DNA from: a virus
Virus record (IMG/VR): IMGVR_UViG_3300049460_000376
Coordinates: 1 to 55,475 of that record
Reading direction: 5' to 3' (one strand)
Length of the DNA: 55,475 bases
Every line of letters begins with the position of its first letter. Positions within the stretch are counted from its first letter, which is position 1. This document shows, piece after piece, positions 1 through 55,475 of this stretch. The notes under the pieces are model-generated. The model was not told the DNA's origin, searched no databases, and worked only from the letters and a program-made list of their open reading frames with translations. A program made the translations under genes and the position numbers.

Positions 1-156
1 ATGGACTTTATTGATTTTCTGGGAAACCTTTGCAGCGCATTCAGCAACTATCAAGGCTATGAAAAGCCTCGCCGGGTGTTTACCCGAAGATTCGTTGCGT
101 TCTGCGTATTTGTGGCTGTGTTTGAGCTGATTGCGCTGAATCTTTACTACGCATAG
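1..156 (+). CDS. Small host membrane protein, unknown
   Basis: A 51-residue reading frame starting at the first base of the window and ending in TAG at 154-156. It has a polar N-terminal half and a hydrophobic C-terminal stretch (FVAFCVFVAVFELIALNLYY), probably one membrane span. It lies outside attL, so it belongs to the host. The ATG is at position 1, so I cannot check for a ribosome-binding site or a longer N-terminus. No family recognised. Confidence 0.5.
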   Translation: MDFIDFLGNLCSAFSNYQGYEKPRRVFTRRFVAFCVFVAVFELIALNLYYA

Positions 157-251
157 TCGGGATTGAATTTGAAGGATTCAGCAAAGATCGCTTGGCCGGA
201 GCGAATCCGGATCTTATTAAGAAACTACCGTGTAGTTTCGCGCGGGTACAA

Positions 252-278
252 AAAAGCCGATCCATCTGATCGGCTTTT
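252..278 (-). terminator. Original host terminator of tRNA-Pro
   Basis: The stem GCCGATC / GATCGGC (256-262 and 268-274) has a 5-nt loop and is flanked by A-run and T-run, so it works in either direction. On the minus strand it lies about 25-50 nt past the tRNA 3' end (303). It must have ended the tRNA-Pro transcript before the phage inserted; it is now separated from the intact tRNA by the whole prophage. Confidence 0.7.
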
Positions 279-302
279 GTGTCTGATTTCACTCAGGAAT
301 AA

Positions 303-349
303 TGGTCGGGACGGAGTGATTCGAACACTCGACCCCTAGCACCCCATGC
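303..349. repeat. attL core (47-bp direct repeat)
   Basis: Identical over 47 bp to 55136-55182. It starts at the CCA end of tRNA-Pro and runs through the acceptor 3' strand, T arm and anticodon stem into the anticodon loop. Outside these bases the two copies diverge (A versus T before, A versus T after). This is the left attachment site; the tRNA is truncated here. Confidence 0.95.
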
Positions 350-430
350 ACGCAGTAACCTAGCAAACCTTTGGCATACGGTTGATTTCTCTGGCGCTCG
401 CTGCAATCGAATAGCTATAGATCAACATAG

Positions 431-459
431 AGTCACGCCAAGTCACGCAAAAGTCACGC
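431..459. promoter_or_regulatory. Integrase arm-type sites, left
   Basis: Three direct copies of AGTCACGC begin at 431, 441 and 452, spaced 10-11 bp, one helical turn apart. The same octamer recurs at 55067-55074, with a variant at 55078-55085, just inside attR. Repeats on both sides of the core are what arm-binding tyrosine integrases use. The rest of 350-547 holds no gene that I can support. Confidence 0.7.
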
Positions 460-547
460 AACCCTCCCCGGCGTCCTGCCGACTCTCACCAATCCAAAAC
501 CCTACAGCTCGTCGCTTCACCCTCGCCCCCTCACCCAACCTCGATTA

Positions 548-563
548 CTGTACATGCATACAG
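548..563. promoter_or_regulatory. LexA (SOS) box
   Basis: CTGTACATGCATACAG fits the CTG-N10-CAG LexA consensus of gammaproteobacteria, with a fully palindromic centre. It lies 24 bp upstream of the ATG at 588, where LexA would block the promoter. The genes behind it include an SRAP-domain protein, a family originally named for its SOS association. Confidence 0.8.
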
Positions 564-587
564 CATTTGTACAGCGAACCCAGCAGC

Positions 588-1313
588 ATGAATTTCGACC
601 AGGCAAAAACCCTACGGCTCCAGCGATGGCGCGCGACTCTCGATGACCTGGACTTCCGCATGCAAAATCCGGAGGGACATAGGGAAACCCTCCATGAGAT
701 GGCCGTCACGCTACGCGAAGAGGGCCTGATCAACCAGCTTGAGCAGTTCGACATGAACGAGATGGCAGACGCCGCATACTGGCACGCCGTCGAGGAGCTG
801 CAGAACTCGCCCGGACACTATCGCGGCGCCTCGAGCTATGACGTCGTTCAGATCGACAACGGAAATCTGCTGGGTACTATCAGCCGGTCAATCTTCAACT
901 TCGAAAGTGACGAACCGCGCGGCGCTTCCTTTGCCTACGACGGCAAGGTCTACTCTGACGCGGATGGTGTGCGGCTGACCTTGGGGCTTTCCAGAAAGAT
1001 TGGGAAGATTTCAGGCGTGGTGCTGGAAATGAACGGGCGCCGGTATCAGTTGGTCGAGACCGAACGAATGATTGCCGGCATAACCCACCGGCCTCTATCT
1101 GATGCCGACGCCTACAGAGCGCTCATTGATGTAGCGCAAGTCGCGCATGAGGAGAGGGATCTGCGTACCTTTGAAAAGGTGCGACCGCATATCGAGTCAG
1201 CGGCCTTCTGCCTGTGCCCCGCCTGTCTCGATCGCTTTGATGCCCGTGAGGATTGTCCGACCTGCGCAGGAAAAGGTTTTGTGACGAAGGCTGCGCCAGC
1301 GGGTCTACGGTGA
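588..1313 (+). CDS. Unknown protein with C-terminal zinc motif, SOS-controlled
   Basis: 241 residues from the ATG at 588. A TTG at 567 is in frame but lies only 4 bp past the LexA box, so the ATG is preferred. The body shows no domain I recognise. The last 40 residues carry two CxxC pairs (CLCPACLD and CPTCAGKG), probably a zinc ribbon of DnaJ-like spacing. The gene is 23 bp upstream of the SRAP gene and probably co-transcribed with it from a LexA-repressed promoter. A role in DNA damage or in the prophage's response to it is an inference from this context only. Confidence 0.75.
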   Translation: MNFDQAKTLRLQRWRATLDDLDFRMQNPEGHRETLHEMAVTLREEGLINQLEQFDMNEMADAAYWHAVEELQNSPGHYRGASSYDVVQIDNGNLLGTISRSIFNFESDEPRGASFAYDGKVYSDADGVRLTLGLSRKIGKISGVVLEMNGRRYQLVETERMIAGITHRPLSDADAYRALIDVAQVAHEERDLRTFEKVRPHIESAAFCLCPACLDRFDAREDCPTCAGKGFVTKAAPAGLR

Positions 1314-1336
1314 AAGATCGATGCGAGGAACTGGCA

Positions 1337-2017
1337 ATGTGCGGACGACTTACCCAGTACAGTGGCATTCATGACTTCGTGGAGGCGCTCAGCATGCCGA
1401 ACGCCTTGATCAGCACTGTCAACGAACAACCACTGGAGCGCTATAACGCGGCGCCAATGTCTCAGCTCGCGCTGTTTCACCAAGAAGGTGATTATCTTCA
1501 CGCCGACATGGTCCGATGGGGATGGCGCCCGCATTGGGCGAAGGATCGCGCCGCGCCGATCAATGCGCGGGTCGAGAAAGTCGCCCACGGCCCGTTCTTC
1601 CGCGCGATCTGGCCGCACCGGGCGATCATCGCGATCAATAACTGGTTTGAGTGGGTCGACGAAGGCACCCCGAAGAAGCAGCCCTACCTTATCAGGCACA
1701 GGGACCAGTCGCCGATTCTCTGCGCCGCCATCGGCCAATACCCGAATAACGAGCATGACGCCAGCGAACACGACGGCTTTGTGATCATCACCGCCGACAG
1801 CGCAGGCGGAATGGTCGACATTCACGATCGGCGGCCAGTGTCACTATCACCTGAACTCGCCCGCGAATGGCTTGACCCGGCCACGCCGAATGAGCGCGCT
1901 GAACAGATGGTGCTGCACCAGGGTGAGCCGACAGAAATGTTCGAATGGTTCAAGGTTGACCGGGCCGTGGGGAATGTCAGAAATCAGGGACCAGACCTGA
2001 TCAAACCAGCGGATTGA
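1337..2017 (+). CDS. SRAP-domain DNA-protein crosslink protein (YedK/HMCES-like)
   Basis: The start at 1337 gives MCGRLTQ, which leaves Cys2 as the N-terminal residue after methionine removal. The family's functional residues are all visible: Cys2, Asn77 (INARVE), Glu105 (NWFEW) and His163 (DIHDRRP). The family forms a stable thiazolidine crosslink with abasic sites in single-stranded DNA. Total length about 226 residues, normal for the family. It follows the LexA box and the zinc-motif gene, so expression on DNA damage is likely. Carried in a prophage, it could protect phage or host DNA during induction. Confidence 0.93.
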   Translation: MCGRLTQYSGIHDFVEALSMPNALISTVNEQPLERYNAAPMSQLALFHQEGDYLHADMVRWGWRPHWAKDRAAPINARVEKVAHGPFFRAIWPHRAIIAINNWFEWVDEGTPKKQPYLIRHRDQSPILCAAIGQYPNNEHDASEHDGFVIITADSAGGMVDIHDRRPVSLSPELAREWLDPATPNERAEQMVLHQGEPTEMFEWFKVDRAVGNVRNQGPDLIKPAD

Positions 2018-2018
2018 C

Positions 2019-2249
2019 TCAACCCTTTGCCAGTGATGTCAGACGCTCCACCAGAGCAGCTTCAAAAATGATGTACAGCCTTTCAGCATCACCGGCGCGC
2101 AGAGCCCCGCCGGTGTCCAGCCCAAGCACGAAGCCATCCGCTCGTGCTCCCGCCTTTACAGCGATGATCATCGAATCAGCTCGGACAATTTGCGCCAGCA
2201 GCCGATCCGCTTCTCTCTGCATCTTCTCGCTCAGCACTACGCCTTCCAA
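2019..2249 (-). CDS. Small hypothetical protein
   Basis: 76 residues with a TTG start preceded by AGGGGG at good spacing. It converges on the SRAP gene, with stop codons almost touching. The sequence is mixed helical and charged with no signal peptide. Its direction and place just past the lysis genes fit the end of the late operon, but no function can be assigned. Confidence 0.6.
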   Translation of the reverse strand: MEGVVLSEKMQREADRLLAQIVRADSMIIAVKAGARADGFVLGLDTGGALRAGDAERLYIIFEAALVERLTSLAKG

Positions 2250-2430
2250 TTCAGCCCCCTATTACCTTCACTACGACATGCAATACATGACGGAAAGAAC
2301 GACTGAAACCCAAATAATCGTCATCAAAATTGAGTAGCCCGCCAGTTGCTTGTCCATGTTCACCATTCATCCCGTCCGAGTCTAAATGATGGTTCACGGC
2401 TTGCGACCTCGCAAGAATGGCGCGGCGCCA
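2250..2430. other. Intergenic stretch with paired hairpins
   Basis: No credible gene. CTTGCG-ACCT-CGCAAG at 2400-2415 and TGGCGC-G-GCGCCA at about 2419-2431 lie immediately past the spanin stop codon. Neither has a clear T-run, so they may protect the 3' end of the late mRNA rather than terminate it. Confidence 0.4.
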
Positions 2431-2937
2431 TCACTGCTGCAGATTCTTCACATACGCCTGGCAAGCCTGCAGCGCGATCAGTCCACGGTCGCCGGTGTCG
2501 GTGATGGCGATAATTCGTTGAGCATGCGCTGGGTCAAGTCGGGCGCGTACGGCTGCATGATCCACGCTGCCGGCGCCGGTGGTGGTTGGCACACAGCAGC
2601 CTTTGGCAGCGTCGGTTGCATCGAGGAGGACTGACAGCCGCAAATCAGAAGTAGCAAGGCGATCGCGCAGGCGATCTTGATCACGTTGGGCATCACTCAT
2701 TTTCCTGAAGTGGGTTTGCTCGCTGGCCGACAGCCGCTGCTCGAGCGCCAGCCGCTTATCCTGCTCGGCCTGTTGCGCGGTGGCAGCGGCTTGGGTCAGT
2801 TGATTGAAGTCTTCGGCGTGTATCCGTGCCTGCTCAGCCAATTGCTTCCCGTAACGCCAGTCCTGAAACTGCCAGGCGCCGCCGAAGCCGGCGAACAACA
2901 GCACCAGCACTCCGATCAACCGCCAAGGCACGACCAT
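2431..2937 (-). CDS. Rz-like i-spanin
   Basis: 168 residues from an ATG overlapping the endolysin stop (ATGA). The N-terminus has one signal-anchor segment (about residues 6-22, LIGVLVLLFAGFGGAWQF), followed by a long charged coiled-coil region rich in Q, A, E and R. This is the layout of the inner-membrane spanin that joins an outer-membrane partner to disrupt the outer membrane at lysis. A lipoprotein frame (2478-2693) is embedded out of frame, as Rz1 is in Rz of lambda. Confidence 0.85.
   Translation of the reverse strand: MVVPWRLIGVLVLLFAGFGGAWQFQDWRYGKQLAEQARIHAEDFNQLTQAAATAQQAEQDKRLALEQRLSASEQTHFRKMSDAQRDQDRLRDRLATSDLRLSVLLDATDAAKGCCVPTTTGAGSVDHAAVRARLDPAHAQRIIAITDTGDRGLIALQACQAYVKNLQQ
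2478..2693 (-). CDS. Rz1-like o-spanin lipoprotein, embedded in Rz
   Basis: 71 residues, wholly inside the i-spanin gene in another frame. There is a hydrophobic signal (IACAIALLLLICGC) with the lipobox cysteine near residue 20, then a proline-rich mature part (QPPPAPAA, SPSPTP) typical of Rz1. AGGAAAATGAGTG precedes the ATG at 2693. The lipidated partner would sit in the outer membrane and bind the coiled coil of the i-spanin. Confidence 0.85.
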   Translation of the reverse strand: MPNVIKIACAIALLLLICGCQSSSMQPTLPKAAVCQPPPAPAAWIMQPYAPDLTQRMLNELSPSPTPATVD

Positions 2938-3362
2938 CACGGCACATCCTTGAAGAAAACGTGCCCGCCCAGCCTCAGCGTCTGCTTGGCTTTCGCCGAC
3001 CATGCTGGGGCCGTCTTCATGGCAATCGCGTAGTAGTGCGTCGCTCCACCAGTAGGATCAGGCACATTGCCATCGATTACCTGGTCAGCCGCGATACGAC
3101 ACTGCGCCAGCTCGCGGAACGGGATTTGCTTCACGCCGATCAGGAACTGATAGTTCGGGTCGGTCTTGTTCCAGCAGCTGAACTGGTAGGGTTTCTGGCA
3201 CACACCTGCATACCCCTCCCCCCACCACGACTTTTCCTTCCCATCAAACACGCGGTTGCGGATCGTCCAAGCGACGGCGATCTGGCCGGCCGTGCCCTCA
3301 CCGCGCGCCTCACCCCAGATGGTGCGGGCGAGGATGTCGCGCTCTCTTTCAGTGACGGTCAT
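2937..3362 (-). CDS. Endolysin, SleB-type cell wall hydrolase
   Basis: 141 residues. The N-terminal part ARTIWGEARGEG with Glu18, the YQFSCW segment and the later GGATHYYA block match the Hydrolase_2 (SleB) lytic transglycosylase/amidase family used as endolysin by many Pseudomonas phages. No signal peptide, so it needs the holin (28869-29201), which here is located 25 kb away rather than in the lysis cassette. Stop and Rz start overlap. Confidence 0.88.
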   Translation of the reverse strand: MTVTERERDILARTIWGEARGEGTAGQIAVAWTIRNRVFDGKEKSWWGEGYAGVCQKPYQFSCWNKTDPNYQFLIGVKQIPFRELAQCRIAADQVIDGNVPDPTGGATHYYAIAMKTAPAWSAKAKQTLRLGGHVFFKDVP

Positions 3363-3384
3363 ACTTTTCTCCAGGCAAAAAAAT

Positions 3385-3402
3385 ACCCGCTCGATGGCGG
3401 GT
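3385..3402 (-). terminator. Intrinsic terminator after tail genes
   Basis: ACCCGC-TCGATG-GCGGGT followed on the minus strand by a run of T (plus-strand A-run 3377-3383). It lies between the 3420-3812 gene and the endolysin start, so full late transcription must pass through it. Confidence 0.75.
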
Positions 3403-3419
3403 TGCGGTGTTTGGCTTGA

Positions 3420-3812
3420 TCAGGCGGGATTGAGGGGCCAATCGATTGCTGTCGGGTACCCGTCCTGCGCACTGATGTTCCTCAGCGCCAGCTTGTAAGC
3501 GGCGAAGCTCTTGAACCGCTGGGTATCAGCTTCGTCCAACAGGCCGGCGATGAACGTGTCAGACATTCCGGCCGTAGCCTTACCTGCTGATTCCAGCAGC
3601 TGATCGCGTTTGGATATCGCGTTCAGGGCGGCGACCTCGATCTCGGTCTCGGAGTAGCTGTAATTCGCCAAAGCTGCGGTCAGTTTCTTCTGGGTAACCC
3701 CCAGAACCTCGAGTACGCCATCGTGATAGGAGCGCATTTCAGGATCTGGCTGGCCCGCCTCAGTTGCGATTTTTACCAGGTCATAGTTTGGTGGAACGAC
3801 AATGGTCGCCAT
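3420..3812 (-). CDS. Hypothetical late protein, possible tail-fibre partner
   Basis: 130 residues, ATG start, directly downstream of the fibre gene (3812-4456), with the stop and start regions meeting. Mostly helical, with no signal or membrane span. Position between a fibre gene and the lysis genes is where fibre assembly chaperones usually lie, but I do not recognise a chaperone motif. Function open. Confidence 0.75.
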   Translation of the reverse strand: MATIVVPPNYDLVKIATEAGQPDPEMRSYHDGVLEVLGVTQKKLTAALANYSYSETEIEVAALNAISKRDQLLESAGKATAGMSDTFIAGLLDEADTQRFKSFAAYKLALRNISAQDGYPTAIDWPLNPA

Positions 3813-4456
3813 CAGGCATCTCCAAGCTGGAAGATTTCGACGTTGCTACCGCCACTCAGCGGCAGGCTCATATCTGCCCCGCTGTCCTGAAAACCCTGAA
3901 TCCTCAGGATGGTTCCCGCCGTTGTGATCCTGATAGGGATAGTGAGCGTCACGGTAGTTACCCCGTTCGGCGTGATAGGCACGAGAATGAACCCTCCCGC
4001 GAAACCAGCGTTGCTCAGTGTGAACCTGATCCCACGGCGCCCGGTCGGGTGGTAGTCGTAAGTCAGCGTCGCCGACACCAGGAAAATTCCTACTGGCAAA
4101 ACGAACGCATCTGAGTTTGAAGTCTGACTGTGAATGCCCCCGATACCGTAGACGTCGTTGGTCCAGTTTATTGTGGTGTAGGTACCGTTCGGGATGGTTA
4201 CGTTGCTGGTATTCGATTTCCAGCGAACGTCGCCGGACTTTATGCCTAAGGCGGTTCGGGCTGTGGATTGCGTTTTTCCGCCGGTCCCGCCTTGTTCGAT
4301 CGGAAGTGCCGCCGGAAGTGCGAGCGGGCTACCACTGGCGCCAAGCGCTGCATAAAGCTCGTCGAAATTGCTCTGCGTTTTGGTGAACGCACTTCGAGGC
4401 GTATCGCCGCCCACGCCTGTAGGCGCAGAGCCGAGAGTGATCGTCTGCTTGGACAT
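3812..4456 (-). CDS. Tail fibre / receptor-binding type protein
   Basis: 214 residues from MSKQTITLGS. The start is supported by AGGAA upstream; a longer in-frame version to 4585 would run through low-quality sequence. Residues 20-75 contain NFDELYAALG and the IEQGGTGGKT...TARTALGI element common in phage tail fibres. The C-terminal half is rich in T, G, V and I and looks like a beta-structured tip. It probably ends in host contact. Confidence 0.8.
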   Translation of the reverse strand: MSKQTITLGSAPTGVGGDTPRSAFTKTQSNFDELYAALGASGSPLALPAALPIEQGGTGGKTQSTARTALGIKSGDVRWKSNTSNVTIPNGTYTTINWTNDVYGIGGIHSQTSNSDAFVLPVGIFLVSATLTYDYHPTGRRGIRFTLSNAGFAGGFILVPITPNGVTTVTLTIPIRITTAGTILRIQGFQDSGADMSLPLSGGSNVEIFQLGDA

Positions 4457-4493
4457 TACAAGTTCCTGATTTTTAGAGGTTGGGCGCGCGCGA

Positions 4494-5174
4494 TTACACG
4501 GCCATCTTGGCAAACATTGCGGGGAGGAAAAATGCGAAGGGATTATTGGCGGCAGAGGTGATGGCGTAGAGCGTATTTGCCGCAAAATCCCACGTACAGT
4601 ACAGCTGTCTTGGGATGTTCCCGCCGGACACCATGCTCATGCCGAAGTTGTTGATCAGAATGAATTCGTCTTGGGGAAAATTGAATGGTACCGAGTAGTA
4701 GTTTCGGTACAGTCCCTGGTCGGATTGATCCGACTTCACATAAGTCCAGTTTTGGATAGCTCGCGTGAAACTGGCATTGGGTGTACCTGAGTCGAAGAGC
4801 ATTTTTCCAGATCCGTCCCAGAGCCGCATGCCGTACTGTGCCACCGCTTGAGCAGCAAACGCGGCGACGAAGTAGCGGCCATTAGGCTGGGCCGTGGCGT
4901 TGCTGTACGCGCGAACATAGAATCCGGTCCAGTTGCCTGCGGAGCCGATCAATCTCATGCTGCTAAGTCCGGCGACGCCGGCGACAGTATCCGGCCGGAC
5001 GAATACTAGCGGCGGCTCCTGTGATGTCACCGGCCTTGCGAAGTAATTCGTTGACCCCATGCCCCCTTCTTCCGTCGGCGCATACCTTCCACTCGAAATC
5101 ACCATCAACCTGGCGAATTCAGAATCAATGGTTACCACATTGCTGTTGTTCCTAAACTCTAGTCCGTACGCCAT
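4494..5174 (-). CDS. Tail-tip associated protein with repeated YGMRxW module
   Basis: 226 residues beginning MAYGLEFRNNSNVVTIDSEF. A second copy of the same motif lies near residues 113-130 (QYGMRLWDGSGKMLFDS), and the neighbouring 105-residue protein begins with a third copy. The start overlaps the stop of that neighbour (ATGA). The gene lies between J and the fibre gene, so it is a structural tail-tip or fibre-base component. Exact role unknown. Confidence 0.75.
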   Translation of the reverse strand: MAYGLEFRNNSNVVTIDSEFARLMVISSGRYAPTEEGGMGSTNYFARPVTSQEPPLVFVRPDTVAGVAGLSSMRLIGSAGNWTGFYVRAYSNATAQPNGRYFVAAFAAQAVAQYGMRLWDGSGKMLFDSGTPNASFTRAIQNWTYVKSDQSDQGLYRNYYSVPFNFPQDEFILINNFGMSMVSGGNIPRQLYCTWDFAANTLYAITSAANNPFAFFLPAMFAKMAV

Positions 5175-5491
5175 CAGTTGAACCTCATGACGATCAGTCG
5201 CATCGTCCCGGTCGCGACATAGCTCGCGGCGTAGCCTCTTGTATGGTTGTAAACCCGGGCCACGTTATCGACCAGCTCGGTTTCAAACTGCTGTTGCTGA
5301 TCAGTGTAGGTACCGACAGGGACAACAATCGCGGCGCCATTTGAGGGGCCAACTCCAGGCACCGCAAAGTCCTGATTTGACTTCCCTCCAGTGAATGTCA
5401 CTAACGTTGAAAGCACCACCCGAATAGTGAACGAGTTTTCGTCGATCTGAAGCGCGCCGTCGGCGCCCCAGATCCTCATTCCATATGCCAT
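5174..5491 (-). CDS. Small tail-tip protein, paralogous to its neighbour
   Basis: 105 residues starting MAYGMRIWGADGALQIDENSF, the same N-terminal module as in the 226-residue protein downstream. Immediately downstream of J (3-bp gap) and translationally coupled to the next gene. Predominantly beta-like sequence. Presumably part of the tail tip. Confidence 0.72.
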   Translation of the reverse strand: MAYGMRIWGADGALQIDENSFTIRVVLSTLVTFTGGKSNQDFAVPGVGPSNGAAIVVPVGTYTDQQQQFETELVDNVARVYNHTRGYAASYVATGTMRLIVMRFN

Positions 5492-5494
5492 TTA

Positions 5495-8400
5495 TCACCC
5501 CAGATAGCCGAGACGGACGCGCAGCACGTTATTGGCGTCGTAGACCGAGACGTTCAGAGAATTGATCACTAAGCGCCCTTGACCAGGAACGATGCCGTTG
5601 ATTTCAAGCGTGCCGTCTTTGTTCAGAATCCAGCCTTGCTGGCCGGCGATGTAGTTGGTGGAACTGATGTAGCTGCCGATCTTGGCGTTGGTGATCGTGC
5701 CGTCGGCAATGAATGCGGAGCTGATAAAGGTCTGGCCGTTTTGTACGACAAAAGGAACTGCCAGAGGCCCACCGGCGATGCTGTTGACAACAGCAAAGCG
5801 ATCAGCGCTGACAATGAACTGACTCTGTAATCCTGCGGGGCCGTTCTCTATCCCGAGACCGATGCCAGCGGCAACGTATCGACCGTTGGAGTCAATCTGC
5901 ATCTTCACAGACCACATGGTCGATGCTTTGCCATCCGCTGCAACTTGCGCCTGGCTGACCTGCTGAATGACGGCGCTGTTCTTGCCCATCTCAACCTGAA
6001 CGGTGTCGACACGCTTGCCGGTGGCTACATCGCCTTCGATCACGGCAGACTGCAATGACCAGACGCCGACGAAGGCTTCCGTCGATCCGGCGAAGCCCTC
6101 AGTTTCACCCGCCATCGGTGGATTCACTTGGGCAAACACGCCGTCGACTTTTTCCGAGATTGCATCAACCTCACCGGTTACGACCTGAATGCGGTTGTTC
6201 ACCGATCCCGGTAAGTCCGCCGGACCATCAATCAGGTTTATGCGATCGCCAAGGCGCTTGCCAAGCGCGGAATCGCCGATCTGTCCGGAGAAATATTTCT
6301 CGTACTCGGTTTGATCAGAACTTGCTTGGCCGTTGACGCCGATACCTTGTGGATACCATGGCCCGATGTTTCCAGTCCGATCGATGAGGCGCGCCCAGAA
6401 AAAGAAACTTGCACCGGCAAGGATGTTTTGCATTTCGTGCGATGCCTGCGGATAGGCGAAGTCACCGAGCTTGATCGCATCATCCCGAGAGGTCGTTTTG
6501 CTGTACCAGATCTCGGTTCGCTGGGTGTCCTCTGCGCCTGGTGGGAAGCCCCACGCCATCCGAATGCCGTAAACAAGACTGGTCGGCGTCAGGTACGACA
6601 CAGCCGGCGGCAATCCTTCCTTCCCCTTGAGGTTGGTCAGGATCGAATTACGCCAAATCGACGAGATATCGAACGCACTCACCGCGCGAACGCGGGCCAC
6701 GTATGCGCCGGCATAAATCCCGACCACGTCCACGTTGGTCATACCGGTGCGCTGCAGCTTTATCCAGTTGCCGCTGTCCTTGCGCCATTCCACGTCATAG
6801 CCGACGGCGCCATCCACCGCAGGCCAGCTGATGGTCATGGTGGCCACGGCCAGGCCCTGCACCACCGATGAAATCGATGACAACGAAACGCTGGCGGGCG
6901 CCGGAACGACCGTGATTGGTATCACGCTGATCGGACGTTCTTCCAGGCGTGCGCCGGTGTCGATGAACGCGAACTTGCTCGGCTCGAACTGGAGCGCGCT
7001 GATTTCGTAGTCGCCCTCGGTGGTTCGCTTGGTGCGCAACACGCGATACAACGGAATGGCCAAGTCATCGGCGTCGAGCGCCCATTGCAACTGCACCACC
7101 GGCAGTTCGCTGTAGGCAACCGTGACGGTCACGGCGCGGCCGTTGACGCTTTGCACGGTGCGACCTTCAGCGCGGCCGCCGGGCAGGTTGATGATCAAAC
7201 GATCACCGGCCTTGGCCTGGGTGTCACGATCAAGCGTGATCACCCGCCCTGCCACCGCCGAGATCCGGCCGCCGACTTCACGGCCCGCCAGCAACGAGTC
7301 AGCTACAGGGATGATGTGACCCGGCAGCGGAATCACGCCCTCCATGCCGGTCTTGAACGACACAGTGCGGTCTTGGTTGTTGCTCAAGATCGCCCACTTG
7401 CCGCGGCGTTGGGCCTCGGAGGCGCGGGTGCAGCCAATGGCACTCAGCTCTGTCGGCCGGTCGCCGTAACGGCGCTGCAGATTCAGGTCAGCGAACGGAA
7501 TCACGTCGGTGTCGAAGTTGTTCGCTGGGTTGTCGTAGCTGACCAGCGCCCGGGTGTACCGGGTCTTAGCCGAGGCGCTGCCATACGAGAATTTGCCGTC
7601 AATAACGTTGGCCCGGGTGAAGACGTAGTCGAAATCCTGCGCGCGCGGCATGTCGGCCTGCATCACCAGCTGGCCCTGCGCCCAGTACGTCATGCCCCGG
7701 TAAATCGCCGAGATATCGCGCAGCAGTGACCAAGCGTCAGCCTTGCCCTGCAGGTTCATGTCGCAGAGGAAGCGCGGTTCCTGCCCGCCGAGGCCGTTCG
7801 GCACCAACTGATCGCAGTACTGGGCGATCCGGTACAGCTCCCACTTGTCGACCATGAACGGCTTGATACGCTTGCCCAGACCGAAACGCTCTTCGGTGCA
7901 GATGCCGTAGGTGATCCACGCCGGGTTGTTGGTCCAGGCCGATTTCATCGAGCCGTCCCACGTCCCGGTGTAGGTGCGCTGAATCGGATCGTAGTTGCTC
8001 GGCACCATCCAGCGCCGTGCCTTGCACTTCACGGTCACCGCCGGGATGTTGGTGAACTGCTCGGCGTCGAACTCGATGTAGAGCAGCGCGGTGTTCGGGT
8101 ATCGCAGCTTCGCGTCGATCACCTCGGTATAACCGGCCACCAGCATGGTGTCGGCGATCTTGTTGGTGTTCTGGTTCGGGGTCAGGCGGCGCACGCGGAT
8201 CTGCCATCCCGTGGTGGCGTCCGGCAAATCGATGCGGCGCGAGCGCTCATAGCGCGTGGTGGTCTTGCCGTCGACGGCGTCCACCAGCACTTGCTGATAG
8301 GTACCGCCGTCGGTGGACACGTCGATCGCGTATTCGATGCGGTAGCCGCCGACGTTGCCTTGGTCATCAGACCTTTGCAGCGCTGGCCAAGCCAAACGCA

Positions 8401-8770
8401 TGCGCACGGCGGAAAGCTGGGTGTTGGTGATCGAGCGCACCCACGGCGAATCGCTGCGCAGCTCAATGTTCAACGAGGTCTCGTTCTCCACCGACGGAAT
8501 GCCGGGGATGTAAGTCTGATCCACAGAGCCTGGCCGCCAGTCCCACTTCACGTTCGGGAAGTTGTAGTTGCCGCTGGCATCGCGGATCGGCGTGTTGTCC
8601 AGGTAGATGTCGTAATCGGTCGGGACGCTATCGAACTCCCCCTCGCCCACGGCGATCAGCAGCTTTGCCAGGTTGGTCGAGCGCAGGCTGTCGCTGGCTT
8701 CGGTCGGCGACTTCGGCTTGCTGCTGCCGCCCTTCTCGCCGCTGATATCGATCTGTGCTGCTGCGCCCAT
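5495..8770 (-). CDS. J: Tail tip attachment protein J (host specificity)
   Basis: 1091 residues from the ATG at 8770, which has GGAGGAAAGA in front; an in-frame upstream extension to 8854 crosses the terminator and is rejected. The N-terminal region (from GEKGGSSKPKSPTEASDSL) and the central baseplate-hub and fibronectin-like parts follow lambda gpJ. The C-terminal part (DSALGKRLGDRINLIDG onward, with VVNSIAGG) is the central-tip-fibre type domain with DUF1983-like features. It determines which receptor is bound, together with the downstream fibre genes. Confidence 0.92.
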   Translation of the reverse strand: MGAAAQIDISGEKGGSSKPKSPTEASDSLRSTNLAKLLIAVGEGEFDSVPTDYDIYLDNTPIRDASGNYNFPNVKWDWRPGSVDQTYIPGIPSVENETSLNIELRSDSPWVRSITNTQLSAVRMRLAWPALQRSDDQGNVGGYRIEYAIDVSTDGGTYQQVLVDAVDGKTTTRYERSRRIDLPDATTGWQIRVRRLTPNQNTNKIADTMLVAGYTEVIDAKLRYPNTALLYIEFDAEQFTNIPAVTVKCKARRWMVPSNYDPIQRTYTGTWDGSMKSAWTNNPAWITYGICTEERFGLGKRIKPFMVDKWELYRIAQYCDQLVPNGLGGQEPRFLCDMNLQGKADAWSLLRDISAIYRGMTYWAQGQLVMQADMPRAQDFDYVFTRANVIDGKFSYGSASAKTRYTRALVSYDNPANNFDTDVIPFADLNLQRRYGDRPTELSAIGCTRASEAQRRGKWAILSNNQDRTVSFKTGMEGVIPLPGHIIPVADSLLAGREVGGRISAVAGRVITLDRDTQAKAGDRLIINLPGGRAEGRTVQSVNGRAVTVTVAYSELPVVQLQWALDADDLAIPLYRVLRTKRTTEGDYEISALQFEPSKFAFIDTGARLEERPISVIPITVVPAPASVSLSSISSVVQGLAVATMTISWPAVDGAVGYDVEWRKDSGNWIKLQRTGMTNVDVVGIYAGAYVARVRAVSAFDISSIWRNSILTNLKGKEGLPPAVSYLTPTSLVYGIRMAWGFPPGAEDTQRTEIWYSKTTSRDDAIKLGDFAYPQASHEMQNILAGASFFFWARLIDRTGNIGPWYPQGIGVNGQASSDQTEYEKYFSGQIGDSALGKRLGDRINLIDGPADLPGSVNNRIQVVTGEVDAISEKVDGVFAQVNPPMAGETEGFAGSTEAFVGVWSLQSAVIEGDVATGKRVDTVQVEMGKNSAVIQQVSQAQVAADGKASTMWSVKMQIDSNGRYVAAGIGLGIENGPAGLQSQFIVSADRFAVVNSIAGGPLAVPFVVQNGQTFISSAFIADGTITNAKIGSYISSTNYIAGQQGWILNKDGTLEINGIVPGQGRLVINSLNVSVYDANNVLRVRLGYLG

Positions 8771-8792
8771 TCTTTCCTCCAGGCATAAAAAA

Positions 8793-8809
8793 ACCGCCTC
8801 GCGGGCGGT
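8793..8809 (-). terminator. Intrinsic terminator upstream of J
   Basis: ACCGCC-TCGCG-GGCGGT with a T7 run on the minus strand. It lies 13 bp before the J ribosome-binding site, so J is expressed only if RNA polymerase is antiterminated or starts close by. Confidence 0.75.
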
Positions 8810-8900
8810 GTGGGTGTCCATACAGCGTGGATGAAATGCCAGTAACGACCACACGTTGCGGAGTAGTAATTTCCTGCTTTCTCACAACCAAGGATCGGCC

Positions 8901-9146
8901 ATGTCAATCAGAAGCCTCGCTAAAAACCTTCCGAAAGATCCGGATAACGCAGACTGCGTGCTGGGTTGGGGCGTTGTGCAAAGCTCGCCATGGCGATTCG
9001 TAGACATCTACGCCTCTAAGGAGGCAGCTGAAGCCGAGGCGCAATCTCGCGGGCCTAGGTATCGAGTCGAATACGGCTCTCACCGGCTTGGTTCTGACGA
9101 TTTTATGGGTGGGCTGGAGCAGCCTTTGCCGGCTCACTCAAGCTAA
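8901..9146 (+). CDS. Plus-strand moron, unknown
   Basis: 81 residues, ATG start with AAGGA upstream. It lies opposite to all surrounding tail genes and overlaps the 3' end of 9103-9369 by 44 bp. The sequence (SPWRFVDIYASKEAAEAEAQSRG...RVEYGSHRLGSDDF) reads as a small globular alpha/beta protein, perhaps a dsRBD-like or KTSC-sized fold, but no family is recognised. Orientation suggests expression in the lysogen. Confidence 0.65.
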   Translation: MSIRSLAKNLPKDPDNADCVLGWGVVQSSPWRFVDIYASKEAAEAEAQSRGPRYRVEYGSHRLGSDDFMGGLEQPLPAHSS

Positions 9147-9369
9147 AACCCATGCGGCAATTGCCAGAGATCAGTGCGGCGTTAAGACCGGGCTTACCGC
9201 GGTACTTTCGCGTGTAGCCGCTTGGCGATGTGCATTTGCCAAAGAAGCGCTCTCGATGGATTTCGCGCCCGTTGTCCAGAACGGCCACCACTGCTTCGTC
9301 GACACAAACCACTCCACCTTCAAGTCGATGCAGGTCGTGGATGGTGATGCTGTAGGTCACTTTGGTCAT
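9103..9369 (-). CDS. Hypothetical protein between tail genes I and J
   Basis: 88 residues, ATG at 9369 overlapping the stop of gene I (ATGA), so co-translated with it. The N-terminal part MTKVTYSITIHDLHRLEGGVVCVDEAVVAVL looks beta-rich. The C-terminal end overlaps the plus-strand moron. Lambda has nothing at this place. Function unknown. Confidence 0.6.
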   Translation of the reverse strand: MTKVTYSITIHDLHRLEGGVVCVDEAVVAVLDNGREIHRERFFGKCTSPSGYTRKYRGKPGLNAALISGNCRMGFSLSEPAKAAPAHP

Positions 9370-9962
9370 GCCTTGTCCTCCGCCAGGATCGAGGCTGAGA
9401 TAATCATCCCACCCCACCGGCGCTCGCCGATGCAGATCGGTACCGGGTTGCCGCTGGCAGTGGTGTTTTTGGCGCTGCCGAAGGCGTAGGACGGGGCGTT
9501 TTCAGGAGATGCGCTTTGCTTCAGGCCTGAGGCTTGAGGGCTGAGCATCTGGATCACGCCGCCGGCAGTCATTGCCAAACCAGCGGAGAACAGAGAGGGA
9601 CCAGCGCCACCAGCAAAAAATGATGCGGCAATCAGCACGACGCCGATGATTGTTTGAAGTACACCAGCGCGCTTGCTTCCTGAAATCACCGGAACAATTC
9701 GAATTTCCTGAGCGCCCCCGAGTGCAAAATCTTTTTCGCCCACATTTTTCCGATTTCGGAATATCGCGAATCGCATACCACGCCGGTCCAGATCCTTGAT
9801 CGCCCCTTCGAACCCGTCGATTGTGCATTTCAATGCCTGGAACGCTTCGCCAACCGATTTACTGCCAAGCTCTCGGTAATGCACGCGTCCGAATAGCCTT
9901 GCCAGCGGGCCAGATAAGAGAATGGTGGTCATTGATGGTTTAGAAATTGTTGCGGCCGCCAT
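9366..9962 (-). CDS. I: Tail assembly protein I
   Basis: 198 residues. ATG at 9962 preceded by AGGAGATAACCC. The N-terminal beta-grasp-like region (LLSGPLARLFGRVHYRELGSKSVGEAFQAL), a central glycine/alanine-rich hydrophobic segment (about residues 105-140) and a C-terminal NPVPICIGERRWGGMIISA block match lambda gpI/BPP-like tail assembly proteins. Located between K and J as in lambda. Confidence 0.9.
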   Translation of the reverse strand: MAAATISKPSMTTILLSGPLARLFGRVHYRELGSKSVGEAFQALKCTIDGFEGAIKDLDRRGMRFAIFRNRKNVGEKDFALGGAQEIRIVPVISGSKRAGVLQTIIGVVLIAASFFAGGAGPSLFSAGLAMTAGGVIQMLSPQASGLKQSASPENAPSYAFGSAKNTTASGNPVPICIGERRWGGMIISASILAEDKA

Positions 9963-9982
9963 GGGTTATCTCCTGACGAAAA

Positions 9983-10004
9983 AAAACCGCCAATTGGCGG
10001 TTTT
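9983..10004 (-). terminator. Bidirectional intrinsic terminator
   Basis: AAAACCGCC-AATT-GGCGGTTTT, a 9-bp perfect stem with A and T tracts on both sides. It lies between the lipoprotein gene and gene I. Confidence 0.8.
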
Positions 10005-10019
10005 GATAAATTGCTCGGT

Positions 10020-10364
10020 TTACAGGCACTCGCGAACTGCTGCCTCAAGTGCCGCGCGGCCCCACATTTTTGACCACGGCAACCGCTGATACAGTGCGAC
10101 TTTGCTGCCTGTTCCAGCGCTGGAAACTTCAAGCACCTCATCGGTCATCATGTCAGTAGCAACGACCAGCCGATAGCCGTTCTCCGTCTCAGACATGGTC
10201 GAAGTCGAGCGCTGCTCCTGCCACTTCGGGAATACGCACAGAGCGTACTTCTTGGCTGATTTATTGGTGGATGCGCTGATGGTCGGATCGTTCTTCTTCA
10301 CATCTCCGGGCGACGAGCACCCCGCCAACAGCGCTACCGCCAGCGCTCCTACGATCAGTTTCAT
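10020..10364 (-). CDS. Small lipoprotein moron
   Basis: 114 residues. MKLIVGALAVALLAGCSS is a signal peptide with lipobox LLAGC, so the mature protein is lipidated and periplasm-facing. AGGAG lies upstream. It lies within the tail genes but is enclosed by its own terminators (9983-10004 and 10423-10443), the usual mark of an independently expressed moron. Phage lipoproteins often block superinfecting phages at the envelope; that role is an inference here. Confidence 0.8.
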   Translation of the reverse strand: MKLIVGALAVALLAGCSSPGDVKKNDPTISASTNKSAKKYALCVFPKWQEQRSTSTMSETENGYRLVVATDMMTDEVLEVSSAGTGSKVALYQRLPWSKMWGRAALEAAVRECL

Positions 10365-10422
10365 GCAGGTCACTCCTGTGGGAAAGGGTGAACGATATCA
10401 CTCGGCCGTATGGAAATGAAAA

Positions 10423-10443
10423 AGCCCGGCGGCGGGCCGGGCT
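10423..10443 (-). terminator. Intrinsic terminator after 10461-10946 gene
   Basis: AGCCCGGC-GGCGG-GCCGGGCT with an A-run on the plus strand at 10418-10423, thus T-run on the minus strand. Confidence 0.78.
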
Positions 10444-10460
10444 ACTAATTTGGCAAAGGA

Positions 10461-10946
10461 TCAGCCTGACACTTTCAGCGTCAGCACACCCATCAAATTT
10501 TCCTTGATCGCCTCAGCGACAGTTGAGAATTGGCCGTCCACAACGTCTCTCGATGTGTTGAAGACAGTTTCGTGATCTGCGCCAGCAAGCGTGACAACAA
10601 TGACTTCATTGTTAGCGAACAAAGTCACCCGCTGGAAATAAAAAGCCTTCGACACATCCTTCGAGCTTTCTTCCAAAGCAATGCGTATCGCGAAGTTATA
10701 ACGAAGATCCTCTCCTTGGAACTCCATCGGATGAACACGCTTGAACTCACCACTTTCGATCGATCCGATGTCGACATAGTGGAAGTGCTTGCCAGTCTCG
10801 TCCGTCCAGGATTCAGACGGCAACTCTAACGATACCTGAAGATCTTTCAGCAGCTGGTACGCCGCCTTCCGCAAGTGCTCCCAATACTCGTCCTGCTCGC
10901 GCCGGAACTCGATGAATCGTTGGGTGATATCGCTGTATTTCAACAT
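10461..10946 (-). CDS. Unknown accessory protein of divergent cassette
   Basis: 161 residues from the ATG at 10946 (GGAATGTCCCG upstream); an in-frame extension to 11060 would enter the divergent promoter region. The sequence is soluble, with an N-terminal helical part (ITQRFIEFRREQDEYWEHLRKAAYQLLKDL) and a later beta-rich part. Absent from the lambda plan. It is transcribed away from 11085-11714, with 138 bp between, and closed by a terminator. No family recognised. Confidence 0.65.
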   Translation of the reverse strand: MLKYSDITQRFIEFRREQDEYWEHLRKAAYQLLKDLQVSLELPSESWTDETGKHFHYVDIGSIESGEFKRVHPMEFQGEDLRYNFAIRIALEESSKDVSKAFYFQRVTLFANNEVIVVTLAGADHETVFNTSRDVVDGQFSTVAEAIKENLMGVLTLKVSG

Positions 10947-11084
10947 CGGGACATTCCTTCGCTCGAGTGGAGCCAGCATTCTAGCATCACTAACCGATGC
11001 GCCTGTACGAATCCCCAGTAACGCCCCGCCGAGATTCGGTAGTAGCGTTTCGACCTTCACAAATCCATGGATAGGGGAAAATCA

Positions 11085-11714
11085 ATGCTGGTGGTATCAC
11101 ATTACGAAATTCAAGAGACGGCCGCGCGTAGCCACCCTTGGGGCAAGACGACATACACTGAAAACGCGGGAGAATATTATAGTTTCCGCGAAAAACCTGA
11201 GCTGATTCGTGAAGCGCTCGAGGACTTCAAACCTTACGACTCGCAAAGAGCCGTACAAAGCTTCTATGAGCTCCTAGAGTGGCTTAATCGAGAAGATGGC
11301 GTGCTCGAAACTAACGACTGTTTCTTTCGCCCCCCCTCCGAAAATCCAGATGATCAGTTCAAGTTCGATACAAAGACACATGGCAGAATCGAGTTTTTTA
11401 TCCGCAAGCTCGAAGCTAATCTCTCAGGAGATGCGATCCAATGGCTATACAGGATGGTGAGCCTCTACCTCCAAGTAGAACGGCCCGATTTTCACTGCGC
11501 CATTTTCGATATTGCCGGGGCAGCGACGGATTACGTCGAGCTTCCCGGCGGGCACGACGAGCGTACAGGTTTGCGGCTTTGCATCTATTTCAACGCATAC
11601 GGCAATGGGGATGCGGAGGCTTGGGAGAATTTGAACATTACCATTCAAGGCCTCTTTAACGCATTCAAAGGTGTAGAAAGGGCTATCCACGGGGACTTCC
11701 TTAAATTCCCGTAG
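11085..11714 (+). CDS. Unknown accessory protein of divergent cassette
   Basis: 209 residues. AGGGGAAAATCA precedes the ATG at 11085. It lies against the direction of the tail operon, between K and the lipoprotein. Soluble, acidic and aromatic-rich (HPWGKTTYTENAGEYYSFREKPELIREAL near residues 17-45). No motif recognised. The antisense frame 11445-11795 is judged a shadow. With its divergent partner it forms a self-contained cassette. Confidence 0.7.
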   Translation: MLVVSHYEIQETAARSHPWGKTTYTENAGEYYSFREKPELIREALEDFKPYDSQRAVQSFYELLEWLNREDGVLETNDCFFRPPSENPDDQFKFDTKTHGRIEFFIRKLEANLSGDAIQWLYRMVSLYLQVERPDFHCAIFDIAGAATDYVELPGGHDERTGLRLCIYFNAYGNGDAEAWENLNITIQGLFNAFKGVERAIHGDFLKFP

Positions 11715-11775
11715 CCCGCGGGCTGTCAAATCACTGACCAGCGTCATAGCTGCATCCTGTTGCGGCTCTGCCGCC

Positions 11776-12540
11776 TCATGTGGTTGGTTGTACATTTTTG
11801 TGCCGGAGTATCAGGCGCGTGCGATCAAGCCAGGGACCGCCGAAAACAATGACCTCTGACGGCCTGCCATACAGGTGGTGCAGCAGGAACGGGCCGGGCC
11901 CGAAAGTCGCTGCATCCTCGCCGGGCAGTGCCGGATCGGCACCGAGAAATATTCCGGCGTGGTTCGGGTAAACGGTGCGCCCAACTTCCATCACGATCAT
12001 ATCGCCGCGTTGCGGCTGGTCGACGCGGTAGAAGCCGGCAGCCTCGTAGTTCGCCTCGTACAGACTGGTGTTTTCCTTGTTTTCCCACCAGCCATCGGCG
12101 CGCTTGAACGCTTCGAATTCCACCCCCCACTCGCGCTTGTACCAATCGGCGCACACCTGCCAGCAGTCCCAGGCACCGTGCACGAACGGCCGCTTCAGCA
12201 GCGGCACGTCGCCGGTTGGGACGATGGTGCGCAAATCGCCTTCCGGCCAGCTCAGGATGTGCCAGGGCATCGCGGTCGCTTCGCACATCGCGAGATCACG
12301 GGGCGACGGCCTGCTGGTGGCGTCCGGATGCGAATGAATTACACCGATTACTTCGCCGAGGTCTTCGGCCTGCGCGTATTCTTCTGGATCGATTCGGAAC
12401 TCTTCGTTCGGCTCCGTCGAGACATTGATGCAGGGAAAGTATTGTTGCTTGCGCCCGATCGCCAGCAGCAGCCCGCAGCATTCTTTCGGGTACTCGGCGG
12501 CCGCGTGAGCTTGGATCGCGTTCAAAATGTGTTTGCGCAT
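11776..12540 (-). CDS. K: Tail assembly protein K (JAB + NlpC/P60)
   Basis: 254 residues with two enzyme domains. An N-terminal MPN/JAB+ metallopeptidase has Glu20 and the H69-S-H71 / D82 zinc motif (VIHSHPDATSRPSPRD). A C-terminal NlpC/P60 peptidoglycan hydrolase has Cys126 (WDCWQ) and His194 (PNHAGIF). GGAGCTGAT precedes the ATG. As in lambda it works at the tail tip, probably in tip assembly and local wall hydrolysis during DNA entry. Confidence 0.93.
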   Translation of the reverse strand: MRKHILNAIQAHAAAEYPKECCGLLLAIGRKQQYFPCINVSTEPNEEFRIDPEEYAQAEDLGEVIGVIHSHPDATSRPSPRDLAMCEATAMPWHILSWPEGDLRTIVPTGDVPLLKRPFVHGAWDCWQVCADWYKREWGVEFEAFKRADGWWENKENTSLYEANYEAAGFYRVDQPQRGDMIVMEVGRTVYPNHAGIFLGADPALPGEDAATFGPGPFLLHHLYGRPSEVIVFGGPWLDRTRLILRHKNVQPTT

Positions 12541-12541
12541 A

Positions 12542-13291
12542 TCAGCTCCGTGCGATCAGCGAAACGGCTGGGAAGCCACCGAACGACAGTGGGTTTCCTC
12601 CGCCGAAGCGCGGGATGCAGCCCTTGCCCAACGTGGCATCACACTCGTCCAGTTCTGGGTTGTCGGTAACGATGCCGTCCTTCGTGACATACGGGCCGGT
12701 GTAGCCGCAGTTCGGCCCGCGGTAGCCCCCGGTGAGGCACCAGTGGCACAGCGTCGTGGCCTGCCGGCCGATGGACTCGTTTCCAACGTCGCCCGGGCTC
12801 GCCAACTCCCAACTGACGGTTTCCCCGTCCTCGTTCGTTTTTTGGTCGATGTACCAGACCTCGATCGTCTCTTGAGTTGGATCTGCCGTCGGATTGCCGC
12901 CCGGGAAGTTCACTGCGTCCAAGTAGGTGCCTAGCGTGTGACGCATGGTCAGCTTGAACTCGAGCAGATCCTCGAACGCCAGACAGAGCGCGGTGATGCG
13001 CCCATTGACGTTGCCAACCGACAGTGTCGGCCGAACTGCGGTGCCGTCGCCGTTTGCCTCGATGCCATCAATCTGCATAGGCCAGGCGCTGTACTCGTTG
13101 CCCTGCCAGTAGATCGCCTTCGCCGGAAGTTGATCGGCATTGGCGCCGGCAGCGATCAACTCGGCCGACGTGTGCGGGATCGCGTGCCCGTGGAAGCGCA
13201 GAACGTCCGCACCGTATTCCGTGCCGTCCAATTCAAAGAGCAGCACTTCGCTGCCAGGCTCAAGCACCTGGATGTCACTGATCAGCGGCAT
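12542..13291 (-). CDS. L: Minor tail protein L
   Basis: 249 residues beginning MPLISDIQVLEPGSEVLLFEL. The LFELDGTEYGAD opening, the central LPA...IYWQGNEYSAWPMQIDG and four conserved cysteines in the C-terminal part (LCHWC, PNCGY, DECDATLGKGC) match lambda gpL, whose cysteines hold an Fe-S cluster. Ends one base before K. Confidence 0.92.
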   Translation of the reverse strand: MPLISDIQVLEPGSEVLLFELDGTEYGADVLRFHGHAIPHTSAELIAAGANADQLPAKAIYWQGNEYSAWPMQIDGIEANGDGTAVRPTLSVGNVNGRITALCLAFEDLLEFKLTMRHTLGTYLDAVNFPGGNPTADPTQETIEVWYIDQKTNEDGETVSWELASPGDVGNESIGRQATTLCHWCLTGGYRGPNCGYTGPYVTKDGIVTDNPELDECDATLGKGCIPRFGGGNPLSFGGFPAVSLIARS

Positions 13292-13300
13292 GGTTGCCCC

Positions 13301-13639
13301 TTATGGTTGGAATGCCCGCTCGAACGTGGCGGTGAGTTTGAAAACGCCGCCGCCCATTGGTGTGGGAGCGGGATTTTTGCAGGTGAACAGCCCGAGCTCG
13401 CCGAGCGGCGTTGTCCAGAGAAACGCCTTAGCCCCGGCGTGCCGATCAAGGAACGCCATGATCTGCTGCACCTTGGCCTTGTGGCCGACGCAGGTGATTG
13501 GATAGGAGTCCTCTTTGTTATTTGGTCCGTCGCCGACGTTTTGGGCGTAGCCATCGCCAAACTTCGAGGAGCGAACCCGATAGTTGATATCGGGGGTTTC
13601 CCCGCGCCCGGTTGGCCACGTGAATTTCTCGATGGCCAT
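13301..13639 (-). CDS. M: Minor tail protein M
   Basis: 112 residues from MAIEKFTWPTGRGETPDINY; GGAGGGCCTA precedes the ATG, which overlaps the tape-measure stop (TAATG). Matches the phage minor tail family of lambda gpM (SSKFGDGYAQNVGDG, FLDRHAGAKAFLWTTP). A baseplate/tip component between the tape measure and L. Confidence 0.92.
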   Translation of the reverse strand: MAIEKFTWPTGRGETPDINYRVRSSKFGDGYAQNVGDGPNNKEDSYPITCVGHKAKVQQIMAFLDRHAGAKAFLWTTPLGELGLFTCKNPAPTPMGGGVFKLTATFERAFQP

Positions 13640-16600
13640 TAGGCCCTCCCATTTGCATTTCGGAAGCTGGTACCGCCCGCGCGCCAAGAGTCAGCAACAG
13701 CTTTCTCGGCCACGGCCTGCATTTGCGACTGTAGGTTTTTGGAAAGCGCTTGTTGGTCGATCTGCATGCCTTCAGAGCTGCGATCCTCGGTCACCACCGT
13801 GACCGGCGCGCTGATGCTTATTGCGGTCCCGGAACCACCGCCAGCCGCGAGAACACCCAGCTTGCCGCTGGAAGTCCGGGTCAGCGGCATGATCGCCTCC
13901 GGCCCCGCCTCACCCATGACACCCGCCCGGCCGCCGGCCATGCCGAAAGCGGTCGGCGCGCTGACAATGCTGTTGGTGAAGGCGCCGCCGTTGGCGAACA
14001 TCTGCACGCCCGACGACCAGGCACCGCCGAGCGCCTGCGGGAAATAGGTGCTGGAGTAACCTGCCGAGGACGCGCCGAGATTCGAAGACGTTGCACCGGC
14101 AGATCCAGCCGCCAGCCCGTTACCGCCACCGCCGCCAGTGAAATAACTGGTGGCCGCACCGACCAAGCTGCTAAGTAGCGCCGAACTGGCCTGACGGGTC
14201 GCAATCCGCGCCATGTCCGCCAAAATCGATTTGGTGAAGTCAGCAAACGACAGCTTCCCTGTCATGGCGAAGTTGACGACCGCGTCTTCCATCGAGCTGA
14301 AGGCATTGCCGAAGAGGGTCTTCGTCTGGCCGGCAATGTTGCTCGCCGAGTCCAGGTAGTTGGCCCAGGCCGATGTTGCACCCTTTGTCCAATCACCCTG
14401 CGCCGCCTCCACATCCGCGTAGTTCTGGCGAATCTGGTCGGTAGCCGCCTTGTTCGCGTCGGCGAGAGCCTGCGATTTCCGGCTGAACTCCTCCTCCGAC
14501 ATATTGCGCGACGGGTCGGACTTCTGATTTGCCAGTTCCAGCGACTGCTGCGCAAACCGATCCTGCTGACTGTTCAACTCACTGTTGAGCGCGTTCTGGC
14601 GATCGCCCTGCCCGATTCCGAGAACGGCTCGCTGCCCTGCCAGCTCCAGCGCTCGTTGTTGCTGAGCCAAGGCTTGAACGTAGGTGGTGATTGCACGCTC
14701 TTGTCGGGCGAGACGGCCAGTCTCGTTTGTGGCCAGAACTTCGAGCTGGGTATCCGCGTCTTTCTGCGCTTTGACCATGCCTGCGCGGGCGTCGGCAATC
14801 TTCTGATCGAGCTGGATGCCTTGCGCGGCAGAAGTGGTCTTCTTCGCCTTCGCGGCTTCCAGCGCAGCAATCTCCGCCTCGTAGGCCGCAGTCACCTCGT
14901 CGCGCTCGTTGCCGATCTGCGCTTCGCGTTTCAGGGCGTAGTCGGCTTGAGAAACGAGTCCAGCCTTCTGCGCGGCGTCCAGTTCCTTCTGGGCGTTTTT
15001 GTACTCTTCGCTGATGGCTGCCAAGTTGTTCTTTGCGTTGTTGAAACTGGTCAGATCGACCTGTGAACCAGCCGCTTTCGAATCCTTGAACTGGTCGTTG
15101 ATGTTCGCCAAGTTCTTGTCGATCGCCGCCTGATTCAAGCGCGGGTCATTGGGTGCGACCTTGCGGATGTCTTCGAGCTGCCGCTTGTATTCCTTGATCG
15201 CGTCGGTACGTTTTTGCTCATTCGTCCACGCTGACTTGGTGAGTGCGTCTACCTTCGCCATTGAGGAGACGGCATCGCCCTGAGCTTTTGCCTGCTCTCC
15301 TTGCCATTTGGCGATATCGGCTTCGGCCGCCTTCTGATCCTCCAGCATGTTGAGACGATTCTGGTAGAGATCAATCATCTCCTGTTTGTTCTGGAACAGG
15401 CCGATATTGCCTGCCTGAGCGCTCGCCAAGTCGCGCCGGGCTTGCTCGATATCGGCGCCGATATCGCTGCGTCCGATATTCTTCAATCCATCAGCAGCCC
15501 GAGCAACGGCGTTGTAGCCCTTCTCCCAGAAACTCAGGCTCTCCAGAATTCGCGGAGTACGCTCGTTGATCGCGTCAGCGAACGACTCGGTGGCCAGCTT
15601 CACGGCGCCGGCATGGTCGCCCTGCTTCTCCAGCGCGGTGATTTGCGAATAAACCGACGCAGTCAGGTAGTGGTATTGCTCGTTCAGTGCGGCAGAGGCT
15701 TTTACCGGGTCGTCGGCGAGCTTGGCGAACTCAGCTACCGTCTCGCTTATGGCCTTGCCAGTCGCTTCCTGCATCGAAACAGCGGCCTGAGTGATTCCGG
15801 TGAAGCTCTCGCCGGCGATCTTGCCGTTGCCCGCCAGCAAAGCCAGAACTTCAGCCGCTTGGCCGGTGGTGCCAACTGTGGCGCTAACCTGACGCGCCAT
15901 TTCGCCTAGCTGGCCAGCGCTGACGCCAGCATAGTTACCCGTCAGGATCAGCGATTTGGTGTAGCTGTCCTGCTCTTCGCTGCCCTTGTAGAAAGCGTAT
16001 GCCAGCCCACCCACTGCGGCGGTGGCCAGCGCAAGAGGGCCAAGAATGGCGAGCAGTCCCGCCGCACCCTCACCCGCACCAGCGCCAAGTTGTGCGACTG
16101 CGCGAACGCCGCTACCCCAGTCACCCGAAGACAATGCATTCCCCAGTTGCACGACGTTTTCCTGCGCTTGGCGAGTGCCGAGGCGCAGCTTGTCGAAGCC
16201 GGTGGCGGTTTTGCTGAGTTTGTCGTAGTCCTTATCGATCTTGCTCAGGGCGGTGTTGTACTCGTCCTGGCTGATCCGGCCGGCATCCAGATGTTTACCC
16301 AGTTGCTCGACCTGAGTATCCAGCTTCGCCAGCGCGGCGCGGGCCGGGTCAATGGCGCCCAACAGGCTGTTCAGCGCCTTCTGCTCATCCATGGCCGACT
16401 TGGCCAGCGCTACCTGCTGCTTGTCGAGTTGCGCAGAGATCTTCGCGGCCTCAGCCTCGCCATAGGCGCCGGTCTTGGTCAGCTTCGCCAATGCATCGCG
16501 CTGTTTGGTAAGGTCCTGTGTGGTCTTGGCGTTGGTAGAAAGCGACTTCTCCAGCGCCTGCATTTCGTTCATCAGCGAAACGGCGGACTGCTCGGCCCGG

Positions 16601-16689
16601 CCGCCGGCCTTCGCCATTTCATCCAGGCTCGTTTTGGCCTCGATCGCATCGGCCGAGTCGATCTTTACGCCGAGTTCTGCAATGTTCAT
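13639..16689 (-). CDS. H: Tail tape measure protein H
   Basis: 1016 residues, one of the two longest frames in the window; length fixes the tail length. N-terminal helical repeats, a hydrophobic glycine/alanine segment (about residues 205-235, GEGAAGLLAILGPLALATAAVGG), long coiled coils in the middle (residues 430-720) and a lambda-H-type C-terminal domain (NFAMTGKLSFADFTKSILADMARI). AAGGTGAG precedes the ATG. Classical siphovirus tape measure. Confidence 0.95.
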   Translation of the reverse strand: MNIAELGVKIDSADAIEAKTSLDEMAKAGGRAEQSAVSLMNEMQALEKSLSTNAKTTQDLTKQRDALAKLTKTGAYGEAEAAKISAQLDKQQVALAKSAMDEQKALNSLLGAIDPARAALAKLDTQVEQLGKHLDAGRISQDEYNTALSKIDKDYDKLSKTATGFDKLRLGTRQAQENVVQLGNALSSGDWGSGVRAVAQLGAGAGEGAAGLLAILGPLALATAAVGGLAYAFYKGSEEQDSYTKSLILTGNYAGVSAGQLGEMARQVSATVGTTGQAAEVLALLAGNGKIAGESFTGITQAAVSMQEATGKAISETVAEFAKLADDPVKASAALNEQYHYLTASVYSQITALEKQGDHAGAVKLATESFADAINERTPRILESLSFWEKGYNAVARAADGLKNIGRSDIGADIEQARRDLASAQAGNIGLFQNKQEMIDLYQNRLNMLEDQKAAEADIAKWQGEQAKAQGDAVSSMAKVDALTKSAWTNEQKRTDAIKEYKRQLEDIRKVAPNDPRLNQAAIDKNLANINDQFKDSKAAGSQVDLTSFNNAKNNLAAISEEYKNAQKELDAAQKAGLVSQADYALKREAQIGNERDEVTAAYEAEIAALEAAKAKKTTSAAQGIQLDQKIADARAGMVKAQKDADTQLEVLATNETGRLARQERAITTYVQALAQQQRALELAGQRAVLGIGQGDRQNALNSELNSQQDRFAQQSLELANQKSDPSRNMSEEEFSRKSQALADANKAATDQIRQNYADVEAAQGDWTKGATSAWANYLDSASNIAGQTKTLFGNAFSSMEDAVVNFAMTGKLSFADFTKSILADMARIATRQASSALLSSLVGAATSYFTGGGGGNGLAAGSAGATSSNLGASSAGYSSTYFPQALGGAWSSGVQMFANGGAFTNSIVSAPTAFGMAGGRAGVMGEAGPEAIMPLTRTSSGKLGVLAAGGGSGTAISISAPVTVVTEDRSSEGMQIDQQALSKNLQSQMQAVAEKAVADSWRAGGTSFRNANGRA

Positions 16690-16716
16690 CGACTCACCTT
16701 GAATAAGTGCCCGTGG

Positions 16717-17420
16717 TTACGGGCTGTTTTCCCTTTCCTCCGCCATGACGCGCAGGGCTTCGCCTTCCAGCACCTGCAGGTCAGGAAAGATTTCAGCGAG
16801 TTTCTTTTTCTTTATTTCGAGGAAGCCGGCGACATCGCGAATGCAGTTGTAATCGAGGCCGATCGGGCCACCGGTGCCGACCCGCCACTGTGTGGACATT
16901 CGGTTGAACAAGAGAAAGGCCGGCCAGTTGCATGGCCAGACCTCTACATCGTCACCCGACAAATCGGCAACCGTCAGCCCGAGGATTGCCAACTGCTCAG
17001 CAGATGGTCCGCTTTCGTACAACGCTGCGGCTGCCGCCCTCAGTTTCCCAAACGGGCCTGATTGAATGCACCCTGGTAGGCATTCACGACTGCTTCAGCG
17101 GTACCCTGACAGGACTTAACGAGAGCAAGAATGCTCTTGTCGTCGAACTTGTCATCGAAGCCCCAACCTGCGACCAGATCCTTGATTTGCTGCACCTGGT
17201 ACTCGGTCTCGGCAGAAACGACATCGGTCAATGTGGTGCCTTCACCGAAGCCTTCGCGCATTTCCTTCGCCTTCAGGTTCCACTCATCGAAGAGAGCGGC
17301 GAGACCCGGGCGATCCCGGTACTTGAAAGTGAACTCAATTACCTCCGGTTCACACCCAACAACCGGAATGTGCACGGGGGCCTTGAACGTGGGGTTCTGG
17401 GCGATTCTGATCTTTGCCAT
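16717..17420 (-). CDS. GT: G-T fusion tail chaperone made by -1 frameshift
   Basis: The frame 16717-17022 (DUF1799-like, ending MAEERENSP) has only a poor TTG start. Its frame stays open upstream across the G stop codon. A -1 shift on GGGAAAC (17043-17049) joins G residue Asn126 to LRAAAAALYESGPSAEQLA and onward, giving a protein of about 234 residues. Lambda makes gpGT in the same way on GGGAAAG. The T part binds the tail tube protein, the G part coats the tape measure. The internal start, if used at all, would be weak. Confidence 0.88.
17040..17420 (-). CDS. G: Tail assembly chaperone G
   Basis: 126 residues, ATG with AAGGATTTCTC upstream. MAKIRIAQNPTFKAPVHIPV with the FKYRDRPGLAALFDEW segment matches phage tail assembly chaperones. 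The gene sits between the major tail protein and the tape measure, and its final codons hold the slippery heptamer used to make the GT form. It should be made in large excess over GT. Confidence 0.9.
   Translation of the reverse strand: MAKIRIAQNPTFKAPVHIPVVGCEPEVIEFTFKYRDRPGLAALFDEWNLKAKEMREGFGEGTTLTDVVSAETEYQVQQIKDLVAGWGFDDKFDDKSILALVKSCQGTAEAVVNAYQGAFNQARLGN
17043..17049 (-). promoter_or_regulatory. Programmed -1 ribosomal frameshift site
   Basis: On the minus strand the last codons of G read (T)TTG GGA AAC TGA. GGGAAAC is an X-XXY-YYZ heptamer in the correct phase, directly before the stop, and TTTGGGA overlaps it as a second candidate. It differs from the lambda heptamer only in the last base. 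Confidence 0.88.
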
Positions 17421-17429
17421 GAGAAATCC

Positions 17430-18089
17430 TTATGCGCCGGCCAAATAGCGGAGCGAACGAGCGGAAAGCCCGATGCTGATGGTGCGGGTCATTACGTTAT
17501 TGCGCTCCATCGTCGGATCAGGAGTGATGCTGACGTAACCCGGGTAGAGGATCTGATCGCCGTTACGCAGTTTCATGCGGACGACCGCCAGTTCCTTGGT
17601 GTCGTCGTACCCCTCGACGGTCTCGACGTATTGAGCGGTCGGCTGATCCTCCACCACGATGGTGATGGTGGTTGGATTGCGGTTGGTTGGAAACTGCTTG
17701 TCGTCGTCATCTTCAAGGTAACCGACAGTTTGGTATTGCTGCTCGCCACCGTTGGAAGTGAAAGAAGTGACTTTGGAGATTTGCGTCCAACCGGACACTG
17801 GAATCACCGAGCCAGAACCAGCGCCAACGGTGAACTTATCGGTGTTGGTGGTATTGAGACCGGCCAACGCAAACGCATCGGCGGTAATGCCTGACGCCTT
17901 TACTGCGCGATCATTGATCAGCGCCCAGCCGGAGTTGATCAGCAAAACATCGCCGTTTTCGATGCTGTGCCCTGCAGAGGCGGCGACTGGCGGTTTCGCG
18001 TTGGTCAGGGCAGTGAAAGCGACGGCGGACCCCATTACGCTGGCGATCTCCAGCACAGCGCCGTTCGGCAGCGGGAAGCGTGCGGCCAT
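17430..18089 (-). CDS. V: Major tail tube protein V
   Basis: 219 residues. MAARFPLPNGAVLEIASVMGSAVAFTALTNAKPP, a beta-rich body and VSGWTQISKVTSFTS fit the phage tail tube protein family of lambda gpV type. It is just upstream of the G chaperone, the conserved position. The last 60 residues may be the tube-domain extension. Confidence 0.88.
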   Translation of the reverse strand: MAARFPLPNGAVLEIASVMGSAVAFTALTNAKPPVAASAGHSIENGDVLLINSGWALINDRAVKASGITADAFALAGLNTTNTDKFTVGAGSGSVIPVSGWTQISKVTSFTSNGGEQQYQTVGYLEDDDDKQFPTNRNPTTITIVVEDQPTAQYVETVEGYDDTKELAVVRMKLRNGDQILYPGYVSITPDPTMERNNVMTRTISIGLSARSLRYLAGA

Positions 18090-18128
18090 GGTTTATTTCC
18101 TCTTGAATGCCCGCCTGACGGCGGTAGG

Positions 18129-18557
18129 TTATGCCCCAGCGGGCGGTTGGTCTGCGACACCTGCGTAGGTGAAGCTGGCCGGGACCGTATAGGTCGCCGA
18201 CTCTGTGATGGTTGGCCCTTGATCTACTGGCTCAGTGATGAGGCCATCGAACCCGTTGCGGGCCAGGGACGTGTCTACGCGAAAGAGGCGCGTCAGCTCT
18301 TCAACCAGTGTTTCTGCGGTGACCATGGCCTGGGCAGACGGACAAATGATGCTGATCTGATAGACGCCGGCGTACTCGTAGGCTTCCCCGCCGAGATAAC
18401 GGCAGGTGGTGCTGGCTGGAAGCTGGAAGGCCCGGAGATATGTTTCAGACGGATTCGGTGTGAACGGCTGATTCGAGTAGGCCACTCGTATTGGGCGCGC
18501 AGCCGACCATGCGGCCAGCTTCGTTTCGATGGCCTGACGCGCGCGTGCATGACTCAT
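18129..18557 (-). CDS. U: Tail terminator protein U-like
   Basis: 142 residues. MSHARARQAIETKLAAW, the RAFQLPA segment and a YEYAGVYQISI core match the DUF4128/tail terminator family, which caps the tail tube and joins it to the head. Start overlaps the stop of the upstream Z-like gene (ATGA). Confidence 0.82.
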   Translation of the reverse strand: MSHARARQAIETKLAAWSAARPIRVAYSNQPFTPNPSETYLRAFQLPASTTCRYLGGEAYEYAGVYQISIICPSAQAMVTAETLVEELTRLFRVDTSLARNGFDGLITEPVDQGPTITESATYTVPASFTYAGVADQPPAGA

Positions 18558-19150
18558 ACCTGATTGTTCCTGATGGCCTCCAGCACGATTTGCTGGAAGC
18601 GAGCCACAGTTACCCGGACCATGCCGCCGGGGGCCTGCGTGGAATGGCCGAATTCCAGCGGGATCGCGTAGGGCAAGTTGTTGATGATGTAGGCCATCTG
18701 GCCGGCTGTGAAATCACTCATCGCAGCAACCAAAGCGGCATTGGTTTCGGCACCGCTCGGGTCGACCTCATCGAAGGTGATGCTTTCGACCACGCCGAGT
18801 GAAATGTGCCAGTTCGCCCGGAACCGGCCGCCGACGTAGCCTTCCGGCGCCTTTACATCCATGCCGTCATTGAGCTTGCGGCCTTTCTTGAGCCTGCCAC
18901 CTTTGGTGAGGTTGGCTGGGTCATTGCGTAGCGCGGTGTTGTGCTCGTCGACGGCCTTGTTGTACAGGGTCGCCACGGCATTCTGCGCCCAGATCTCCGG
19001 GTTACCCACGGGGGACATGCGAATCAGGCTGCTGCCGACCTCGATGATGATCTCGCGCACACTGGCGTCGATGGCTTCGCTGGTCTGAGCGGCGAACTCG
19101 GCCAGGCTCAGGGCGAAGCTGCCGGATTGACCGGCGCCCGCCCGGCTCAT
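18554..19150 (-). CDS. Tail completion protein, HK97 gp10/lambda Z-like
   Basis: 198 residues. The helix-rich N-terminus, the SPVGNPEIW block and the FRANWHISLG and AYIINNLPYAIPLEFGHS segments are characteristic of the HK97-gp10/lambda Z family of neck and tail completion proteins. Coupled by 4-bp overlaps to genes on both sides. Confidence 0.85.
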   Translation of the reverse strand: MSRAGAGQSGSFALSLAEFAAQTSEAIDASVREIIIEVGSSLIRMSPVGNPEIWAQNAVATLYNKAVDEHNTALRNDPANLTKGGRLKKGRKLNDGMDVKAPEGYVGGRFRANWHISLGVVESITFDEVDPSGAETNAALVAAMSDFTAGQMAYIINNLPYAIPLEFGHSTQAPGGMVRVTVARFQQIVLEAIRNNQV

Positions 19151-19515
19151 GACCGCACCTGCAATTCGTAGAGAATCGGTGTGCCAGCGGGATTTACCTC
19201 TTTCAGTGGCGGAACGATTGACCAGGTTCGGCCCTGGGCGACCACCTTGTCGAGCAGGCCGGGAACCCAGGCCAAGCCCTGCGCAGCGATCTTGAGCTTC
19301 TTGTCGCCCTGCTTGATGAGGCTGTTGTTCTGGAACTCCTGACCGGAGAATTCGAGCAGGATGCCTTGGGCGGTCTGCTCGATGGTGACGCCCGGTGACT
19401 CGCCACCGGTCTCAGGGTCATACTCGCCCGGCTCTGTCTTGCTGATCGTTACGGGCTGGCCGAACTCTGTGATCATCTCCAGAGCCATCACGGCCATTTC
19501 GTCGTAGAAGGCCAT
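19147..19515 (-). CDS. Head-tail connector / neck protein
   Basis: 122 residues from MAFYDEMAVMALEMITEFG. The extension to 19560 would enter the upstream terminator. The pattern of an N-terminal helix followed by TISK...GEYDPETGG and small beta strands (EQTAQGILLEF, LIKQGDKKLKIAAQG) is that of phage stopper proteins at the neck. It overlaps the next gene by 4 bp. Confidence 0.75.
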   Translation of the reverse strand: MAFYDEMAVMALEMITEFGQPVTISKTEPGEYDPETGGESPGVTIEQTAQGILLEFSGQEFQNNSLIKQGDKKLKIAAQGLAWVPGLLDKVVAQGRTWSIVPPLKEVNPAGTPILYELQVRS

Positions 19516-19533
19516 GGTGGCTCCAGATGTGAA

Positions 19534-19557
19534 AAGCCCAGCACGGTGGCTGGGCTT
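19534..19557 (-). terminator. Intrinsic terminator between head and neck genes
   Basis: AAGCCCAGC-ACGGTG-GCTGGGCTT with A-run before it on the plus strand; hence a terminator on the minus strand inside the structural operon. Confidence 0.7.
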
Positions 19558-19565
19558 CATTATTT

Positions 19566-19757
19566 TCAGCTTTCATCCCAAAGTTGGGACAGTTTTTTCC
19601 TTCGACGAAGCAGCATCGCATCCGCGTAATGTGCAGCCTCATCTGCCAGAACAGCTCCATCGGCCGGTTCTCTCGAGGCGATGGCGGTGATTGCCGCGGC
19701 AGCGTACAAATCCCACGCCTCAATTTCTTTTTCTGTAACGCTTTTCTGCCCAGCCAT
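19566..19757 (-). CDS. Small hypothetical protein, moron-like
   Basis: 63 residues from MAGQKSVTEKEIEAWDLY, AGGAGCTCTGAA upstream. Helical, with alanine-rich core and a basic tail (LLRRRKKLSQLW). It sits between the DnaT-like adaptor and the neck gene and is followed by a terminator, so it may be an insertion. Function unknown. Confidence 0.65.
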   Translation of the reverse strand: MAGQKSVTEKEIEAWDLYAAAAITAIASREPADGAVLADEAAHYADAMLLRRRKKLSQLWDES

Positions 19758-19792
19758 TTCAGAGCTCCTTTGATTGAGCTCTAACGCTAACA

Positions 19793-20296
19793 TCATGCGC
19801 GGATAGCAAACAGTCCGCGCTTTTGTAGGTAGTCAGCAAACTGTGTCGCACTCGGTCGATCAGGCGCCGCCGGCAGCAGCCGATTGCTGGTGTTTGGGAT
19901 GGCCGCGTACTGCCGTGTCACTGCCCCCTCAACACGATCCAGCAGCACAGCTCCTTTGCGCTTCTCCACCGGATCGATATCGTCCTGATGGATCTCAGCG
20001 GCCAATGCCATCTGGCCGTACTGAATTCGCGCCGGCAGATAGTTGTCGGGCTTGATCTCGTAATCCAGTTCTACGCCTCGGCGCGGCCAGGACAGTGCCT
20101 GCTCGCTGTTGGACTTTCGCCCTTTCCACGTCATGCCTTCCATTGCCAGCGCGGCCCGGCGCAGTAGGGCTTCCTGTGCCGGCACATCTGCCGGGATGGT
20201 CACGCCGAACTTCACGGCGTACATGGCCAGATCCTCGGCGGATGCGTAGCTTTCGGCATCGGGCTTGCCGGTACCGTCCTCAATGATGAGAGTCAT
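19793..20296 (-). CDS. Head-tail adaptor, DnaT-like family
   Basis: 167 residues. MTLIIEDGTGKPDAESYASAEDLAMYAVKFG, the EALLRRAALAMEGMTWKGRK helix and the SWPRRGVELDY block match the family annotated as phage DnaT-like protein, found next to capsid genes in siphoviruses. The name reflects a weak fold likeness; an adaptor role at the portal is more probable from position. Confidence 0.8.
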   Translation of the reverse strand: MTLIIEDGTGKPDAESYASAEDLAMYAVKFGVTIPADVPAQEALLRRAALAMEGMTWKGRKSNSEQALSWPRRGVELDYEIKPDNYLPARIQYGQMALAAEIHQDDIDPVEKRKGAVLLDRVEGAVTRQYAAIPNTSNRLLPAAPDRPSATQFADYLQKRGLFAIRA

Positions 20297-20353
20297 AAAT
20301 CAGCTCGCTGTGGTGTTCTGGATCGGATGCCGCGTTGCCGGGCACCCGGATTA

Positions 20354-20944
20354 TTACGCCCGTTGCAGATCAGCAACTGCCTTTTCCAGCGATTCTACCG
20401 AGGCATTCGCCCGATACGTCACGTTCGCGGCGTCGAGCTGTGCTTTGAGGCTTGCGATCTTCTCGGCATTGTCGATCGGCTCCGCTACCGCCTTGAGACG
20501 TTCGACTTCAGCGCGGAGCAATTCAACCTCGCCCGCCAGACCATCGCGTTCGCCCTCGATAGTGACGACACCGTCGTGAATGGCCTTGAGTGCATCGAAC
20601 AGACGGATAGGCAGTTCGCCGGCGCCCGGGTGTGCCAGTTCGGTCAGACCCTCGGCAGCCTCGATCAGCAACACGATGCCGTCACGCTCAGTGCGGAGCT
20701 TGTCGTTGTCCTGCTCCAGGCAGGCGATGGTGTCGGCACGAACCGAATCAATCGACTCGCTGATCAAGGGCTCCAACACCGAGACTTCGACGCCTAAAGC
20801 CTCATAGGCATCAATCACCTTCGGCCAGTCACCAATCACAACTGCATGAGTTACACCCGCCTCAGGCCGATCAAAGTGCGCTGGATTGCGGTAATGCTTT
20901 TCCGGATCGAAGTCCGAGTTCTGGGTGGAGTAAACCAGTTCCAT
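20354..20944 (-). CDS. Hypothetical structural-region protein with coiled coil
   Basis: 196 residues, ATG at 20944 with GGAGACATTT upstream. An N-terminal DFDPEKHYRNPAHFDRPE region, then two heptad stretches (about residues 75-100 and 120-165), and a short C-terminal helix VESLEKAVADLQ of HeH/SAP-like appearance. Located between the capsid and the adaptor, where lambda has FI. Role uncertain. Confidence 0.7.
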   Translation of the reverse strand: MELVYSTQNSDFDPEKHYRNPAHFDRPEAGVTHAVVIGDWPKVIDAYEALGVEVSVLEPLISESIDSVRADTIACLEQDNDKLRTERDGIVLLIEAAEGLTELAHPGAGELPIRLFDALKAIHDGVVTIEGERDGLAGEVELLRAEVERLKAVAEPIDNAEKIASLKAQLDAANVTYRANASVESLEKAVADLQRA

Positions 20945-20989
20945 AAATGTCTCCGTAGCGGCCACTGCTGGCCGCTGTCAGGGCCAGCA

Positions 20990-21952
20990 TCAGCCGCCGG
21001 CTGGTGGCGTAGTCGTCAGAGTGATTAGCACACCAGCAGTCACTTTGTTGCTGTTGGAATGCTTGACCCAGTTCGCAGCCGAACCCACGGCGGCAAGCGT
21101 TGGGTTCGCACCGCCAGCGGCTTCCTTCCAGCTGTAGCCGAGAACATCGATGTTGACGGTGCCTTCCGCGCGGTAGCCGATACCAAGGTTCTCTTCGTCG
21201 TTCACCGCGTACGAACGGAATCCTGGCGCCTGCGACTCAGTGATCACCACAGCATTTGGCAGCAGACCGAAGATCACATCTGCGGGAGCGGTGTCGGTGA
21301 CCAGCACCGGCTTGCCGAGAGTACCTGGCAGGCCGCCGTAGATGACGACACCCGCCTCTTCGTAGACCTTGTTCGCGATCGCCTCGTCCACGATGTCGAA
21401 GTAAGCGCTGGAGTGCATGACCCACAGCGCGATGCGGCCGAACTTGTCGCCGAACTTGCGCATACCGCGGGTCAGGGTCTTCTTGCCGTCGGTCTCGATA
21501 TTGGCCGAAACCACCATGTCAGCGTTGGAGCTGATCGAGGCGCGCAAAGCAGCAGTGGCGTACTGGATGAAACCTTCCAGAGTGGCGTCAGCAACGTCGG
21601 CACCGATGATCTGAGAGAACTCGTCGACCGGGCGACCGCGGCGCTTGAAAGCCTCTTCGGTGGTCTGATACGGACCGTACTTCCATGGTGCCTTGACGCC
21701 AACGGCTTCGCCCGCGCCGATTTTCTTCGCGGTCACCTTGCCGGTGGAGTTGACGTCACGATGCTCCAGAGAGCCGCCGATTTTGTAGAACGAGCGTTTG
21801 CGGAAGTCGCCTTCGATCAACTCGTTGTCGAGCACGATCGCGCCGTTGGACGATGCGTTGAACACATCGAGGTTGTCCTGAACACGCTCCAGGTATGCGG
21901 TTTGCGCCTCATCGTTGTAGATGATCAGGTCGCTGTTAACAGTCGTTGCCAT
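20990..21952 (-). CDS. Major capsid protein
   Basis: 320 residues. Features such as MATTVNSDLIIYNDEAQTAYLERVQDNLDVFN, VGVKAPWKYGPYQTTEEAFKRRG and ALWVMHSSAYFDIVD are characteristic of the SPP1 gp13-type coat family within the HK97 fold. It directly follows the scaffold gene, and the strand order terminase-portal-MuF-scaffold-capsid supports the call. Ends with a threonine and proline-rich tail. Confidence 0.9.
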   Translation of the reverse strand: MATTVNSDLIIYNDEAQTAYLERVQDNLDVFNASSNGAIVLDNELIEGDFRKRSFYKIGGSLEHRDVNSTGKVTAKKIGAGEAVGVKAPWKYGPYQTTEEAFKRRGRPVDEFSQIIGADVADATLEGFIQYATAALRASISSNADMVVSANIETDGKKTLTRGMRKFGDKFGRIALWVMHSSAYFDIVDEAIANKVYEEAGVVIYGGLPGTLGKPVLVTDTAPADVIFGLLPNAVVITESQAPGFRSYAVNDEENLGIGYRAEGTVNIDVLGYSWKEAAGGANPTLAAVGSAANWVKHSNSNKVTAGVLITLTTTPPAGG

Positions 21953-21964
21953 GGGTGAATCCCC

Positions 21965-22693
21965 TTACTTGGGCAATTGCAGGTATGCGGTTTGGCCGTG
22001 TTTGCGCTGGTAGTCGCGCTTTTGCTCGGCAGTCATTTCGGAGCGCTTGAATGCAGCCTGGCCGCCACCCCCGCCCGGGGCTTGTGTCCCTGAGGCCCTT
22101 GGCCACAGATGAGGTGCGCTTTCGCGCAGGGATTCCGCCCATTCGAGCGGAGTCAGAGGGGTCTTGCCGTCTTTACCAAGGATGACCTGACCGGATTCAT
22201 CAACGGCGACCGCTTCACCCTCTTCGTTCAGCGAGAACACGCCTTTGGCGCGCAGGATGATGTCGTCGGTTGCTTCCGGCAGTGCACCGGCTTTGAGTGC
22301 TGCGCCACGTACCGAATCGCCCAGGACTTTGCCCTGGAACTTGGCCGCGAATGCTTCGGCCTTCTCAGCGCGCGCTGTGACGGTCTTCAACTGCTTGTCG
22401 TAGTCGCCACGCAGGCGCTCGGTGCGGCGGTTGAAGACCTCGTCGACCTTACCCTCAGTTAGCAGCTTGGTTTCTTCGTCCTGGCCTGCCCGGCTGAGCA
22501 AGCCTTTGACGGCGTCGATATCGATGCCTTCAAACTGGGTTTCGAACTGGGTCAGCTTGCCGGTGGCGTCTTTCAACTTGCCCAACAACTCAGTATTTTT
22601 GGTTTTCAAACCAGAAACGGATGCTTCAACGGCAGTCGCGATAGCGGCCTTGATTGCCGGGTTTTCCAGGTCGATTTCGTTTTCTTCTGCCAC
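21965..22693 (-). CDS. Capsid scaffolding protein
   Basis: 242 residues. Acidic N-terminus, long helical middle (residues 28-120, LKTKNTELLGKLKDATGKL onward) and a basic glutamine/lysine-rich C-terminal end after a glycine linker (GGGGGQAAFKRSEMTAEQKRDYQRK), all typical of phage scaffolds that bind the capsid through the C-terminus. 12 bp upstream of the capsid gene. Confidence 0.88.
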   Translation of the reverse strand: MAEENEIDLENPAIKAAIATAVEASVSGLKTKNTELLGKLKDATGKLTQFETQFEGIDIDAVKGLLSRAGQDEETKLLTEGKVDEVFNRRTERLRGDYDKQLKTVTARAEKAEAFAAKFQGKVLGDSVRGAALKAGALPEATDDIILRAKGVFSLNEEGEAVAVDESGQVILGKDGKTPLTPLEWAESLRESAPHLWPRASGTQAPGGGGGQAAFKRSEMTAEQKRDYQRKHGQTAYLQLPK

Positions 22694-22741
22694 GTTGATG
22701 CACCCCTTGGGTATGTGTTGCCCGCTTTGCAGGCATAAAAA

Positions 22742-22763
22742 AGCCCCGGCGTGTGCCGAGGCT
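22742..22763 (-). terminator. Intrinsic terminator upstream of scaffold
   Basis: AGCCCCGGC-GTGT-GCCGAGGCT (one mismatch) with a six-A run on the plus strand. It separates the small gene 22789-23043 from the scaffold. Confidence 0.7.
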
Positions 22764-22788
22764 GTAATTCATTTCGGAACCGACGCTT

Positions 22789-23043
22789 TCAGATCAAGTT
22801 CTGCTCTTTCGGACCATTGATTTGGATACATTTGCCGTTAGGTGCCAAATCAAGCTGCACCCACCCGAATCCAGCAGCATTTGCTGCATCTCTGACTTTC
22901 CGTATCAAATCGTCTGGAAACTCAAGTGCGCAATCGTCTACCGGTATTTCTCCCGAAATCCAAAGTCTTCCGGACATAGCTCGAAGAGCGTTGACGGTCA
23001 GTTCAACCGCGATCCTGGTGCTTCGTTCTATTGCTTGTTCCAT
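22789..23043 (-). CDS. Small moron in head operon, unknown
   Basis: 84 residues, AAAGGCAGCAAAC before the ATG. The sequence is helical at first (QAIERSTRIAVELTVNALRA), then mixed with LWISGEIPVDDCALEFPDDLIRKVRDAA. It lies between MuF-like and scaffold genes, where lambda-like phages often have none, and a terminator follows it. Function unknown. Confidence 0.65.
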   Translation of the reverse strand: MEQAIERSTRIAVELTVNALRAMSGRLWISGEIPVDDCALEFPDDLIRKVRDAANAAGFGWVQLDLAPNGKCIQINGPKEQNLI

Positions 23044-23124
23044 GTTTGCTGCCTTTCTGTTTGATGGTTCAACAGAAGGCTATCACCTAAAAAACACGTC
23101 ATTTAGGTGGGGTTTGCATACTTT

Positions 23125-24210
23125 CTAGATCCCTGCACGCTCGAATGCCAGAGGTTCGAGCCCCTTCATTTGTGCCAGCGTCAGCGGCGAAAAGTTGCGA
23201 TCGAGCTGCAGCTCGGCGAATCGCTCGACGGTCAATCCACCCTCCCGGAACAGCTTGGCCCGGACTGGGCCGATTGCTACGTCCTGAAACGAAGCTGGCT
23301 GCTGTTGAAGCCAGTGGTAATAATCAAGGCCCGCACTGACCTGCCCTGCTCCCTCTGCGCCCACCGACGCCCGGGTAGCGCCCTTGGCAAACATCTCGCT
23401 GAGCTTGGTCAACATGACGAACGTGGTGCGGCAATTCGGGTGAAACGGAGGCCGGGGTCCGGAATCGACCGGGAACCGTCGCTTGTCCATCGACCGACAC
23501 TGCTGGCTGGTCTTGCTGTCCAGCGTGGCGACCATTTCGACTTCGGACACGATGTCCGTGTTGGCCTTGGCCACCTCCATGCGCGCCTGAGACGACACAT
23601 GCTGAATCGCGGTGTGTACGACAGTGCTGGCATTGCGGTTGGTGGTGGCGAGAATCCCGTCCTTGTACCCAGCTGCCTTGGTGCCGCGAATGTTGCGGAT
23701 GATCTGGAAGTTCGTTTGACCTTCGAAGAAGCCCTGCCGGATCGTACCGGTGACGCGCTCGCGCTCAGCACTAGTCCAACCCTTGATGAACGACTTCAGC
23801 AGCTTACCGCCGCCAGTGCCGCGCACACTCAGGGGATTGGTCAGCACCGCGGTGCGGATAGCCGCTGCCGTAGGCGCGACCACATCCAACGAAACACCCA
23901 CCGGCGCCGACCGGGCCAAGCTCGACGCTTCAAACTCAGCCTCGTAATTGGCGATGTCGATTAGGTCGAGGTTCAGTTGCGCGCTGTAGCGGTCGAAGAT
24001 GCCTAGCAGCAAGCTGTCGACCTCTTTCAACAGCGCCTCCAGCCGCTTCACGTTGTACTCGGTCAGATCCGATTGAGTGAGCCTGTCGCGAATAGAGCGG
24101 TCGATCTCCTTCAGGAAGGGGGCGAACTTGCCGACCTCCCCTGCCTTCAGCTTTTCGAGGAAGACCGCGTGACGAATCGTGGCGTCAAGGATTGCTTGGT
24201 TTGCCGCCAT
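23125..24210 (-). CDS. Minor head protein, MuF / SPP1 gp7 family
   Basis: 361 residues from MAANQAILDATIRHAV (GAGGACAAAGCAG upstream); the start lies 26 nt inside the portal gene. The MuF domain is clear near residues 185-270: the TVVHTAIQHVSSQARME helix, ATLDSKTSQQCRSMD and the PPFHPNCRTTF motif. Members are carried in the head and aid assembly or DNA entry. The C-terminal 90 residues are less conserved. Confidence 0.9.
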   Translation of the reverse strand: MAANQAILDATIRHAVFLEKLKAGEVGKFAPFLKEIDRSIRDRLTQSDLTEYNVKRLEALLKEVDSLLLGIFDRYSAQLNLDLIDIANYEAEFEASSLARSAPVGVSLDVVAPTAAAIRTAVLTNPLSVRGTGGGKLLKSFIKGWTSAERERVTGTIRQGFFEGQTNFQIIRNIRGTKAAGYKDGILATTNRNASTVVHTAIQHVSSQARMEVAKANTDIVSEVEMVATLDSKTSQQCRSMDKRRFPVDSGPRPPFHPNCRTTFVMLTKLSEMFAKGATRASVGAEGAGQVSAGLDYYHWLQQQPASFQDVAIGPVRAKLFREGGLTVERFAELQLDRNFSPLTLAQMKGLEPLAFERAGI

Positions 24211-25603
24211 CTGCTTTGTCCTCGTCGTCCAGGCCCAAGCCGTCACCCTGCTCTGCCAACTCGCCATCGATCTGCTGATCTGTGCGCTCAGGCGCAATCA
24301 AACCCAACTTGCGCAAGTACGCCCGAAGATCCGCTTTGGCGAATCCACCGTTCTGCCAGAGGCCGACGAGTGCGGTGATCATTAGCGGATCAGCCGTCAG
24401 TTCCACGAACTCCTGGTTGATCTGGTAAGCGATCTTCGAGTCGTCGACGCCCATGTAGGTGCAGCACCACATGATCGCCCGGGTATAGGCCTCGCTTACG
24501 TTGGCCACGCAGCCGGCGAGCACCGACGTCGATGCAGATTGATCACCACGTGCTTCGGTCGCCGTCTTGGAGGAGAGAGAGGCTACGACCATGCGGGCGC
24601 CCAGCTCGATCATCATCTGGTTCTTGTCAGCCATGGCCTCCTTCACCAACGTGTTCGGCAGTGGCTGGGCATAACCGAAGGCGCCACCTGTTGGCAGCAT
24701 CATCGGGGCGCGGGACCCGACGTAAACGCCGTTCTTCTCCATCCAGTCGCGCCACTGCTCATCCAGACCGGAAATCCAAGGCTGGGCTTGGCCGCACCAG
24801 AAGACGCTGTCTTCATAGTCAGCGCTGTTCCGGTAGTGGCCCAGGTTGATCATTGCAATATCGTATAGCGGTGACTCGTCAATGCTCGGGTCATTGTTCT
24901 GCGCACCGACGAAGGTGAAGGGGATCTCCTTCAAGCGGCCGGCGGCGCCGGTGGGTTTGAATTCCTGAACAACGGCCAGCGGCCCGCCACCTTTCGGCCC
25001 GGATCGACGCCAAACGCGGCAGACAAAGCCATCATCCTCGAGCGCCAATTCCCGGTATTGCTCTACCACCTTGAAACCGAAGCCATCTTCGATCTCCGGC
25101 GACTCGCGCAGCACCACCAGGGTCAGCACGCTGTGACCGTTCACCATGCCTGTGCGCCAGTTGATGATGTCTTCGGCGCAGTACGACAGGATCACGGAGT
25201 GGCCACCGGTTCCGGCGTCCTGGTGGTAATCGACGTACAGACCATGCCGTCCAGCCTCAAGCACCTTTTCCAGCGTGCCTTGCGAGTGCTGGTAAATGCT
25301 CACCCCTGAGCCGTTGGCGTTGTCCTGCAGGTATTCCATCTTCTTCGCGACGGTCAACGTCGGGTCTTTGTGAAACGCCAAACCGAGCAAGCCATTGCGC
25401 GTGTGACCGGTGGCATTCTTGAACACCGCCCGTTCGCGATAGGCCTTGTTTCGATCTACGTTCTCCGGCGACTTGTCATGAGCGTTGATGTACGGCAGTC
25501 GGTCAACAACCCTGTGCTGACCGGCGCAAACGTCGCGCACGGTTGACCAGCGATCCAGCACTTCGATGTAGTCCGCCCGCTTGAAGGAGACGTCGTTGCT
25601 CAT
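24185..25603 (-). CDS. Portal protein (DUF4055 type)
   Basis: 472 residues. MSNDVSFKRADYIEVLDRWSTVRDVCAGQHRVV, the GHTRNGLLGLAFHKDP block and PYTF-like EIPFTFVGAQNNDPSIDESPLYDIA are those of DUF4055 portal proteins. It follows the terminase with a 4-bp overlap. The dodecameric ring forms the entry vertex; the acidic C-terminus (GDGLGLDDEDKADGG) is usual. Confidence 0.93.
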   Translation of the reverse strand: MSNDVSFKRADYIEVLDRWSTVRDVCAGQHRVVDRLPYINAHDKSPENVDRNKAYRERAVFKNATGHTRNGLLGLAFHKDPTLTVAKKMEYLQDNANGSGVSIYQHSQGTLEKVLEAGRHGLYVDYHQDAGTGGHSVILSYCAEDIINWRTGMVNGHSVLTLVVLRESPEIEDGFGFKVVEQYRELALEDDGFVCRVWRRSGPKGGGPLAVVQEFKPTGAAGRLKEIPFTFVGAQNNDPSIDESPLYDIAMINLGHYRNSADYEDSVFWCGQAQPWISGLDEQWRDWMEKNGVYVGSRAPMMLPTGGAFGYAQPLPNTLVKEAMADKNQMMIELGARMVVASLSSKTATEARGDQSASTSVLAGCVANVSEAYTRAIMWCCTYMGVDDSKIAYQINQEFVELTADPLMITALVGLWQNGGFAKADLRAYLRKLGLIAPERTDQQIDGELAEQGDGLGLDDEDKADGGKPSNP

Positions 25604-26901
25604 CGGGCGAATCCCATTTTGATGGCGGTGACCGGTTTAATGATCGGGTACTCGCGGTGAATGAAGTAACCGCCGCCGTCGTTGGCGTGGTCGTTTCCTT
25701 GGCTCTTATCCGGCTCGCCGTTCGACGCCCAGATCTGCTGTTCCAGGCCATCGGCGTAGGTCGGGCATGTAAACGGGTTGACCAGGTAACGCCGCTCGCC
25801 CTGTGCATTGCAGAACATGGCGTTCATGGCGTTGATTCGATCCTTCACGGGCGGGTTTGCCGCCGGCGCAATGACCGTGAACCCAGCCTGCTTGAGCATG
25901 GCAATATCGGTGAGGCTGGCATTGACCGACTTGCGCGAATCGCCGGAGGCGTCCGGGTAGATCCGGATCTCGCAGGTCTTTTTGTAGTCGTTGCCGGTGT
26001 GCTCCCAGTACCGCTCTTTGATGCGGCGGATCATGTCCGGCGTGTCGTAGCCATCCATCAACTCGTCCACGGCGCGCGGTAAACCCTGATCACGTTTGAC
26101 GTGCGTGATCGCCGCCATCTTGCCGACGTTGAAGTCCATGCCGATGAACAGCGGCTCGCCGGGCTGCACAGTGTCGAAGCACTGGTTCAGCTTGCGGTCG
26201 TAGGCGTGGTAGATCGATCCGGATGTCAGGTTGACGAACTGACCGTTCAGGTAAGCGCGGATCAACTGTTCGGGGTACGACTCCATCAGCGAGGCGATGT
26301 AATCGTCAGGCAGGTTCAGCTCGTTGTCGAAGGTGCTGGCTTGGATCAGCCCATACATTTCCTTCAGCGCCGGCTTGTCGCGCAACTGCTTCACGAACTG
26401 GAGAAAGACGAACTTGAAGCCTTCCGGCGTCGTGGTCACGTCCACGCCGTTTTTCAGCCCGGGCAGGTTATAGCGCATCCGAGCAATGATCTTGCGCCAG
26501 GCCTGCTGCGCCTTGATCGACGTCAACACGTCCAGCTCGTCGACCAGAGCGTGACCGATCTTGAAGCCCACGATGGTCTGCGGCTTCTCCATCGACCGGC
26601 AAATCACAGTGCCGCGATACTGTCGGCCGCTGTAGATGTGAACCTCATGGTTCGCCTGGTTGATCTTGGTCTTCAGCCCCCAGTCGTAGGCCACCTCCTC
26701 CATCGTGGGATAGAAGATGTCTCGAATCTGCGGGTAAGTCGGAGCGAAGTAGCCAGCGTTGACGCCCGGCCACTCCATAAAGTGCTTGCTGAGCGCCGAG
26801 CAGCCGACCCAAGTCTTCCCAGAGCCGAAGCCAGCAACGAAAGCGCGAAACTTGTGGGGTAACAGGAGGAACTGCGACTGCGGAACGTTAAGGCTCGGCA
26901 T
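25600..26901 (-). CDS. terL: Terminase large subunit
   Basis: 433 residues from MPSLNVPQSQF (GAGGAAGCCGA upstream). Walker A GFGSGKT at residues 24-30, Walker B HALVDELD near residue 120, and the nuclease-domain acidic motif IGMDFNVGKMA near residue 240. It packages phage DNA into the prohead with the small subunit, whose gene overlaps it by 14 bp. Confidence 0.95.
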   Translation of the reverse strand: MPSLNVPQSQFLLLPHKFRAFVAGFGSGKTWVGCSALSKHFMEWPGVNAGYFAPTYPQIRDIFYPTMEEVAYDWGLKTKINQANHEVHIYSGRQYRGTVICRSMEKPQTIVGFKIGHALVDELDVLTSIKAQQAWRKIIARMRYNLPGLKNGVDVTTTPEGFKFVFLQFVKQLRDKPALKEMYGLIQASTFDNELNLPDDYIASLMESYPEQLIRAYLNGQFVNLTSGSIYHAYDRKLNQCFDTVQPGEPLFIGMDFNVGKMAAITHVKRDQGLPRAVDELMDGYDTPDMIRRIKERYWEHTGNDYKKTCEIRIYPDASGDSRKSVNASLTDIAMLKQAGFTVIAPAANPPVKDRINAMNAMFCNAQGERRYLVNPFTCPTYADGLEQQIWASNGEPDKSQGNDHANDGGGYFIHREYPIIKPVTAIKMGFAR

Positions 26902-27349
26902 TCGGCTTCCTCGCATCCACTACGTCGACCTGAATGCGCGTCGGGATTGCCGGTTCGTCGTCGGGCTCATCCTTACGGTGGCGATTGACGTAGACGTCGC
27001 CGACTTCCTTCGCGGCCTGTTCAAGGATCTGCATGGCGAGGCCAATGTTTTTCATCGTCTCCGCCCGCTCAACAAACCGGTTCATCGCTCGAAGGCGGAA
27101 CGCTCGATTGGCGATCGGGATCTCTGCGGTTTCTTCGCGGAAGCGCTTGCGGGCGTCTTCAAACATCGTCACCCAGCGCTTGGCCAGGCCTTTCCCTGAA
27201 GTCTTTGTGGGGTCGTGCGTCTCCACCTGCTGGCGAGTCACCGATATCCCGTATTCTTTTTGGACGGCTTCAACAACCTGTGAAGGCGTGTCGAAGCACG
27301 CCAAGGCCTGAACGATAAAGGCCTTCACGTCGTTTTGAAGGGCTGCCAT
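26888..27349 (-). CDS. terS: Terminase small subunit (DUF2280)
   Basis: 153 residues. MAALQNDVKAFIVQALACFDTPSQVVEAV and the HTH-like YGISVTRQQVETHDPT segment match DUF2280 terminase small subunits. It recognises the packaging site, which should lie in or near this gene. Long charged C-terminal helix follows. Confidence 0.9.
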   Translation of the reverse strand: MAALQNDVKAFIVQALACFDTPSQVVEAVQKEYGISVTRQQVETHDPTKTSGKGLAKRWVTMFEDARKRFREETAEIPIANRAFRLRAMNRFVERAETMKNIGLAMQILEQAAKEVGDVYVNRHRKDEPDDEPAIPTRIQVDVVDARKPNAEP

Positions 27350-27380
27350 AGATTTTCATCCGTCCAGAGCCTGTCCAGAA

Positions 27381-28004
27381 TCAGGCCGACTTGAGCAGAC
27401 AGGTTCCGCAGGCCCTCGAAATGTTCATTTTCCCCACCTCAGCAGGATTGTTTGCAGCGTCCACCAGCTCTTGAACTTGAGGGCTCGCCCCATACCGACG
27501 CACCACACCGACGAACTCTTCAACGTCGTGTCCGCGCATCTCAAGCTTGGGCAGTCCTTCCTGGGTGAATGCTGGCTGGCCATACTTATCGGTCGCTTGA
27601 GCTATGTGATACAGCTCATGTTCGATGAGGGCGCAGAAATCAGCGTCGGAGCAATCCGCGCAGTAATCGGCAGCCAGAGTGATGATGTAGGCCGGCACAT
27701 CGCCGAACCAATCGCACATCTGCTGTTCCATCCGGGCCTTCTGCCAGCCACCAGCGCGGAACGCCACCTGTTCAGCCTGTCCCACCACCGTACGCCCCTT
27801 CTTCGTGAAGGCAGCAGACGCCCACATCACACGAATGTCCGCATCGATCAGATGGGCGTGTTCTTCGTTGTGGATGCTGCCGGTGTCAGCAAGGATCTCG
27901 GCTTGGAGCCATTCCCACACTTCTGGAGCGGGTGTCAGGCGAATGCCGAAGTCGGAAAGGTCGGACAGCTCAAGCAGTGACGCCGGGGGGAGTGGTCTTT
28001 GCAT
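27381..28004 (-). CDS. Putative phage metallopeptidase
   Basis: 207 residues from MQRPLPPASLLELSD, GGAAGGGCTG upstream. A zinc-protease HExxH motif is present as H129-E-L-Y-H133, after CADCSDADFCALI. The family is known from many phages as putative metallopeptidase beside terminase, role unsolved. Starts 35 nt inside the HslV-like gene, so probably co-translated. Confidence 0.85.
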   Translation of the reverse strand: MQRPLPPASLLELSDLSDFGIRLTPAPEVWEWLQAEILADTGSIHNEEHAHLIDADIRVMWASAAFTKKGRTVVGQAEQVAFRAGGWQKARMEQQMCDWFGDVPAYIITLAADYCADCSDADFCALIEHELYHIAQATDKYGQPAFTQEGLPKLEMRGHDVEEFVGVVRRYGASPQVQELVDAANNPAEVGKMNISRACGTCLLKSA

Positions 28005-28443
28005 CAGCCCTTCCCTCGTCAATGATCAGTGTGCGGATCGTGCCGCCGGTGTAAACATCACGCTTCGCCGCCGCCTCGACAGCCTCCTTGGCTGTTGCGC
28101 CCATATCCATGGCAGCGAGTGCGAAGTCGCGCCCACTACCGATGGCAAACGAACGCTCCATCCATACCTCGTCCAGCCAGAATCCACTCTCGGCGTCACG
28201 ACCGATCTGGCAAAGCCTGCCATTGGTGACTACCAGCCCGTTCGCGTCGAGCGGCTTATCGCTGGTCTTCACGCCGAAAAACTCATCCATCAGGGCGGCA
28301 AAGTCCGCCCCGCAACCCGTGAACAGGAACTGATGGCCATTCCTATGGATGAGCTTTTCGTAGTCATCGTGGTCGATGAGAGAACCGCGAGTGACGCGAG
28401 AGTCATAGGCGATAACGCCGTCTTTGTAGGCAATGGTCGTCAT
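27970..28443 (-). CDS. HslV/proteasome-like Ntn hydrolase
   Basis: 157 residues from MTTIAYKDGVIAYDSRVT. Methionine removal would expose Thr2, the nucleophile used by HslV and proteasome beta subunits, and the following pattern (xTTIxxxDGxIAxDSRxT) fits that fold. The later SGRDFALAAMDMGATAKEAV block matches the family's second helix pair. It is translated together with a metallopeptidase. Whether it is an active protease is unknown. Confidence 0.82.
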   Translation of the reverse strand: MTTIAYKDGVIAYDSRVTRGSLIDHDDYEKLIHRNGHQFLFTGCGADFAALMDEFFGVKTSDKPLDANGLVVTNGRLCQIGRDAESGFWLDEVWMERSFAIGSGRDFALAAMDMGATAKEAVEAAAKRDVYTGGTIRTLIIDEGRADAKTTPPGVTA

Positions 28444-28628
28444 GCCGTCACCCTCTGGAACCACTCTTCAATGATCCGGCGCACTACTGGCTCGGTCAGG
28501 ATGGCGGATGGCTTGTCGCCGGCGATCACTGATCGCACCAGGTCACAAGGCAGCACATGGACGCCGTCATCGGCCGTCACCGTCAGGTGCGGGCGCTGGT
28601 CAGCGATGTCGTGAATGTCTGCGGTCAT
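28440..28628 (-). CDS. Small hypothetical protein
   Basis: 62 residues, ATG overlapping stops of its neighbours on both sides by 4 bp. MTADIHDIADQRPHLTVTADDGVHVLPCDLVRSVIAG reads like a small soluble protein. Unknown; part of the translation-coupled group before terminase. Confidence 0.7.
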   Translation of the reverse strand: MTADIHDIADQRPHLTVTADDGVHVLPCDLVRSVIAGDKPSAILTEPVVRRIIEEWFQRVTA

Positions 28629-28816
28629 GCCTTCACCATGTTGTGAGTCTGTGCATGAGCGTGCCCGTGCAGCTCAGCGACGATCAGGCCTTGAGGTAGG
28701 CCGGCAGCCCTGGCAGCGTCGATAGCCTTGGCGATCGCGCTATCCAGATCGGTCAGTGCCTTGTTGATGTCTTGGCTCAGCGGCAGCGCGTGGCGCAGGC
28801 GGGTTACGTTCGTCAT
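28625..28816 (-). CDS. Small hypothetical protein
   Basis: 63 residues from MTNVTRLRHALPLSQDINKAL with GGAGTCTGC upstream. One long helix followed by a histidine-rich end (ELHGHAHAQTHN). Coupled with the next gene. Unknown. Confidence 0.7.
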   Translation of the reverse strand: MTNVTRLRHALPLSQDINKALTDLDSAIAKAIDAARAAGLPQGLIVAELHGHAHAQTHNMVKA

Positions 28817-28828
28817 GCAGACTCCAGT

Positions 28829-28868
28829 GTCGCGACACAATTTGCTGATTCGCGAAACGTGTCGCGAC
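28829..28868. repeat. Spaced inverted repeat, half-site GTCGCGACAC
   Basis: GTCGCGACAC (28829-28838) and GTGTCGCGAC (28859-28868) enclose 20 bp. Very similar pairs lie at 36448-36483 and 46000-46038, where the spacing between CGACAC and GTGTCG is 20 and 21 bp. This copy lies between the holin stop and the next start. Confidence 0.75.
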
Positions 28869-29201
28869 TTACTCGGCCTTGCGGGTCGGTAACTTGAAGT
28901 CAGTCACCCGATCCGCGATGTTCCGGATCTTCTCCACGCCCAGGAAGCCAACCCAGCCGCCGGCGAAAGTAGCCATGCTCTGGGGCAGGCCGAAGAAGTC
29001 CAGGCCGCTGATGATGGTCAGTGTCAGGCCGCCGCAGATGGCGCCTTCCACCAGCATCTGGCGACGAGTGCCGCCACCGTAGGTGATCCGCAATACAGCC
29101 ATGGCGCAGGACAGCGCAGCCGCATAGAGGATTGGCGAATGCTGGCTCAACCACGCAAGCGCTATCGCCCATGTGTCTGGTTTGTCTGGCATGTTTGGCA
29201 T
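28869..29201 (-). CDS. Holin (lambda S-type family)
   Basis: 110 residues, GGGGAGGAACCGAG before the ATG. Three likely membrane segments (about 22-40, 52-68, 72-90: LYAAALSCAMAVLRITYGG, MLVEGAICGGLTLTIISGL, ATFAGGWVGFLGVEKI) and a basic tail, as in Phage_holin_3 proteins. It forms the lesion that frees the endolysin. It is far from the endolysin/spanin group, at the start of the late region. Confidence 0.88.
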   Translation of the reverse strand: MPNMPDKPDTWAIALAWLSQHSPILYAAALSCAMAVLRITYGGGTRRQMLVEGAICGGLTLTIISGLDFFGLPQSMATFAGGWVGFLGVEKIRNIADRVTDFKLPTRKAE

Positions 29202-29441
29202 CTCGGTTCCTCCCCGTCAGGGAGTGGTGATCAATGGGTGGGAATTCACCCGTCGATTTGAGACGGCTCGAGCAGCACTCCCAGCTTGAGGCGATGGGTG
29301 TGGCGGAGCCGAAAACAAAAGGGCTACGCGATGGCGTAGGCCGGAATTTTTATCCAAATCAGCCCGTTAAGGATTGTCGGACAATTCTTTGAATTTTTTC
29401 GTCTACCAAAAATCATTAGTTCATGAGCAATAGGAGGACTC
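29202..29441. other. Divergent intergenic region, possible late leader
   Basis: 240 bp between the holin (minus) and 29442 (plus). It contains a minus-strand terminator-like hairpin CTACGC-GATG-GCGTAG (29324-29339) followed on that strand by CCCTTTTGTTTTC. The AT-rich part 29345-29420 could hold promoters for the plus-strand genes. Confidence 0.5.
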
Positions 29442-29720
29442 ATGAAACCGATAGATCTTTTCGTAATCGAGTACAGACTTCATGGAAAGCCGAAGTCATT
29501 CATCATTCGAACAAAGATGATGAACAACACGGAAGCGTGGCAGTGGGCGAGCTGCGATGCAGGTCTCGTTCCAATACCCAAGCCAGGCCGACCGCCGCTT
29601 AAACGTTTTTCCAAACCCATGGCGGAAAGGTTTGGCGTTACAGATGTCCAGTGGCGGAAGTCAGCAGCCCTCGCATGGGACGAGGAGCACTCACATGACC
29701 GAGAGCATTCTGGGTTTTAG
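29442..29720 (+). CDS. DUF6555-like small protein
   Basis: 92 residues. MKPIDLFVIEYRLHGKPKSFIIRTKMMNNTEAWQWASCDAGL resembles a Pseudomonas family I recall as DUF6555 (YRLHG, EAWxWASCDAG). AGGAGG upstream of the ATG. Plus strand between minus-strand late genes, so likely a lysogen-expressed moron. Overlaps the next gene by 26 nt. Confidence 0.72.
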   Translation: MKPIDLFVIEYRLHGKPKSFIIRTKMMNNTEAWQWASCDAGLVPIPKPGRPPLKRFSKPMAERFGVTDVQWRKSAALAWDEEHSHDREHSGF

Positions 29721-29934
29721 AGATGAGCATTTTTGGGATGACGAAATAGCCGCCAACACTGAGCTTTTTCGTCAAGCAGACGCGCTCGATGAAGCAGCTT
29801 ATAAGATCATTCAGTACGACCGAGAGAGCGCTGAAGCTTGGGCGCGCTTCTCTGAAGCAAAAGCTGTTGCTGATGCGAAACGCACGGCCGCCTATCAGGA
29901 CTGGATGCGAATAAAACGAGCGATGCGAAAGTGA
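29695..29934 (+). CDS. Small hypothetical moron protein
   Basis: 79 residues from MTESILGFRDEHFWDDEI with GAGGAGCACTCAC before the ATG. Acidic at the start, helical and basic at the end. Overlaps the upstream gene and is followed by a hairpin (29944-29966). No family recognised. Confidence 0.7.
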   Translation: MTESILGFRDEHFWDDEIAANTELFRQADALDEAAYKIIQYDRESAEAWARFSEAKAVADAKRTAAYQDWMRIKRAMRK

Positions 29935-29943
29935 TGCTTTTCG

Positions 29944-30005
29944 AAGCCCCGCTATGTGCGGGGCTTGCGCAATTGGTCGCATAAAAAAGCCCGCACGGAG
30001 CGGGC
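29944..30005. terminator. Back-to-back terminators for convergent genes
   Basis: AAGCCCCGC-TATGT-GCGGGGCTT at 29944-29966 ends the plus-strand pair, though the T-run is short. GCCCGC-ACGGA-GCGGGC at 29989-30005 with an A6 run before it serves minus-strand transcripts from 30022-30324. Confidence 0.7.
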
Positions 30006-30021
30006 AATGGGAAATTCTATT

Positions 30022-30324
30022 TCACGCGCCGGATTCAGGATCGGACGCCGGAACGTCGCGCGGCTCCTTCAAATCAGCGCTTTGGTCGACAAAATTCGAA
30101 TCAGCATCAGGAGCCGCACCGCCATTACCACGCCCTGTCTGGGCGTCTTGATCAGAGCCAGGGTTTCCGGGCGGTGGGTTCCAATCTTCTGGTCGTTCGT
30201 CAGTTCCTTGCTTCGGCTCAGATTCAGCCTTCTCTAGGCCTGAGTCATGACTTCCGCCAGCGTCAGGCGCTTGCTCGCTTGGTCCTGGGTATAACGCTTC
30301 AGGGCCGTTGTTGTCGTCAATCAT
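30022..30324 (-). CDS. Disordered acidic protein
   Basis: 100 residues, GGGAGAGAATC before the ATG. Rich in P, G, D, E and S, with no hydrophobic core (GPEALYPGPSEQAPDAGG onward), so disordered throughout. It ends exactly before a terminator. Function unknown; could be a structural accessory or a flexible inhibitor. Confidence 0.65.
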   Translation of the reverse strand: MIDDNNGPEALYPGPSEQAPDAGGSHDSGLEKAESEPKQGTDERPEDWNPPPGNPGSDQDAQTGRGNGGAAPDADSNFVDQSADLKEPRDVPASDPESGA

Positions 30325-30655
30325 GATTCTCTCCCGTCAGACGCGCAGGGGCTGCGCTTACTGTTGAGAGATCTATTCAAGACAGGGAGTGCAACTTCAT
30401 CGACGAGCGGGCGAAAACAAGCTCATGCGAATGCAGAGGCCCTGAATAGGTGCGCTCGTCTTTCCGAGCTGTCGGCCAAAGACTATCCCAGCGTCAACGC
30501 CCCTTTGCATCGATCTCGCTGATCCAGTCTCGCGCCACCCCGAAAGCAAGTTTGAGGTCAGTGCGCGCGGGCTGCCGGTGTTGATTCCGTACGTCGCACT
30601 ATCCGGCTTTCGACGTCCAGGCCTTCCCGAAGGCTGTCCTGGCTACAGGTGTTGC
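30325..30655. other. Long non-coding stretch before phage tRNAs
   Basis: About 330 bp without a gene that I can support. A short open stretch on the minus strand near 30505-30590 ends TDLKLAFGVARDWISEIDAKGR and could be the tail of a decayed gene; it has no start codon. The remainder may be the 3' leader of the tRNA transcript. Confidence 0.4.
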
Positions 30656-30730
30656 TGGCTGGCATGGGAGGGTTCGAACCTCCGACCGGGCGGTTAACAG
30701 CCGCCTGCTCTACCGCTGAGCTACACGCCA
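30656..30730 (-). tRNA. tRNA-Asn (GTT)
   Basis: 75 nt with encoded CCA. Acceptor TGGCGTG pairs with CATGCCA (one G-U), discriminator G. Anticodon loop CTGTTAA gives anticodon GTT. D and T arms have the usual AGCTCAG and GTTCGAA. Lies 3 bp from the second tRNA, forming a phage tRNA pair. Confidence 0.92.
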
Positions 30731-30733
30731 ATT

Positions 30734-30809
30734 TGGTGCCGTCACGAGGATTCGAACCCCGGGCCATTCGCTTACAAGGCGACTGCTCTACCGCTGGAGC
30801 TATGACGGC
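30734..30809 (-). tRNA. tRNA-Thr (TGT)
   Basis: 76 nt with encoded CCA. Acceptor GCCGTCA pairs with TGACGGC, discriminator A. Anticodon loop CTTGTAA gives TGT. The top base pair of the anticodon stem is mismatched, leaving four good pairs. T loop GTTCGAATC normal. Confidence 0.88.
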
Positions 30810-30826
30810 GAATTTCAGGCATAAAA

Positions 30827-30850
30827 AAACCCAGCGCGGAGGCCGGGTTT
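30827..30850 (-). terminator. Intrinsic terminator
   Basis: AAACCC...GGGTTT stem with inner GC pairs, preceded on the plus strand by a seven-A run; reads as a minus-strand terminator between 30867-31133 and the tRNA pair. Confidence 0.72.
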
Positions 30851-30866
30851 CCTATGCAAAACTCTT

Positions 30867-31133
30867 TCAGCTTACGTAGCCTTTTCTCAAATTGGTCATG
30901 TGCGTGCGACCATTTGGGATGGAGCCCTCGCTATTGATAACCACGGTCCCGTGATCACCAATGCAAGGCTTAATTCGAGTTTCGAGCCATTTGGTAATTG
31001 ATGTCACACCGCTCGCGGCACGGTTGTAATCATAGTCATCCACCATTGCGTTTGGATCACCGCGCACAACGAGACGAACCTCTTCAAGCTCGAAAACCTT
31101 TGCCTCAAATGCAGCTATCGAAATTTTTGCCAC
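30867..31133 (-). CDS. Small hypothetical protein
   Basis: 88 residues from a GTG with GAGGGAGTTTCCG in front (an upstream TTG at 31151 would leave no ribosome-binding site). VAKISIAAFEAKVFELEEVRLVVRGDPNAMVDDYDYNRAASG is compact and charged; C-terminal VVINSEGSIPNGRTHMTNL. Enclosed by terminators on both sides. Unknown. Confidence 0.68.
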   Translation of the reverse strand: MAKISIAAFEAKVFELEEVRLVVRGDPNAMVDDYDYNRAASGVTSITKWLETRIKPCIGDHGTVVINSEGSIPNGRTHMTNLRKGYVS

Positions 31134-31210
31134 CGGAAACTCCCTCTTCAAAAGCTGAGGATTCTCGGCAATCCGCGAGGAATGTGCAATATCACATTGG
31201 TATCACAATG

Positions 31211-31240
31211 AAAAAACCCGGCTCGGTGGCCGGGTTTTTT
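31211..31240. terminator. Strong bidirectional terminator
   Basis: AAAAAACCCGGC-TCGGTG-GCCGGGTTTTTT, a 12-bp perfect stem with A6 and T6 ends, so it works both ways. It separates the early-right operon end from the late-region genes; late transcription from upstream would need antitermination. Confidence 0.85.
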
Positions 31241-31320
31241 GGAGCAGCGCGTAAGTTGCCGTAGGCAAAACTCTAACAATGGCGAAATGATGCCCTCAGC
31301 CGTGCGGGAAGTCAAGGTCC

Positions 31321-31896
31321 CTATTGCAAGATCAACGGTTTCGCGCGATCCCAATATCTTTTGAGATACTCCGCCTTTCGTTCTAGTACCGGCTCTGAAA
31401 GCAGTTGTGGCAACTTGTATTGCCGCCTAAGCATTTGGGAGACCACGGATAATTCGAATCCTGAATAACCGTAAATGCTCATCAAGTCCTCGTTATAATC
31501 GTCGGGACATTGATCTTTCTCTAATGCAGAATGAGCCGCGTTAAATGCGAGCCCCCTCTCAGTCTTAAGCCATACGAGCTTCGCCAACACTGCCGGCTTG
31601 AAGTGATCAAGCTTTATCCCATCCAGTTGAAGCTCAGGGGTATCGCACCACCCCAAACTTCCCGTCTTATAGCCTGCCTGATCGTGCTTTCGAATTTCTG
31701 AATAGCAATGCGCGACATACCGATCCAGAACTCCGACAAGTGCTATGGCATTCAGCGTAGCCTCGGTGGCGATTTTTTTTGCATCCTTCCTGCTCTCCCT
31801 CCACCACTGAATGATGTTTGCTACAACTGCCGACACAACACCACTTGCCAAGACTATCTTGACCAGATCTACCCACCCGATAACTGCTTGATCCAT
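31321..31896 (-). CDS. Single-span membrane accessory protein
   Basis: 191 residues. One N-terminal membrane segment (about residues 11-29, LVKIVLASGVVSAVVANII) followed by basic WWRESRKDAKK and a helical cytoplasmic domain. It lies after the Q-position gene where lambdoid phages often carry accessory genes. Base composition is more AT-rich than its neighbours. The layout recalls 47296-47781 and 48650-49300. Function unknown; exclusion is one possibility. Confidence 0.75.
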   Translation of the reverse strand: MDQAVIGWVDLVKIVLASGVVSAVVANIIQWWRESRKDAKKIATEATLNAIALVGVLDRYVAHCYSEIRKHDQAGYKTGSLGWCDTPELQLDGIKLDHFKPAVLAKLVWLKTERGLAFNAAHSALEKDQCPDDYNEDLMSIYGYSGFELSVVSQMLRRQYKLPQLLSEPVLERKAEYLKRYWDRAKPLILQ

Positions 31897-31906
31897 AGCA
31901 CACAGC

Positions 31907-32488
31907 CTAAGCCGCCTCCTTCATCTGATAAATGATCGCCGCAATCGGGCTAAGCGCCATCCTATCAAGATCCTCGCAGCACTCGAATACTCTTTGGATA
32001 TAGGGCTCCCAGTCTCTAGCCCAGGCACAAGACTCAAGTCGCACTCCGTACACCTGCCACATCCACGCCCTGAACTTCTCGGCGTTCGCCAGCGGATCTT
32101 CGTTGGACGATTGTCCGCCCTGGTGCATGTACCGATACCGCCTCATGACGCCCTTTACCACGGACTCGATCTTCTCCCGCTTCGCCGCCGTCATGCGCGG
32201 CGACCGGCTTTGCACCAGCCCGAACACCACCTCTTCCGCCGCCTCGCGGATGTCGTCGTTCTGCTCTGCGGCGTACATGAAGTCACCGAAGACGCGGACC
32301 TGCGGATGCAGGCGCGCAATCGCTGACTGGATGTGCCCTGCCAGCGCGCCGTGCACCGCATGGTTAGCCGTCGGGCCTCGCTCAGTGGCTTGGACCACCA
32401 CGCCGAGCTGAGCGACGTCGGAGGACTGGCCGGGGGCCGGGTTGTATTTGCAGTCATGCCAAGCTTGGCGCGCTGAGTTAATTTTCAT
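31907..32488 (-). CDS. Candidate late regulator (Q position)
   Basis: 193 residues, overlapping ninG by 4 bp. Central basic helix region (MTAAKREKIESVVKGVMRRYRYMHQGG near residues 100-125) and a tryptophan-rich C-terminal part (MWQVYGVRLESCAWARDW). In lambda the gene after ninG and its neighbours is Q. No Q motif is recognised with certainty; the call is positional. Confidence 0.6.
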   Translation of the reverse strand: MKINSARQAWHDCKYNPAPGQSSDVAQLGVVVQATERGPTANHAVHGALAGHIQSAIARLHPQVRVFGDFMYAAEQNDDIREAAEEVVFGLVQSRSPRMTAAKREKIESVVKGVMRRYRYMHQGGQSSNEDPLANAEKFRAWMWQVYGVRLESCAWARDWEPYIQRVFECCEDLDRMALSPIAAIIYQMKEAA

Positions 32489-33090
32489 GCTGCCTGCCCC
32501 TTTTTCAGTTCTCGGGTCTTGGCCCGGTATTCGGCCTTGATGGTTTTGATTTCCTCGACGGTGTACTTGCGGGGCTCATGAGGCCCTTCCAACCAAATCA
32601 CTTTTTCGGCACCGATGCGCTGCACCAACCGGATGCGGTACTCGACCGCGTTACCGGACAGGTTGCGGTTGCACTTCACACACTGGCGGTGGATGTTCAG
32701 CGGCTCGAAGCGCAACTCCGGGCAGGCGCCGACAGATCGGTAGTGCCCGGCGTCCCAGCGGCTGCCGGTGATCAGGTCGTTGTCGTTCGGCATCGAGTCG
32801 CAGCTGATGCATGGCAGGTGCGCGTCACGCAGGCGGACGTATTCGTTCACGGCAGCTTGGGCTTCGCGCAGGTGATCCGCCCTGCTCTTCAGCTTCTCCT
32901 TGCGCACCTGGATATCTCGGCGATCGCGCTGGGCGATGGCCTTGCGGGCTTTGTCCTGATTCTTCGGCGCATCGATCAAGGCACATGCCGGGCTGCAAAC
33001 CGCCTGCCCCATCCGCGAGGGGACGAATGAGGCCCTGCAAGTAGCAACGCGGCATTTCTTCGGTTTGGGCTGCTTCCGTTCAATCGTCAT
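32485..33090 (-). CDS. ninG: NinG recombination protein
   Basis: 201 residues with the NinG/Rap layout. An N-terminal zinc finger (C13-x4-C18, C32-x3-C36: KCRVATCRASF and AVCSPACAL), a long charged helix, then CISCD, WDAGHYRSVG and HRQCVKCNRNLSGN. Rap is a junction-specific endonuclease active in phage recombination. 4-bp overlaps on both sides. Confidence 0.93.
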   Translation of the reverse strand: MTIERKQPKPKKCRVATCRASFVPSRMGQAVCSPACALIDAPKNQDKARKAIAQRDRRDIQVRKEKLKSRADHLREAQAAVNEYVRLRDAHLPCISCDSMPNDNDLITGSRWDAGHYRSVGACPELRFEPLNIHRQCVKCNRNLSGNAVEYRIRLVQRIGAEKVIWLEGPHEPRKYTVEEIKTIKAEYRAKTRELKKGQAA

Positions 33091-33557
33091 GCAGCCTCCT
33101 GGCTCAGCAGATCATCGAAGTACACGCCCTGCTGTCCGAAGCGCGCGACGATACGGTCGGTGTACGCCACACCCTGGGCGCGGTTGAACAGGCTGGTCAC
33201 CGGGAAGCCGTCCGGGCCGAAGAGTTTGCAGCCGCCCATCATGGCCAGCTTCGTCTCGTACGGGAGGTGGCGCATGACCCGGTACCAATCAGCCTGAAAC
33301 CCGGCGTCTTCGTTCAGCAGGATCTGCACCCCGACGTGCAATTTGCAGTACCGGCGAGCGTCGGCCTCGTCGCCGATCTGGGTCATCTCGGCAATACGCT
33401 TGTACATCGCAAACCACAGCCGGTTCTGATCGAGCGTGCGGTCTTTACCCGGGCGCAGCGACACCACGACGAACTTCTTGTCGCGGAACATGGTGCTGAG
33501 CTTGGTGATCGCCTCGGAGAGCTTGGCCTGACAGTTGACGCTGATTTTGTCGGTCAT
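33087..33557 (-). CDS. NinB/Orf-like recombination protein
   Basis: 156 residues. The LRPGKDRTLDQNRLWFAMYKRIAEMTQIGD region is like the RSLDQNRKLWA motif of NinB (lambda Orf), a single-stranded DNA binding recombination mediator, and the gene directly precedes ninG. The C-terminal part differs from lambda NinB, so this may be a related family. Confidence 0.65.
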   Translation of the reverse strand: MTDKISVNCQAKLSEAITKLSTMFRDKKFVVVSLRPGKDRTLDQNRLWFAMYKRIAEMTQIGDEADARRYCKLHVGVQILLNEDAGFQADWYRVMRHLPYETKLAMMGGCKLFGPDGFPVTSLFNRAQGVAYTDRIVARFGQQGVYFDDLLSQEAA

Positions 33558-33919
33558 GGCTCCTCCCGCTCGATCATGGATCGCAGGTCGCGATCAAGGT
33601 CGTGGACAGGCACCCAGTCGTGACCGATGTTCATTTGCACAGCCACAAAATCGTTGCTCGGCTGATCGCACTTCTTGCGCAGCCAGGTGTAGAGAACGTG
33701 CGTTTCGGTCATGGCCGCCTTGTCCTCGTCCAAGTGATCGCAACGAAGGCGCAGCGCCTCGTTCTCAGCCAGCAGCTCCAGCGCCACCTCCTCCACGGTC
33801 TTCTCCCCAAGGAATTCCTGCAGCGCCTCGGTGTTGCGCTTCCAGTCTGCGCAGTCGGCACGGTAGGACGCGGCTTCTGCCCACAGCAGCTTCTGGAGTT
33901 TTTGTTTGTCGATGGTCAT
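33554..33919 (-). CDS. Hypothetical early protein
   Basis: 121 residues, coupled by 4-bp overlaps on both sides. Helical, with EVALELLAENEALRLRCDHLDEDKAAM of coiled-coil type in the middle and a C-terminal HDLDRDLRSMIEREEP. Unknown function in the replication operon. Confidence 0.7.
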   Translation of the reverse strand: MTIDKQKLQKLLWAEAASYRADCADWKRNTEALQEFLGEKTVEEVALELLAENEALRLRCDHLDEDKAAMTETHVLYTWLRKKCDQPSNDFVAVQMNIGHDWVPVHDLDRDLRSMIEREEP

Positions 33920-34713
33920 TGAGCCGCGCTCCTTGCTTCCAATTGTTCGGCCTGCTGAATGAGCAGCGCCCGGCGATCCGCCAGCTCATTGGCTGCCAGA
34001 ATTCGCAGTTCTGTTTTTTCCTCTGCCGATGCTTGGCGCATGGCGAGCATCGAATCCTTCACCGCGGCGAGCTTCTCGCGCAGTTTTGGCGAGGGCCGTG
34101 CTACATCACCGGTCAGCAGCGCAACGACGGCCCGGCCGTCTTCGGTAACCGGTGCCACGCTCAGGTCGGCCAAGTACAACTGCCCGCGCTCCTGCGGGAT
34201 GCGCTGCATCTGCACTGCCTTGGTGATTGCCTGCGTGCGGCGATTGGCGTCGAAGCCGACGGACACATGCCAGTTCACCTGCTTGTTGTCCTCCCGAGCC
34301 TGTCCAACCAGTCGCTCGTAAGCGCTGTTGAACGCCATGCGAGCTCCCACCTTGTCGCCGGCATCGAGGACAGGTTTTGCAGCGGCCAGCGCAAGCTGTA
34401 TTTCGTCGGTCAGCACCACGGTTTCGAATTCGTCGTTGGTCGTCATCGCAATCGCCCATGCCTCGTCCTTGCCCGGGCGGCCGTCGGCGGCCTGCACACG
34501 CTGGAGAATGTCGGCCATGGCGAGCTTGCCCTTCACTTCGAAGCGGCAGGCCTTCAGCGCAGCTTTCACGGCAGCCACCGAGTAAGCGCAGAGGTCTTCG
34601 GCCATCATCGCTGCAGTGCCTGGGTTCATTTCCTGACCCATGGCCTCGGCGGTGGCGCAGATCGCTGCAGCGAGGCCGGCAACCTGCTGATCGTTCATCT
34701 CAAAGGTATTCAT
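33916..34713 (-). CDS. Putative replication accessory protein (P position)
   Basis: 265 residues immediately downstream of the O-like initiator, with a 14-bp overlap. The N-terminal 90 residues (VAGLAAAICATAEAMGQEMNPGTAAMMAEDL, then FEVKGKLAMADILQRVQAADGRPGKDEAWA) resemble an N-terminal module seen in phage replication-associated proteins. The middle and C-terminal parts are long helices. It occupies the position of the helicase loader P, but no loader motif is visible. Confidence 0.65.
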   Translation of the reverse strand: MNTFEMNDQQVAGLAAAICATAEAMGQEMNPGTAAMMAEDLCAYSVAAVKAALKACRFEVKGKLAMADILQRVQAADGRPGKDEAWAIAMTTNDEFETVVLTDEIQLALAAAKPVLDAGDKVGARMAFNSAYERLVGQAREDNKQVNWHVSVGFDANRRTQAITKAVQMQRIPQERGQLYLADLSVAPVTEDGRAVVALLTGDVARPSPKLREKLAAVKDSMLAMRQASAEEKTELRILAANELADRRALLIQQAEQLEARSAAQ

Positions 34714-35671
34714 TGCGCTCTCCCGCTTGGCGCTTGGCCAAGACCATTTGCGCGGCTTGTTCAGCGGCGGAGACGTTCGCTTCGGTACGCTCCATCTGGC
34801 GGGCAGTCGTCCCGTTGATGCGCTGACCGGTCACCCACTGGGTGTGGTAGCTCTCGGCGTTGGCCAGCAGTTCGTTGAGGCTGTGGCACTTCCGAAGCAC
34901 CGCGGCATCGCTGGTTTTCAGGAAGTGTGCAGCGACGTGATGAGCAACATCGGCGCCGAGGCGGTCGACCAGTTGGCCGAGCTGGCCACCGACCTTGGCG
35001 TTCCACACCGGCCAAGTGCTGTAGCGCTTGCGGTAGGCCATGGCGTAGTTCGCCCAGACCTTGAAGGTTTTGCAGGACTGGTCTTTGGGGCCCGGCATGT
35101 CGGCGGGAATCTCAACCCGTGGCGCATCGGTGCGATCAACCACCAAAACCAGATTGCGGGCCGGCTTGTCCGGGCTGCCTTGCAAGTCCTGACTGGTATC
35201 CTGATTGGTACCCTGATGATTGGTATCCTGATTTGTCGGAGATTTTTCCGACCCTTGCTCGGATTTTTCTCCGACCTTGCTCGGATTTTTTTCCGAGGTA
35301 GATCGGATTTTTTTCCGACCTTCGTTCTTCGGTGGGGTCGGATATTTTTCCGACCCGTCCAGCTTCTGGTTCCACTCAATCGCCTTCTCGGTCAGGCGGA
35401 ACAGAGTGATGTTCGATGTGCTGGACAGCTCAATCAAACCCGCCTCTTCGAGGGCCTTCAGCATGCGGTAAGCAGTGTCTGGCTTATCAGTGAGCAGCGG
35501 CAGCTCATCGATGATCTTGGCCTTGCTCAGCGCGAAGAAGATCCCGTCGTCAGTCTTGATTGGCTTGGTCCAGCTCGGGCAGCCGTAGACGAAGGCGAAC
35601 AGCAGGGCCTGCTGAGAATTCAGCCCCCACTCCAACGCCTTCACCTGATTGATCGTGACGGTGAATTGCAT
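34700..35671 (-). CDS. O-like replication initiator
   Basis: 323 residues. N-terminal winged-helix-like domain (residues 1-105; LNSQQALLFAFVYGC, DKPDTAYRMLKALEEAGLIE), a polar, low-complexity linker (residues 105-170, SEKYPTPPKNEGRKK...NQDTNHQGTNQDT) and a C-terminal domain (MAYRKRYSTWPVWNAKVGGQLGQLVDRLG). The linker DNA carries the iterons. This layout, DNA-binding head plus iteron-encoding linker, is that of lambda O. Confidence 0.85.
   Translation of the reverse strand: MQFTVTINQVKALEWGLNSQQALLFAFVYGCPSWTKPIKTDDGIFFALSKAKIIDELPLLTDKPDTAYRMLKALEEAGLIELSSTSNITLFRLTEKAIEWNQKLDGSEKYPTPPKNEGRKKIRSTSEKNPSKVGEKSEQGSEKSPTNQDTNHQGTNQDTSQDLQGSPDKPARNLVLVVDRTDAPRVEIPADMPGPKDQSCKTFKVWANYAMAYRKRYSTWPVWNAKVGGQLGQLVDRLGADVAHHVAAHFLKTSDAAVLRKCHSLNELLANAESYHTQWVTGQRINGTTARQMERTEANVSAAEQAAQMVLAKRQAGERNEYL
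35194..35353. other. Probable replication origin (iterons)
   Basis: Five 16-bp copies of the form TCGGA-N6-TCCGA, most reading TCGGATTTTTTTCCGA, lie at 35236-35251, 35259-35274, 35281-35296, 35303-35318 and 35338-35353. Starts are 23, 22, 22 and 35 bp apart, about two helical turns. Beside them TGGTATCCTGAT is repeated at 35194, 35206 (one change) and 35221. They lie inside the O-like gene as in lambda. Confidence 0.88.
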
Positions 35672-35672
35672 A

Positions 35673-36524
35673 TCAGGCCTTCCCGACCAGTTTGGCCAAT
35701 TCAGGGAAACGATCCACGTACCAGTGAGGCTGGGTTTCGCGGGGGCATTGCGGGCTGGTGAGGTTCTTGCCGTAGGTCAGCCCCTTGTCAGTCACTGACC
35801 AGAAGTCGACCATCTCTTGTTTGGAGTTTTTGCGCTGAAGGACTTTGAGGAAGCCGTGAGCTTCCAGTGCAATGTTGAAAGTGCGTGCGGTACTGGCGAT
35901 GCAGTGATCTTTGATCAGCGCGGTTATGGCCTTGGTCGGCATCGAACTGCCGACAGTGGCATCCGGCGCAGCATCCACGGCGTAACCCGGAAGGAAACTC
36001 GACTCCAGACCGTTATTGGTGGCGATCCTCGCCAGCATCATCATCTGGCTGGACGGCGACGGCTTCAGCAAGCGCGTGTAGCACTCCATGAGTGCCAGTT
36101 CACCTACAACTTTTGAACTGCTCGGGCTGGCAGCTTCGAACTTTCCGGTTTTGCGAATGCTGGGCAGCACCTCACCCACTACCCATTCTTCGAAGCGTTC
36201 GGCGCCAACCAGCTTCGAGCGCATCACCAGTCGGTAGACATCGCGCTCAGGAATGACGGTCATGAAACCACCACCCTGTTTCGGGGTAGTGGTCGCGGCC
36301 TTGCAGTGACGGGAGATCGCGTTCTCTGGCTTGGCATAACCGAGCGCATCGGCAACATCACGGGCGACGAACCACGGGTCGCCGAGTTCGTCGGTTATGA
36401 CGCGGATGGTGCCACCATCGAAGTCGAAAGGAATTACTGAGGTGGTACGCGACACGTTTTGCGATTTGTTAAAACGTGTCGCGACATTGTTCGGGGTATT
36501 GCTGGAATTTGGCTGGCTCTGCAT
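35673..36524 (-). CDS. BRO-family antirepressor
   Basis: 283 residues. Residues 32-130 form a Bro-N domain (IPFDFDGGTIRVITDELGDPWFVARDVADALGY, then RHCKAA and PERDVYRLVMRS). The C-terminal half is a distinct domain with ATNNGLESSFLPG and an HTH-like stretch KAITALIKDHCIAST. Antirepressors of this group counter CI in many phages. The N-terminal codons hold a perfect inverted repeat (36448-36483), giving the odd NNVATRFNKSQNVSRTT sequence. Confidence 0.85.
   Translation of the reverse strand: MQSQPNSSNTPNNVATRFNKSQNVSRTTSVIPFDFDGGTIRVITDELGDPWFVARDVADALGYAKPENAISRHCKAATTTPKQGGGFMTVIPERDVYRLVMRSKLVGAERFEEWVVGEVLPSIRKTGKFEAASPSSSKVVGELALMECYTRLLKPSPSSQMMMLARIATNNGLESSFLPGYAVDAAPDATVGSSMPTKAITALIKDHCIASTARTFNIALEAHGFLKVLQRKNSKQEMVDFWSVTDKGLTYGKNLTSPQCPRETQPHWYVDRFPELAKLVGKA
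36448..36483. repeat. Perfect 13-bp inverted repeat in antirepressor gene
   Basis: CGCGACACGTTTT (36448-36460) and AAAACGTGTCGCG (36471-36483) separated by 10 bp. Same half-site as the repeats at 28829-28868 and 46000-46038. It is inside codons 15-27 of the antirepressor. Confidence 0.85.
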
Positions 36525-36588
36525 AATCGGGCCTCTTTAGTTTTGCGAATCAGCCGACCTTCTCCGTCGGCTTTTTTGTGCCCGGGAT

Positions 36589-37011
36589 TCAGGCGGCCTT
36601 TACCGAGGCATCCATCACGTCCAAGCTCTGCCGAACGTGGTTGATTTCCTGACGGATCAGTTTTTTTTCGAATGCGCTGACGTGGTTGTCATCCAGTGCT
36701 TGGTGCACCGCGATGGTCAGATCGGCGACCTCTTTGCCGACGTTGATCAATGATTTGGTCAGCGCTTGTGGTTCCGGTGCAGCTTTCGCTACGAGGTCAA
36801 AACCGAACTCGTTCGCCAGTGTTGCCAGAGGTCGCATGTCGCCTGTGTGCAACAGAACTCCGAACAAATGCTCCACGGTCAGGTGGTGTGCGTCGTTGTC
36901 CGGATTGGCGCGCTGAAGCAGGCCAACGTGAGGAACGCCCATCTTTGCAGCAAGAGTCTTGGCTTCGTTGTCCAGGACAGCGCTCTGGCAGGCCCGCAGA
37001 AAATCTTCCAT
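36589..37011 (-). CDS. CII-type phage regulatory protein (CP76 family)
   Basis: 140 residues from MEDFLRACQSAVLDNEAKTLAAKMGV. GAGGTTTTACGA precedes the ATG; an extension to 37065 lacks a site. HTH-like AKTLAAKMGVPHVGLLQRANPD, the HLTVEHLFGVLLHTGDMRPL block and a helical tail match the phage regulatory CII/CP76 family. It is the second gene after cro, the position of cII. Confidence 0.82.
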   Translation of the reverse strand: MEDFLRACQSAVLDNEAKTLAAKMGVPHVGLLQRANPDNDAHHLTVEHLFGVLLHTGDMRPLATLANEFGFDLVAKAAPEPQALTKSLINVGKEVADLTIAVHQALDDNHVSAFEKKLIRQEINHVRQSLDVMDASVKAA

Positions 37012-37092
37012 TCGTAAAACCTCAAATTTGTTTCCGTGGCGCCCTGCCAGTGCGTGGGCGATCATTTGTTCCGGCAGTCAGCAACGAACATT

Positions 37093-37296
37093 TCATGCTG
37101 CTGTGCGTTTGGGTCGCGCAGGGATCGGGCGAATCTCGTTCGCCTCAATGCGCCCATCGTCATAAAGGGTGATTTCAATGCTTCTGCCGGCTCGAACCAT
37201 TTGCGAGATCGCGCTCTGGTTCACGCCGAGAGCAGCAGCAAGCGCGGCTTGGGTGCCGTGCTCTTCTAGGTATTTGCTCAAAGGGATCTTTTTCAT
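37093..37296 (-). CDS. cro: Cro repressor
   Basis: 67 residues: MKKIPLSKYLEEHGTQAALAAALGVNQSAISQMVRAGRSIEI. The helix-turn-helix is at about residues 16-36. Length and layout match Cro (PF09048). Divergent from cI with the operators between; GTGGAAATTCC before the ATG. It starts the early-right transcript. Confidence 0.92.
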   Translation of the reverse strand: MKKIPLSKYLEEHGTQAALAAALGVNQSAISQMVRAGRSIEITLYDDGRIEANEIRPIPARPKRTAA

Positions 37297-37326
37297 GGAA
37301 TTTCCACGGCTTGATATCTGCCATGG

Positions 37327-37399
37327 ATAGTAGCAGCGCTGCTTTTTATCAGCAACAAAATACTAGCAGTGCTATTTGCTTGAGTATCAGCTCTGCTAA
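37327..37399. promoter_or_regulatory. Right operator region and cro promoter
   Basis: A minus-strand promoter TTGCTG (37350-37355), 17-bp spacer, TACTAT (37327-37332) fires cro. Three operator-like 14-mers of form TAKCAG-NN-CTGCTA are at 37331-37344 (inside the promoter spacer), 37364-37377 and 37385-37399. The cI promoter must lie at the right end, near 37376-37405 (TTGCTT, 18 bp, TACTCT). Confidence 0.85.
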
Positions 37400-37412
37400 T
37401 ACTCTTGTTCGT

Positions 37413-38201
37413 ATGAAAATACGCCGCCCCCTAACCCCCGAAGAAGTCGCCGAGAGCGCCAGGCTCAAGGCCATCTACGAACAGCGGAAATCAGCTGCAA
37501 AAGCTGCCGGGCGCAGCCTGACGCAGGCGGATGTTGCCGAGGCGTGCGGATGGTCTGGGCAAAGTGCATTCAGCCAATACGCCACCGGGAAGGTGCCGCT
37601 AAATGTGGAAGCGCTGCTGAAGCTCGCAAAGGCGCTCAACTTCGATGCAAGCGAAGTTAGCTCCCGACTGTTATCCACTGTTGCCAGCGTGCAGCAAGAG
37701 CGCATTCAGCCAAGCGTAAAATTAGGAAATATCGAGACTTGGGATGACGAAACCCCGCTCGATGACGATGAGGTTTATGTCCCCTTCCTTCATGAAGTGG
37801 AGCTAGCGGCCGGATCAGGCAGGTTTGCGATTGAGGAAAGCGCCAACTCACGACTGCGCTTCAACAAGAAGGACCTGCGCCACAATGGCGTTCAGTTCAG
37901 CAACGCGAAGTGCGTAAAGGTTGGCGGTAACAGCATGGTGCCCGTGCTGCGCGACGGCGCCACGGTCGGCGTGAACGTGGGGAAAAACTCCCTGAGCGAT
38001 ATCGTCGATGGTGAGATGTACGCCATAAACCACAACGGCCAGCTCCGCGTGAAACAGGTATACCGCATCCCGATCGGCATTCGCCTGCGTAGCTTCAACC
38101 GGGACGAGCACCCGGATGAGGACTACACATTCCAGCAGATCCAGGAGCAGCAAATTTCAATCTTGGGGCATGTGTTCTGGTGGGCAATGTACTCCCGCTG
38201 A
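37413..38201 (+). CDS. cI: CI-type repressor with S24 peptidase domain
   Basis: 262 residues from MKIRRPLTPEEVAESARLK; an in-frame extension to 37311 would enter the operators. HTH at about residues 34-60 (TQADVAEACGWSGQSAFSQYATG). The C-terminal S24/LexA-like domain has Ser174 (GGNSM) and Lys214 (RVKQVYR), with a possible Ala-Gly cleavage bond at about 133-134 (ELAAGSG). RecA-triggered cleavage would link induction to the same damage that derepresses the LexA box at 548. Confidence 0.92.
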   Translation: MKIRRPLTPEEVAESARLKAIYEQRKSAAKAAGRSLTQADVAEACGWSGQSAFSQYATGKVPLNVEALLKLAKALNFDASEVSSRLLSTVASVQQERIQPSVKLGNIETWDDETPLDDDEVYVPFLHEVELAAGSGRFAIEESANSRLRFNKKDLRHNGVQFSNAKCVKVGGNSMVPVLRDGATVGVNVGKNSLSDIVDGEMYAINHNGQLRVKQVYRIPIGIRLRSFNRDEHPDEDYTFQQIQEQQISILGHVFWWAMYSR

Positions 38202-38234
38202 GCAATAGAAAGGACAATCGCAAAGGGAGTCAAT

Positions 38235-38552
38235 ATGACGGATAACAATTCGACGCAAGTGACGGAAGGCGCCCCTGATAACTCAGCAAAAGAAATCCTA
38301 AATGTGCCAATTCAAGTGATCGTTGATTACCTAAATGGTATCAACGAGCATGCTAAATGCACATTTTGTAACATAGGTGATTACGGAGTATTGCCGGCCC
38401 CAACTGGCGGCACTGCAGCGGTTGTCGCAGCTCCAGTCCCCAACGTGCAGCACGTCGGCGTGTGGTTTTATCTTGCAACATGCGTGAATTGCGGCAACAC
38501 GATAATGCTTAATGCCAGGCACGTTTTGGCAAAACTGAAGAGCGAAAGCTAA
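38235..38552 (+). CDS. CI-linked protein with split zinc-binding cysteines
   Basis: 105 residues, AAGGGAG upstream of the ATG. Two CxxC pairs (CTFC near residue 42, CVNCG near residue 82) probably form a zinc ribbon. It starts 34 bp after cI in the same direction, so it is likely to be expressed in the lysogen. Coupled to the next gene by TAATG. No family recognised. Confidence 0.75.
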   Translation: MTDNNSTQVTEGAPDNSAKEILNVPIQVIVDYLNGINEHAKCTFCNIGDYGVLPAPTGGTAAVVAAPVPNVQHVGVWFYLATCVNCGNTIMLNARHVLAKLKSES

Positions 38553-39097
38553 TGGCGGCTGCGCTCCTTGCGTCTGACGTCTATGATTTCATGGAGGATC
38601 AATATTCGACCGTTGCAAGCGTTCAGATCATCTATGAAAAGTATTTCTTCATGACTGATAACCTTGACACCTCTCTGGCTGCCGAACCGTCATTACCTCA
38701 GCTGGGGGTGTATACTGCCGATACTGACGAAGGATCACTTAACCTCATGAGCGCATTTCGGAAAGACTTATTTGTGTCTGTCACTTTGCCTATACTGGGG
38801 CTTGGAGCTCTCGTATTAGGTACTGTTGGCGCGTCTTTCGCCTACACATGGGGCTCCTATACTCGTCTTGATGACGCTATCGGCCCACTCGAAACTGCTA
38901 CTGCTTCACTTGCTACCAGCTCGAACCAGATCCAAGCGACGCTGAACGAGCTGAAGGTGTTGCAAAAGGAAGCCGTTTCGAATCGAGAAGCCGACCGTCA
39001 GCAATCTAGAGTCGATTATGAGCAGCTAAATGCTCTGCTTCAGGAGTTGAAGCAGGGACAGGCTGCCGCCAACGAAGTACTCAAACGAGTTAAGTGA
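38552..39097 (+). CDS. CI-linked membrane and coiled-coil protein
   Basis: 181 residues. Soluble N-terminal part of about 65 residues, one or two closely spaced membrane segments (about 72-100, LFVSVTLPILGLGALVLGTVGASFAYTW), then a long helix/coiled coil to the C-terminus (DDAIGPLETATASLATSSNQIQATL onward). Closed by a strong terminator at 39115-39139. It forms a lysogenic two-gene cassette with the zinc protein. Confidence 0.75.
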   Translation: MAAALLASDVYDFMEDQYSTVASVQIIYEKYFFMTDNLDTSLAAEPSLPQLGVYTADTDEGSLNLMSAFRKDLFVSVTLPILGLGALVLGTVGASFAYTWGSYTRLDDAIGPLETATASLATSSNQIQATLNELKVLQKEAVSNREADRQQSRVDYEQLNALLQELKQGQAAANEVLKRVK

Positions 39098-39114
39098 CCG
39101 CAATTTGCATAAAT

Positions 39115-39139
39115 GCCCGGCCTGAGAGCCGGGCTTTTT
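39115..39139 (+). terminator. Terminator of the cI transcript
   Basis: GCCCGGC-CTGAGA-GCCGGGC-TTTTT on the plus strand, 17 bp after the membrane protein stop. Confidence 0.88.
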
Positions 39140-39152
39140 CATGTCTGCCCTA

Positions 39153-39383
39153 CTACGTGCCGCCCTCAAGACCTTCGACCGAGTCTGCATAGAAGGCCGC
39201 CGCCTCCTCTACCAGTTCTCGCCAGGCATCAGCGTCGATCACACCAGCACGCTTGTACTCGTCCGCCAGCTTCAGTAGCTCGTCGTACTGCTCCTCGGCA
39301 TCCATCCGGATTTCTGGCTCTTCGAGTAACCTTCGCCAGGCGGCAAGCGCCTGCCCTTTCCGATCATCGCTCGCGGTGTCCAC
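39153..39383 (-). CDS. Small charged protein, start unresolved
   Basis: 76 residues if read from the GTG at 39383, which has no proper site before it. The frame stays open upstream to a TGA at 39504-39506 with coding-like sequence (GDAYFTIRGAEPPSD, TTERWIRFGLYRRTILK) but has no ATG, GTG or TTG in that part; an ATT at 39498-39500 is the only near-start. The common part is helical and acidic (EEQYDELLKLADEYKRAGVID). Either an ATT start gives 115 residues or the N-terminus has decayed. Confidence 0.6.
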   Translation of the reverse strand: MDTASDDRKGQALAAWRRLLEEPEIRMDAEEQYDELLKLADEYKRAGVIDADAWRELVEEAAAFYADSVEGLEGGT

Positions 39384-39535
39384 CTTTAGGATTGTGCGTC
39401 GGTATAGGCCGAACCGTATCCAGCGCTCGGTGGTGCCGACTGGCGGCGTATCAGATGGTGGCTCTGCACCACGAATGGTAAAATACGCGTCTCCCTCAAT
39501 GGATCAGGTTTTACGATATGGATAGTGGAAGTCCT

Positions 39536-40099
39536 ATGGCTGGCTTTCTATTTCTGGTGGTCGGCTTCGTCATCTACTTCCTGCCCACATTTGTTGCCTC
39601 CAGTCGGAAGCACCTCAACGGAACGTCAATTTTCCTGGTAAATCTCTTCCTTGGATGGACGTTTCTCGGATGGGTCATCGCACTGGTCTGGGCTTCATCC
39701 GCGAACACAGAAGGACCGGCAAGTAATTTGGCGTCCGGAGTTGGCGCGTCCGCCGAACGGCCCTGCCCTTTCTGCGCTGAAACGATCAAAAGCGCAGCTA
39801 TCAAGTGCAAGCACTGCGGCGCTGATGTTGAAGCCATTCAAGCGCCGCGACTCAAGAACGGGTGGGTCGCATCTGTTCCGTGCAAGGCCGGCGCAGAACA
39901 GGTGAACACCATCGAGGCGATAAAAGCGCTAGGTCTACCAGTTGTTCCAATGATTGGTGCAGCAGTCGGCGCCGGCCCTTTTGAAACGAAAGATGAAGCC
40001 AAGCAAGCCTTGGCGCTCCTGCGGAATGAGCCAAGACTCTTCAGCGAAATCATGTACAGGGATTCCGTAAGCGGGAAATATCCACCAATTCTCGATTGA
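39536..40099 (+). CDS. Superinfection immunity protein with zinc ribbon
   Basis: 187 residues from MAGFLFLVVGFVIYFLP, with GGAAG 5 bp upstream; an ATG at 39518 is an alternative. Two membrane segments (about residues 2-17 and 31-53) with YFLPTFVASSRKH between fit the phage superinfection immunity family (T4 Imm type). A zinc ribbon CPFCAETIKSAAIKCKHCG follows at about residues 76-95, then a C-terminal domain of SPOR-like size (ETKDEAKQALALL). It would block DNA entry of related phages from the inner membrane. Confidence 0.85.
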   Translation: MAGFLFLVVGFVIYFLPTFVASSRKHLNGTSIFLVNLFLGWTFLGWVIALVWASSANTEGPASNLASGVGASAERPCPFCAETIKSAAIKCKHCGADVEAIQAPRLKNGWVASVPCKAGAEQVNTIEAIKALGLPVVPMIGAAVGAGPFETKDEAKQALALLRNEPRLFSEIMYRDSVSGKYPPILD

Positions 40100-40113
40100 T
40101 CCCCATTTTTTCT

Positions 40114-40138
40114 AAGCCCGCCAAGCGCGGGCTTTTTT
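40114..40138 (+). terminator. Intrinsic terminator after immunity gene
   Basis: AAGCCCGC-CAAGC-GCGGGCTT with a six-T tail on the plus strand. Confidence 0.88.
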
Positions 40139-40158
40139 GTGCCCGCAGAAAATATTAT

Positions 40159-40198
40159 TAGCAGCGCTATTTACTTTAAATAGCAGCGCTGCTACTTT
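40159..40198 (+). promoter_or_regulatory. Left operator region and early-left promoter
   Basis: Two copies of the same 14-mer operator found at cI/cro: TAGCAG-CG-CTATTT (40159-40172) and the perfect TAGCAG-CG-CTGCTA (40181-40194), centres 22 bp apart. A promoter TTTACT-N17-TACTTT (40170-40175, 40193-40198) has the second operator in its spacer, just as at cro. Confidence 0.85.
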
Positions 40199-40242
40199 TA
40201 TTCGCAAGCCAGACAACACCGGCCCAGCAGTGAAAGCCGCGC

Positions 40243-40290
40243 CGCTCTTTAACAGTCAGGAATCTTCGCGGATCGATCCCCGGAAACGGG
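40243..40290 (+). promoter_or_regulatory. nut-like antitermination site
   Basis: CGCTCTTTAACA (40243-40254) matches the ribosomal and lambda boxA consensus. A small hairpin CCCG-GAAA-CGGG with a GNRA loop (40279-40290) follows, like boxB, although spaced 24 nt rather than about 8 nt. It lies 45 bp past the early-left promoter. No N-like gene is recognised. Confidence 0.65.
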
Positions 40291-40519
40291 CATAGCGCGA
40301 AACACAAACTTCGATCTCCATGCAGGCTCTGGAACCTGCCGGACTCCCCATATGGGAGGACGCCAAACCATGCAAGCCAGCCGGCGAATAACACCGAACA
40401 CGAAATGTGTGACGCCGGCCAGGTGGGGAAACCGCGGCGCCGAGCATGGAATGGAAAACAGATTTCACTGGCTGGCCTTGGCGACAGGGCCAGACGGGAA
40501 ATCAACCGAGGGCATGACG

Positions 40520-40735
40520 ATGCAAATCGAAATCGAGTTGGCCACGCCAGCGACGCCAAACCCAGCAATCGCGGGATGGCTTTTGGTGGCGGACGAAGCT
40601 GAGCGAGCCGGACTTTCATCCGCTGCAGTGATGTACCGCAACACCGCACGCAGCATTGAGATCCGGCAGGAGACAGGTATCGCCGTCTGCGCATGCTGCT
40701 TCAAGCCTTTTGGCCGGGGCACTTTGCACTACTGA
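40520..40735 (+). CDS. First early-left gene, small unknown protein
   Basis: 71 residues from MQIEIELATPATPNPAIAGW, GAGGGC 7 bp upstream; the ATG at 40514 is also possible. Two cysteine pairs are not evident beyond CACC (VCACCFKPFG), probably half of a metal site. The first gene downstream of the nut-like site, so expressed early after infection or induction. The leader 40199-40519 holds no other gene. Confidence 0.6.
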   Translation: MQIEIELATPATPNPAIAGWLLVADEAERAGLSSAAVMYRNTARSIEIRQETGIAVCACCFKPFGRGTLHY

Positions 40736-40787
40736 ACAGCCAGCGCCACGACAGCCTGTCGTTAACTGCCTGATCCTCTCTATGAGA

Positions 40788-40944
40788 GCGCATCGGGATG
40801 TGATCTGGTTTGCAGCTGTTACAGCGGACTGAGGATGAAGCCAGCGATCAAGCAGCCCCTGGCGGTTAGCTTTTGTAGCGTTGCGAGTTGAACGGCGGGC
40901 TGTTGAAGAGACCGCGCCTCCGACCAGATCACATCCCGATGCGC
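40788..40944. ncRNA. Large stem-loop, possible structured RNA
   Basis: A 22-bp perfect inverted repeat (40788-40809 and 40923-40944; arms begin GCGCATCGGG and end CCCGATGCGC) encloses 113 bp without a gene. The arms are too long for an intrinsic terminator and there is no T-run. It may be an RNA element, a long hairpin in single-stranded DNA, or a small mobile insertion. Confidence 0.55.
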
Positions 40945-41064
40945 AGGAGATTCGAAAGGTGGAGTCCATATTCCAATGGTAAGAGGGGCAGGAATTGCAG
41001 GTTGATCATCATATAATGAGGTGACCGCTCTAGGGCGGGCTGCAAAGCTTTTCGCTGCTTTTAC

Positions 41065-41250
41065 TTAAGAAGAGGCTCTGCCCTCAGATCGGCATGTTCT
41101 GCAAATGACTGGGGCTGGATTCCAAGAGCAGTGGTAGCGAAAATGCGATCTACAGCATTCACAAGTTGCTTCCGGCCACTCGCGGTCTCTGTGCGCCTTC
41201 ACCTGCGCATTCTTGAATTGCCGCATCGAGTCAAGATTGTTGGCGCCCAT
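41065..41250 (-). CDS. Small zinc-binding protein
   Basis: 61 residues on the minus strand, GGAGCGTTGTT before the ATG. CECCRSHF and CRTC with intervening CSW suggest a zinc ribbon. It is against the direction of the early-left genes, lying between the two large stem-loops. No family recognised. Confidence 0.6.
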   Translation of the reverse strand: MGANNLDSMRQFKNAQVKAHRDREWPEATCECCRSHFRYHCSWNPAPVICRTCRSEGRASS

Positions 41251-41340
41251 AACAACGCTCCGGTTTTTTCTTTGATCGTAGCAGGCACTTTTTTACTCGC
41301 ATAAGAGACTGACGAAATACAGCATTTCTTTGTCCGTAGC

Positions 41341-41398
41341 GCAGAGCGCTTCTTGCCCTGATTTTTAAAGAAGGGGACAGTCAGGGAGCGCTCTGCGG
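41341..41398. repeat. Second large stem-loop
   Basis: CGCAGAGCGCT (41341-41351) pairs with AGCGCTCTGCG (41388-41398), and after a 5-nt bulge CCCTGA (41357-41362) with TCAGGG (41382-41387). The loop is 19 nt, A-rich. It lies in the gap 41251-41496, before the 44-residue gene. It could be a leader RNA structure. Confidence 0.6.
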
Positions 41399-41496
41399 TG
41401 CGGATCGACTAAATCGACAGAGTAGAAAAAATGAATTAGCAGCCTGCCTGCCCGGTCAAGAATTATGAACGCAGTAAATCTGACGAGGTGACAGCA

Positions 41497-41631
41497 GTGA
41501 CTATCCAAGCAGAGACACTCGTACAACTGACCGAAGCGCTTCAAGAGCGAGGCATGAATCTGGTTGCAGATGTTCATTTCACTCGCGCGCCGTACCGTTA
41601 CAACCACCGCTGGATCTGCATCGTAGAGTAA
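41497..41631 (+). CDS. 44-residue hypothetical protein
   Basis: GTG start with GAGGTGACAGCA in front, ending TAA at 41629-41631. VTIQAETLVQLTEAL then QERGMNLVADVHF and YNHRWICIVE, a compact alpha/beta sequence of protein-like composition. Unknown; part of the small early genes. Confidence 0.6.
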   Translation: MTIQAETLVQLTEALQERGMNLVADVHFTRAPYRYNHRWICIVE

Positions 41632-41642
41632 CCATGCTCATT

Positions 41643-41675
41643 GCCGGCGGCTCGGAATAAGACTCCACCGCCGGC
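41643..41675. repeat. GC-rich hairpin in 41632-41818 gap
   Basis: GCCGGCGG (41643-41650) pairs with CCGCCGGC (41668-41675), loop 17 nt. A second weaker pair, ATGCACT (41727-41733) and AGTGCAT (41770-41776), follows. The remainder of this gap has nothing else that I see. Confidence 0.55.
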
Positions 41676-41818
41676 CCCCTGCCCCGCTACTCCGTTTTCC
41701 CTTCCTTATTCTCTGACACCACCCGAATGCACTTACCTCCGCGCCCAAAGGCAACCAGCGGAGCGGATGAGTGCATCCGAGTTTTGTTGGATCAACACCC
41801 GCCACTCTGGAGGCGACC

Positions 41819-42223
41819 ATGTCAGCTCTACGCAAGCTCATCCCGGAAGACGACTTTCTCGATACGGAGGCTGGCCAGGAATGGTTGACCGAGTCGGTCG
41901 ACGATCTGCTTTGTCGGCGCCATGTTGAAGCGCCAAATCCGGTGGGCCGAAGCACAGTTCTGGTCAAAGCTGACCACTTGCCGGAAGCCCTAGCGGATCA
42001 CATGGCCGCGAACCCAGATCCAGACCGGTACATCGAGAAGATCCTGATTGAGCTGGTCCGGCGCGGCGACGGCGGGACTTTGCACGGCTGGGCGGTTGCA
42101 GCCGTCGGCGGTGATCCGCTGATCGTTCGAACATTGGCTGGTGACCTGGTCGCTGCGCGCGCCAATGAGTACCGGGATGCAAAGCGCGAAAGCGATCGCG
42201 TCGAGCAGGAGTGTGGGTTTTGA
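41819..42223 (+). CDS. Hypothetical early protein
   Basis: 134 residues from MSALRKLIPEDDFLDTEAGQ, GGAGGCGACC before the ATG. Helical with acidic N-terminus; ending DAKRESDRVEQECGF. Overlaps the next start (TTGA). Unknown function, in front of the recombination genes. Confidence 0.72.
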   Translation: MSALRKLIPEDDFLDTEAGQEWLTESVDDLLCRRHVEAPNPVGRSTVLVKADHLPEALADHMAANPDPDRYIEKILIELVRRGDGGTLHGWAVAAVGGDPLIVRTLAGDLVAARANEYRDAKRESDRVEQECGF

Positions 42224-42411
42224 GCCCGCATATCCTAATCGACAAAGCACTTGATGGTGTAACCGCCCCTTACGCTCATGAGGAAACAGGGATGCTTGTA
42301 CAGCAGCTGATCACCCGCCTCTTCACTGACGGCGCAATCACCATCGATGAGTTCAACCACTACTGCGAGCGGCTGCGCGACGTCTGTCAGCAGCGCAAGG
42401 AGACTGTATGA
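42220..42411 (+). CDS. Small hypothetical protein, TTG start
   Basis: 63 residues; TTG at 42220 overlaps the previous stop (TTGA) and has GGAGTGTGGGTT upstream. LITRLFTDGAITIDEFNHYCERLRDV is a helical core. Unknown; coupled with its neighbours. Confidence 0.65.
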   Translation: MSPHILIDKALDGVTAPYAHEETGMLVQQLITRLFTDGAITIDEFNHYCERLRDVCQQRKETV

Positions 42412-42602
42412 GTACGGCACCGGTTAAATCGCTGATCGATGAGCAACTCGACGACATCGAAAACAAGATCGCCTTGCTCGGCTTCGGCCTTCCCTTCAAC
42501 GAGGTGATCGGTCGCAAGCGCGAGGAGTTGGTTTCGAATCTCCCGCAACGCTTGGCGCCGTCCATGAAGGGCAAACGGATCGCTGTGAAGGTTCGGCCGT
42601 GA
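42408..42602 (+). CDS. Small hypothetical protein
   Basis: 64 residues, AAGGAGACTGT before the ATG, which overlaps the previous stop. MSTAPVKSLIDEQLDDIENKIALLGFG then a basic tail KGKRIAVKVRP. Unknown. Confidence 0.7.
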   Translation: MSTAPVKSLIDEQLDDIENKIALLGFGLPFNEVIGRKREELVSNLPQRLAPSMKGKRIAVKVRP

Positions 42603-42715
42603 CCGGTCGCCAGCTTGCCCGTCGCGTGCTAATCCGGCGCGGTTCTTTCTCCGCCATCGGCGTTTTCATCTTCCTGATGCTGCTCAGCGCTCTCGCCGAT
42701 CGCATCACTCAATAA
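42599..42715 (+). CDS. 38-residue membrane peptide
   Basis: GTG start overlapping the previous stop (GTGA). A basic N-terminus (TGRQLARRVLIRRG) and then one hydrophobic span (SAIGVFIFLMLLSALA), a single-pass membrane protein. Too short for automatic calling but its coupling and composition support it. Unknown function. Confidence 0.6.
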   Translation: MTGRQLARRVLIRRGSFSAIGVFIFLMLLSALADRITQ

Positions 42716-42758
42716 ACCAAGCATTCAATCGCTGCGCTGGGCGCGGCAAGGATCTCCC

Positions 42759-43577
42759 GTGAGCGCAGTAATGAAGCAGGACGACCAGCTCCCCGTGATG
42801 TCAGAGGCCGCACTAGTTGAAGTGCTGAGCAGCAGCCTCTACCCGGGCGCGGAAAAGAATTCGGTGGTGATGGTTCTGGCGTACTGCCAGGCCGCGCACC
42901 TGGACCCAATGCTGAAGCCCGTGCACATCGTGCCGATCTGGAACGCCAAAGCGAAAAAGATGCAGGACACCGTGATGCCTGGCATTGGCCTGTACCGCAT
43001 TCAGGCTGCGCGCACCGGGCAATACGCTGGAATCAGTGACCCTGAATACGGGCCACCGATCACCGCCAAGCTTGGCGGCGTCGATGTCACGTATCCGGAG
43101 TGGTGCCGGGTGACGGTGAAACGCCAGATGTCGAACGGCCTGGTCGCTGAGTTCACCGCCAATGAGCGTTGGCTTGAGAACTACGCCACGGCCAGCAAGG
43201 ACACTGCGGCCCCGAACTCGATGTGGAAGCGCCGAGCTTTCGCCCAGCTCGCCAAGTGCGCTGAGGCTCAAGCCTTGCGCAAGGCCTTCCCCGAGGTTGG
43301 ATCGGCGCCGACTGCTGATGAGATGGAAGGAAAAATCTTCGATGAGGCGCCGCGTGATGTGAGTCCGCAACGGCAGCCAGAACCTGAGCCAGATGCCCTT
43401 CCACCGTACCCAGATGATCTTCTTACGGAAAACATCGAAAAGTGGCGGCCGCTCATCGACGCAGGCAGAACCAATCCGGAGCACATCATCCTCAACGTCA
43501 GCAGCAAATATTCACTGCGCGACGACCAGATCGAAACCATCCATAACCTCAAAGCCATCGACGGAGACGCAGCATGA
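42759..43577 (+). CDS. bet: Recombinase Bet (RecT family)
   Basis: 272 residues from a GTG with AAGGATCTCCC before it. LVEVLSSSLYPGAEKNSVVMVLAYCQAAHLDPMLKPVHIVPIW and the PGIGLYRIQAARTG block are those of lambda Red beta, a single-strand annealing protein. C-terminal 60 residues are a separate tail. Overlaps the nuclease gene by 4 bp, as expected for a Red pair. Confidence 0.95.
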   Translation: MSAVMKQDDQLPVMSEAALVEVLSSSLYPGAEKNSVVMVLAYCQAAHLDPMLKPVHIVPIWNAKAKKMQDTVMPGIGLYRIQAARTGQYAGISDPEYGPPITAKLGGVDVTYPEWCRVTVKRQMSNGLVAEFTANERWLENYATASKDTAAPNSMWKRRAFAQLAKCAEAQALRKAFPEVGSAPTADEMEGKIFDEAPRDVSPQRQPEPEPDALPPYPDDLLTENIEKWRPLIDAGRTNPEHIILNVSSKYSLRDDQIETIHNLKAIDGDAA

Positions 43578-45181
43578 AAATTCACAACGTAGCTCAAGGC
43601 TCCGCCGAGTGGCACGCACTGCGCGCCCAGCACTTCACCGCATCCGAGGCGCCGGCAATGATGGGCGCTTCGAAGTATCAGAACCGTACCGACCTGCTGA
43701 CCATGAAGAAGACCGGCATCACGCCAGAGGTCAGTCAGGCGCAGCAATACATCTTCGACAAAGGTCACGCCACCGAAGCGATGGCGCGCCCTCTGGTAGA
43801 AGCGATGATTGGCGAGGAGTTGTATCCAGTCGTGGGCACCGATGGCAACCTGCTCGCGTCAATGGACGGCGCAACGATGCTTGGCGAGACCTTATTCGAG
43901 CATAAGCTGTGGAACGAGTCGCTGGTAGTTCAGGTGAAGGCCGGCGAACTGGAGCCGCACTATTACTGGCAGCTTGAACAGCAACTGCTGGTGAGCGGCG
44001 CCGAGCGTGTGATCTTTGTTTGCTCAGACGGTACCCCTGAAAACTTCGTGCACATGGAGTATCGGCCTGTCGCTGGCCGGGCCGCGCAGTTGGTGGAAGG
44101 CTGGAAACAGTTCGAGGCCGACCTGGCCAACTTCGAAATGGCCGAGGCGCCGTCGATTGTCGTCGGCAAAGCCCCGGACGAGCTGCCAGCGCTGCGGATC
44201 GAGCTGACCGGCATGGTCACCGCGAGCAACCTCAAGGTGTTCGAGGATTCAGCTCTCGCTGTCATCGACTCTGTGAAAACCACGCTGCAGACCGACCAAG
44301 ACTTTGCCGACGCCAAGAAGGCGGTCAAGTGGTGCGGCGATGTCGAAGAAGCGGTTGCGGTAGCGAAGAAACAAGCGCTCTCCCAAACCCAAAGCATTGA
44401 CGAGCTTTTCTCTTCTCTGGATCGAATCAGCGCGCATGCTCGCGAGACGCGCTTGAAGGTCGACAAGCTTGTGAAGGCTCAAGAGCTGCTGGTGAAGACC
44501 AACATCAAGCAGAAGGCTGAGCAGGCGCTGGCGGATCACGTTTCGGCCATCAATAAAACACTGGGCCGGGTGACGCTACCAGCGGTTGCTTCCGACTTCG
44601 CCGGCGCGATGAAGAACAAACGCACCATTGCCAGTCTGCAGGACGCCGTCGATACCGAGCTGGCTCGAGCAAAAATCGCCGCGAGCCAGTCAGCAGATGC
44701 GATTCGCTTGAATTTGACCAGCTTGGCCGAGCTCGCGCCCGACCATGCATTCTTGTTCAACGACATCCAACAGCTTGTTCTGAAGGCCAACGACGACTTG
44801 GTCGCGCTGATCAAGGTCCGAATCTCTGAGCACCAGAAAGCCGAGGGGCAGCGCGAGCAGATCCGGCAACAGGAGCTGCAACGGATCGAAGCTGAAGCGA
44901 AAGCCAAGGCCCCTGTTGAGCCTGCACCAGTCGCCAGTCCAGCACCGGTAAAAGCAGCCTCGCCTGTTCAGTCTGCCTCGAAGCCAACGACCACAACTGC
45001 GGCGCCGACGAACCTGCAGGCCGAAGTGTTTGATCTGGAAGAGCTGATCAAAGCGGTTGCTTACGGCCAAGCGCCAATCTCGGTGCTGACCGTGAACTGG
45101 GAAAACCTCGACGCGCTGGTCGCCGATCAGGGCAACAAATTCAGCATGGCCGGCGTCAAGCTGGTCAAGGTGGCGGCATGA
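43574..45181 (+). CDS. YqaJ/lambda Exo-type nuclease with long C-terminal extension
   Basis: 535 residues against 226 for lambda Exo. Residues 1-210 are the YqaJ exonuclease: GSAEWHALRAQHFTASEAPAMMG, catalytic Asp98 and the Glu109-x-Lys111 pair (SMDG..., FEHKL), matching Asp109, Glu129 and Lys131 of lambda Exo. The long remainder is coiled coil (about 210-430), a proline/alanine/serine linker (VEPAPVASPAPVKAAS) and a small C-terminal domain. It should resect double-strand ends for Bet. Confidence 0.9.
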   Translation: MKIHNVAQGSAEWHALRAQHFTASEAPAMMGASKYQNRTDLLTMKKTGITPEVSQAQQYIFDKGHATEAMARPLVEAMIGEELYPVVGTDGNLLASMDGATMLGETLFEHKLWNESLVVQVKAGELEPHYYWQLEQQLLVSGAERVIFVCSDGTPENFVHMEYRPVAGRAAQLVEGWKQFEADLANFEMAEAPSIVVGKAPDELPALRIELTGMVTASNLKVFEDSALAVIDSVKTTLQTDQDFADAKKAVKWCGDVEEAVAVAKKQALSQTQSIDELFSSLDRISAHARETRLKVDKLVKAQELLVKTNIKQKAEQALADHVSAINKTLGRVTLPAVASDFAGAMKNKRTIASLQDAVDTELARAKIAASQSADAIRLNLTSLAELAPDHAFLFNDIQQLVLKANDDLVALIKVRISEHQKAEGQREQIRQQELQRIEAEAKAKAPVEPAPVASPAPVKAASPVQSASKPTTTTAAPTNLQAEVFDLEELIKAVAYGQAPISVLTVNWENLDALVADQGNKFSMAGVKLVKVAA

Positions 45182-45699
45182 TCAGCAACCATCTCAACGA
45201 CGTCGAGCGGCGTCGTCAGGACGCCAACGACCTTTCCGCTCAGATTGCCCAGTACCTCGCCGCCGGCGGAAAGATACATGAGCCGGAACCGGCGCCGATC
45301 AAGTTCACCAGCACCTCCGAGCGGAAGCATCCGCCAAGTTTCCAGCGTCCGAAGGTGAGGGACGAAACAACTGAGCGGGTCGCGCGAATCCGTGAAATGG
45401 CCAAGACGCTGACCCGGAACGAGATCTGCGAGCGGGAAGGAATAGCGCTGGCCACGTTGAAGGCGATCGCCACCAAGCACGCCATCAAGTTCCAGGTTCG
45501 ACAGAAGACCGGCACGGCGCCGAACAAGGCGCCGCCCGATCTGGAGGCTCGATTGGTCGCACAGATCAAGGACTGCATCGCCAGCGGCATGAACCGGAGC
45601 CAGTGCTGCAAGGCTTTGGCGATCAGCTACAACCTGCTCGATCGGATCGTCCGGGACAACGGGATCGACTTCCCAAAGCTGAAGCCCGCATTTCGATGA
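45178..45699 (+). CDS. HTH-type hypothetical protein
   Basis: 173 residues, ATG overlapping the nuclease stop. Two helix-turn-helix-like segments: ARIREMAKTLTRNEICEREGIALATLKA (about 68-96) and SGMNRSQCCKALAISYNLLDRIV (about 137-160). Probably a DNA-binding protein transcribed with the recombination genes. Family not recognised. Confidence 0.75.
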   Translation: MISNHLNDVERRRQDANDLSAQIAQYLAAGGKIHEPEPAPIKFTSTSERKHPPSFQRPKVRDETTERVARIREMAKTLTRNEICEREGIALATLKAIATKHAIKFQVRQKTGTAPNKAPPDLEARLVAQIKDCIASGMNRSQCCKALAISYNLLDRIVRDNGIDFPKLKPAFR

Positions 45700-45780
45700 A
45701 ACGAACCATCAACCGGGCGGCCACGCGCCGCCGACAGACCTGGCTGGACTTGCCGGCCAGCGGAATTGAAGAGGTAGGCC

Positions 45781-46098
45781 ATGGCCAAGAGCAACGCGGA
45801 ACGGTCAGAGAAAGCCGCGGCGAAGAGGAAGAGCCGCGGCGAAGAGGAAATCAGGCTGCACTGCCTGCCCGGCACGCGCCAAGCCCTTGCTGAACTGATG
45901 GCCTGGAGTGGCATCGAGGAACAGGGCGAGGCGATCACGCTGATGATTCACCACTTGCACGGACTTGGCCCAGGCGGCGCTCTTCCCCTGCTCACGCCGC
46001 CGCGACACGAATACGTGATTCCTGAAAACGTGTCGCGGAAATTGAAGCTTGCCTTCAACCGCGAAGCTTTACGCCTTGAGCAGGAGGAGACGTCTTGA
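45781..46098 (+). CDS. Small charged protein, possible ribbon-helix-helix
   Basis: 105 residues, GAGGTAGGCC upstream. Basic N-terminus (AERSEKAAAKRKSRGEEEIRLHCLPG), then TRQALAELMAWSGIEEQGEAITLMIHHL, which has the length and pattern of a ribbon-helix-helix. Its C-terminal codons contain the inverted repeat at 46000-46038, giving PENVSRKLK. Unknown role. Confidence 0.68.
   Translation: MAKSNAERSEKAAAKRKSRGEEEIRLHCLPGTRQALAELMAWSGIEEQGEAITLMIHHLHGLGPGGALPLLTPPRHEYVIPENVSRKLKLAFNREALRLEQEETS
46000..46038. repeat. 10-bp inverted repeat of the CGCGACAC family
   Basis: CCGCGACACG (46000-46009) and CGTGTCGCGG (46029-46038), 19 bp apart, inside the 3' part of the 45781-46098 gene. Third member of the set with 28829-28868 and 36448-36483. 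Confidence 0.75.
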
Positions 46099-46368
46099 TT
46101 ATCGAACGTTGATGTCGACTTCTTGCGTCAGTTGACCATCTTCGAAAGGTTCGGCCTTGATAAAAACCGCCTGGACGTGTGGGTTTTTCTTCTTAAATTT
46201 GTCGTCGAGGAAAGCTTGCGCCTCACAGAATTCAAGCACCTGCAGATCATCACCGCGCCTTTTGATTCTGTTGAAGGTCAGGCCCCCTTGAAACTCGAGG
46301 ATATCGTCCGGATCGAGACGCTCGAGCTGACGCTTGAGATCTCCAACAGTGAAAGGGAAGTTGCTCAT
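46099..46368 (-). CDS. Minus-strand accessory protein, unknown
   Basis: 89 residues from MSNFPFTVGDLKRQLERLDPDD with AAGGAGAGAAA before the ATG. Compact alpha/beta sequence. Reversed against the early-left operon and faces 46474-46875 divergently. The start is preceded by the hairpin at 46383-46397, part of a near-identical 26-nt hairpin/RBS cassette shared with 46881-47210. Confidence 0.75.
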   Translation of the reverse strand: MSNFPFTVGDLKRQLERLDPDDILEFQGGLTFNRIKRRGDDLQVLEFCEAQAFLDDKFKKKNPHVQAVFIKAEPFEDGQLTQEVDINVR

Positions 46369-46382
46369 TTTCTCTCCTTGAT

Positions 46383-46397
46383 CCGGCCCCATGCCGG
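46383..46397 (-). promoter_or_regulatory. Hairpin preceding RBS, cassette copy 1
   Basis: CCGGC-CCCAT-GCCGG. On the minus strand it is followed by GATCAAGGAGAG and then the ATG at 46368. The whole segment differs from copy 2 (47226-47240) at only two of 26 positions. Confidence 0.7.
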
Positions 46398-46473
46398 TCA
46401 CCCGTAATACCCCAACCCAAACCAAATTGCCACCACCGGTCACGGAGGGCGGTGCCTGCATTGGAGATAATCC

Positions 46474-46875
46474 ATGAGCCACAACTGCGCATACGTCCGG
46501 CAGCACTATCAGGTGCCCGCCGAAATTGGCCGCCGCGTCATCGCCTACGGGAAGCCCGGCGTCATCCTTGCCGATCGCGGCCATTACATCGGTGTGGTGC
46601 TGGACGAAGACCCGAAGAAGCGGATCAGCAACTACCATCCCACCCACGAAATGCAGTACGGCGAAATGGCCGAGACGCTGCCTCTGAAAGAATGGCTGGT
46701 CCTGCCGTTCAAGCATGACTGGGACGATCTCGATTGGAGCCGCGAGGCACGCGACGATCTGGTTAGAGTGTGGGCAGCCACTCGAAGTCAGGCCAAATAC
46801 AAAGCCTACGAGCGGCTTCAGGATTACTGCCACAGCATCAAAGCGATGTTGCACTTTAAAGTTCGGCGCGCCTGA
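46474..46875 (+). CDS. Hypothetical early protein
   Basis: 133 residues, GGAGATAATCC before the ATG. MSHNCAYVRQHYQVPAEIGRRVIAYGKPGVILADRGHYIGVVLDED reads as a small beta-barrel-like domain followed by helices rich in charged residues. Looks like a small phage DNA-metabolism protein but unassigned. Confidence 0.72.
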   Translation: MSHNCAYVRQHYQVPAEIGRRVIAYGKPGVILADRGHYIGVVLDEDPKKRISNYHPTHEMQYGEMAETLPLKEWLVLPFKHDWDDLDWSREARDDLVRVWAATRSQAKYKAYERLQDYCHSIKAMLHFKVRRA

Positions 46876-46880
46876 TCCTG

Positions 46881-47210
46881 TCAGGAGGACTGAATGCGTC
46901 GGGCGATGAAGGTGTCTCTCGCAGTTATGAGCCTTTGAACAAGTGCTGGACTACGCGGATTACCCGCGTCGTCAACCAACACAAGGACGAACGAACACTT
47001 GCACCCAGTGCTGTTGTCGTCCTTCGCCAGCCAATCCCTGACTTCTTCAGCAGTAAATAGCTCGCCGCTACGGGCCGCATGTGAGTCTCTTGTGGAGGGT
47101 GACAGAGCAGACATGTGCATAAATCGATGTTTGATCCCGAGCCTTTGACAGTCCGCCTCATCCGCAGCAAGTCTGCTCATTCTCATCGCTTGGATATCGG
47201 AATCAGTCAC
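46881..47210 (-). CDS. Small protein resembling a MuF C-terminal motif
   Basis: 109 residues from a GTG with AAGGAGAGGCGC upstream. The HMSALSPSTRDSHAARSGELFTAEEVRDW, then STGCKCSFVLVLVDDAGNP segment is very like the metal-binding end of phage head-morphogenesis (MuF-like) proteins, here as a short isolated protein in the early region and reversed. The true MuF protein of this phage is 23125-24210 with a different motif. Role unknown. Confidence 0.65.
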   Translation of the reverse strand: MTDSDIQAMRMSRLAADEADCQRLGIKHRFMHMSALSPSTRDSHAARSGELFTAEEVRDWLAKDDNSTGCKCSFVLVLVDDAGNPRSPALVQRLITARDTFIARRIQSS

Positions 47211-47225
47211 GCGCCTCTCCTTAAT

Positions 47226-47240
47226 CCGGCTCCATGCCGG
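47226..47240 (-). promoter_or_regulatory. Hairpin preceding RBS, cassette copy 2
   Basis: CCGGC-TCCAT-GCCGG, followed on the minus strand by GATTAAGGAGAG and the GTG at 47210. Near-identical to the segment before 46368. Confidence 0.7.
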
Positions 47241-47295
47241 GCCGAACACAAATACCCCACTTCTACGAATCACGCCAGCCGGCGAGACAGGTGTG

Positions 47296-47781
47296 CTATG
47301 ACGAAAGTCGCTCTATCTCCTCGTGGACACGATTGCGCGCCAAAAATATCGCCTGATACCACTTGTCGTGTTCTCGACTGTCAAAATACAACTCCACTCT
47401 GGGCTCATTTGAAATAGCGAGTTCAGCAGCTTGAAGAGCATCTCGGATAGTTGAAACCGGCTCAACCAGTGAGGCATCCGGCAGCCCCATCAGGTCAATA
47501 TTCTTGAATACAGACGATACCCCAATGAGCATCCGCGCAGCGTCGCGTGCGGAGCTTTCGGACGGGTTTGGCTTTGCTGCCCACATCGCTCTGCTAGAAA
47601 CGACTTTTATAAATTCGCAGTCACGATCGAACTTTCTTTGCTCATTTCTGAGTTGCTCGCGTCTCTGGCTTGATGCAATTCGCACAGCAACCAAGATTGC
47701 GAGAATCGACCCTATGGCTTGAACCCAAGAAGACAGCCCTGGGTGATGCTCAATCCAATCAAAAACGACTTCCCAGCTCAT
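47296..47781 (-). CDS. Single-span membrane accessory protein
   Basis: 161 residues, GGGAGTGGGTT before the ATG. MSWEVVFDWIEHHPGLSSWVQAIGSILAILVAVRIASSQRREQ: a single membrane segment at about residues 17-35, then a basic helical region and a C-terminal soluble part. More AT-rich than the surrounding genes and reversed relative to the early-left genes. Divergent from 47829. Layout like 31321-31896. Unknown; an exclusion or abortive-infection role is a guess. Confidence 0.72.
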   Translation of the reverse strand: MSWEVVFDWIEHHPGLSSWVQAIGSILAILVAVRIASSQRREQLRNEQRKFDRDCEFIKVVSSRAMWAAKPNPSESSARDAARMLIGVSSVFKNIDLMGLPDASLVEPVSTIRDALQAAELAISNEPRVELYFDSREHDKWYQAIFLARNRVHEEIERLSS

Positions 47782-47828
47782 AACCCACTCCCCTGTAGAT
47801 CCCGGAACTATACCGGTGAGGATCCCCT

Positions 47829-48602
47829 ATGTCCGCCCAACGACCACGAATCGTTTGCCAGTTCAGTTGCGGCGCCGCCTCGGCGGTTGCCACAAAGCTC
47901 GCACTGGCGCAGCACGGCGCAACAAACGACGTGCAGATCATCAATGCGTTTCTGGCCAACGAGCACGAAGACAACCGCCGCTTCCTGCTGGACTGTCAGG
48001 AATGGTTCGGGCAAGAGATCGTGCAGCTGCGCGACGAGAAGTACAGTGCGGACATCATTCAGGTATTTCGGCGCGAGCGATTTATGAAAGGCCGCAATGG
48101 CGCTCCCTGCACCAAGCTACTGAAGCGCCGCCTTCTCGATGCTTGGAAACAACCGGGCGACGTGATGGTGTTCGGCTACACCGCTGAAGAGGTCGACCGC
48201 TTGGAAGACTTCCGCGACCGAAACCCTGACCGCCCCGTTATCGCGCCACTGATCGATGCAGGACTGGGTAAAGACGACTGCAAAGCAATGATTCTAAGGG
48301 CAGGAATTGAGCTGCCCTTTATGTACCGCAAGGGTTACGACAACGCAAATTGCATCGCTTGCGTGAAAGGCGGCGAAGGATATTTCCGGGCGATCCGCGA
48401 AGACTTTCCCGAGCAGTTCGAGGAATTGTGCAAAGTTCAGGACGAGCTTGGCCCAGGCAGCTACCTGCACCGAAATCGCAAAACGGGGGAGCGATATTCA
48501 CTCCGTGATTTGGGTGATGGCCCTGTGCGCCGCAACGAGAAACTGCCTGCTTGTTCGTTCTTCTGCGAGATGGCGGAAGCCGACATCGTTGCCATCGCTT
48601 GA
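47829..48602 (+). CDS. PAPS reductase-like protein
   Basis: 257 residues. PP-loop-like FSCGAASAV at residues 12-20, APCTKLLKRR with Cys94, NCIACVKGG with Cys175/Cys178, and ACSFFC with Cys242/Cys246. These fit the phage branch of the phosphoadenosine phosphosulfate reductase family. The four late cysteines could hold an Fe-S cluster or zinc. Possible roles are nucleic acid thiolation or sulfur metabolism; none is proved. TGAGGATCCCCT before the ATG. Confidence 0.85.
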   Translation: MSAQRPRIVCQFSCGAASAVATKLALAQHGATNDVQIINAFLANEHEDNRRFLLDCQEWFGQEIVQLRDEKYSADIIQVFRRERFMKGRNGAPCTKLLKRRLLDAWKQPGDVMVFGYTAEEVDRLEDFRDRNPDRPVIAPLIDAGLGKDDCKAMILRAGIELPFMYRKGYDNANCIACVKGGEGYFRAIREDFPEQFEELCKVQDELGPGSYLHRNRKTGERYSLRDLGDGPVRRNEKLPACSFFCEMAEADIVAIA

Positions 48603-48649
48603 CCAACATCCACCCTCATCCGCCAATCCTGCCAGGGTACAACCAATGA

Positions 48650-49300
48650 CTATTTTCCGGCCTTAGCTTTGTCCCACTCCTGTTTGAGAATGTGTTGGCA
48701 CCATGTGACTACATGATTAGCAATTTCTTTTGCAGGTCCGCCGGCTTGATCGCATTTGTCACGAAGTTCATTAACTGCCTTCATAAATTCTTTCGAGTCG
48801 ACTTCGTCAGGATTAAGAAGAAGCTCCAGCTTCGCTTTTAGACTCACGACTTCTTTGACTGCCTGCACATGTGACACCGCCCACTCAGTATGAAGCTTGT
48901 CCACAGCTGCGACATCTACATCCCCACTTCGCATACTGATAGATGACTGCTTAGACTCCCAATAAACATTAAGTCGATTTACATTAAGCGCTGCCGCAAT
49001 AAATAAAGCTGTAGTATCACGAAGGTCATTAATCCAATTCTGCCTACTTGCCTTCAATGAGGCCCGAGCAGAAACGGCCTCCTGACTAGCAATCATCTCA
49101 CGCTGTATGACTGCACTTTCTCTAGCCACTCTTTCCTGGCTATCAACTGTCTTATTAAAATTTCTAATTGTTAAAAAAGTACCGAGCATAAAAATTAAGA
49201 CAGTTGCAAAAAATGTCCACAAATTAGACCAGTCAAACCCTGTATCAACCACTATTTTCGGAACTTGTTCGAGATACACAACTGATGTTTCGTATTTCAC
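48650..49300 (-). CDS. AT-rich single-span membrane accessory protein
   Basis: 216 residues from a GTG at 49300 with GGAGTTCAATA in front; a longer frame to 49438 would cover the 27-residue gene and lacks a site. One membrane segment (about residues 24-42, LWTFFATVLIFMLGTFLTI), then a coiled-coil-like stretch and an ASRQNWINDLRDTTALFIAAAL-like block (split here at SRQ-NWI) seen in many bacterial membrane proteins of unknown role. Strongly AT-rich at 48960-49300, a sign of separate origin. Confidence 0.75.
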   Translation of the reverse strand: MKYETSVVYLEQVPKIVVDTGFDWSNLWTFFATVLIFMLGTFLTIRNFNKTVDSQERVARESAVIQREMIASQEAVSARASLKASRQNWINDLRDTTALFIAAALNVNRLNVYWESKQSSISMRSGDVDVAAVDKLHTEWAVSHVQAVKEVVSLKAKLELLLNPDEVDSKEFMKAVNELRDKCDQAGGPAKEIANHVVTWCQHILKQEWDKAKAGK

Positions 49301-49428
49301 TATTGAACTCCGGCTCTGATATTTTTCCCTCAAGACGGCATCATACTTCCGAGGTCTGCACATGCCCACATAAAGCATCCGCCCGATCCTCAATGAGTCT
49401 CTGGTCGGCATGATTTCTATCAAGCGGA

Positions 49429-49512
49429 TCACACCCATCCCGTACGGATGATGGCGTCGATCAGCCTCACCACTGCAGCGATCAGGTTTATCAGGTCAGT
49501 CAGTTTTTTCAT
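49429..49512 (-). CDS. 27-residue amphipathic peptide
   Basis: ATG at 49510-49512, TGA at 49429-49431; GAGG lies 9 nt upstream. MKKLTDLINLIAAVVRLID continues to AIIRTGWV. Two positive residues at the start and a regularly spaced hydrophobic face, as in small membrane-active or toxin-type peptides. It is too short for ordinary gene finding. It lies upstream of the membrane protein gene on the same strand. Confidence 0.5.
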   Translation of the reverse strand: MKKLTDLINLIAAVVRLIDAIIRTGWV

Positions 49513-49660
49513 TCGGCAGCGCCTCGGCAATTAGTCAGCGATTACACGATGCGCTGACGGTAGTGCTCGATGGTCTGCCGCTTGCCCCAGGCGTTCCACT
49601 TGGGGTTTTTCCAAATACCACCCTCCACCGCCCGGGCATGCCCCGGCATAGGTATTCGTC

Positions 49661-50206
49661 ATGCCGATATCTCAGGCTCAGCTGAAAGAGCTGCTGCACT
49701 ACGACCCAGAAACTGGAGTGTTCAAGTGGAGGGTTGGCCGAAGCCGGACAAGAGCGGGATCTGTAGTGGCGACCAAAGATCGCAAAGGCTATCTGAAGGT
49801 GATGATCAACAAGAAGACCCACTACCTCGCTCGGCTGGCCTTTCTATACATGAACGGCAAGTTTCCAGCCGAGTTCGTTGACCACATCAGCGGGGTCAGA
49901 ACGGATAACCGGTGGTGCAACCTCAGAGAGGTCTCGCCCCTTGAAAATGCCAAGAATCAGCGGCTGCACTGCGTGAACAAAAGTGGTGTTCACGGGGTGT
50001 CTTGGGATGAGCGGGGTGAGTGGCGCGTATACGCCACCCTGAACGGTAAAAACAAGTTTCTCGGGCGGTACCCGTCCCTACTAGATGCAGCCGCTGCGCG
50101 AAAGTCATTCGAGAGGCGTAACGGATATCACTCCAATCACGGAAACAAAACGGGCATGAAAGCTGTGAATGCCCATGATCTGGTATCGATGGAGATTGCA
50201 GGTTGA
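49661..50206 (+). CDS. HNH endonuclease with AP2 DNA-binding domain
   Basis: 181 residues. HNH motif at about residues 72-100 (EFVDHISGVRTDNRWCNLREV, ENAKN) and an AP2/ERF-type domain at about 108-152 (GVHGVSWDERGEWRVYATL, FLGRYPSLLDAAAARKSF). This is the classical free-standing homing endonuclease layout of phages. It may be a selfish insert. A GC-rich hairpin (49632-49646) and ATAGGTATTCGTC precede the ATG. Confidence 0.92.
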   Translation: MPISQAQLKELLHYDPETGVFKWRVGRSRTRAGSVVATKDRKGYLKVMINKKTHYLARLAFLYMNGKFPAEFVDHISGVRTDNRWCNLREVSPLENAKNQRLHCVNKSGVHGVSWDERGEWRVYATLNGKNKFLGRYPSLLDAAAARKSFERRNGYHSNHGNKTGMKAVNAHDLVSMEIAG

Positions 50207-50212
50207 GCGAGC

Positions 50213-50467
50213 CTACTCGACAGAAGTGCTGCCGCCTTCAGGAGGTCGACCATCAAAAATTGGCATTGGATCTATTTGAATGCCGATGAGGATGGCGGAC
50301 CAAGCTTCATAAGCCAATTTCTGGCGCACTAAAGCGTCAATCCATCGAGGTCCTGAAACCTCTGATGCGACCACCAGCATCATCAGCTGGTTCGTGGTTG
50401 CATCCAAATCAAGCAGGTGTTGATGGGCTTTAAATCGAAAATCATCACTGGTATGCATTTTGGACAC
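50213..50467 (-). CDS. Small hypothetical protein
   Basis: 84 residues from a GTG, or 81 from the ATG at 50458; neither has a strong site. MHTSDDFRFKAHQHLLDLDATTNQLMMLVVASEV looks helical. Converges on the HNH gene. Unknown and only moderately supported. Confidence 0.5.
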   Translation of the reverse strand: MSKMHTSDDFRFKAHQHLLDLDATTNQLMMLVVASEVSGPRWIDALVRQKLAYEAWSAILIGIQIDPMPIFDGRPPEGGSTSVE

Positions 50468-50569
50468 GCGGTGCCGACAGGTACTGGCTCGGAACTACGA
50501 GCCGCTATTCCTATTTTTCCAGTATGGCACCAATACCTCTTCATGAGATACGAGTTTATGCCGCCCTTT

Positions 50570-50881
50570 TTAGGCTCGCCGCAATCCCGAAGAAGCTGAC
50601 CTAAAAGCACTCACTCCTACAGCACCAGCTAGCTCTCGAGCACGACCGACGCCCCAAGCTAAAACCCTCGTCATCGACTCCCGTGGACGAGAGTTATCGG
50701 ACTCTTCATGCAAGGCCATCCCATCCAAGGCATATATGCCGATGAACAGCTGAGTCTCGCCCGCTCGCGACAGCCTGACCTGCACGTCGATATAGATCCC
50801 GCTACTGAGCGTTTCTTCGTGCGTTCTGCTGTGCAGCGAAGGGTCTGCCCATGACCAGAAGACATCGCCTCGAAGTCTCAT
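50570..50881 (-). CDS. Hypothetical accessory protein
   Basis: 103 residues, AGGAGGACAGCCAA before the ATG, the best site in this area. MRLRGDVFWSWADPSLHSRTHEETLSSGIYIDVQVRLSRAGETQLF, a beta-rich start and a helical end. Reversed against the operon. Unknown. Confidence 0.7.
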   Translation of the reverse strand: MRLRGDVFWSWADPSLHSRTHEETLSSGIYIDVQVRLSRAGETQLFIGIYALDGMALHEESDNSRPRESMTRVLAWGVGRARELAGAVGVSAFRSASSGLRRA

Positions 50882-51022
50882 TTGGCTGTCCTCCTGTACC
50901 TATTTTTTTGTTCAACAAAAACCAAAAATAGCTCTATCAGAACAAAGCGCAACCGAATCTAAACGGCGCCTGACAGCTGGTCGCCACAACTGTACGAACT
51001 CAAATTCCCCTTACAACTTTCA

Positions 51023-51036
51023 GCCGCTATAGCGGC
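51023..51036 (+). promoter_or_regulatory. Hairpin preceding RBS
   Basis: GCCGCTATAGCGGC, a perfect 14-bp palindrome, ends 1 bp before AAGGACGAAAC and the ATG at 51048. Like other hairpins of this region it directly precedes a ribosome-binding site. Confidence 0.65.
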
Positions 51037-51047
51037 AAGGACGAAAC

Positions 51048-51650
51048 ATGCCTGAAGAAAACGAAACTCGCCTCAACAGAGCAGCGCGGGACGTCATGGC
51101 CGAGCGCCAACGCCAAGTGTCCGCCGAGGGCTTTTCGCTGTATCGCGACGACCTGTACGTGAATGGCGAACTTGCCGAAGCATCATCCACCTATGCAAGT
51201 CTCGCCGGGAAGCCGCGCAGCCTGAGTACGGCCTGGCCGCGCGTGATCGGTGAGTTCAAGCCGAGTGCAGATCGACGCCGTGACCTTGTGAAGGCAGCGG
51301 CACTGCTGCTGGCAGAGATTGAGCGCGTCGATCGCGTTGGACTTATCAAACACTGGCCAGTGCGGCGGGATGAAAACGGGATGTTCCAGCACCCCGAAAT
51401 GCCCGACTTCGACGAGGGTGACGGCGACAAGTGCAAAGCTTGGATCGCTGAGCAGGGCCTAACCGTGGCCATGGTAAGTCTGGAGTCCGCTGAACCAGCA
51501 ATTGCCGACCGCTATTTCGAATCGCACGATCCGAATTGCAGCTACTGGGAGCCTGACCGCCCCGACGGCGAAGGCTGGTTCTGCCTCGCAATCCACGATA
51601 CCGACGATGGCCCGGTCTGCTGGTGGGCACGCCGCGAGGTGACGCCATGA
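51048..51650 (+). CDS. Phage protein with Ea22-like N-terminal region
   Basis: 200 residues. RAARDVMAERQRQVSAEGFSLYRDDLYVNGELAEASSTYASL is the common early-region element of phage proteins of this kind (RDVxxERxRQxxxEG...DD). The C-terminal domain (CSYWEPDRPDGEGWFCLAIHDTDDGPVCWW) is separate. Function unknown. Coupled to the next gene (ATGA). Confidence 0.82.
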   Translation: MPEENETRLNRAARDVMAERQRQVSAEGFSLYRDDLYVNGELAEASSTYASLAGKPRSLSTAWPRVIGEFKPSADRRRDLVKAAALLLAEIERVDRVGLIKHWPVRRDENGMFQHPEMPDFDEGDGDKCKAWIAEQGLTVAMVSLESAEPAIADRYFESHDPNCSYWEPDRPDGEGWFCLAIHDTDDGPVCWWARREVTP

Positions 51651-52228
51651 TCATCGATGACGTAATGACGGACAGAATCACGCTGCACGGGCTGGGCTTC
51701 GTACAGGTTCAGCTCCAGGGCAATCAGCGCCTGCACGTTTGGCACCCTGAACTGCCGCACCGGGCGTGCTTCGAGCACTCGGCGATTCACAACCACCGAT
51801 TCGACTTCGAGTCGCGCGTTCTGGTCGGCACGCAAATCAACATCCTCTTCGCTGATTTCCCTGACGCGTCAGCCTGCTTCATCAAGGAGACCCACGAACT
51901 CTATCTGCATGAGGGGGCGAGAACGGCGCGTGGTGGTCGCCCCTGGACGCCGAATGGACGGGTTGATATGCGCGAAATCTATAGCCACGCGGTGTCCGCT
52001 GGATCGACCTACTGCATGAAGGCCTACGACTTTCATCTCACCGAGCCCGGCGGAGACGGCAAGGTAGCGACGATCCTGAAGAAGGGCTGGGAGGGAACGA
52101 AAGGCGCGCAGTCCAGCTGCTTGATCGGCGTCGAGCCTGATACCGACTTTGACCGGTTCCAGTGGTCGCCATCGCAACTCTGGGAGGTTGTCAGCGATGT
52201 GCTGCTCGGCCTGAAGGTGACGCCATGA
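51647..52228 (+). CDS. Cupin-like hypothetical protein
   Basis: 193 residues from MIIDDVMTDRITLHG. HSAIHNHRFDFESRVLVGTQINIL carries the H-x-H pair and following beta strands typical of cupin folds, and a second histidine lies in YDFHLTEPGG. Possibly metal-binding. Unknown substrate. Coupled at both ends by 4-bp overlaps. Confidence 0.75.
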   Translation: MIIDDVMTDRITLHGLGFVQVQLQGNQRLHVWHPELPHRACFEHSAIHNHRFDFESRVLVGTQINILFADFPDASACFIKETHELYLHEGARTARGGRPWTPNGRVDMREIYSHAVSAGSTYCMKAYDFHLTEPGGDGKVATILKKGWEGTKGAQSSCLIGVEPDTDFDRFQWSPSQLWEVVSDVLLGLKVTP

Positions 52229-52281
52229 TCTTCGCCCCGCTCTACATGGCCTACCTCATCTACAAGGGGCCGTGGCGATGA
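52225..52281 (+). CDS. 18-residue coupling peptide
   Basis: MIFAPLYMAYLIYKGPWR. ATG overlaps the previous stop and its TGA overlaps the next ATG (52278), so the three genes are linked without a gap. May only serve to couple translation; a membrane peptide is also possible. Confidence 0.4.
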   Translation: MIFAPLYMAYLIYKGPWR

Positions 52282-52676
52282 ACAGACAAGTCACCGAGCA
52301 GGATTTCCGCAAACCAGAGTTTCGGAATGAGAAAGTCGAGGACTACGAATTCCGTGACGACGGCGCGCTGGTTCGCAAGGATCGCTGGACTACTGGCATG
52401 CAAATGATCAGTAGTCTGATGGGCAACCGCGGAGGTTTTGAGATTGCCGATGTGGTTGAGCAGGTGCGCCAGCTGAAGGGTAACTGGTGCCCACCAGACC
52501 CAGACGAAGATCCCGGGCTGGAGCGCATCGACATCCGCCTCTCTTGTGGGAGCGTCTTGACTGGCTGCGAGCGGGTCGGGCCTTTCGCCTACCATTGGCC
52601 GTTCGGCGCCATCGACTTCACCAGCAAGGACTTCGGCGCCGACGTGGTCGAGTGGCAAGAGTCTACGAAGCCATGA
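52278..52676 (+). CDS. Hypothetical early protein
   Basis: 132 residues from MNRQVTEQDFRKPEFRNEKVEDYEFRDDGALVRKDRW. AGGGG 8 bp upstream. C-terminal part LSCGSVLTGCERVGPFAYHWPFGAIDF. No family recognised. Overlaps NinX-like gene by 4 bp. Confidence 0.72.
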   Translation: MNRQVTEQDFRKPEFRNEKVEDYEFRDDGALVRKDRWTTGMQMISSLMGNRGGFEIADVVEQVRQLKGNWCPPDPDEDPGLERIDIRLSCGSVLTGCERVGPFAYHWPFGAIDFTSKDFGADVVEWQESTKP

Positions 52677-52990
52677 ACCGCATGGTCAGCGTCCGCACCG
52701 AGGAACTGACCGGCCCGGCGCTGGACTGGGCAATCAACGCGATCGAGGGTGATCAGCAGCCCGGTACCGGTCAGCTTCAACTCTTCGCCGTGCCCGACGC
52801 CGAGCAACTGATCACGAAGTACGGCGTCTGGGTTGATGCTGGCCAGCGTCAGCCTTGGTTGGCCGATGCGACGAACGATCCGTTCAACCGCCAGCCCGGC
52901 GAAACCCGGACCATCGCAGTGTTCCGCGCCGTGGTTTTCGCCAAGCGCGGCGCCGCGGTGGAAGTCCCCGCCGAACTCATCCAGTTGTAA
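52673..52990 (+). CDS. NinX-like protein (DUF2591)
   Basis: 105 residues: MNRMVSVRTEELTGPALDWAINAIEG, then QLFAVPDAEQLITKYGVWVDAG, matching the DUF2591/NinX family (SELTGxALDWAVA). The family is frequent in lambdoid phage early regions; its role is not known. Confidence 0.85.
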   Translation: MNRMVSVRTEELTGPALDWAINAIEGDQQPGTGQLQLFAVPDAEQLITKYGVWVDAGQRQPWLADATNDPFNRQPGETRTIAVFRAVVFAKRGAAVEVPAELIQL

Positions 52991-53012
52991 ACCCAAAATT
53001 GACAACTCAACA

Positions 53013-53033
53013 GCCTGCCGGTGTACGGCGGGC
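53013..53033 (+). promoter_or_regulatory. Hairpin preceding RBS
   Basis: GCCTGCCG-GTGTA-CGGCGGGC, an 8-bp stem (one G-U), directly followed by GAGGAATTCGC and the ATG at 53045. A like hairpin TGCCGC-CACGC-GCGGCA is at 53558-53574 and CCCC-AGCA-GGGG at 53596-53607 before the excisionase start. Confidence 0.65.
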
Positions 53034-53044
53034 GAGGAATTCGC

Positions 53045-53542
53045 ATGTCTGATCAAAAACACCACCTTCGCGAAGTCGCAATCGAAGCCATCTCCGATAT
53101 CGCCCAGCACTTGCCGCTGGACTGCCAGATGTTTGTCATCGTCTGCCGGCCCGGCAAAGCCGACTTCGACCTGGTGCTGCCATCGCCGGAGGCGAACTTG
53201 AATAACGCGCTTGATGCGCTGCGCCGCCAAGGCCTAAGCATCGACGGCGACAACGCCTACAAGCGCGACCTGCTGGACGCTGTGGTCGGAGCGCTGGCCC
53301 TCGGCGCGCAGAACAACAACCCGCCACCGGCCAGTCATTGGGGCCAACGCTTCTGGGATATCGGCCGGGAGGAGCGCGGACTGCACGAAGAGCTGGTCGC
53401 GGCACTAAAGCTCAACCGCGAGAACCTGCGCGCCTGCCAAGCGACCATCCACCTGTGCGGCGGCTTCGACCCTGCCTATGTGAACGATGCCCAGGCTGCC
53501 ATGAAGGTCGCCGACGCAGTTCTGGCCAAGGCCGGCGCATAA
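53045..53542 (+). CDS. Hypothetical early protein
   Basis: 165 residues from MSDQKHHLREVAIEAISDIA; GAGGAATTCGC before the ATG. Alpha/beta sequence in the first half, helical in the second (LHEELVAALKLNRENLRACQATIH). Last gene before the excisionase. Unknown. Confidence 0.72.
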   Translation: MSDQKHHLREVAIEAISDIAQHLPLDCQMFVIVCRPGKADFDLVLPSPEANLNNALDALRRQGLSIDGDNAYKRDLLDAVVGALALGAQNNNPPPASHWGQRFWDIGREERGLHEELVAALKLNRENLRACQATIHLCGGFDPAYVNDAQAAMKVADAVLAKAGA

Positions 53543-53620
53543 CCCACCACCACCTTCTGCCGCCACGCGCGGCATGGAGCATCACCAATTAACTGCCCCA
53601 GCAGGGGAAAAGGATGCTGT

Positions 53621-54007
53621 ATGGGCGCACAAAAATTGCAGCCACGCTTTATCCGGGCCGGCGAGGCGCCTGCCTACTTGAGCATGAATTTGCCGTTGTT
53701 TAACGAAATCGTCAGGCCGTTCGTGAGCGAGTTCCCGATCGGGGAGCGCGGGGTCGGCTTCGATCGTCAGGAACTTGATGCGTGGGCATCGTCCTACGTG
53801 GCAGCCAAGGCAATTGATAAAAAGGGCGCGAGGGAGCAACAATTGCCCCGCAGCGAGCGCCAGAAAGGAGAAACACAATGGCGCGAAAAACGATCACAGG
53901 CCTCTCCCAAAGGAAAGGTCTCTGGCATATCGACAAGAAGATCAACGGCGAAAGACTTTACGAATCTACTGGAACAAGTGACCGGCAAGAAGCAGAGCGC
54001 TACCTGA
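53621..54007 (+). CDS. xis: Probable excisionase, overlapping integrase
   Basis: 128 residues. MGAQKLQPRFIRAGEAPAYLSMNLPLFNEIVRPFV has the winged-helix/AlpA-like opening of phage excisionases; the middle is FDRQELDAWASSYVAA. GGGGAAAAGGATGCTGT before the ATG. It overlaps the integrase start by 130 nt, so the basic C-terminal end (KKGAREQQLPRSERQK onward) is read over the integrase codons. Only the first 80 residues are surely functional. Confidence 0.75.
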   Translation: MGAQKLQPRFIRAGEAPAYLSMNLPLFNEIVRPFVSEFPIGERGVGFDRQELDAWASSYVAAKAIDKKGAREQQLPRSERQKGETQWREKRSQASPKGKVSGISTRRSTAKDFTNLLEQVTGKKQSAT

Positions 54008-55056
54008 TACATCGACTGGAGCAGATCCGGCAGGAGAAGGTCTACGGCGTTCGGCAGGTCAGAACGTGGCGGGATGCGGCGATGCGTTTTTTGGTCGAAT
54101 TCAAGGATCAGCCTTCGATCAAGCTTTCGGCTCACCACCTTTCACAGCTGGACGAATTCATCGGCGACATGCCGCTGACCCATATTGATGACCAGGCCCT
54201 AGGGCCTTTCATTAAGGACAGGTTGGCGACCAAAACGCTGCCGGATGGCAAGGTGAAGAAAGGCGTGAGCAACAGAACGGTGAATATCTCGATCGAGCGT
54301 GTGGTTCGGGTTTTGTCGTTGTGTGCCAGGAAGTGGCGAGACGATGAGCGACGGCCGTGGCTGGATAGCGTGCCAATGCTCACGAAGCTGGAAGAGAAGA
54401 AATCGAGTCGCAAGCCCTATCCTATGTCGTGGGAGGAGCAATCGATTCTTTTCGGGGAGTTGCCGGCTCACCTGCAGACGATGGCGCTGTTCAAGGTAAA
54501 CACTGGCTGTCGAGAGCAGGAAGTTTGCAAGTTGAGGTGGGATTGGGAGATTTCGGTGCCGGAGCTCGGTACCAGTGTGTTCCTGATCCCGGCTGACTTT
54601 GGCGGCAGACACGAACGGTCTGGCGTGAAAAATGGCGACGAGCGCCTGGTGGTGCTGAACAGCGTAGCCAAGTCGATCATTGATCAGCAGCGTGGGCTGA
54701 GCAAGGAATGGGTTTTTCCTTACAACGGCAACGCAATGCACCGAATGAACGACTCGGCTTGGAAGAAGGCGCGAGTGAGAGCGGCGAAACTCTGGCAGGA
54801 GGAAAACCTTCGCCCCGCTCACCCTGGCTATCTGTCGATCAGGATTCACGATTTGAAGCACACGTTTGGCCGTCGCCTTCGAGCGGCGGGCGTAACCGAG
54901 GAAGACCGAAAGGCCCTTCTGGGGCACAAGAACGGCAGCATCACCAGTCACTACTCGGGCGCTGAGCTCGGGCATCTGATTGAAGCTGCAAATATGGTAT
55001 CAGCAACCGATTCGCGTGGGCCGGTGCTGACAATTTTGAAGAGGAAGCAGGCGTGA
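53878..55056 (+). CDS. int: Tyrosine integrase
   Basis: 392 residues, AAAGGAGAAACACA before the ATG. Arm-binding N-terminus (GLSQRKGLWHIDKKINGERLYESTG), core-binding middle, catalytic domain with Arg212 (TGCREQEV), His324/Lys327 (HDLKHTF, Lys in place of the usual Arg), His350 (LLGHK) and nucleophile Tyr359 (SHYSG). It acts on the adjoining tRNA-Pro attachment site. Gene next to attR as in most such prophages. Confidence 0.95.
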   Translation: MARKTITGLSQRKGLWHIDKKINGERLYESTGTSDRQEAERYLIHRLEQIRQEKVYGVRQVRTWRDAAMRFLVEFKDQPSIKLSAHHLSQLDEFIGDMPLTHIDDQALGPFIKDRLATKTLPDGKVKKGVSNRTVNISIERVVRVLSLCARKWRDDERRPWLDSVPMLTKLEEKKSSRKPYPMSWEEQSILFGELPAHLQTMALFKVNTGCREQEVCKLRWDWEISVPELGTSVFLIPADFGGRHERSGVKNGDERLVVLNSVAKSIIDQQRGLSKEWVFPYNGNAMHRMNDSAWKKARVRAAKLWQEENLRPAHPGYLSIRIHDLKHTFGRRLRAAGVTEEDRKALLGHKNGSITSHYSGAELGHLIEAANMVSATDSRGPVLTILKRKQA

Positions 55057-55066
55057 GAAATGGAGA

Positions 55067-55085
55067 AGTCACGCAAATGTCACGC
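55067..55085. promoter_or_regulatory. Integrase arm-type sites, right
   Basis: AGTCACGC at 55067-55074 and TGTCACGC at 55078-55085, 11 bp apart, matching the triple at 431-459 on the other side of the core. Directly after the integrase stop. Confidence 0.7.
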
Positions 55086-55094
55086 GCATGAAAA

Positions 55095-55119
55095 AGGCCA
55101 ATGCTGTGAACATTGGCCT
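55095..55119 (-). terminator. Phage-supplied terminator for tRNA-Pro
   Basis: AGGCCAATG-CTGTGAA-CATTGGCCT, a 9-bp perfect stem, with T5 on the minus strand. It lies 17 bp past the tRNA 3' end on the prophage side and replaces the host terminator at 252-278. It may also end integrase transcripts. Confidence 0.8.
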
Positions 55120-55135
55120 AAGTCATTGAATTATT

Positions 55136-55182
55136 TGGTCGGGACGGAGTGATTCGAACACTCGACCCCTAGCACCCCATGC
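55136..55182. repeat. attR core (47-bp direct repeat)
   Basis: Identical to 303-349. Contains the 3' part of tRNA-Pro, whose 5' part continues to 55212 in host DNA, so integration left the tRNA intact here. Confidence 0.95.
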
Positions 55183-55212
55183 TAGTGCGCTACCGGACTG
55201 CGCTACGCCCCG
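55136..55212 (-). tRNA. tRNA-Pro (GGG), host, integration target
   Basis: 77 nt with encoded CCA. Acceptor CGGGGCG pairs with CGTCCCG (one G-U), discriminator A. Anticodon stem CTAGC/GCTAG with loop ATGGGGT gives anticodon GGG. Downstream (in reading direction) of the MerR-type gene, the arrangement I recall from Pseudomonas chromosomes near ihfA. Confidence 0.95.
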
Positions 55213-55301
55213 ACTGGTCTTGCAACTCGCTCTCCACCTCGAAGAACGCTCAAGAATATAGCGCAAGCGTTTGAAAACTGGAAGTATTCAAACGCTGCTT
55301 T

Positions 55302-55475
55302 TTATTTCTTGAGAACCACCAGCACATCTTCCAGTTCGGCAATCATCTGCCGAATCATCTGCTTGTATTGGGTCGTGTCGTCTTTGGCTTCATCGCCGGA
55401 CAAACGCAGGCGTGCGCCGCCGATGGTGAAACCTTGATCGTAAAGGAGCGCGCGGATCTGCCGGATCATCAGCAC
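55302..55475 (-). CDS. MerR-type regulator, C-terminal part
   Basis: 57 codons reading from the window edge to the stop (TAA) at 55302-55304: VLMIRQIRALLYDQGFTIGGARLRLSG, then DDTTQYKQMIRQMIAELEDVLVVLKK. The GFTIGGAR segment is the end of a MerR helix-turn-helix and the rest the dimerisation coiled coil. The N-terminal part lies beyond the window. Confidence 0.88.
   Translation of the reverse strand: MLMIRQIRALLYDQGFTIGGARLRLSGDEAKDDTTQYKQMIRQMIAELEDVLVVLKK

Follow-up and report, generated by a model that had tools for sequence, protein, structure and literature searches.

A repressor-linked zinc-type and membrane-protein gene pair in the rexAB-like slot of a Pseudomonas prophage, a candidate phage-exclusion module

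The rexAB genes of phage lambda constitute the first abortive-infection system. They are two lysogeny-region genes between cI and OL on the cI strand, with the gene for the soluble component first and that for the membrane component second. RexA, of 31 kDa, binds DNA non-specifically, and four transmembrane (TM) helices are predicted in RexB (PMC11077077). A system described from Pseudomonas, RexABpp (PP_5643-5644), belongs to prophage P1 of P. putida, where it lies downstream of CI. It excludes phages, for which the membrane protein is required as well as the soluble one (loss of either gene makes the cells phage-sensitive), and its activation harms the membrane (PMC12894663). RexABpp thus shows that the neighbourhood of cI can encode exclusion (PMC12894663).

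We analysed a virus record of 55,475 bases (the window), which is a Pseudomonas prophage. Its genes for a J-like tail protein, tape measure, major head protein, portal, terminase and holin are those of a lambda-like siphophage, and it also carries integrase and RecE/RecT-like genes. The features of the immunity block, together with other genes of the window, are given in Table 1. The start of cI, an ATG, was picked by inspection. Several genes outside the block call for comment. The PHROG name of the gene at 27381 looks wrong, since the protein matches a 'transposase' family yet contains HELYH in surroundings characteristic of zinc metallopeptidases. Two tRNA genes lie side by side within the phage genome, and a tRNA-Pro (ggg) gene follows close behind the integrase, making the end of the record a likely attachment site.

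Table 1. Coordinates of features in the window
Feature	Coordinates	Strand	Remarks
phrog_19595 gene, 248 aa	567-1313	+	phrog_19595 almost full length (4.9e-95)
phrog_513 gene	27381-28022	-	'transposase', 8e-97
Holin	28869-29201		
tRNA-Asn and tRNA-Thr	30656-30809	-	
Antirepressor	35673-36524	-	first gene of the immunity block, left to right
CII-like	36589-37065	-	
Cro	37093-37296	-	
OR-like operator cluster	37331..37398		cro-cI gap; three sites with the core (37331+, 37364+, 37389-)
cI-type repressor	37413-38201	+	Peptidase_S24 1.3e-18, HTH_31 2.5e-7, phrog_4 1.8e-45
g1, 105 aa, CxxC...CxxC	38235-38552	+	zinc-ribbon-type; constant component
g2, 181 aa, one TM segment and long helix	38552-39097	+	start overlaps the g1 stop codon
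Intrinsic terminator of the cI-g1-g2 unit	39115-39134	+	7 all-GC pairs, T5 tail, fold z = -2.0
Small reverse gene, 76 aa	39153-39383	-	separates g2 from the Imm-like gene; phrog_19595, first ~65 positions (1.8e-4)
Imm_superinfect/zinc-ribbon (Imm-like) gene	39518-40099	+	second membrane/zinc gene of the immunity interval; PF14373 3.5e-17; phrog_1039 'immunity to superinfection' 2.2e-24
Terminator after the Imm-like gene	40114-40134	+	
OL-like operator pair	40159..40194		core identical to OR; PWM scores 23-25; far end of the immunity region
Phosphoadenosine phosphosulfate reductase-like gene	47829-48602	+	phrog_424, 1.2e-47; metabolic cargo gene
Integrase, then tRNA-Pro (ggg)	53878-55212		

Operators on both sides of g1 and g2 are the strongest new evidence that the pair holds a rexAB-like position. 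The exact core TAGCAGNGCT occurs six times in the 55,475 bases, against 0.42 expected, and all six copies lie either in the cro-cI gap or in the second cluster, past g2. A position matrix built from five sites scores at least 20.8 at the operator sites and at best 13.6 elsewhere in the window. The core was taken from the sites of the cro-cI gap and the matrix from the operator sites themselves, so the independent evidence is the recurrence of the exact core at one other place, 40159-40194. Because the same core stands on both sides, cI, g1, g2 and the Imm-like gene sit between OR-like and OL-like operators; the rightward early genes begin beyond the second cluster. The original prediction had proposed a rexAB-like layout relative to cI, and this slot between OR-cI and OL bears it out. 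The placement is in fact firmer than the original prediction knew, since relatives with unrelated operator sequences place the pair likewise: operators that differ in sequence from those of the window and score above shuffles surround the module in L005 (OR 3053-3105, OL 5092/5117), L007 (OR 3212-3261, OL 4971/4994), L008 (OR 1962-2014, OL 4194/4217) and L011 (OR 3070/3092, OL 5283/5307), where L numbers denote loci with g1 homologs. The OR/OL signal is weak in L001 and L002.

A location inside the OR-OL interval would also suit a modulator of the lysis/lysogeny decision, or a lysogenic conversion of host physiology without action on other phages, as proposed for RexA alone; for RexA, a bias on the lambda switch that does not depend on RexB is reported (PMC11077077). 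Such a modulator needs no membrane partner, yet a partner is a recurrent feature of the g1 loci, and we regard this explanation as quite unlikely.

The same interval contains further genes. The Imm-like gene is a second exclusion candidate between OR and OL, combining Imm_superinfect, a zinc ribbon and a C-terminal region; its C-terminal part resembles, by eye, that of the product of L001 6099-6623 (GWVA...LGLPVV). The small reverse gene and the gene at 567 are two related copies at distant sites of one phage.

The gene structure agrees with what had been claimed for it: two coupled genes right behind cI and closed by a terminator, one with two CxxC pairs and the other with a membrane anchor and a long coiled coil. 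The g1 gene begins 33 nt past cI and overlaps g2 by 1 nt (TRATG), and a 7-bp GC stem with a T5 tail begins 18 nt past g2. The cysteines of g1 form C42-x2-C45 and C83-x2-C86, whereas the sole hydrophobic segment of g2, residues 73-93, precedes a predicted long C-terminal helix or coiled coil (residues 106-180; 75 residues). The 33-nt gap between cI and g1 contains no terminator-like site, and the gene layout suggests that g1 and g2 are co-transcribed with cI. A search near cI revealed no consensus sigma-70 promoter, for which reason we only infer a PRM for cI-g1-g2.

The TRATG overlap is identical in 9/9 close homologous pairs, and dN/dS is 0.06-0.13 between close relatives in which dS is unsaturated, indicating purifying selection; g1 and g2 are therefore real genes. 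We discarded an ATG farther downstream, at 38652, as the start of g2 because the homologs align from residue 1 and retain the overlap. An adjacent downstream ORF with a TM segment (called at a Kyte-Doolittle peak of at least 1.6) is found at 31 of 38 g1 loci, as against 22/167 (13%) in a matched control, although the control ORFs are mechanical and the loci are mutually related, so that the binomial value of 2e-21 overstates their independence. In L013, L024 and L026 the downstream ORF peaks just under 1.6. No adjacent partner is present in L078 or L085, and none bearing a TM segment in L068. In the Yersinia phage vB_YenM_30.14 (L004, 5324-6006), the two genes coupled to the zinc gene both lack a TM segment and may represent another type of effector.

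Comparison of 12 close pairs revealed two types of g2. The first, with one TM segment and a coiled coil, is found in the window, L002, L007, L008, L010, L011 and L013. The second, a 2-TM-like module with a third membrane gene behind it in every case, is found in L001, L005, L016, L024 and L025. The N-terminal ~55 residues of g2 (YDFM...D..E..VYT) are common to both types, with poor conservation in L016, L024 and L025. L005 combines features of the two: its g1 is 59% identical to that of the window, the closest found, whereas its g2 membrane module is 37-45% identical to those of L001, L016 and L025 and 28-30% identical to that of the window, and it carries the third membrane gene of L001, L016 and L025 as well. 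We read this combination of a window-like g1 with a membrane module of the other type as module exchange. The constant part of the system is thus g1 plus the first ~55 residues of g2, and the membrane part changes. At the more remote Pseudomonas loci, most partners are coiled coils that bear a TM segment at the C-terminus. In L023, a third short protein with coiled coil and TM segment (2894-3106; 70 aa) lies behind the zinc/coiled-coil pair.

Only C42, C45, C83, C86 and G87 are invariant among 15 diverse g1 proteins, and this cysteine pattern suggests that g1 binds zinc. The window g1 matches PHROG 4293 (E 3.8e-4) in its C-terminal part only, and all four remote g1 homologs scanned (L004, L015, L019 and L021) match the same family, with E-values of 6e-7 to 8e-4 across the g1 proteins. 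By profile matching, then, g1 is a remote member of PHROG 4293, a family label without a function. The label also comes without the membrane partner, the modularity and the immunity-region setting seen here.

An AlphaFold2 model of g1 (mean pLDDT 65.8, modest) contains helices, a strand region round both CxxC motifs and a C-terminal helix. Fold searches with this model gave no significant match (Foldseek best E 0.18 against PDB and 0.073 against BFVD; VIA-align best Z 3.8). RexA was not among the fold matches listed for this model of modest confidence, so that its absence excludes nothing. The top Foldseek match, at the insignificant E of 0.18, is the antitoxin MqsA, which like g1 is a small protein with a zinc-binding domain; the gene order of MqsA differs, and no DNA-binding domain is recognised in g1. 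This match bears on the possibility that the pair is a toxin-antitoxin or addiction system, with g1 as a zinc antitoxin (an MqsA-like ribbon) that restrains a membrane toxin, g2, and so stabilises the prophage. Antitoxin-first gene order, translational coupling and the occurrence of the pair away from detected repressors (L079, L082 and L083) would all agree with such a system, but it is quite unlikely in our estimation: the MqsA match is not significant, g1 offers no recognised domain for autoregulation, and the position in the immunity region would require a separate explanation.

The sequence tests run related neither protein to RexAB. Among solved structures, a profile of 15 g1 proteins hit no chain of RexA at E<=10, and Pfam and PHROG scans of the pair returned no Rex family. 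The pair is accordingly not homologous to RexAB by any sequence test run, and the earlier statement, which saw no likeness in sequence between the pair and rexAB, is right as far as these tests (profile, Pfam and PHROG) reach. The components differ in kind too. The window pair consists of a CxxC/CxxC protein with about a third of the mass of RexA and a coiled-coil protein with a single TM segment, compared with four in RexB. With RexABpp the pair shares a Pseudomonas prophage, a position behind a CI-type repressor and a soluble plus a membrane component, but RexABpp, as described in the accessible portion of its report, comprises a RexA-like DNA clamp and a four-TM protein and is separated from the repressor by two genes; that portion describes no zinc motif (PMC12894663). 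Among PADLOC-DB 2.0.0 HMMs, none matched g1, and the best g2 match (E 0.057) is unconvincing and falls in the coiled-coil region; a known-defence label for g2 was rejected, the similarity being to the coiled coil only. No paper on PHROG 4293, nor any on a zinc-plus-membrane exclusion pair, turned up in a search of open-licence PMC literature.

The structure model of g2 is poor (mean pLDDT 56), with most of the last helix at 62-86. The first ~60 residues have no confident structure and contain conserved YDFM, D39, E45 and VYT. Viral contigs scanned with g2 yielded no relative, and the aligned g2 proteins diverged too far to allow a pattern search. Weak matches to phrog_739, an Rz-like spanin (E 0.0026), and to the NCBIfam LysB model (E 0.015, far below cut-off) raise the idea that g2 is a displaced spanin with a part in lysis. 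The similarity is that of a generic TM segment and coiled coil. In addition, g2 has an N-terminal extension of ~60 residues and is translationally coupled to a zinc-type protein; it lies behind cI, between cI and the OL-like site, rather than among the late genes, and the holin lies elsewhere; and its relatives replace the coiled coil by 2-TM modules. We rejected the spanin label, given similarity confined to the coiled coil and a location outside the lysis cassette, and consider a lysis role highly improbable.

In most coil-type g2 proteins the stretch ahead of the TM segment is slightly more basic than the one behind it, a weak topology signal that fits a periplasmic coil (N-in, C-out). Such a coil could stop DNA at the inner membrane much as SieA or T4 Imm do, an entry-blocking superinfection exclusion in which g1 would serve as a non-sensing chaperone or regulator of g2, and an Imm_superinfect protein is encoded within the same immunity interval. 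The coil of the tail-anchored partners (L021 and L023) is ahead of the TM segment, however, which would place it on the opposite side of the membrane, and an entry block leaves unexplained why the zinc-type protein is strictly kept with diverse membrane partners. We hold this explanation to be unlikely.

Homologs of g1 are present in Pseudomonas phage Aurca01 (where the gene is unannotated), in IMG/VR contigs and in P. lactucae; none was found in plasmids. The PHROG 4293 profile itself gave one match over 398 genomes of the phylum, and an alignment-built profile of 15 g1 members was therefore used in its place. It found g1 in 25/399 Pseudomonas genomes, possibly an undercount because a dozen candidates were scored per genome. 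More distantly, g1 has relatives in Yersinia phage vB_YenM_30.14 and Escherichia phage PHB10, in both directly behind a repressor or regulator gene; the PHB10 version had no near DNA match among the E. coli genome collection. In answer to the question whether the same pair stands beside other repressors, an S24-repressor motif was detected just upstream in about half of the 38 g1 loci by a crude automatic test that overlooks some repressors (e.g. L002, L004, L015, L021 and L023), and several pairs lie away from any detected repressor (L071, L075, L077, L079, L082 and L083). In L079, L082 and L083 the pair is of the zinc and coiled-coil/TM kind, L079 lying downstream of a purC-like gene; with no upstream repressor detected, standalone chromosomal versions may exist.

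A repressor-linked zinc-type protein with a coupled, exchanged membrane part is best fitted by sensor-effector exclusion. We give roughly even chances to the pair being a lysogen-expressed two-component phage-exclusion module, RexAB-like in action and unrelated to RexAB by the sequence tests run; the analogy in action is drawn from position, gene order and component types. In such a module, the maintenance promoter would transcribe g1 and g2 together with cI, and g1 would fold round a zinc ion and remain cytoplasmic, bind the N-terminal ~55-residue segment of g2 (a probable docking site), and sense a product of an incoming phage, whether DNA, RNA polymerase or another protein. Infection would release or reorganise the g1/g2 complex, g2 would oligomerise via its coiled coil, and the membrane would be compromised or growth halted before the second phage is produced. 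No g1-g2 homolog with a tested function was found. Patchy carriage (25/399 Pseudomonas genomes), the L004 partners without a TM segment, the exceptions L078, L085 and L068, and the pairs away from a detected repressor count against an exclusion module, as do the poor g2 model and the lack of a convincing PADLOC match.

The pair probably represents an uncharacterised family of phage-exclusion systems in many otherwise different prophages. A more specific proposal, which we advance tentatively and rate at somewhat short of even, is an undescribed modular prophage immune family in the rexAB slot, made up of a zinc-ribbon sensor (PHROG 4293-like), an N-terminal docking segment and interchangeable membrane effectors (single-TM coiled coils, tail-anchored coiled coils or multi-gene 2-TM sets), spread across Pseudomonas, with distant relatives in phages of Yersinia and Escherichia. 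If the exclusion reading is true, Pseudomonas prophages would use the slot of lambda rexAB for a second two-component exclusion family as well, one that is modular and unrelated to the first, and a function would be given to PHROG 4293 and to the unannotated Aurca01 gene. A constant zinc protein with exchangeable membrane parts would let one ask whether the sensor or the effector decides phage specificity.
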